From positions 1 to 25,624 of IMG/VR virus record IMGVR_UViG_3300035162_002004: a stretch of 25,624 nucleotides of DNA. One strand, 5' to 3'. Position numbers and translations under genes: made by a program. The notes beneath the pieces were generated by a model. The model worked only from the letters and a program-made list of their open reading frames with translations, had not been told where the DNA came from and did not search any database. Shown here one piece after another: positions 1 through 25,624 of this stretch. Each line of letters begins with the position of its first letter. The first letter of the stretch is position 1. The stretch comes from a virus.

Positions 1-2119
1 CAAGTACTTGTGATCCACTGTCTTCGTCAAAATCTAATTTTAATACAGTGTATTGATCAACTATTGAAGCACTAGTTGGATTAGTAAATGCAGATGCTTG
101 ACCTGCTCCTTTTCTAACACGGAAGTCATCAATACGTCCTGCAAAACCATTTACGCCTGCGTAGTCCGAACCAATAATTAATGGCTTAGTTGTTCCTAAA
201 TTAGTATTATTTGATGCAGTAGCTTGCTGTACTCCGTCAACAAAGAACTTAATTGTTGTACCAACTCTCGAAATCATAATATGATAAAAAGTAGTATTAA
301 TAAGTGTAATAGCCGGAGCCATAATTGAAGTAGTACCAATGTTAATTTTTGGAACTCTATCAACTGTGTAAAAATTTAATGCATTGTCAGTAGCCGAGCC
401 TGCTCTAAAGTCAAACATCATTTCTGTACCAGTGTCATCTGAGATATAAATTACCCCTTCTACACTAAAGTCACCTGTGCCAAAGCCAAAATCACTTGCA
501 GAAGTTAGTGAAAATCTATCGCCTGTGCCGTCAAATAATCCAATTCCTGTTCCAAACTTTATAGGAGTTCCTGTAGAAACTTGAGCGTTACCAACTGCTG
601 TAACAGTTTTCTTAGCTCTACTTAATGGCTTAATAAATCCAGTTGCTTTACCATCAATAATTACAGTATTAGTATCAATTGATTCAATTGCGGCTGTTGC
701 TAATGTTGCGCCGCCTGCGTCTTTAAGAACAATATTCTGCCCTGCGGCTACTGCTGTTCCAGCAAATCCGCTATATTTAATTTTTGTTTTTCCATCGCCT
801 TTAAGTCCACTAGCACCCTCAAGTATTTCAATACCCTTGTCTGCAAAGTATGTAAAGCAATTTAACCATTCTACCCTTGCGCCATTAGTAACTTTAAGTC
901 CACTAACTCCTGGAGTAATAAATGTTACGCTGTGGAAAAGCATTGCGGCTTCTCTTGAATCTGAATGTGCAACTGCACCATCAATGAAACAACCTTTACC
1001 TGCGTCACCACTTGCAAATCCTCTTGGATCATCAGTACTAGTTGTTGTACCTTTTGTGATTACACTAACGTTTCTTATGTATGGTGATCTTTCATAAATT
1101 CTAACGTTGTTAGCAAAACGGAAACCGTGTCCTGTGTTTGCTCCGCTATTATAATAAAAATCTTTAAGTGTAACATCTTCAACTGCTGAGTCGCCTTGCA
1201 TTAAAAATGCATCGTTGCTTTGTGTTCCACTTGTTGGAGAAATCTCAACTGCACGTAAACTGTGCCCTCTTACTGTAACACCTTGTGGAACGGTTAATGG
1301 AAATGCTTCTTGATATTGTCCTGGATAAATGTAAACTGTATCGTGTAAGCCAGCAAGTTCTAAACCCTTTGCAATAGTCGCAACCGGATCTTGCGGGTGC
1401 GTTCCTGTTCTAGAATCACTACCGTTTGTAGCAACGTATATCAAATTGCCCGGAGTACTAATTAAATCAATAGCACCAAAGTCTAGGTCATTTGTTGTTA
1501 GTGTATTTGTTGTTACGTTAGCAAAGTTACCAGTTGCCCAACGCTTAGATGATGTACCAATATTGTACGTGTTGTCAATGTCTGGCATAATATCACTAGC
1601 AATATCTGCATTAATAAAAATGTTATCAGTGTCATCACTACCAATAGTAATATTGCCGTCTGCACTAATATTTCCAGTAGCATGTAGATTACCATTAACA
1701 GTAGTGTTACCAATAATGTTAATTTCACCAGTTCCGTTTGCACGAATAAACAAATCACTGTTAGTATTTGTGTTTTCAATAAAGTTGTTATTAAGTTCTA
1801 AGTCGCCTACAATAACTCTGTTACCAACAATAGTATTGTCAGCAGTAGCTATTGAAAATTCTTGTGCAGTAGTTGAAATAGTGCTAGTAGCACCGTTGAT
1901 TGTTACATTACCTACTTGGAATGTAGTATTTGTAATTTCTAAGTCGGTAACTCTTGCAGTGCCTGCAATGTCTAATGCGTATTGAGGACTAGTGGTTTTT
2001 ACACCGATTCGACGATTTGTTACATCTAAATATAAAAGGTCTGTCTCAAAGGCCAAATCCGTCCCATTACGTAGGAGGTTTTCCTTTAAGAGAGGACCCG
2101 ATATGCGACCAATTGCCAT
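1..2119 (-). CDS. Fibre-like virion protein with beta-helix and LamG-like domain (partial, C-terminus off left edge)
   Basis: Open from an ATG at 2119 to the window edge (706 codons, no stop); the start has a strong AAGGAG ribosome site. By my translation the N-terminal ~55 residues (MAIGRISGPLL...) match the start of the next gene upstream. Residues ~115-220 are short Gly/Asn/Thr-rich beta repeats. Residues ~227-430 begin IYVATNGSD and carry a pectate-lyase-like right-handed beta-helix segment (IYPGQYQEAFPLTV, FYYNSGANTG, DPRGFASGDAGKG) shared almost word for word with the 2259-6308 protein. Residues ~525-706 read as a laminin-G/concanavalin-A-like fold (FSLTSASDFGFGTGDFSVEG, then TIKFFVDGVQQ), suggesting glycan binding. 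Probably a tail-fibre or surface-decoration protein. The lectin role is inferred from fold-like motifs only. Confidence 0.85.
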   Translation of the reverse strand, partial: MAIGRISGPLLKENLLRNGTDLAFETDLLYLDVTNRRIGVKTTSPQYALDIAGTARVTDLEITNTTFQVGNVTINGATSTISTTAQEFSIATADNTIVGNRVIVGDLELNNNFIENTNTNSDLFIRANGTGEINIIGNTTVNGNLHATGNISADGNITIGSDDTDNIFINADIASDIMPDIDNTYNIGTSSKRWATGNFANVTTNTLTTNDLDFGAIDLISTPGNLIYVATNGSDSRTGTHPQDPVATIAKGLELAGLHDTVYIYPGQYQEAFPLTVPQGVTVRGHSLRAVEISPTSGTQSNDAFLMQGDSAVEDVTLKDFYYNSGANTGHGFRFANNVRIYERSPYIRNVSVITKGTTTSTDDPRGFASGDAGKGCFIDGAVAHSDSREAAMLFHSVTFITPGVSGLKVTNGARVEWLNCFTYFADKGIEILEGASGLKGDGKTKIKYSGFAGTAVAAGQNIVLKDAGGATLATAAIESIDTNTVIIDGKATGFIKPLSRAKKTVTAVGNAQVSTGTPIKFGTGIGLFDGTGDRFSLTSASDFGFGTGDFSVEGVIYISDDTGTEMMFDFRAGSATDNALNFYTVDRVPKINIGTTSIMAPAITLINTTFYHIMISRVGTTIKFFVDGVQQATASNNTNLGTTKPLIIGSDYAGVNGFAGRIDDFRVRKGAGQASAFTNPTSASIVDQYTVLKLDFDEDSGSQVL

Positions 2120-2172
2120 CTTCTCTCCTTAATACGGGGATCCTGTCCCTCTAGCCTAAATTTACAGCTTTC

Positions 2173-2212
2173 ACTCTTTGCTGGCTAACCACAGTTTGTC
2201 TCTGCAAAGAGT
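2173..2212 (-). other. Inverted repeat in leader of the left-edge fibre gene
   Basis: ACTCTTTGC (2173-2181) and GCAAAGAGT (2204-2212) form a perfect 9-bp stem with a 22-nt loop. It lies between a late-promoter-like TATAAATA and the start of the left-edge gene, so it would be in the mRNA leader. There is no U-tract, so it is not an obvious terminator. It may stabilise the messenger or mark a processing site. Confidence 0.4.
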
Positions 2213-2238
2213 ATAGTTGGTCTTCTTTGCATTACTAT

Positions 2239-2246
2239 TATTTATA
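2239..2246 (-). promoter_or_regulatory. Candidate T4-type late promoter (TATAAATA)
   Basis: Minus-strand TATAAATA lies in the 139-bp gap between the two fibre-like genes, about 120 nt before the start at 2119. This is the exact consensus of T4 late promoters recognised by gp55, and a gp55 gene is present in the window. AT-rich DNA gives some chance matches, but the intergenic position supports function. Confidence 0.55.
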
Positions 2247-2258
2247 CGATTTTGAAAT

Positions 2259-5200
2259 TTAATCTAGTATAAGGTTGAATACGTATGCTAAATCTTCAAC
2301 GTCTGAAGATTCAATACTTTCAACTTCGCCAGCCGCATTAATCCACGCAGTTCCGTTCCATGTTTCAACATACTGTACTTGTGTATTGTAACGTGTGTGT
2401 CCAACTTCGGGCGATCCAGGTCTTGCGGCCGTGTTACCTTGTGGTACAACCATACCGCTCGTATTCTCAATTTTTAAGAAAGATGTACCGCTAGGATTAG
2501 TTAAATTAATTATAAAATTACTACTAGTATTATTAAGTAACTCACCATCTCTAAATTTAAGAGTGTTAATAACAGTATGTCCTGTGCCATTAGATCGTAA
2601 TATACTATTACCATTAGCATCATCTGCTGATACAATAGCACCGTCAATACTAAATTTACCCCCACTGCTAAATCCATTTGATTCCAGCAATGTTCCGTTT
2701 AGTGTATGATTTGTTACGTTATTTGTAGTAAAGTTAAATTGGTTATTTGAAAGATCAAGGTATGTATTACGATCTGTATCGTATATTCCTGCTAAACTAA
2801 TTGCGCCGGCAACTTCGAGTCCTTCAAATGTGTCAAAAGTATTATTGTATCTCAGTCCTGCTTGTATTGCCGGACGTTGTGCTGTAGTACCTTTTGGAAT
2901 TCTTAAATCTTTATTTGCACTTATACTTAAATTTTCAGTTGGTGCAAAATTAACATCGCGCTTTGTTCCGCCTAGATTATTTGTTACACTTGTCCAATAA
3001 TCAATTGAAGGACTGTTTGCAATAGGCAAGTAGTATGATGCAGTGTTTGCTATTGATAATCCTGTTGGGTCAGCGTCATCTAATAATACACTAGTGTAGG
3101 GGTCCCATAAAGATCCAATAGTTGCCGATCTCCAAGTTAAACTTCCTGCCATAGTCGCTGTTAGCAAATACAAATATTCGTATACTAAGTCGTTATAACT
3201 TAGTCCAGTTGGGTCAGTATACCAAGCAAATGCTGGATAGTTATAACCAGCTTGTCCGCCACCTTGATATCCGCCGCGAGCCGTGTCTAACGCCGTCGTA
3301 AGCGTACTTGATCTAGTTGTGCTTAGTGCTGAGTACAATCCGCTTATTCTTGGAATAAGCATGGTCTTTAATATTTTTTCACTAGCTAGGTCTCTATTAG
3401 AGCTTGCTCCGTCTCCTAAGAAATTATTCATTTCGCTTTCGTACACAGCAAACGTTCTGTTTATAGCAAACGATCCAAATGTACTTGCTAATGATGTTTT
3501 TTCTGTTGAGTTAGCATACACAACAATACCGTACAATCCATCTGCAAACGTATTAAGTAGTGCTGTGTTTTCGACAACACCGTCAAAGTTATTATCAAGA
3601 TAACTTGCTAACATATTTGCGGCATGCTTAATTGCGTTGTCAGATACTGTAGCAGTTCCTAATACCGGAATTCCAAATACTGTAGTATACCTAGGTAATT
3701 GAGTTTTAAAGGATGAATAGCCATTAAAAATTGTAGGTGTTGATAGTTCATAATCGTTAACAACAAACACACCGCTTGGACTAAACTTACCAATAATTTT
3801 ATTATCTTCAAGTTCAATATTACTTACTCTAACTTTACCAGTTCCTAAAGCAGTAATATATAAGTCTGCATTTGATTCGTTTGTTGAAATTAATTGTGAT
3901 GATATAGAAATGCTATTAATAACTGCTGTCGTTGCATTAAGTTCTTTCCAGCGATGTGTTGCTGTACCTAATACCAATCCTTCAGTTGACCCTGGTTCAA
4001 AGTTTTGACTAATGTTAGTATTGAAGTCAACAGTATCATTGCTATTATCGCCAATGGCACTAACTGCGCCACTTACACTTAAATTGCCTGATAATTCTAC
4101 ACTAGGTGCAAATACATTACCTTGGAATACAATGTTTCCTGCGCTGTTAAAGTTTATTTCGGATCTAGTTGTTTGTAAAATGTTTCCGTTAATTACAATA
4201 TTATCTAAGTTTACTGTGCCAGGATTAATTGTAACAACATCATTTCCGTTTCTAATTTGTACTTGTGAGTTATTTGCAAAAATACTTTCAATGTCAAAGC
4301 TAGTTCTTTCGTTTTCTAAATCAACATGGAAGTTGTCACCGATTCTAAAGTTACCTTTATGATCTTGTCCTGTAAAGTAAACCTTTGCACTATTTAATTC
4401 TACTACTTCGTTTGCTTGTATTGCCAATGTATTATCATTAGTAACACTTTTCCCTGCACCAATATATGCAAAGTTATGATTAACCATGTATGCTAAACAA
4501 CTAGCACCATCTGCTTCAATGCCTTTATTACCGTATACGTTAGCACTTGCAATAGTTCGTAGTTCAGCACCATAGACTGTAGTTCCGTCTTTTGCTGTTC
4601 TACCCGAACCCTGTGATATATAAATGCCCCTGTTAGCAAAGTAAGTAAAACTGTTGAGCCATTCAACTCGTACACCGTTTGTAATTGTTAATGCATCTAC
4701 ACCAGGAGTAATAAATGTGCAACTATGGAATAACATACTTGCTGATATACTATTTTGATTAACAACTGCTCCGTCAACTAATGCTCCTTTACCAGCATCG
4801 CCGCTTGCAAATCCTCTTGGGTCGCTTGCACTTGTTGTTGTGCCTTTAGTAAGAACTGTTACGTTTCTAATATAAGGGCTTCTTCCCGGCTCTTGTTCAA
4901 AAATAGTTGTTGTAAAATTAGTAACAAGTCTAAAACCGTAACCTGTATTGGCGCCACTGTTATAATAAAAATCTTTAATTGTTAAATTTTCAATCGTAAC
5001 ATCACTGTTAACTAAAAATGCATCATTACTTTGCGTTGCAGAAGTTGGAGAAATTTCAACTCCTCTAATGCTGTCACCTTGTATAGTAACGCCTTTTGCA
5101 ACTGTTAACGGAAATGCTTCTTGATACTGTCCCGGATAAATGTAAATTAAATCACCATCGCCTGCTAGTGTTAATGCTTTAGCAATCGATGCAAATGGTC

Positions 5201-6308
5201 CACCTGGGTTTGTGCCTGTGTTAGTGTCAGCACCGTTATTACTACTAACATATATAATACCAACGTTTTTTGTTAATTCAATACCTTGATAAACTAGCCC
5301 ATTTGCTTTTATGCTGTCTGCAATTAACTCCGTGACAGCAATTTTAAATCGCTTGTTAGGCCCAGTACTATCATCGTCTTTACCAATGTGAAATCTATCA
5401 CTATCATCTGGTATTAAATCATTTTTAAATTCTGCTAAGAAACTTGCAGTGTCAGTACTATCGTCACCAATAGTAATCGATCCGCCGCTGTATGTAATAT
5501 TTCCAGTAGCATGTACATTACCTGTTACTGTTAGTGTATCGCCAGTTTCTAATTGAAGTCGTCTAGGAGCTGATGTAGGATAATATTTTTCGATATATGC
5601 TTTAAATGCTGTTGTGTTTGCATGGTCTGCTAATGTTGAAGATGCAGGGTATGCAACTCCACCAACAAATGCTGTATTCATTGTTCCTAGTTTAAGAACG
5701 TCATCTGCTTGTATATCACCGTCACCGTCAAAGTCTAATGCCGCAAGCTCTTCTGCGTTCCAGTTGCCTGATTGTGATAATGATAATGCGTAATCATACA
5801 ACCTATTCATGTCATTAGGAGTACTACTTGCGCTAGTTATTGGTCCTGGGCTCCAGTAATTACCGTAGTTGCTGTTTAATTCCCAGGCTACAGTTTGTCC
5901 GTCGAGCACTTCTGATCGCAGGCCAATGCCGCCGTTAGTTTGCAATGCTATAATGCCGTCGCCTTTAATTGCAAAATTATTACTGCCAATTCCGGTAGTA
6001 GTAATATACCCTTCAGCATGTGTAGATTTTATAGTTACATCGCCACTTGCTTGACTTATACCAGTAGTTGCTAGTGTAATATCACCAACTTTAAAACTAT
6101 TGCCAAAGACAATATCAGGATCACTATTACCTGATGCTGTACGTAACGTACCTGCGATTGTTAAATTTCTAGGAGTAGTAGTTGTGTTAATACCAAGAGT
6201 GTTATCTCTTTTTACAACTAAGAGGTCTGTGTCAAACGCAAGGTCTGCAAGTTCTCTTTGTAAATTGTCTTGTAATAACTGTCCACCAATGCGGGCGACT
6301 TGTGCCAT
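2259..6308 (-). CDS. Giant fibre-like virion protein with EF-hand-type loops, beta-helix and inserted domain
   Basis: 1349 residues; ATG at 6308 preceded by GAGAGGG and a late-promoter motif. The N-terminus (MAQVARIGG..LL..NL) matches the downstream paralogue, suggesting a common virion attachment. Residues 192-203 (DFDGDGDIQADD) form a textbook EF-hand/dockerin calcium loop. Residues ~351-640 are a pectate-lyase-like beta-helix segment shared with the neighbour. Residues ~855-1110 are a distinct, less repetitive domain with a second DxNxDG loop (905-914). The C-terminus has two copies of a P-x-G-T/N-T-A-x-RP...G..RYN motif (~1138-1168 and ~1288-1322) common in marine phage fibres. There is no signal peptide and no chaperone-type autoproteolysis motif that I recognise. 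Probably a tail fibre or host-contact protein; the exact position on the virion is unknown. Confidence 0.85.
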   Translation of the reverse strand: MAQVARIGGQLLQDNLQRELADLAFDTDLLVVKRDNTLGINTTTTPRNLTIAGTLRTASGNSDPDIVFGNSFKVGDITLATTGISQASGDVTIKSTHAEGYITTTGIGSNNFAIKGDGIIALQTNGGIGLRSEVLDGQTVAWELNSNYGNYWSPGPITSASSTPNDMNRLYDYALSLSQSGNWNAEELAALDFDGDGDIQADDVLKLGTMNTAFVGGVAYPASSTLADHANTTAFKAYIEKYYPTSAPRRLQLETGDTLTVTGNVHATGNITYSGGSITIGDDSTDTASFLAEFKNDLIPDDSDRFHIGKDDDSTGPNKRFKIAVTELIADSIKANGLVYQGIELTKNVGIIYVSSNNGADTNTGTNPGGPFASIAKALTLAGDGDLIYIYPGQYQEAFPLTVAKGVTIQGDSIRGVEISPTSATQSNDAFLVNSDVTIENLTIKDFYYNSGANTGYGFRLVTNFTTTIFEQEPGRSPYIRNVTVLTKGTTTSASDPRGFASGDAGKGALVDGAVVNQNSISASMLFHSCTFITPGVDALTITNGVRVEWLNSFTYFANRGIYISQGSGRTAKDGTTVYGAELRTIASANVYGNKGIEADGASCLAYMVNHNFAYIGAGKSVTNDNTLAIQANEVVELNSAKVYFTGQDHKGNFRIGDNFHVDLENERTSFDIESIFANNSQVQIRNGNDVVTINPGTVNLDNIVINGNILQTTRSEINFNSAGNIVFQGNVFAPSVELSGNLSVSGAVSAIGDNSNDTVDFNTNISQNFEPGSTEGLVLGTATHRWKELNATTAVINSISISSQLISTNESNADLYITALGTGKVRVSNIELEDNKIIGKFSPSGVFVVNDYELSTPTIFNGYSSFKTQLPRYTTVFGIPVLGTATVSDNAIKHAANMLASYLDNNFDGVVENTALLNTFADGLYGIVVYANSTEKTSLASTFGSFAINRTFAVYESEMNNFLGDGASSNRDLASEKILKTMLIPRISGLYSALSTTRSSTLTTALDTARGGYQGGGQAGYNYPAFAWYTDPTGLSYNDLVYEYLYLLTATMAGSLTWRSATIGSLWDPYTSVLLDDADPTGLSIANTASYYLPIANSPSIDYWTSVTNNLGGTKRDVNFAPTENLSISANKDLRIPKGTTAQRPAIQAGLRYNNTFDTFEGLEVAGAISLAGIYDTDRNTYLDLSNNQFNFTTNNVTNHTLNGTLLESNGFSSGGKFSIDGAIVSADDANGNSILRSNGTGHTVINTLKFRDGELLNNTSSNFIINLTNPSGTSFLKIENTSGMVVPQGNTAARPGSPEVGHTRYNTQVQYVETWNGTAWINAAGEVESIESSDVEDLAYVFNLILD
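5700..5735 (-). other. EF-hand/dockerin-type calcium-binding loop within the fibre-like protein
   Basis: Codons 192-203 encode D-F-D-G-D-G-D-I-Q-A-D-D, with Asp at loop positions 1, 3, 5 and 12, Gly at 6 and Ile at 8, which is the EF-hand/dockerin coordination pattern. It follows a short helical stretch (NRLYDYALSL...) and precedes another (VLKLGTM), as in a dockerin-like half-repeat. Confidence 0.6.
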
Positions 6309-6333
6309 GTGAATCCCTCTCTAATATTAATAC

Positions 6334-6341
6334 TATTTATA
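6334..6341 (-). promoter_or_regulatory. Late promoter (TATAAATA) of the giant fibre gene
   Basis: Minus-strand TATAAATA sits 25 nt upstream of the ATG at 6308, in the 37-bp gap after the 167-residue gene. The sequence matches the T4 late consensus exactly, and the spacing places a transcription start just ahead of the ribosome site. Confidence 0.65.
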
Positions 6342-6345
6342 GGAA

Positions 6346-6849
6346 TTACTTGTCGAAGTTATGTAGTACTTGTACTGGTTTTCCTGTAGGAACTGCTGAA
6401 CCAAACACAATGTACCAACCAGTAGCATAACCTGTAGGATTTTGTTCTAACACATAGTTAGTAGTTGCTAGTTGAAATACGTTTTCGATTGTAACTAATA
6501 TATTGTTTTGTGAAACAGGTACAGGATAATACGAATCACCAGAGTTAAGTGGACCAAACTTAGTTTCAGATCCGTCGCCGTTACCTAAATTCTGTTGTAC
6601 AATAACAGTTGGTTCTCTAAATCTAATTGGTTTCCATGCACTATTCTGATAAACTTCAAAGTCACTAGTATCGGAATTATAACGTAGCATGCCCTCAACA
6701 CCTGTAGCAGGTCTTTGATTCTGTGTTCCTTTAGGAACAATAACAGCCTTGTTTGTATTAACACTAACTAATCCAAGTGTATCAACGTTAATACCCTTAG
6801 TGTCGGAGTTAATTCCCCTCGATGTAGTTTGTGCTTTAATAAATCTCAT
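6346..6849 (-). CDS. Virion structural / fibre-associated protein with RP..G..RYN motif
   Basis: 167 residues. The ATG abuts the stop of the preceding gene, and the ribosome site (GGAAG) lies inside that gene's last codons, so the two are probably translationally coupled. Residues ~37-75 carry IVPKGTQNQRPATGVEGMLRYN, the same module found twice at the C-terminus of the giant fibre protein. The remaining sequence is beta-rich with no catalytic motif I recognise. Likely part of the fibre or of an adaptor in the same structure; the specific role is unknown. Confidence 0.75.
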   Translation of the reverse strand: MRFIKAQTTSRGINSDTKGINVDTLGLVSVNTNKAVIVPKGTQNQRPATGVEGMLRYNSDTSDFEVYQNSAWKPIRFREPTVIVQQNLGNGDGSETKFGPLNSGDSYYPVPVSQNNILVTIENVFQLATTNYVLEQNPTGYATGWYIVFGSAVPTGKPVQVLHNFDK

Positions 6850-7194
6850 TTATACTTCCAAATAACTAATTGTTGCAACTAAGTTTGCAGGTGATTGGCT
6901 TGCTGTTATAATTTTGTCGCCTGCTTCTAGTACAAGTTTTTCTGTGTCAAAGGTAAAAGTGTCACCGCCTGCAATTTTAAGATTGTTTAAAATTTGGTTT
7001 GCGTTTGGATCTGAATTACCTTTTGTTTGTCCAGATGGTACTACGTGCAAATCTAATTGCGTATCGTTAGTTCCGCCTGTGTCTTCTGGTTGCGTATTAC
7101 ATACTAAAATAGTTGTAATTGCATATCGCTTGGATGCAGGCACCGTTAGTAGTGTTTTGTCTGCAATCGATATTTGTCCGTTTATAATAGCCAT
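6850..7194 (-). CDS. Small beta-rich virion structural protein
   Basis: 114 residues with an AAGGAAAGAG ribosome site before the ATG at 7194, 12 nt after the stop of the preceding gene. The sequence (YAITTILVCNTQ..., LVLEAGDKIITASQSPANLVATISYLEV) alternates hydrophobic residues in the way of a compact beta-sandwich. I recognise the general type from marine T4-like phages as a small protein beside fibre genes, but not a named family. Being between structural genes and coupled to the next one, it is probably a virion component. Confidence 0.7.
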   Translation of the reverse strand: MAIINGQISIADKTLLTVPASKRYAITTILVCNTQPEDTGGTNDTQLDLHVVPSGQTKGNSDPNANQILNNLKIAGGDTFTFDTEKLVLEAGDKIITASQSPANLVATISYLEV

Positions 7195-7206
7195 ATTTCT
7201 CTTTCC

Positions 7207-8157
7207 TTAAAATAACATACTAAACATTAGTGATCTGTTAGTACTTATTAACTCGTCTTCGTAGTTGTTCTTATTTGTATAATATACTCCGGAGTTACCA
7301 AAGCCTGGATCTTTTCCGTATACTACTATATTATCTCCTGGAGTAAACGATGTAGCGTCACTCTGGATTGGCATTTTTAAAACACCATCGATAACAACAA
7401 ATGAAGTTCCCGAACTACTCAGTGTTAAGTCTGTTGCACTAGTTACTGTGGATATTGTGTTATTTTCAAATACAATGTCTTCTATTTCAGTGCTTCCGCG
7501 TTTAAATAACGCAACTTCAGTTCCGTCAATTGACACTCTAAACGCACTAACGCCCGCATCTAATCCCGAATCATACAAGTTAAGTGCAGAATCTCCACGT
7601 TGAATACTTTGAATAGTAATTGTTTGAATACCAGTTGTAACTGTGTCGTCTACATACTTTTTATTTGGAATGTCATCGTCGTCTGTTACTTGATTTTCAT
7701 AGTCAGCTGTACCACTTACGCTAATTACACCCGTTCCTGAGTTAATTAAAAATAAGTCGCCGCCTGCTGTTGTAATGGCGTTTGTACGTAATCCAATAAT
7801 AGCATTGTCTGCTGTTTTTAAAACAAACGTACCTGGTTTAACAGTCTGCGTAATAGGATCGTTAAAAGAAATATCTTCATCAAATACAAGTAATGCATCT
7901 GTAAGACTTCCTCTATCAATTTGAATTCCTGCTTGATTTAAGGTAACGCCTGCGCCGGATTCATTTTTATTTAATGTAATAATATTATCAACTAGATCTA
8001 ACTGTTGGGAGCTAACTGTAGTAGTTTCTCCGTTTATCTGTAGATCGCCGGTTATAACAACCGTGCCAGCTTGTGCTCCAGTGTCAAGTGTAATTGTATT
8101 ACCGCTTGCTACTCTAGCTACATAGTTTCCTGTATTAACATTTAAAATCTTTGACAT
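7207..8157 (-). CDS. Fibre-like virion structural protein
   Basis: 316 residues; AAGGAAATT ribosome site before the ATG at 8157. Residues ~30-85 contain the GDLQINGETTTVSSQQLDL / DNIITLNKNE / AGIQIDRGS pattern widespread in phage tail-fibre and decoration proteins, followed by Gly/Thr/Ser-rich beta repeats. A NKKYVDD segment (~168-174) is also typical of fibre shafts. The C-terminus (~260-316) is Tyr/Asn-rich and less repetitive, perhaps a globular tip. No enzymatic motif is seen. It shares general style but no long identity with the two larger fibre proteins. Confidence 0.75.
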   Translation of the reverse strand: MSKILNVNTGNYVARVASGNTITLDTGAQAGTVVITGDLQINGETTTVSSQQLDLVDNIITLNKNESGAGVTLNQAGIQIDRGSLTDALLVFDEDISFNDPITQTVKPGTFVLKTADNAIIGLRTNAITTAGGDLFLINSGTGVISVSGTADYENQVTDDDDIPNKKYVDDTVTTGIQTITIQSIQRGDSALNLYDSGLDAGVSAFRVSIDGTEVALFKRGSTEIEDIVFENNTISTVTSATDLTLSSSGTSFVVIDGVLKMPIQSDATSFTPGDNIVVYGKDPGFGNSGVYYTNKNNYEDELISTNRSLMFSMLF

Positions 8158-8175
8158 TTATAATTTCCTTAAACT

Positions 8176-8200
8176 GTTGTGGGGAACTTGCCCCCACAAC
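8176..8200 (-). terminator. GC-rich stem-loop between structural genes (possible attenuator or partial terminator)
   Basis: GTTGTGGGG (8176-8184) pairs perfectly with CCCCACAAC (8192-8200) across a 7-nt loop, in the gap between the genes ending at 8215 and starting at 8157. On the minus strand it is followed by AGTTTAAGG, not a solid U-tract. It may therefore be an attenuator or an mRNA-stabilising hairpin rather than a full terminator. Confidence 0.5.
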
Positions 8201-8214
8201 ATTCTTATCTTAAA

Positions 8215-8832
8215 TTAAGATGCTTGTGCGTCAACTACAACACCACCAGTTTCAGTAGCCGCTTTAGTTGCGACACCAACACTACCGTATGTAGTAAATC
8301 CACTACCGTCTACGCCTGATAATTCAAATGTGTTAGTTGCTTTGTTTGCTACTGTGTATGCAGTTTCAATGTTAAGCTCTACCATTCCAACTACACCGCG
8401 GATAGATACTTTATCTCCGTTGCTGAAGCCGTGTCCTGTTGCTGTAATAACAACTGGATCTGCCGCCGTAGCACCTGAAATAACTTTTTCAACTGCGGCC
8501 GAAGTACCTGTAGCTGTTCTTGCCCACTTGTGATTAGATGCACCTTCAAGTTGCATTTTTCTGTTCATTAGTTTAGTAACTTGCTTAGTAACACCGTCAC
8601 TGTCAGTTACGTTAATGCAGAATTCACCAGCGCCTAATCCGCCAATTGATTTGTTAACTAGTGTAACAGTTTCTGTTTTAGATCCATCAGTTACAATAAA
8701 TTTGTTTGTTGATCTTTGTGACACAATATGTGACTCAGTAGTAATTTCCCCGCCAGCCGCAAATTTAACTGCTGTTACTTGAATTTTACCTGCTCCATCA
8801 CCGATGTGCTTTTTATTAATTGGTCTTCCCAT
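8215..8832 (-). CDS. Virion structural protein with FCCH-like motif, downstream of the capsid gene
   Basis: 205 residues using the ATG at 8832, chosen over the ATG 17 codons upstream because AAGGAGAAAACA directly precedes it and the protein then begins MGRPINKK, the start I associate with related marine phage structural proteins. Residues ~125-185 hold an ATGHGFSNGDKVSIRGVVGM...ELN...FELSGVD pattern. This resembles short beta repeats that profile searches label 'ubiquitin-activating E1 FCCH-like' in phage proteins; the resemblance is structural and no ubiquitin chemistry is implied. Position after gp23, behind its own late-promoter candidate, fits a head or tail decoration role. Function unproven. 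Confidence 0.75.
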   Translation of the reverse strand: MGRPINKKHIGDGAGKIQVTAVKFAAGGEITTESHIVSQRSTNKFIVTDGSKTETVTLVNKSIGGLGAGEFCINVTDSDGVTKQVTKLMNRKMQLEGASNHKWARTATGTSAAVEKVISGATAADPVVITATGHGFSNGDKVSIRGVVGMVELNIETAYTVANKATNTFELSGVDGSGFTTYGSVGVATKAATETGGVVVDAQAS

Positions 8833-8918
8833 TTGTTTTCTCCTTATGTAAGACGTTCTAGGTCTACGCTGTGGGTACAGCATAAGTCCTCATCATTGAG
8901 GTTCTCTCTATGACAATG

Positions 8919-8926
8919 TATTTATC
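8919..8926 (-). promoter_or_regulatory. Candidate late promoter (GATAAATA)
   Basis: Minus-strand GATAAATA lies in the gap between the gp23 terminator and the next gene, 87 nt before its start at 8832. It differs from the T4 late consensus only at the first base. The terminator-then-promoter order makes it a sensible restart point for the downstream structural operon. Confidence 0.5.
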
Positions 8927-8946
8927 AAAGTGGAACTCAAGTCAAA

Positions 8947-8974
8947 AAAATAGGCCCCCTAAAGGGCCTATTTT
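8947..8974 (-). terminator. Rho-independent terminator after the major capsid gene
   Basis: TAGGCCC (8951-8957) and GGGCCTA (8964-8970) form a 7-bp GC-rich stem with a 6-nt loop, extended by A/T pairs on both sides. On the minus strand the stem is followed by seven Ts. It lies 25 bp past the gp23 stop codon, so highly expressed capsid transcription would end here. The flanking A and T runs could also let it work on the plus strand. Confidence 0.85.
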
Positions 8975-8998
8975 AATTTCTATCTACTAAGAAACAAC

Positions 8999-10162
8999 TT
9001 AGCTGAATGTTACGTTGGAAATACTTACTCTTCCAAGGTAGTCAGCCGCGTTACCAAGTGAACTAGCAACGTTTGATAATTCAACGTAGCCGTAACGTGT
9101 CATGAACGATACAACAGGCTCAAATGTGCCTGGATCCAATACAACACCACTTGACATTAGTGGAATATAAGGAGCGTAGAACGCTGGTGCGTCTGATTCG
9201 CTTGATCCTTTAAATCCAACTAGTACGTCAGTTGCGTCTGAAGCATATGCGTCAACGTATACTTTCATTGCACCGTTTAAAGTACCAACCATTTTAGTGT
9301 TAGTTGGAGCTTCAAAAGTACCTTCAGTTGTACGTGCAAATGCACTTGTTGTTGCAGACTGTAGGATAGTTAATGCAAATGGTGAAACCACTGCATAGTT
9401 ACCTGCACCGCGACGTGTACGTGCCGCAATCTTGTTAGCAACTCTGTTGATCATAACAGCTAATGCCGCATGCTCATCACCAACAAAAGTAGCAGTGCCA
9501 CTTACGCCAGCTTGGTCGAATTGCACGTCTGATTCTGCAGAGCCAGCTAAACTACGTAAAGAAGCTAAGATTTCTTGGTCGATTTCAGCAGTAATTTCTT
9601 GTGCTAATGCCGCCATGATTTCAGCTTCGATGTCGATGCCTTGCTGTGCTTGTGCATCTTGAGCCGCTTCAAATGTCCAACGAGCACTTAACTTACGTGT
9701 CTTCGCTTCCACTGTCTGCTTCAAGATTTGAATTGACAAACGCTTGCCTGCCGCACCTTCAAGTGTTGCTGTTGCATCTGCTTTGTCGGTAGAACCGCCG
9801 CCACTGTAGCCAACACCAATTTTGAACGGTGATAGTGCTTCTTCGCCTGCAACTACATCATCTAATGTATCCGCATAACGAACTCTTAATGTGTGGATCT
9901 GACCCACGGGACCTGTCATAGGCTGTACACCAACTAATTCGTTGGCAATAACAGTCGGCATAACACGTCTGATTACTGGTAGGATAACTCTGTTAAGAGT
10001 TGCAACATTACCTGCTGAAGATGCACCCGCTGTAGCTGTCTCTGCTAAATACCTTTTGGTATTCTCAAGAGTCACGCCCATTACGGCTTTCTTATTGCCT
10101 GTTAGGCCTTCAAGAAGTGCAGTCTTTGTATCCTGCCAGCGACTTTCTAATAGTTCTGACAT
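8999..10162 (-). CDS. gp23: Major capsid protein (T4 gp23-like)
   Basis: 387 residues; strong AAGGAG before the ATG at 10162, directly after gp22. Family landmarks are TLRVRYAD near 110, KLSARWTFEAAQDAQAQQGID, AEIDQEIL, YAVVSPFAL, VYVDAYASD, VGFKGSSESDAPAFYAPYIPL and FMTRYGYVEL near the end. An L-A-E motif at residues 39-41 is the expected gp21 cleavage site, so mature protein would begin at Thr42 (TATAGASSAG). It is considerably shorter than T4 gp23 (521 residues), which suggests the surface insertion domain is reduced or absent while the HK97-type core remains. It forms the hexamers of the icosahedral head. Confidence 0.97.
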   Translation of the reverse strand: MSELLESRWQDTKTALLEGLTGNKKAVMGVTLENTKRYLAETATAGASSAGNVATLNRVILPVIRRVMPTVIANELVGVQPMTGPVGQIHTLRVRYADTLDDVVAGEEALSPFKIGVGYSGGGSTDKADATATLEGAAGKRLSIQILKQTVEAKTRKLSARWTFEAAQDAQAQQGIDIEAEIMAALAQEITAEIDQEILASLRSLAGSAESDVQFDQAGVSGTATFVGDEHAALAVMINRVANKIAARTRRGAGNYAVVSPFALTILQSATTSAFARTTEGTFEAPTNTKMVGTLNGAMKVYVDAYASDATDVLVGFKGSSESDAPAFYAPYIPLMSSGVVLDPGTFEPVVSFMTRYGYVELSNVASSLGNAADYLGRVSISNVTFS

Positions 10163-10172
10163 TTCATTCTCC

Positions 10173-11276
10173 TTATTTCAATCCTGCAAGGCGTCTAATA
10201 TCAACTACGTTATCCGTAGCTAATGGGCTTGCATCTATGTCATTTGTTTGTTTATTGCCTGTGATTTGTGTGCCTTCAGTAAGTGTTGTTGCCTTGGTCT
10301 TCTTCGCTGGAGTGCTTCCTGCAATTACGCTAGGCATGTACTTATCGAACGACTTTTGTAGTCTATCGGTTTGTACAGATTCCAGCAAGTCCGCCATGAT
10401 ATCTCTTTGACCTTCGTTTAAAGGTGAAAGTAATTCATTCATAGTTTCCTTACGTACCGCGCTGTTAGTAGCTTGTTTAATTTCAGCATTTTTGCTTTCA
10501 ACTAGACTTACTGCCTGTCCTGCGATCTTTTTAGCTTCAGCTAATTGTTTATCTTTCAACCCAACTACTTTAAGTAGTTTTGCAGATTCAGATTTTTCAT
10601 TAAGATAGCTGTTAGTATATTCTGATGCAAAAGATTCAAAAATCTTACGTCCAAAATCATTCTTACGTGCTGTATCAATGTCCTCTTTAAGTTGAGTCAT
10701 TTCTTTGTTAAGACCTTTCTCAACTGTCTCTGCAACAATCTTTGTTGCGTCTGTGATAAACTTAGTTTTAACTTTAGCTAGATGTGTTTTAGCTTCACGT
10801 ACAAGTTTTACCTTGGTTTCAGCTAAATCTTTCTTATCTTCGTAAAACTCTGCAATTTCTTTTGATAATCCATCAATAACAAAATTCTCAAGTTTGGAAA
10901 ATTTACTTGCCATAGCTTTCTGATCTTCGTGTAGCTCGCCAATTTCTTTGCCCAACTGTTGCGTCACAAATTTTTGCATTAGTCCTGCGTTTTCACGCAT
11001 TGCTACTGCATATTTTGCTCTTGCTTCAGCTAGTTTTTGACGGTCATCTGCGAATTCAGTAATCTCTTCGCCGAGTTTTTCTTCTAACATTGTATCAATA
11101 GCTTCCACCATTGATGCTTTGTCATGCTCATATTTCTGAGCGAACTCTTCGCGAAGTTCAGCAGTAGCTTGCATACGATTCTCTTGAATCTTCTGCTCCC
11201 AAGCTCCTTCGATTTCTGCTCTGATTTCTTCTGAAACAACATTGTTTTCAAAGAGTGTCTTCAGTGCATCTAACAT
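10173..11276 (-). CDS. gp22: Prohead scaffold/core protein (T4 gp22-like)
   Basis: 367 residues, almost wholly charged and helical, between protease and capsid genes as in T4; AAGGAGAAAAG precedes the ATG at 11276. A motif L-(G/S/N)-K/E-E-(I/M)-x-(E/Q)-(F/L) recurs at residues 68, 108, 137 and 189, usually followed by a D-x-K/Q...LAE stretch, giving a four-fold coiled-coil repeat. Candidate gp21 sites (L/I-x-E) occur at 82-84, 141-143, 151-153 and 245-247. The scaffold fills the prohead and would be digested and expelled before DNA packaging. Assignment rests on synteny plus this architecture, since scaffold sequences diverge quickly. Confidence 0.92.
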   Translation of the reverse strand: MLDALKTLFENNVVSEEIRAEIEGAWEQKIQENRMQATAELREEFAQKYEHDKASMVEAIDTMLEEKLGEEITEFADDRQKLAEARAKYAVAMRENAGLMQKFVTQQLGKEIGELHEDQKAMASKFSKLENFVIDGLSKEIAEFYEDKKDLAETKVKLVREAKTHLAKVKTKFITDATKIVAETVEKGLNKEMTQLKEDIDTARKNDFGRKIFESFASEYTNSYLNEKSESAKLLKVVGLKDKQLAEAKKIAGQAVSLVESKNAEIKQATNSAVRKETMNELLSPLNEGQRDIMADLLESVQTDRLQKSFDKYMPSVIAGSTPAKKTKATTLTEGTQITGNKQTNDIDASPLATDNVVDIRRLAGLK

Positions 11277-11289
11277 TCTTTTCTCCTTG

Positions 11290-11931
11290 TTAGCGGAGAC
11301 CGCTGATAATATTCACCAACGATTCCTTTAGGTATTTCTGTGCCTTTGCATCGCCCTGTAATTCTTGAGCCATATTGATTGCCTTATACCCACCACGAGT
11401 ATTCATTAAGTGTTCGTAAATTGGAGTTGGGTACGCTCCAGGAGCACTTGGTTGGGCAACGGCGTCAACTGTAATAATTTCAAATTCGCTGACCTCGCCA
11501 CTTCCATCGTCTTTCACATTTCCTGAACCCCTAGATGAAACACCTAGTTTAACGTTGCTCTCAAGCATTGTTTTAACTAGCTGTCCCATCGGAGTTGGAA
11601 TTACTTTCAACTTACCATAACCATTTGGGCCATCCATCCACATTTCTGTAATCATATGACTTACACGGTCAAGGTTAATATTAAGGCCTTCAGGATGATC
11701 AACTTCACCTAGTACACTATATCCACCTTTGATTTGATCGTTGAGCGTGTTGACAGCTCTACTAATCTCACTTACAGGATAAACACGTTGGTTGGCGTTA
11801 CGAACACCTCCCTGAATGCAAATACCCTTGAGATACAAGTCTTTTCCACCTGCATCATTTTCAGTAGTCTCGACGACCATCTTTGCCTGGTCGAATGATA
11901 GTGTTTCAGTTAAATTAAACATCTTATTCAT
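11290..11931 (-). CDS. gp21: Prohead maturation serine protease (T4 gp21-like)
   Basis: 213 residues, start at 11931 with AAGGAAC upstream. Catalytic landmarks are His79 in GEVDHPEG, Ser132/133 in GVSSRGSG and Asp156 in ITVDAVAQPSAPGA, matching the T4 gp21 peptidase family (herpes-assemblin-like fold). It sits inside the prohead core and cuts capsid, scaffold and internal proteins after L/I-x-E. It lies between the acidic core protein and gp22, with a gap of 13 bp to gp22, as part of one head operon. Its C-terminal half (~170-213) is likely self-processed, as in T4. Confidence 0.95.
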   Translation of the reverse strand: MNKMFNLTETLSFDQAKMVVETTENDAGGKDLYLKGICIQGGVRNANQRVYPVSEISRAVNTLNDQIKGGYSVLGEVDHPEGLNINLDRVSHMITEMWMDGPNGYGKLKVIPTPMGQLVKTMLESNVKLGVSSRGSGNVKDDGSGEVSEFEIITVDAVAQPSAPGAYPTPIYEHLMNTRGGYKAINMAQELQGDAKAQKYLKESLVNIISGLR

Positions 11932-11943
11932 CTGAGTTCCTTA

Positions 11944-12846
11944 TTACTTGCCAACAACACTTTTAGTGTTAGCGGCCTTTTCACCTGTAGCAGGTGCTTT
12001 AGCGTTTGACATTGACTTAGAAGCTTTTCCGCCTGGTACGTTTACGTTCCCTGCATTATCTTCTTTAGCTGACATTGCTGAGCCTGCTTCACTACCTGTA
12101 CCGCCTTTTGCGATATTAGCAGTTGTGCCACCCATGTCATTTTTGCTTGCAACTGGTGATGTAGCTTTGTTATCTTCACCTGTTGGTGCTGATACTTTTT
12201 CTACGTACTCACGCATTTGTTCGCCTTCAGTCTTTGTACCTTCATAAGCCGGTACTTCATCGCTAAGTTCGGAAGTTTCATAAGACTCTTCCTGCTCATC
12301 TTCATCACCTTCTTCATCATCCATATCCATGTCAGCTTCGTCGTCGCCAGCTTCTTCGCTGTCGTCTTCACCGCTCATCATTTTTTCAAATTCTGCTTTA
12401 AGGTCATCAAGTGCATCTTCTAGGTCAACTACACGATCTTCAACATCTGCATCGTCCATTTCGTCGCCCATATCCATTTCATCGCCATTAGCTTCAATGT
12501 CATCGATAAAGTCATCTGCTTTGTCGCCGCCCATTGGGTCTGCTTCTGGTGTGAATTCTCCGAAGTTTTCTTCAACTTCTTCGTCGGTAGTTTCGTCAAG
12601 ATCTTCGTCATCTGAAGCTTCATCAACTTCTTCGTCAGTTGCTTCATCTACTTCTTCATCTGTAGTTTCATCAACTTCTTCGTCAGTTGCTTCGTCTACT
12701 TCAAGATCTTCTAAATCTGTTTCTAGCATCTTTTCGTAGATACCACGTGATTTTTCAATCACAAATTCGTGGAAAAGCTCATCGGCTCCCGCACGATCGT
12801 TATTAACTAATTTTTCAAGCATTTGCTCGAGTTTGTTATCCGCCAT
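11944..12846 (-). CDS. Acidic prohead core protein (T4 gp67-like)
   Basis: 300 residues; AGGAGAGAAC before the ATG at 12846. The N-terminus (residues ~5-41, LEQMLEKLVNNDRAGADELFHEFVIEKSRGIYEKML) is the short helical domain typical of small T4-type core proteins that follow the portal gene. It is followed by an extremely acidic tract (~43-200). Residues 51-91 are five tandem 8-9-residue units of the type DE-A/T-TDEEV. The last 100 residues are Gly/Ala/Lys/Ser-rich and disordered-looking. T4 gp67, with the same order of a short helix and an acidic tail, is only about 80 residues, so this is a much enlarged version. It probably co-assembles with gp22 in the core and is processed by gp21; gp68 homology is the alternative. 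Confidence 0.75.
   Translation of the reverse strand: MADNKLEQMLEKLVNNDRAGADELFHEFVIEKSRGIYEKMLETDLEDLEVDEATDEEVDETTDEEVDEATDEEVDEASDDEDLDETTDEEVEENFGEFTPEADPMGGDKADDFIDDIEANGDEMDMGDEMDDADVEDRVVDLEDALDDLKAEFEKMMSGEDDSEEAGDDEADMDMDDEEGDEDEQEESYETSELSDEVPAYEGTKTEGEQMREYVEKVSAPTGEDNKATSPVASKNDMGGTTANIAKGGTGSEAGSAMSAKEDNAGNVNVPGGKASKSMSNAKAPATGEKAANTKSVVGK
12574..12696 (-). repeat. In-frame 24-bp tandem repeats encoding DE(A/T)TDEEV
   Basis: Four units of 24 bp and one imperfect 27-bp unit encode DEATDEEV, DETTDEEV, DEATDEEV, DEASDDEDL and DETTDEEV. All unit lengths are multiples of three, so copy number can change without a frameshift. It lies in the acidic tract of the core protein gene. Confidence 0.85.
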
Positions 12847-12889
12847 TTGTTCTCTCCTATAATTTAAGTTTCGTAAGGCTGTCTAATAT

Positions 12890-12897
12890 TATTTACA
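12890..12897 (-). promoter_or_regulatory. Possible late promoter variant (TGTAAATA)
   Basis: Minus-strand TGTAAATA lies 44 nt upstream of the acidic core protein start, in the 110-bp gap after the 199-residue gene. It keeps the TAAATA core shared by the other candidates but differs at the second base. The rest of the gap holds no gene. Confidence 0.35.
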
Positions 12898-12956
12898 TAA
12901 TGATTAGAAAATACACGGTAAACGGCCTCATTACGAGTCGTTTTGAAATAAACCGT

Positions 12957-13556
12957 CTAAAAATCATAATATCTTTTAAATTCGCTAACTGTTATGTGTG
13001 ACAAATTCGTACATTTTTTTAATTGCTTAGGTACAAAGTCGTCGTTATCTGATACTATTCTAATAAATTTCTTGCCTTGATGTGCATCACAAGTTGATGC
13101 TGTTTGCCTTTCCCAGTTACCAAAATAAGTTGCAGGCTCACCTTGTTTTTTATAATTGTGTGTTCCTGCGTATAAGTTATTTACCTTTGTGCGGTTCCCC
13201 ACATCGTCCTTTGTGCCATGAAAGTCAAAACCTAAGATGTATATAGTATCATGTGCGTGTGTACTTGCTAACCATAATGCTGTAGGACCACTGCTCCATC
13301 CTTTTGCTGGTTGAAAAAAATTAAATCCTTGCATGCCACTGTATTGCTTATTTGGATTTGTCCATACTGGATGATTCATCTGATACTTAGCATGGTTAAT
13401 TTCTAAAATCATCTTTACATCTACAGCAACCAAGTAGTCAGGCTCAAATGTACGAAATACTGCATTACATGCATATACTTTTCCGTATTTTTTTAAAGAG
13501 TGCAGTTCAAGGTCTTTACGGCTAGTGCCATTACCTATTACGAAAGCAACGGTCAT
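12957..13556 (-). CDS. Uncharacterised phage protein with Rossmann-like N-terminus (MptE/DUF115- or glycosyltransferase-like?)
   Basis: 199 residues; AGGATTTTA ribosome site before the ATG at 13556. It begins VAFVIGNGTSRKDLELHSLKKYG..YACN, a nucleotide-loop-like GNG(T/P)S motif, then FEPDYLVAVD, WSSGPTALWLAS and DTIYILGFDFHG. The combination of GNG-S, a (P)DYL-x-x-x-D acidic motif and a SSGP-T-A-L segment resembles the MptE-like/DUF115 and sialyltransferase-type families, which act on pterin or sugar substrates. I cannot assign a substrate. It lies between the portal and core-protein genes where T4 has no such gene, so it is an accessory insertion in the head operon. It might modify a virion protein, or simply use the late promoter. 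Confidence 0.7.
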   Translation of the reverse strand: MTVAFVIGNGTSRKDLELHSLKKYGKVYACNAVFRTFEPDYLVAVDVKMILEINHAKYQMNHPVWTNPNKQYSGMQGFNFFQPAKGWSSGPTALWLASTHAHDTIYILGFDFHGTKDDVGNRTKVNNLYAGTHNYKKQGEPATYFGNWERQTASTCDAHQGKKFIRIVSDNDDFVPKQLKKCTNLSHITVSEFKRYYDF

Positions 13557-13564
13557 TTAAAATC

Positions 13565-13804
13565 CTATATTTCAGGCTGTGCTTGGATACCATACATTTG
13601 GCGTACAAATGATAATTCTTTTTGTTTCTCTTCGGCGTGCATTTCTGAACCCCTACGTGCTTTATTGATCTGTTTTAATGTAAGCCGTGTTTTACGTGTG
13701 TCGTCACGATTAACAATGCTCTTGTCATCAGTAGCATCGTAGGACTTGTCCTCAGTAGGCTCAAGTGTTTCTTTATCAAAATAAAATAGTTCACGTAGTA
13801 TCAT
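13565..13804 (-). CDS. Small charged protein downstream of the portal gene
   Basis: 79 residues from an ATG at 13804, 8 bp past the portal stop, with only a weak ribosome site (AGAGG about 15 nt upstream). The sequence is hydrophilic with a basic helical centre (TRLTLKQINKARRGSEMHAEEKQKEL). By position it corresponds to the small head gene slot after gene 20 in T4, but it lacks the acidic tail of gp67, so I do not call it gp67. Perhaps a minor head component; I recognise no family. Confidence 0.6.
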   Translation of the reverse strand: MILRELFYFDKETLEPTEDKSYDATDDKSIVNRDDTRKTRLTLKQINKARRGSEMHAEEKQKELSFVRQMYGIQAQPEI

Positions 13805-13812
13805 AATGTTAT

Positions 13813-15540
13813 TTATGCCTCTGCCGGGGCTTCTGGTGCCGGGGTGGTTACTGAGTCAGGACCTTCGCCTGCTCCAACAATTTCGCCGCCTTCGCCGCCT
13901 TCAAGTTCATCAACGCTTGCATCTAGGTCTGCATCCATACCAGCACCTGTAATACCTGCGCCACGCATTTCGCCTGCCGCATCAGTAGGTGATGTTGTGA
14001 TTAACTCATCGTTCTCTTCTTTCCAGTAACGTTCATTTTCTGCAACTTCTGAATCGCTCATTCCTAAGAAACGTTTCATTGCATATCTATTACTAATAAA
14101 CGGAATAGTTTGTATTTGTGCAAATGTACCAATACGCTGATTATCTAATTCACTTTGTCTGTAACTTGCAAAGTTTTGTGGTGGTTGGAATAAAAGATCA
14201 AACATTGCAATATCAACGTTAATACCCTTTTCTATTAGATAGCGTTTAAACTCTTGGTTAAACACTTCTGCAATTAGATTTTGTAAACGTTCGCAATACT
14301 TGTTAAAGCGTAGTTCTTGAATATATGCTGTACCTACTCTACCATCACTAATTTGTGCGCCAACGTCATCTTGCGCCGCGGCTGGTAAGTAACTACTTGG
14401 AATACGCAATCCTCTAACAAGTTTGTTAGTAAAGTATTTTAGATCGTCAATCTCACCTAAGTTAGTTCCGCCTGGCAGTGTTTCAACTTTAGAACCTCTA
14501 CCTTCAGCAGTTTGTGGGAAGAAGTAATCTTCGTTAGTTGACAAAGGGTTATAAGCTGAGTCTATGACTGATGTTCCGCCGCCTGTCTTCGATGGGATTC
14601 GCCTTTGATGAATTTCCGTTTTAACACGCTCAACAAATTGCATAGCAAGGTGTGATGGCATGTTGCCCACATCAACGTAGAATACTCTTCTTTCCGGAGC
14701 TCGTTGTGTACGATAGATAATAATCGCATCTTCAAGCAATTCTTTTTGTTTGTATACTTTAAAGATACCTTCAAGTAAACTGTTACCAAAGGGTGCATTG
14801 TTGTCTAACCCTTCTGATAAACTTAGGTGTACCATATGTGCGGCATCAACTGCAATTTCTTTTGTTTTGTCATGCCCAAATCTACCAGCACTTGAACCAG
14901 AGGTTTGTGTGTTGCCAACCATACCTCTAACGCCACCTGTTAAATATCCGTCTCCGCCACCAGTTGCATTACCGTTTGTTTGGAAAGGAGTTGTAGCTAC
15001 GTTGTCAATAAAATTTAAGTTAATATCTCTTACAATATATTGCTCAGGAGTTTTACCTTCTGATTCATTAACAATAATACTTGAAACTTTTGCAGGATCA
15101 ACGTGATGCCATTTTGCAGTTTCTGGATCTCTAATAAAAAATGCATCGCCGTATTTAAAAACATTACGAACAATTCTAAACATACGTGTACCAAAGTTAT
15201 TCATTTTAGTCCACTGTTGTAAGTATTGCTCAAGTACTTTAACTTCTGAGTTAGTTGCTATTTTCTTAAAATCAATACTAAAACTTGTTTTATTGATTGG
15301 ATTCTGTTGTGAGCAAAATTCAGCAAGAATATCTAGTGCCGCATTTACTTCACTATCTTGATCCATAGTATTGTATTGACCGTAACGCTCAACTCTGTTA
15401 GGAGCGCCTGTGTAAACATCTGGAAGGAAACTGGAGTAATTAGACCTTGCTGGTCCGGGTTGCTGGCCTTGTCCCATACTTAGCGGGCTACGTGTACCTG
15501 CGTCACCTTCAACTGGTGTAAAATATCTTTTCCAACTCAT
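13813..15540 (-). CDS. gp20: Portal vertex protein (T4 gp20-like)
   Basis: 575 residues; AGGAAAACG before the ATG at 15540. Recognisable portal segments include RVERYGQYNTMDQDSEVNAALDILAEFCSQ, FKYGDAFFIRDPE, WHHVDPAKV, IYRTQRAPERRVFYVDVGNMP, SSYLPAAAQDD and GRVGTAYIQELRFNKYCERLQ. Twelve copies form the ring at one head vertex through which DNA is packaged and to which the neck attaches; it also nucleates the scaffold. The last ~60 residues are Ala/Gly/Glu-rich and probably flexible. Length is slightly above T4 gp20 (524). Confidence 0.97.
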   Translation of the reverse strand: MSWKRYFTPVEGDAGTRSPLSMGQGQQPGPARSNYSSFLPDVYTGAPNRVERYGQYNTMDQDSEVNAALDILAEFCSQQNPINKTSFSIDFKKIATNSEVKVLEQYLQQWTKMNNFGTRMFRIVRNVFKYGDAFFIRDPETAKWHHVDPAKVSSIIVNESEGKTPEQYIVRDINLNFIDNVATTPFQTNGNATGGGDGYLTGGVRGMVGNTQTSGSSAGRFGHDKTKEIAVDAAHMVHLSLSEGLDNNAPFGNSLLEGIFKVYKQKELLEDAIIIYRTQRAPERRVFYVDVGNMPSHLAMQFVERVKTEIHQRRIPSKTGGGTSVIDSAYNPLSTNEDYFFPQTAEGRGSKVETLPGGTNLGEIDDLKYFTNKLVRGLRIPSSYLPAAAQDDVGAQISDGRVGTAYIQELRFNKYCERLQNLIAEVFNQEFKRYLIEKGINVDIAMFDLLFQPPQNFASYRQSELDNQRIGTFAQIQTIPFISNRYAMKRFLGMSDSEVAENERYWKEENDELITTSPTDAAGEMRGAGITGAGMDADLDASVDELEGGEGGEIVGAGEGPDSVTTPAPEAPAEA

Positions 15541-15564
15541 GTTTCGTTTTCCTAAATTAGTATA

Positions 15565-17844
15565 CTATTGCAAATTGCCTTTAAGCTCTCTAGTTGCTGT
15601 AGTGTTCTTTTTAAATTCGTCTTTTAACTCGTCTATCTTAGTACTTAGCTTATCCCACCAACTATCACCCTCTGCTTCTGGAGTAGTTGTTGATCCGCTA
15701 GGATCTGATGATGTTGTTGATCCGCTGGTGTCTGGTGCTGTTACTGGTACTGTTACTTCTGGATTAGATGTAGTTGTACTTGGTTCTGAAGCTGTTGGGC
15801 CTGCCGCTAACTTATTTTTAACCCAGTCTGGGGTCCAGCTAGGTAATGACTTTAATAGCCAGGCTTTAATATTTTCCCAATTAAATATACTCGAAATGCC
15901 TGCTACTATAGTGTTAAACTTCTTACTAATACTTTTACCTAGTTCAGATGCGCTAAATTTGTCTTTGATTCCTTCCCAATCAAACACTGAAGCAATACCT
16001 GCAAATAGCAAAGTAGCTATTTTAACCCAAGGATTTAACGTGGCTAACATTTTAACTATTAACGTAGTAATTCCTAATCCAATAGCTACCCATCCTAAGT
16101 TTTCAAATATTGAGCTAAACGCACTACTCAGTAATGGCTTTATTGTATCTATGAATAACTTTTTAGGATCAGTGAATAACTTTTCAAAGAACTCTACAAT
16201 AGCAGGTTTGTATTTTGTCCACAGATCACTAAGTGTTGAAAACATACTTGACATTGTTGATATTATGCCGCCTTCACGTTGACCGCCTCGAGAGCCGCCT
16301 GGTTCGTTTGGTATTTTTTCGCCCATAAACAAATCAGTTATAGATGCTATGAATTTAGTAACTCCATTTTTCATCATAGTTAAGCCATCACCCTTTAGCC
16401 ATTCCCATGTTTTTGTAATAGATGGTAATACGTTGTCTGTAAATTCTGTAGATAATTTATCAAACATAGTTTTAGCTTCTTCACCTGACGGAATTAGATT
16501 AGCAATCATATCGCTTGCATCTTTAAAGATTCCACTGTCAACAAACGCGGCTTGTATTTTGCCTTGAATAGTTGCAACTGTTTCAGCAAAGGTCATTAGT
16601 TTTGCGGTAAGTGCATCACGTGCGCCTTGTTCTTTATCTGTGGCACCTTCTTGTGTTGTTTGTGCTCTTTGAAGTTGACCAGTCACCTGAAGGTATTCTG
16701 CCGCACTTCCGCCTGCCGCCATTGCGGCTTGTACACCAGCATCGCCCAGTGTTTTGGCAAATTTCATACCGTCCTTGCCAACATTTACAGCAAACTCCGC
16801 GGCTTGTTCAGCCGTCATATTCTGTATGTTTTGTGCTTGTGTTCTAAACGTTTCGTTGTTGGCCATTAACTGTTGTGTAAGTGGATCGTTAGCAACTCCG
16901 TCAGCCATATCTAATAGTGCGGCTTCAAGTTGTGGAGATGTTGCAGACAGTGACTGTAAATTGAGGGCAAACTGTTCACCGTGTTTATTAATAGCCATTT
17001 GTCTACGAATGTCTAAATTCTTTGACTTCATTTCTGCTTCTAAATCTTTACGACTCTTACCAGTAAGTCTAGATATTTTATCTAGTTCGCTTGAATATTT
17101 TAATGAACCATCAATTAATTGTTTATTGGTCATGTTCGATCTGCGACCTGACACTTGCATCATTTCGCTGTAGCTAAGAAAGTTTTCGTTTAGGTCTTGG
17201 CTTGTGAAACCTAATTCCATCATTCGTTGCCCAATTGGACTTTGTCTTAATTCTTTTGACAACCCTGCAAATCGTTTGGCACCATCTTGTACAGTGCCGC
17301 CGAAGATACGCATTCCTACAGTGTTTTCTGCTATCAGCGCCGCAAAGTCTCTTTGTGGTATTGCCGCCTCACCTGCAATTTTAGTTAACTCAAACATATT
17401 ATTACCAAAGCCGGCACCAATAGTTGATAACTCTCTAAATGTTCCTGCTTGTTGATCAAGTACATTAGTTAACGAAGCAAGTCCAGGAATTGGAAGGTGT
17501 TGAGCAAAATCTGTTAGTTGTTGTCCGCCAAATGCTAGTTCTTTTGCTAAACCTGGCAGTGTACCAACTACTGCACCAATGCCTGCTAATAGTCCGTTAA
17601 GTGCTCCGCCTATTACGCCTGTTAATGCGCCGCCAAAGGCTTTAACAGCACCTGTTGATTCTTTAGTTGCGGCAGTGTTTTTCTTTTTAGATTCAGTGTT
17701 TTTCTTATCACCATTGTCAGTTGGTGATTGAGGGACGCCTTTCCCTGCAAGAAGTTTAGCAATTTCTTTAAGCGTAGATTCAGAAGCCGCATTATTAGCA
17801 GTAATTTCTCCTAATCCAGGAATATCTATTTTTACGTCGGCCAT
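15565..17844 (-). CDS. Tail tape measure protein
   Basis: 759 residues; ATG at 17844 with only a weak ribosome site (GAGT). The pattern fits a tape measure: a Lys/Asn/Thr-rich N-terminal stretch (~45-65), a Gly/Ala-rich hydrophobic segment (~68-105), a long helical middle (~110-440), a second hydrophobic region (~570-620, GWVAIGLGITTLIVKML... and LLFAGIASVF), a Ser/Thr/Pro linker and a charged helical end. A short repeat FDWEGIKDKF / FNWENIKAWL follows the second hydrophobic part. It would line the tail tube and set its length, as gp29 does in T4. It stands next to, and divergent from, a gp26-like gene with a chaperone-type frameshift, which strengthens the call. A 14-bp direct repeat (15686-15699 and 15713-15726) lies in the Ser/Thr linker codons. 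Confidence 0.85.
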   Translation of the reverse strand: MADVKIDIPGLGEITANNAASESTLKEIAKLLAGKGVPQSPTDNGDKKNTESKKKNTAATKESTGAVKAFGGALTGVIGGALNGLLAGIGAVVGTLPGLAKELAFGGQQLTDFAQHLPIPGLASLTNVLDQQAGTFRELSTIGAGFGNNMFELTKIAGEAAIPQRDFAALIAENTVGMRIFGGTVQDGAKRFAGLSKELRQSPIGQRMMELGFTSQDLNENFLSYSEMMQVSGRRSNMTNKQLIDGSLKYSSELDKISRLTGKSRKDLEAEMKSKNLDIRRQMAINKHGEQFALNLQSLSATSPQLEAALLDMADGVANDPLTQQLMANNETFRTQAQNIQNMTAEQAAEFAVNVGKDGMKFAKTLGDAGVQAAMAAGGSAAEYLQVTGQLQRAQTTQEGATDKEQGARDALTAKLMTFAETVATIQGKIQAAFVDSGIFKDASDMIANLIPSGEEAKTMFDKLSTEFTDNVLPSITKTWEWLKGDGLTMMKNGVTKFIASITDLFMGEKIPNEPGGSRGGQREGGIISTMSSMFSTLSDLWTKYKPAIVEFFEKLFTDPKKLFIDTIKPLLSSAFSSIFENLGWVAIGLGITTLIVKMLATLNPWVKIATLLFAGIASVFDWEGIKDKFSASELGKSISKKFNTIVAGISSIFNWENIKAWLLKSLPSWTPDWVKNKLAAGPTASEPSTTTSNPEVTVPVTAPDTSGSTTSSDPSGSTTTPEAEGDSWWDKLSTKIDELKDEFKKNTTATRELKGNLQ

Positions 17845-17871
17845 ATATTAAGTACTCACATTATCGGTAGC

Positions 17872-17879
17872 CATAAATA
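17872..17879 (+). promoter_or_regulatory. Candidate late promoter (CATAAATA) for the gp26-like gene
   Basis: Plus-strand CATAAATA lies 44 nt upstream of the ATG at 17923, in the 78-bp divergent gap between the tape measure and gp26-like genes. One change from the T4 late consensus. The same variant recurs before the gene at 19910. On the opposite strand GCTAAATA (17902-17909) could weakly serve the tape measure gene. Confidence 0.5.
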
Positions 17880-17922
17880 TATACGAGCTACACTACAATA
17901 GTATTTAGCAGGAGATATAAAC

Positions 17923-18849
17923 ATGGTAGATAATAACTTCCCACAAAACATGGGACAACCGGGTATTCCGATGGGACAACCCGTACAACCAGCTGGAAAT
18001 CCGCTGGCAAAACACTTACGACAACCTAAGATTTACATCAAATTGCCAAGTAACGGTGAGTACTGGCCACAAGCGGCATTGAAAAAAGTAGAAAATGGTG
18101 AGTATCCAGTATATGCGATGACAGCCAAAGATGAAATTACAATGAAGACTCCAGATGCGTTATTAAATGGGCAAGCAACTGTTGATGTGATTCAAAGTTG
18201 TTTTCCTAATGTCATTGATGCTTGGCAGTGTCCATCGATTGACCTTGATGCAATTTTAGTTGCAATTAGAATGGCAAGTTACGGCGAAGCAATTGATATG
18301 TCAGCAATGGTTCCACAAACAGAAATTACTAAGGACTTTCAACTCGATCTACAGACAATCCTTGACAATTTAACTAACACAGTATACGAAGATACATTTT
18401 CAATTCCTGGATTCAGAGTTCAAATTGTACCTATTACATATAGACATGCAACTCAACAAGCTATCAAGGCTTTTGAAGAACAGCGTATCTTTGCTACAGT
18501 TAACGATGATGGGCTTACTGAAGAGGTAAAATTAGAACGTTTTTCAAAGAGTTTCAGTAAACTAACTGATATTAATATCAATGTAGTTGTTAATAGCGTA
18601 GTTGCCATTCAGCCAGAAGGTGATGAGGTTGCAGTAACTAACAAAAATCATCTAAGAGAATTTATTGAAGGTGCAGAAGCTGGTGTGTTTAATGCTATAC
18701 AAGCACATATTGCAAAGCAAAAAGATAATTTCCAGCAAAAGCCTATTAAGATGGAAGCTACTGCTGAGGAGATGGAAGCAGGTGCTCCGGCAACTTATGA
18801 TCTTCCGATTACATTTGATCAATCAAATTTTTTCGGCTCCGGATCTTAA
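17923..18849 (+). CDS. gp26: gp26-like baseplate/tail assembly protein (0-frame product)
   Basis: 308 residues with AGGAG 12 nt before the ATG. After a Pro/Gln/Gly-rich N-terminus, residues ~30-75 read QPKIYIKLPSNGEYWP...AKDEITMKTPDALLNG and ~80-125 read VIQSCFPNVIDAWQCPSIDLDAILVAIRMASYGE, the signature of the T4 gp26-type base plate protein family. A VPITYRHATQQAIKAFEEQR segment and a helical C-terminal half follow. It is one of two plus-strand transcription units in the window and lies back to back with the tape measure gene. Its last codons contain the slippery heptamer described separately, so two products, 308 and about 380 residues, are predicted. That pattern suggests a tail assembly chaperone acting on the tape measure protein. 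Confidence 0.8.
   Translation: MVDNNFPQNMGQPGIPMGQPVQPAGNPLAKHLRQPKIYIKLPSNGEYWPQAALKKVENGEYPVYAMTAKDEITMKTPDALLNGQATVDVIQSCFPNVIDAWQCPSIDLDAILVAIRMASYGEAIDMSAMVPQTEITKDFQLDLQTILDNLTNTVYEDTFSIPGFRVQIVPITYRHATQQAIKAFEEQRIFATVNDDGLTEEVKLERFSKSFSKLTDININVVVNSVVAIQPEGDEVAVTNKNHLREFIEGAEAGVFNAIQAHIAKQKDNFQQKPIKMEATAEEMEAGAPATYDLPITFDQSNFFGSGS
18825..18831 (+). promoter_or_regulatory. Programmed -1 ribosomal frameshift site (A AAT TTT)
   Basis: The heptamer A AAT TTT is in the X XXY YYZ register with respect to the gp26-like frame (AAT begins at 18826). It lies six codons before that frame's stop at 18847. The -1 frame has a TGA only four codons upstream and is then open for 77 codons to a TAA at 19062-19064. 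Thirteen nt downstream, CTTAAC (18845-18850) can pair with GTTAAG (18879-18884) and CTCG (18858-18861) with CGAG (18875-18878), giving a bulged stem-loop that could stimulate shifting. The 0-frame stop codon lies inside this stem. Confidence 0.8.
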
Positions 18850-19064
18850 CATGGCCCCTCGATAAAATCCTATCCGAGGTTAAGGTCCTAGAAGGTGATG
18901 TTAAAGAAATAAAATCAGGCTTATTGAAAATAACCTGGTGGATGCGTGGAGGTATTACTCTAGCAGAAGCATATTATCTGACAGTCGAAGACAGAGAATT
19001 AATCAACGATATCATTACAGAGAATTTAGAAACTGCTAAAAAGATTAATCAACCTTTTTGGTAA
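18831..19064 (+). CDS. Frameshift-dependent C-terminal extension of the gp26-like protein (tail assembly chaperone, GT-type; possibly gp51 equivalent)
   Basis: 77 codons in the -1 frame with no ATG, GTG or TTG near the beginning; the first ATG is roughly halfway in and lacks a ribosome site, so independent initiation is unlikely. The coding is well formed: LTWPLDKILSEVKVLEGDVK, then ITWWMRGGITLAEAYYLTVEDRELINDII and a helical end, finishing INQPFW. A helical extension with an 'x-G-x-(T/S)-LAE-x-Y-x-L' core after a tail protein is reminiscent of lambda T-type chaperone tails. In T4 gene 51 follows gene 26, so this could be a short gp51 counterpart, but T4 gp51 is far longer and I do not claim homology. 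Only the fusion protein would carry this domain. Confidence 0.75.
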   Translation, partial: FRLRILTWPLDKILSEVKVLEGDVKEIKSGLLKITWWMRGGITLAEAYYLTVEDRELINDIITENLETAKKINQPFW

Positions 19065-19910
19065 TTAGAGTTCTTCGCCGCCTTTGTAAACTGTATACCC
19101 GGCTTTCTTAACTGCCGCAATTTCTTTGTTTACATTTGGTGCTTTTTTACCCTTAGGCGCTTTTGCTTTTGCTTGTGTAGCATTATCTGCACTACTTGAG
19201 TCTGGTGCATCAGCATAAGCACTTTTTTCAGCACCCTTACCAGCGTTTGCGGCCATACCTTGTTGTACAAACTTCTTAATAGCTTTCATTACCATAGTTT
19301 TATCAAGTACTGCATCAGCTTCCATAATTGAGGCTTCACTATACATACTTGCGCCTAACTTTGTAAACTTTCCAGCTTTACTACGTCCTACAGTAACTTT
19401 ACTTGGATCAACGATTGGTTCACCGGCTCCAGTTTTACCGATACCAGTGTCTTGAGGAGTAACTCGTTGCTTTAATGCCTTAGCCGCACTAGCTACTTTA
19501 CTAGCACCACTCTTTGCTACGCCTGCAACAGCTTTTGAACCTGCCGCAACTGCACCGCCTGCTACTGCCGCGCCTTTAGCTACTTTTTTACCAGCTTTAG
19601 CGGCTTTCCTGCTAAAACTTGGATCTGAATTAATATAAGCCATTACAGCTTTTGGTGAACTAACAAAGCCTTTGTTAACTAAAAATTTACCTAGTGCTTG
19701 TGCTGTCATTTTTCCAGTTGGAGAGTTCTTTGAAATAGCATAAAAGTCTTTAAAAATGTTTTTTGCTTCACGTTCAACCTCTACATCTAACTGTGCGGCT
19801 TTACCACTAGCTGTGTTCTTGCCCAATGTACGTTTTGCAAATCGCAATGGTCCTTCGTCAACTGATGTGTCAATTTTTTTAGATTCAGTTAATATGTCAA
19901 ATACTTTCAT
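19065..19910 (-). CDS. Putative internal head protein with capsid-targeting sequence
   Basis: 281 residues; CAGGAGCG ribosome site and a CATAAATA motif precede the ATG at 19910. The N-terminus MKVFDILTE-S resembles the short capsid-targeting sequence of T4 internal proteins (MKTYQEFIAE-A), with L-T-E at 7-9 as a gp21-type cut site. A second candidate, I-M-E, is at 195-197. Residues ~101-150 are a histone-H1-like Lys/Ala-rich run (RKAAKAGKKVAKGAAVAGG...), and a second Ala/Lys/Ser-rich run covers ~218-258. Strongly basic and low in complexity, it could bind DNA inside the head and be ejected with it. The stop is directly after the end of the plus-strand frameshift ORF, so the two genes converge. 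Alternative: another basic structural protein. Confidence 0.7.
   Translation of the reverse strand: MKVFDILTESKKIDTSVDEGPLRFAKRTLGKNTASGKAAQLDVEVEREAKNIFKDFYAISKNSPTGKMTAQALGKFLVNKGFVSSPKAVMAYINSDPSFSRKAAKAGKKVAKGAAVAGGAVAAGSKAVAGVAKSGASKVASAAKALKQRVTPQDTGIGKTGAGEPIVDPSKVTVGRSKAGKFTKLGASMYSEASIMEADAVLDKTMVMKAIKKFVQQGMAANAGKGAEKSAYADAPDSSSADNATQAKAKAPKGKKAPNVNKEIAAVKKAGYTVYKGGEEL
19884..19910 (-). other. Capsid-targeting-like N-terminal peptide (MKVFDILTE)
   Basis: Nine codons from the start end in Leu-Thr-Glu. T4 internal proteins begin MKTYQEFIAE and are cut after the Glu by gp21. The matches are MK at the start, an aromatic residue at position 4, a hydrophobic residue before x-E, and similar length. 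Confidence 0.5.
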
Positions 19911-19931
19911 GTGTTCGCTCCTGATTATTAA

Positions 19932-19939
19932 TATTTATG
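19932..19939 (-). promoter_or_regulatory. Candidate late promoter (CATAAATA) of the internal-protein gene
   Basis: Minus-strand CATAAATA begins 29 nt upstream of the ATG at 19910 and is followed by an AT-rich spacer and a good ribosome site. Same variant as at 17872. Late expression fits a virion protein. Confidence 0.6.
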
Positions 19940-20090
19940 CTTTCCAAACAATTATCATCGTTAAACGAGTATCATCAATAAGAATAATTAAAGTTTGCTT
20001 TAATAATATATTTATTGTTTATGCGTTAACTTCGTTAACACAAGTTATCGCTAACGCTCAAACTACATATACTTCGTATAAGTTAAATGA

Positions 20091-20306
20091 TTAATATGAT
20101 ATTATAATAGCATTATTACGAATGTAATAATGTTTTAACTTCATGTAGATTGTTTTAGTCAGACGGAACCTGTTACGGCCCCGTCGTCTTTGAAGAAAAA
20201 CTTCATGTGAGTTCGTCACAGCCAAGACATTGGAAATAGGTATTTGTTTATACACAAGTTTGATGGGCTCTGATCTTTCCCAACCTACATCGACATTATG
20301 TAACAT
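20091..20306 (-). CDS. Doubtful small basic ORF
   Basis: 71 residues from an ATG at 20306 without a recognisable ribosome site. The sequence (PIKLVYKQIPISNVLAVTNSHEVFLQRRRGRNRFRLTKTIYMKLKHYY) has a plausible alternation of hydrophobic and charged residues and a basic centre, but no family is recognised. It ends in very AT-rich DNA (the codons for IRNNAIIISY), and the gene density around it is low. It could be chance or a remnant. Confidence 0.25.
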   Translation of the reverse strand: MLHNVDVGWERSEPIKLVYKQIPISNVLAVTNSHEVFLQRRRGRNRFRLTKTIYMKLKHYYIRNNAIIISY

Positions 20307-20337
20307 AAAGGATACATTAAGCTAGTTAATGCAATCT

Positions 20338-20526
20338 CTATAGTACAATATTCCCTCGCTTCGTTCCTGGTGCTAAAGGGTTTTTACAAACTATGTTGTG
20401 TTTTTCAACTGCCAACAAGCAATCTATATCAACCAGTGAGCCCAATTTGTTTGGTGGCTTCCTACCTCTGGGTAGTCGATCAATATGTACGTGTGCTTCT
20501 ATACGAGAGCTTTTTCCACAGCGGTA
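20338..20526 (-). pseudogene. Orphan coding-like frame without a start codon (gene remnant?)
   Basis: 62 sense codons bounded by TAA (20527-20529) and a TAG stop (20338-20340). It reads HVHIDRLPRGRKPPNKLG, then SLVDIDCLLAVEKHNIVCKNPLAPGTKRGN, with a residue balance more like real protein than the AT-rich surroundings. There is no ATG, GTG or TTG before codon 28. A neighbouring frame (LAGQFSNTAVEKALV, then a stop) leads in from just after the GIY-YIG gene, which would fit a frameshifted remnant. No family recognised. Confidence 0.3.
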
Positions 20527-20548
20527 TTACTAAACTGGCCCGCCAACC

Positions 20549-20986
20549 TTATGTGTTGGAATGTTTTGCCTGTAAGTGTTCTTTAAGAATTTTTGATCCG
20601 CCAACTCTAACATTAATAATACCATTGTAGTATTGATCTGTTTCGAGTACTCTGCGTTCAAACTGCTCTCGTGCCTCTAAGTAACTTGCTATGCCTCTGC
20701 TAGGACAAATATGAATAATTTCTCTTATAAAATTATCTTCGCCTAACTCTAAAACGTCTGCATTAAGTCTGTCACTGGAACCGTAATAGGTTTGCCAATC
20801 ACTTTCTTTAGTGCTACGTCTTTTGTTTTTTTTGCCTTTGAGTGGTTGTTTTGTTACTTTAAATTTTGCTAGTTTTTTGCCTACGTACATCATGCCATTG
20901 GATTTATTTGTTATCAAGTATACAAAAGCTTCACAACCTTCTGGTAGTTCGTCTATTGTGTTACCCTGATAAGTCCATTGCATCAA
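20549..20986 (-). CDS. GIY-YIG nuclease-like protein
   Basis: 145 residues using the ATG at 20986, where the protein begins MQWTYQGNTIDELPEG. The open frame extends further upstream, but only via a TTG at 21067 overlapping the previous gene, so I prefer the internal ATG. Residues ~20-36 read FVYLITNKSNGMMYVGKK, the two beta strands of a GIY-YIG fold (VYLIT / YVG). Downstream are Lys/Arg-rich segments, EREAR-like helix residues (SYLEAREQFERRVLETDQYYNGIINVRVGG) and a candidate catalytic Glu and final Asn. Free-standing GIY-YIG proteins in T4-like phages are often homing nucleases (the Seg type). It lies beside gp46 rather than inside it, with no intron seen. Confidence 0.75.
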   Translation of the reverse strand: MMQWTYQGNTIDELPEGCEAFVYLITNKSNGMMYVGKKLAKFKVTKQPLKGKKNKRRSTKESDWQTYYGSSDRLNADVLELGEDNFIREIIHICPSRGIASYLEAREQFERRVLETDQYYNGIINVRVGGSKILKEHLQAKHSNT

Positions 20987-21014
20987 GTACTTACCGTTGC
21001 CTGTGTTATTATGC

Positions 21015-21203
21015 CTAAGTCTTGGAATTATGCTTGTCGTGTATCTCATCCATACGAAGTTTGGCAAGAGAGCGTATCTCTCTTAACCATCTTCTTGACT
21101 CTCTATGAGTCCGTACAGAGTTTCTTGCCTCAAACTTTTCGTTTGCCTTAAAATAAGCCATATAAGCCTTAGTTAATTTGTCGTGTGTATCGTCGTCATT
21201 CAT
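21015..21203 (-). CDS. Small conserved-looking phage protein after gp46
   Basis: 62 residues; its ATG at 21203 overlaps the last 8 bases of gp46, which suggests translational coupling. Charged and helical: KLTKAYMAYFKANEKFEARNSVRTHRESRRWLREIRSLAKLRMDEI. The 'Y-F-x-x-NEKFE...SVRTH...R..LR.I..LAK.R' pattern is one I associate with short uncharacterised proteins in T4-like phages. No catalytic motif; perhaps a regulatory or DNA-associated helper. Confidence 0.65.
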   Translation of the reverse strand: MNDDDTHDKLTKAYMAYFKANEKFEARNSVRTHRESRRWLREIRSLAKLRMDEIHDKHNSKT

Positions 21204-22971
21204 TGTGTACTTCTACATCGTTCTCATAATTTGTAAATCCGTTTTCTTTGATTACTTTAAGAACATGTGTAACTCTTCCTACTAATTCATCTTTGTGTGA
21301 GATAAGATAAACGTTTTTGTCACGTTCTCTCCCCATTTTCTTAAGAACACTGAGTGCATTTTCAACGCCTGCTGTGTCCATACCGCTATCAATCAGCTCG
21401 TCGATAAACAACAAGTTAATGTTTTGATATAGACTTTCCCAAACATCACGGAATGCAAAGCTCATACCAAGTATAAGTCTGTTACGTTCGCCTCTTGACA
21501 AGTTATCAAAGTCTAAATCTTGTCCTAGCTGTGTGATCTCAACGTTCAAATCGTTTTGGAATACAACTTGATGTGGTAATCCTAGCTTATCAAGATAGTT
21601 AGTAAGTCTGTTGTTTAAGTATGCTAAATTCTGATCAATAATCTTCTTACGAATAAAGCTATCTTTGTTAGTTAACAGTTTTAACAAGAAGTCTTGATGA
21701 TCTTTAAGACTTGTTAAGTCATTAACAACTGACCAATTAATTTCCTGCATAGCACTATTGTTTAGTTCGTCAATTTGTGCTTGATACGGATCAGCATCGT
21801 TTTCTTTACTAGATAATGCTTGCTTCAATCCATCAACATTTTGACGATGCTCGTATGCTTCCTTAGCAGTTTCGTAAAACGTAGTAGGTTTGCCGTTAAT
21901 GTCACCAATTTCTCCAAGTGCTACTGTTACGCTAGTAACCTTAGTTGCAATCTCTGCTTGATATGCAATAGCATCAGCAAGTTCTTTAGATTTACGCTCT
22001 GCAATCTCTGCTTTTTTATCTGCATGTAGTTCTTGACCACAGGTATAACACGTTGCATCATCTAAATTTACAATGTCTTGTTTTGCTTTTTCAACAGACT
22101 TATCAGCACGTACTAGTGCAGGTTCTAGTGTACTAAGTTCTTTTTTAAGACCCATTATAGCATTGTTATGTTCTGACCAATTTGATAATTTTTCATGCAG
22201 ATCTAGTTCAGTATCGATGTCTAAATGTTCTAGTTGATCAATTCCTGTTTGCAACTTAATGACGTCTTGATCTTTTTTAGCAATCCATGCACGTTGGGTA
22301 CGTTGTAAACTTTCAACAGTTCCGCCAATCTTTTCATTAGCACTTTGAATAGCATTAATCTTTATAGTTTCTTCTTGAATAGAATCTTTTGTTTGTCTTA
22401 CTCGCTCTTTAAGACTATCTGCCTTTTCACTCAATATAGTAATACCGAGTAACTGTTCAATAATGTCTTTTTGATCGTTAACTCGCATACTCAAGAAAGG
22501 TTCGGTGTATGTATTAAGTGCAACAATGTGTTTAAACATGTTGTGAGTCATTCCCAGCAAGTAACTAATTTCTTCTTGTGTTTTACGACTGTCGCCCTGT
22601 GACTCGTCTGACATTTCTTGCTCTTGACCATTAACAAAGAACCGTAACACATTAGGTGAACGACCTCGTTCAATTTTATACTGTTTGTTATCTTTCTCAA
22701 AAGATAGTGTAACAAGCATACCTTTGTTGTTAGTTTTATTAATTAGGTTGTTGCGCTTGATGTTTGTTAAAGCAAGGCCGTATAATGCATACGAAAGTGC
22801 GTTAATGATGGTAGTTTTACCAGTGCCATTACGACTTCCGCTGTCATCACCGCCTTGGTCTAAGTTTTCACCTAATACAAGTGTTAGCTGTTGCTTATCA
22901 AAAGAAACTGCCTGGGTTTGATTGCCCACACTCATAAAATTCTTAACTGTAAGATCTTTAAACTTTATCAT
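21196..22971 (-). CDS. gp46: Recombination endonuclease subunit, SMC/Rad50-like ATPase (T4 gp46)
   Basis: 591 residues. Walker A GSRNGTGKTT starts at residue 45, the zinc-hook CYTC is at 308-311 in the middle of a long coiled coil, the ABC signature LSRGER is at 491-496, and Walker B LLFIDELIDSG runs from about 520. This is the Rad50/SbcC arrangement. With gp47 it resects DNA ends to give 3' single strands for UvsX-driven recombination-dependent replication. The start ATG overlaps the gp47 stop by 4 nt (ATGA), so the subunits are coupled. Length and motif order are normal for the family. Confidence 0.97.
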   Translation of the reverse strand: MIKFKDLTVKNFMSVGNQTQAVSFDKQQLTLVLGENLDQGGDDSGSRNGTGKTTIINALSYALYGLALTNIKRNNLINKTNNKGMLVTLSFEKDNKQYKIERGRSPNVLRFFVNGQEQEMSDESQGDSRKTQEEISYLLGMTHNMFKHIVALNTYTEPFLSMRVNDQKDIIEQLLGITILSEKADSLKERVRQTKDSIQEETIKINAIQSANEKIGGTVESLQRTQRAWIAKKDQDVIKLQTGIDQLEHLDIDTELDLHEKLSNWSEHNNAIMGLKKELSTLEPALVRADKSVEKAKQDIVNLDDATCYTCGQELHADKKAEIAERKSKELADAIAYQAEIATKVTSVTVALGEIGDINGKPTTFYETAKEAYEHRQNVDGLKQALSSKENDADPYQAQIDELNNSAMQEINWSVVNDLTSLKDHQDFLLKLLTNKDSFIRKKIIDQNLAYLNNRLTNYLDKLGLPHQVVFQNDLNVEITQLGQDLDFDNLSRGERNRLILGMSFAFRDVWESLYQNINLLFIDELIDSGMDTAGVENALSVLKKMGRERDKNVYLISHKDELVGRVTHVLKVIKENGFTNYENDVEVHNE

Positions 22972-23978
22972 AGTTCTTCATATATTCCTAATAATAGTTT
23001 CTTGTCGTAGCTTTCTGTGTCGATTGCAGATATTTCCTTTGTAACAATCTGATCCACACTTTCAAATGTAGTAATATCAATGTCGGTATGTATTTCATCA
23101 TCCTTTTGACTAGGAATAAGTGTAATCTCTCGACAGTCGTAATCGTTGATAAACGTTTCTTTAATAAAACTTGCTTCTTCGTAACTAATCGGTAAGTCAA
23201 GTGTTACTCTCAAGTACATTTTAGATTTTAACAACGTGTCTTTTTGATCTAACAGTTGGCTAAGTTTAACAGTACGATACTTAGGACAGTCGATCCAATT
23301 AAGATATTCAGGCTCTTTGTTGTTTTCTTTGTCAAGTATCATCATGCCACGTTCGTCATCCCACGCATCTGCATAGTTGTGCGGAAAAGCATTACCAATA
23401 TAATGAACTTGACCTTGTACTTGCCGTTTATGAAAGTGTCCACTAAACACATAGTCTTGATGTTTAAAATGTGATGCTTGCAGTTCTCCGTGATCGGGCA
23501 TTTGCACCATTGCGTTCATATAGAAGCTAGGAAGTTCAAAATGACCAAACATATACTTTGTTTTGATATTAGACATATTCTTCCACTCATCGCCTACTAA
23601 CCACGGAACAAGTGCAACGTCATCTTCAACGAGTATCTCGTCAATATATGTAATGCCCGGAATATGTTTTCCAAACTCTATACTGTAAACATCTCGCTTG
23701 TCTTTATAATATAAATCGTGATTACCTGCAAAGAAGTAAAACTTCTCAAAAGCCGCTCCTAGCTTTTCAAGACACCTAGTAGTTGAATCTAGTGTTTGCA
23801 CGTTAATAGTGTTTCTATTATGATGCCAGTCACCACAAAAAATACCAGTTTCGCAACCGTTAGCTTTTGCTTGTGCAATAAACCAATCTACAAATTCTTC
23901 ACAGTCTTGCAGATGAAGTCGACTATTTGACTTTAACCCAAGGTGTATGTCAGTAAATACTGCCGCTTTTTTAAACAT
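22968..23978 (-). CDS. gp47: Recombination endonuclease subunit, Mre11-like phosphoesterase (T4 gp47)
   Basis: 336 residues; AGAGGA ribosome site before the ATG at 23978. Metallophosphoesterase motifs appear in order: D10-I-H12, G49-D50, GNHD at 85-88, GHF at 145-147 and GHFH at 180-183, which would hold two metal ions. It pairs with gp46 as the nuclease of the SbcCD/Mre11-Rad50-type complex. A sigma70-type promoter sits just upstream, overlapping the end of gp55, so this operon can be read separately from gp55. Confidence 0.97.
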   Translation of the reverse strand: MFKKAAVFTDIHLGLKSNSRLHLQDCEEFVDWFIAQAKANGCETGIFCGDWHHNRNTINVQTLDSTTRCLEKLGAAFEKFYFFAGNHDLYYKDKRDVYSIEFGKHIPGITYIDEILVEDDVALVPWLVGDEWKNMSNIKTKYMFGHFELPSFYMNAMVQMPDHGELQASHFKHQDYVFSGHFHKRQVQGQVHYIGNAFPHNYADAWDDERGMMILDKENNKEPEYLNWIDCPKYRTVKLSQLLDQKDTLLKSKMYLRVTLDLPISYEEASFIKETFINDYDCREITLIPSQKDDEIHTDIDITTFESVDQIVTKEISAIDTESYDKKLLLGIYEEL

Positions 23979-23997
23979 AGATAATCCTCTTTAATAT

Positions 23998-24026
23998 ATT
24001 ATAACTTAAACTAGCCTAGAAGTCAA
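23998..24026 (-). promoter_or_regulatory. Sigma70-type promoter for gp47/gp46
   Basis: On the minus strand TTGACT (24021-24026) is separated by exactly 17 nt from TATAAT (23998-24003), followed by a 19-nt stretch to the gp47 ATG that contains AGAGGA. The -35 box includes the TGA stop codon of gp55. Near-consensus for host housekeeping sigma factor, so early or middle transcription is expected. Confidence 0.8.
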
Positions 24027-24922
24027 GACTTTTTGGTAATTTCACCATGTGTTGTAGTGGTTGCTTTACCGGCATCGTCGTAGGTTGTAATTACTGCATC
24101 AGATTGTTTAGGCATGTACTTGACTCGTTCTCTTTCCCAGTCACCTTGATTCTGTCTTGTAAAGCTAGGGTTCATGTCGTTCATCTCTAAGATATCATCG
24201 CGTATATTTTGCGCACGTTTTTCGATATTAATAACTCTTACAAAACTGTTAGTAACTGCGGCAGTGTAATATGCAAAAGGATTATTAGACTTAGATTCGT
24301 CAAATTGTAAGCCAATTTGTGCAAGTTGTAGTATTGCTTGCCCGCGCATTTCGTCATTGTAAGTGTATCCGCGTACATTGCCTCTTGTAGCATAACGATC
24401 ACATAACTTCATCCACATCATAGCAAGTTTATTAGTTGCTTTGCCGTGGTCTTTATTAAAGAAGCCGTTCTCCATTCCGCCTTGCCAATGACTTTTGCCT
24501 ATACATATTAGTTCGTCATTTTCGTTAAACTTCCAATGTTGAAAGGGAGGAAAGTTTAGCTTTACTCTGTAATCTGCAGGCGTTTTGGGATTCTTTTTGC
24601 GACCTGGCTCTTCCGGAATATGTTCAAACGACATAATACGAAAAACAACATCAGTTTTTAAAACTGTCCTATAATCCACCTCAAACTCAGCTAGTTTCTT
24701 TTTACCGCCTGCTAATTTAGAGGCTTCAAACGCTTCTTGTTGCATACGCTTTGCTTGCACTCGCTTTGCCTCAGCAATAGTTCTAACGTGAATCTTGTCA
24801 GTACTAGGTAAGATTAAATCATATTGAGAGTATTCAGGTGCAACGTAACTACAAAATGTAGCTTTGGACTTGTGTATTTCTTTCAAAATGTCTTTATTAT
24901 TTAAATAATTAACTCTTTTCAT
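24023..24922 (-). CDS. gp55: Late-transcription sigma factor (T4 gp55-like) with long central insertion
   Basis: 299 residues; TTGGAG before the ATG at 24922. The C-terminal half holds the gp55 core: RGYTYNDEMRGQAILQLAQIGLQFDESKSNNPFAYYTAAVTNSFVRVINIEKR (~184-236), a minimal sigma-region-2-like domain that directs RNA polymerase to late promoters. The N-terminal YLNNKDILKEI also fits the family. T4 gp55 is only 185 residues; here about 120 extra residues (~40-165, with RKKNPKTPADYRVKLNFPPF and CIGKSHWQGGMENGFF) lie between those parts. The extra segment might contact a different polymerase or coactivator. It is transcribed from its own sigma70-type promoter. Confidence 0.93.
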   Translation of the reverse strand: MKRVNYLNNKDILKEIHKSKATFCSYVAPEYSQYDLILPSTDKIHVRTIAEAKRVQAKRMQQEAFEASKLAGGKKKLAEFEVDYRTVLKTDVVFRIMSFEHIPEEPGRKKNPKTPADYRVKLNFPPFQHWKFNENDELICIGKSHWQGGMENGFFNKDHGKATNKLAMMWMKLCDRYATRGNVRGYTYNDEMRGQAILQLAQIGLQFDESKSNNPFAYYTAAVTNSFVRVINIEKRAQNIRDDILEMNDMNPSFTRQNQGDWERERVKYMPKQSDAVITTYDDAGKATTTTHGEITKKS

Positions 24923-24945
24923 GTTTTCTCCAATGGTTATATACT

Positions 24946-24974
24946 ATTATAAACTACTCTGTTAATAAAGTCAA
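24946..24974 (-). promoter_or_regulatory. Sigma70-type promoter for gp55
   Basis: Minus-strand TTGACT (24969-24974), 17-nt spacer, TATAAT (24946-24951), with the gp55 ATG 24 nt further and a TTGGAG ribosome site between. Nearly perfect consensus with optimal spacing, in the 82-bp divergent gap before the plus-strand gene at 25005. Confidence 0.85.
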
Positions 24975-24981
24975 CTAAATA
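24974..24981 (+). promoter_or_regulatory. Weak late-promoter candidate (ACTAAATA) for the right-edge gene
   Basis: Plus-strand ACTAAATA lies 24 nt upstream of the ATG at 25005, overlapping the -35 box of the divergent gp55 promoter by one base. It keeps the TAAATA core only, so it is uncertain. A structural gene would be expected to be late. Confidence 0.3.
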
Positions 24982-25004
24982 ATGTATATAGGAGACAATT
25001 AGAT

Positions 25005-25624
25005 ATGAGCAATGTTATAAGAGACGGTAGCGGTAAAGTTATGTATCGTAACGGCAAACCAGTTAGTAGCCCAACAACAGGTACTGGAGCCGCCGGACAA
25101 AATATAAATTCAAATAATTCTCCAGGCTCTGGTGCAAACTATGGTGCAATGCTTAACAACGCTATAAATGGTGCAAAAGATACGGGCAACGCTATGGTTG
25201 AAAAATTAACGGGCAATTTTGATGCAAGTTCGTTAAGAGCAGGAAAAGGTCTCAGAGACGCATTAAACAGCGCAGGAATGAATGGCCCAGCAGGTCGACA
25301 TGGCAGTTCGGCTCCTACTGCTAGTTTTAGTGATAGTCCAGAAAATAAAGATTGGCGTGTCAAAATATCAATTCCAAATGCAATTAAGGATAAAAACTCT
25401 CCGCTGTTGGCTCCAATTGCCGAAAAGGGTTTTATATTTCCATATACCCCGACAATTATAATCAGCCATAATGCTAATTATAATTCAGTAGCTCCTATAC
25501 ATAATAATTATCCATTTTTTGCTTATCAAAACTCACAAGTGGATCAATTAACAATAGTAGGACAGTTTTATGTACAAAATGCAGTTGAAGCAAAATACTG
25601 GACAGCATGTTTGCATTTCTTAAG
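25005..25624 (+). CDS. Virion structural protein, probable tail/baseplate component (partial, runs off right edge)
   Basis: 206 codons visible with no stop; ATATAGGAG precedes the ATG at 25005. The first ~110 residues are Gly/Asn/Ser/Ala-rich and flexible. From ~115 the protein reads WRVKISIPNAI, GFIFPYTPTIIISHNANYNS, APIHNNYPFFAYQNSQVDQLTIVGQFYVQNAVEAKYWTACLHFLK. The order 'WRV-x-(I/L)-S...FPYTP-x-(I/V)...H.NYPF..YQNS.V....I.G.F..Q...EA.Y..A..HFL' is one I know from structural proteins of marine T4-like phages. The exact virion location is not established here; a tail or baseplate part is likely. Divergent from gp55. Confidence 0.8.
   Translation, partial: MSNVIRDGSGKVMYRNGKPVSSPTTGTGAAGQNINSNNSPGSGANYGAMLNNAINGAKDTGNAMVEKLTGNFDASSLRAGKGLRDALNSAGMNGPAGRHGSSAPTASFSDSPENKDWRVKISIPNAIKDKNSPLLAPIAEKGFIFPYTPTIIISHNANYNSVAPIHNNYPFFAYQNSQVDQLTIVGQFYVQNAVEAKYWTACLHFL

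Follow-up and report, generated by a model that had tools for sequence, protein, structure and literature searches.

The DNA analysed here (the window) is the whole of a 25,624-nucleotide virus contig from IMG/VR record IMGVR_UViG_3300035162_002004. This 25.6-kb contig carries T4-type genes for a portal, a major head protein and a late sigma factor. A gp26-like gene lies at 17923–18849 on the + strand. It encodes a protein of 308 aa and ends in the codons CAA TCA AAT TTT TTC GGC TCC GGA TCT TAA, the stop codon occupying 18847–18849. The product matches phrog_150 (E 4e-12) and PF12322 (E 4e-10; 40.1 bits, with a cut-off of 24.5), and thus contains the domain of T4-like tail assembly chaperones, of which it would be the short form. 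The divergent neighbour of this gene (15565–17844, − strand) is tentatively labelled a tape measure protein candidate from its position and a weak similarity to the gp26 neighbours in the phages Phosso and RaK2; family searches with the neighbour returned no matches.

The AF2 model of the gp26-like protein has a mean pLDDT of 88.8, and in a fold search its matches are other baseplate hub assembly proteins of T4-like phages. A fold search against the PDB and a profile search of PDB sequences both returned nothing significant. The alignments used for this and the other structure models consisted of rows from the window and IMG/VR only. The gp26 fold was also matched, at E below 0.001, by uncharacterised proteins of ~500 aa from jumbo phages, for example RP12, RSF1 and Special G. 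These proteins might be chaperones in phages that are not usually called T4-like.

Relatives of the locus were gathered by IMG/VR scans with gp26 and with the protein encoded downstream of it in the −1 frame (the extension), and by tblastn of phage genomes. The loci from the IMG/VR scan with the extension protein were selected by that protein, not via the slip-site heptamer, and are the best 80 of at least 587, which favours close relatives. Removal of near-duplicates left 77 loci for the slip-site comparison, belonging to uncultured phages, jumbo phages, cyanophages and a pelagiphage. The jumbo isolates among the relatives are Atu_ph07, Phosso, 121Q, Paride, RaK2, Vibrio 2.275, XaC1, BF, Munch, SCTP-2 and CM1. 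Of the isolate loci counted for the slip site, seven were located by a search for a T run at the end of gp26, the IMG/VR loci having been chosen otherwise; these seven are therefore not independent evidence for the T run.

At the end of the gp26-like gene, the heptamer T TTT TTC (18828–18834, + strand) stands in the 0-frame register of an X XXY YYZ slippery sequence. An in-register T TTT TTN is present in 77 of the 77 non-redundant relatives, a set that comes partly from the best 80 of at least 587 loci: 73 have T TTT TTC, three T TTT TTT and one T TTT TTG. Since the loci are related, probabilities calculated for the slip site overstate their independence. The preceding codon is variable (AAT, AGT, CAT, CGT, ACT, GAT, TCT, GCT or TAT), its last base always being T. 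Because the −1 codon CGN, which encodes Arg in nearly all relatives, takes its first base from the final C of T TTT TTC, the conservation of this C was not counted toward slippage. The initial annotation had placed the slip on the overlapping heptamer A AAT TTT (18825–18831, + strand). This heptamer is indeed in slippery register in the window, but it is kept in register in 41 of the 77 relatives, as compared with all 77 for T TTT TTN, and was rejected as the main slip site.

As had been read earlier, no stop interrupts the −1 frame between 18819 and the TAA at 19062–19064. The extension proper (18834–19064, + strand) consists of 76 codons beginning with CGG, followed by the stop codon. A random frame of 77 codons stays open in 0.3% of cases in shuffled window sequence. 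The −1 frame runs beyond the gp26 stop in all jumbo isolates and uncultured-phage loci examined, and it is open in 99 of the 99 relatives with a 78-codon extension, both other frames containing stops in all 99. Median dN/dS for 161 moderately diverged pairs of relatives was ~0.07 in the −1 frame, as compared with ~1.0 in the 0 frame past its stop and ~2.8 in the +1 frame, and pN/pS of the window itself against more distant loci was 0.31–0.50 in the −1 frame. These values indicate that the −1 frame is under purifying selection. Alignments of the relatives further showed that the Phe-Phe-Arg junction is conserved.

Folding and helix scoring revealed a stem downstream of the slip site, with the 5' arm GGATCTTAAC at 18841–18850 and the 3' arm GTTAAGGTCC at 18879–18888, both on the + strand. 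The 0-frame stop TAA lies inside the stem, in the 5' arm, as had been proposed from the window alone. The proposed spacing of 13 nt did not hold, the stem beginning 6 nt after T TTT TTC and 9 nt after A AAT TTT. The window's own fold is no better than that of shuffled sequences (z 0.06 and 0.42), and support for the stem comes from the relatives. Folding energies of the 77 loci compared with synonymous shuffles gave a mean z of −1.71, with 31 loci below −2. Counting from the heptamer, positions +7 to +16 are enriched as 5' partners. The highest-scoring helix begins at +6 or +7 in 48 of the 77 loci; the mean helix score is 20.1 as against 11.8–13.3 at shifted positions. The 3' arms lie at several places (about 26–37, 43–56 and 65–77), and the arms differ in sequence between loci yet remain complementary, for example GGCTCTTTGT/ACAAAGAGCC and AGGATTCTGACCT/AGGTCAGAATCCT. 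Across the relatives, the stem thus begins within the distance expected of a stimulatory structure, ~5–9 nt downstream of the slip site. In the folding of the 77 loci, a strong stem was absent from some, notably from several jumbo phages.

A further observation concerns the geometry of the stem. The 5' arm is fixed, and the 3' arm lies at +26–37 in some relatives and at +45–55 in others (loci L073, L078 and L094 versus L003–L011). Hence, the partner of the stimulator seems to relocate between relatives.

Taken as a whole, the gp26-like gene is very probably a T4-like tail assembly chaperone gene in which a −1 slip on T TTT TTC gives a short form of 308 aa and a long form of 380 residues. The comparison of relatives strongly supports the core of the initial annotation, namely a −1 frameshift yielding short and long T4-type chaperones, and the predicted fusion of 304 + 76 = 380 residues agrees with the product of ~380 residues that it expected. 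The case is made from sequence: a conserved slip site, a −1 frame that is free of stops and under purifying selection, a stem in the relatives, and the absence of an alternative start. From these we infer that a minority of ribosomes slip. Most ribosomes would stop at 18847–18849 and release the short form, acting like lambda gpG. A minority would slip back one base on the heptamer, probably helped by the stem starting 6 nt downstream, and read 76 more codons to give the long form, which would act like lambda gpGT. Both forms would chaperone the tape measure protein, with the extension presumably recruiting tail tube subunits. The T4 family makes its two forms from the paralogous genes 26 and 51.

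The same long protein is predicted if RNA polymerase, and not the ribosome, slips on the T run, adding one U so that some mRNAs carry the fused frame. Every slip site has at least six T, and the runs in Cr30 and HTVC008M are longer than six, as transcriptional slippage would favour. However, such slippage usually needs runs longer than six T, and most sites have only six. The stem at a fixed distance of ~6 nt fits a stimulator of ribosomal frameshifting. Moreover, TTTTTTC is not avoided elsewhere in the window, where eight copies were found and 11.5 were expected from shuffling. The motif is thus not rare, and the evidence lies in its conserved place and register. Transcriptional slippage is therefore considered improbable.

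Alternatively, the extension could be a separate small gene with its own start, or one translated by re-initiation after the gp26 stop. It is annotated as such in 121Q, BF, Phosso, S-PM2 and P-SSM2. The cyanophages among these (S-PM2 and P-SSM2) differ from the window in having a shorter extension, annotated as a second gene, and an ATG that follows closely on the slip site, just past the gp26 stop, so that separate initiation is possible there. Likewise, gp26 of Pseudomonas phage Cygsa01 (locus L144, 772–1682) has no T TTT TTC, and the gp51-like ORF behind it overlaps gp26 in a TAATG, which possibly reflects a switch from frameshifting to re-initiation. In the window, however, the first ATG, GTG or TTG of the −1 frame is a TTG 96 nt past the slip site, within the conserved domain, and scanning the whole frame in locus L099 and in Paride found none of the three codons. 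The extension, with dN/dS of ~0.07 and no stop in 99 loci of the relatives, is thus a coding frame, and in the window's clade it has no usable start of its own. A separate gene would also have no need of the conserved slip heptamer and Phe-Phe-Arg junction. On the positions of start codons and the conservation of the heptamer, this explanation was rejected for the window's clade, where it is very improbable. The conservation check suggested by the initial annotation accordingly gave a divided result: the −1 frame is conserved and A AAT TTT is not, and the absence of a usable start, correct for the window up to the TTG, holds in the window's clade and not in the cyanophages. Relatives in which the second ORF could be started separately had been named in advance as evidence against frameshifting. 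They were found in part, with the cyanophage ATG and the possible TAATG start of Cygsa01, but lie outside that clade.

Single-base errors in homopolymers are common, but a sequencing or assembly error in the T run has a negligible probability and was ruled out, as all 77 non-redundant loci, drawn from many assemblies as well as from isolate genomes, show the same split.

The −1 frameshift reading extends beyond the window's clade. In S-PM2 and P-SSM2, as in the window, T TTT TTC stands near the end of gp26, and the −1 frame of that gene is what is annotated as gp51. These two phages, HTVC008M, Cr30 and phiM9 all have a phrog_634 match in the frame at −1 to gp26, and the layout of the slip site is common to them and the jumbo phages.

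The T4 family is organised otherwise, with a short gp26 and a long gp51 as separate PF12322 genes. Both T4 proteins match PF12322; an additional C-terminal part, which matches phrog_634, is confined to gp51. T TTT TTC was absent from gp26 in six of the six T4-family phages tested, three of which keep Phe-Phe. The T4 gene ends in AAA GAG TTC TTT GAG TTA CTA TAA, where Phe-Phe is kept and the slip site is gone; the codons at the end of gp26 are TTC TTC in CC31, TTT GTC in AM101 and TTC TTT in Serratia 4S, none of them forming T TTT TTC. CC31, AM101, phiAS4, Serratia 4S and an RB49-like phage, whose gp26 genes all have no T TTT TTC, have a separate gene at the gp51 position. The pattern in the T4 family fits loss of the slip site in phages that encode the long form in a second gene. 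In Campylobacter phage CP81, two PF12322 genes lie side by side. We lean slightly towards the view that cyanophages, pelagiphages and T4-like jumbo phages inherited a module of T TTT TTC and stem from a common ancestor, and that gene duplication replaced this module in the T4 family and Campylobacter phages. In this module, the 5' arm would have stayed ~6 nt downstream of the slip site, and the 3' partner would have moved between several positions.

The AF2 model of the extension consists of helices (mean pLDDT 88.8), and its fold search gave weak viral matches, including one to the Moogle tape measure chaperone. Comparison of the extension with PHROGs and Pfam indicated no clear family, phrog_634 being matched by one of 61 extension members, at 0.006. 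The profile of the cyanophage-type extension aligns with residues 202–244 of T4 gp51, and the window-type extension gives a collinear alignment with the gp51 C-terminus. Profile links of the window-type extension are weak, with E 2e-5 to the HTVC008M extension and 1.2 to T4 gp51, and a direct profile comparison (hhalign) of the extension with the gp51 C-terminal family was not significant. A homology between the extension and the T4 gp51 C-terminus is plausible but, by sequence, weak.

In known systems, the closest likeness is to the gp26/gp51 chaperones of T4-like phages, which share with the window a PF12322 gene and short and long forms; T4 itself has two separate genes, whereas the window has one gene with a −1 site. 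In their 2022 work, Vladimirov and co-workers reportedly found frameshifting to be conserved in several T4-like groups, with T4 using genes 26 and 51. Lambda gpG/gpGT belong to another protein family and use another heptamer, which is G GGA AAG. They are co-linear with the tape measure gene, whereas the gp26-like gene is divergent from its tape measure candidate. The chaperones of Vandenendeviridae and Andersonviridae, such as those of Adele and Moogle (PMC12846349), also use a −1 frameshift, in which the GTTTTT motif is invariant and the −1 frame stays open for >200 bp. Their motif differs from that of the window; beyond the frameshift, the likeness here consists in the weak match by fold between the extension and the Moogle tape measure chaperone.

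Tail assembly chaperone genes of T4-like phages were identified by Vladimirov, Gautam & Davidson (2022; Virology 566:9–15, PMID 34826709), according to the passages that cite this work in the PRFect (PMC10885494) and Adele (PMC12846349) papers. Those passages report that some T4-like phages have a two-gene form and others poly-T slip sites, the latter being placed in T4-like short-form genes by PMC12846349. As far as these citing passages go, the window locus is therefore of a known kind, and the earlier proposal that a fused gp26-gp51 newly unifies the T4 and lambda systems had been anticipated. This analysis contributes the conserved slip site, the conserved stem, clear cases in jumbo phages, and the loss of the slip site from T4-family genes. 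The findings link contractile tails of the T4 type with the way in which lambda-type phages make two tape-measure chaperones in fixed proportion. They also suggest that many database entries for 'gp51' or 'hypothetical protein' after gp26 are the end of a frameshifted gene, a general point made in 2022.

Elsewhere in the window, 11944–12846 (− strand), located between the portal-side genes and a protease-like gene, encodes a very acidic, repetitive protein of 300 aa with DEEVDEATDEEVDE repeats. Adjoining the portal gene, 12957–13556 (− strand) encodes a protein of 199 aa with weak similarity to alpha-2,3-sialyltransferases (phrog_4603; PF06002 below cut-off). Finally, a SegE-type GIY-YIG endonuclease (PF19835) is encoded at 20549–21067 (− strand), ~1.5 kb past the frameshift gene.
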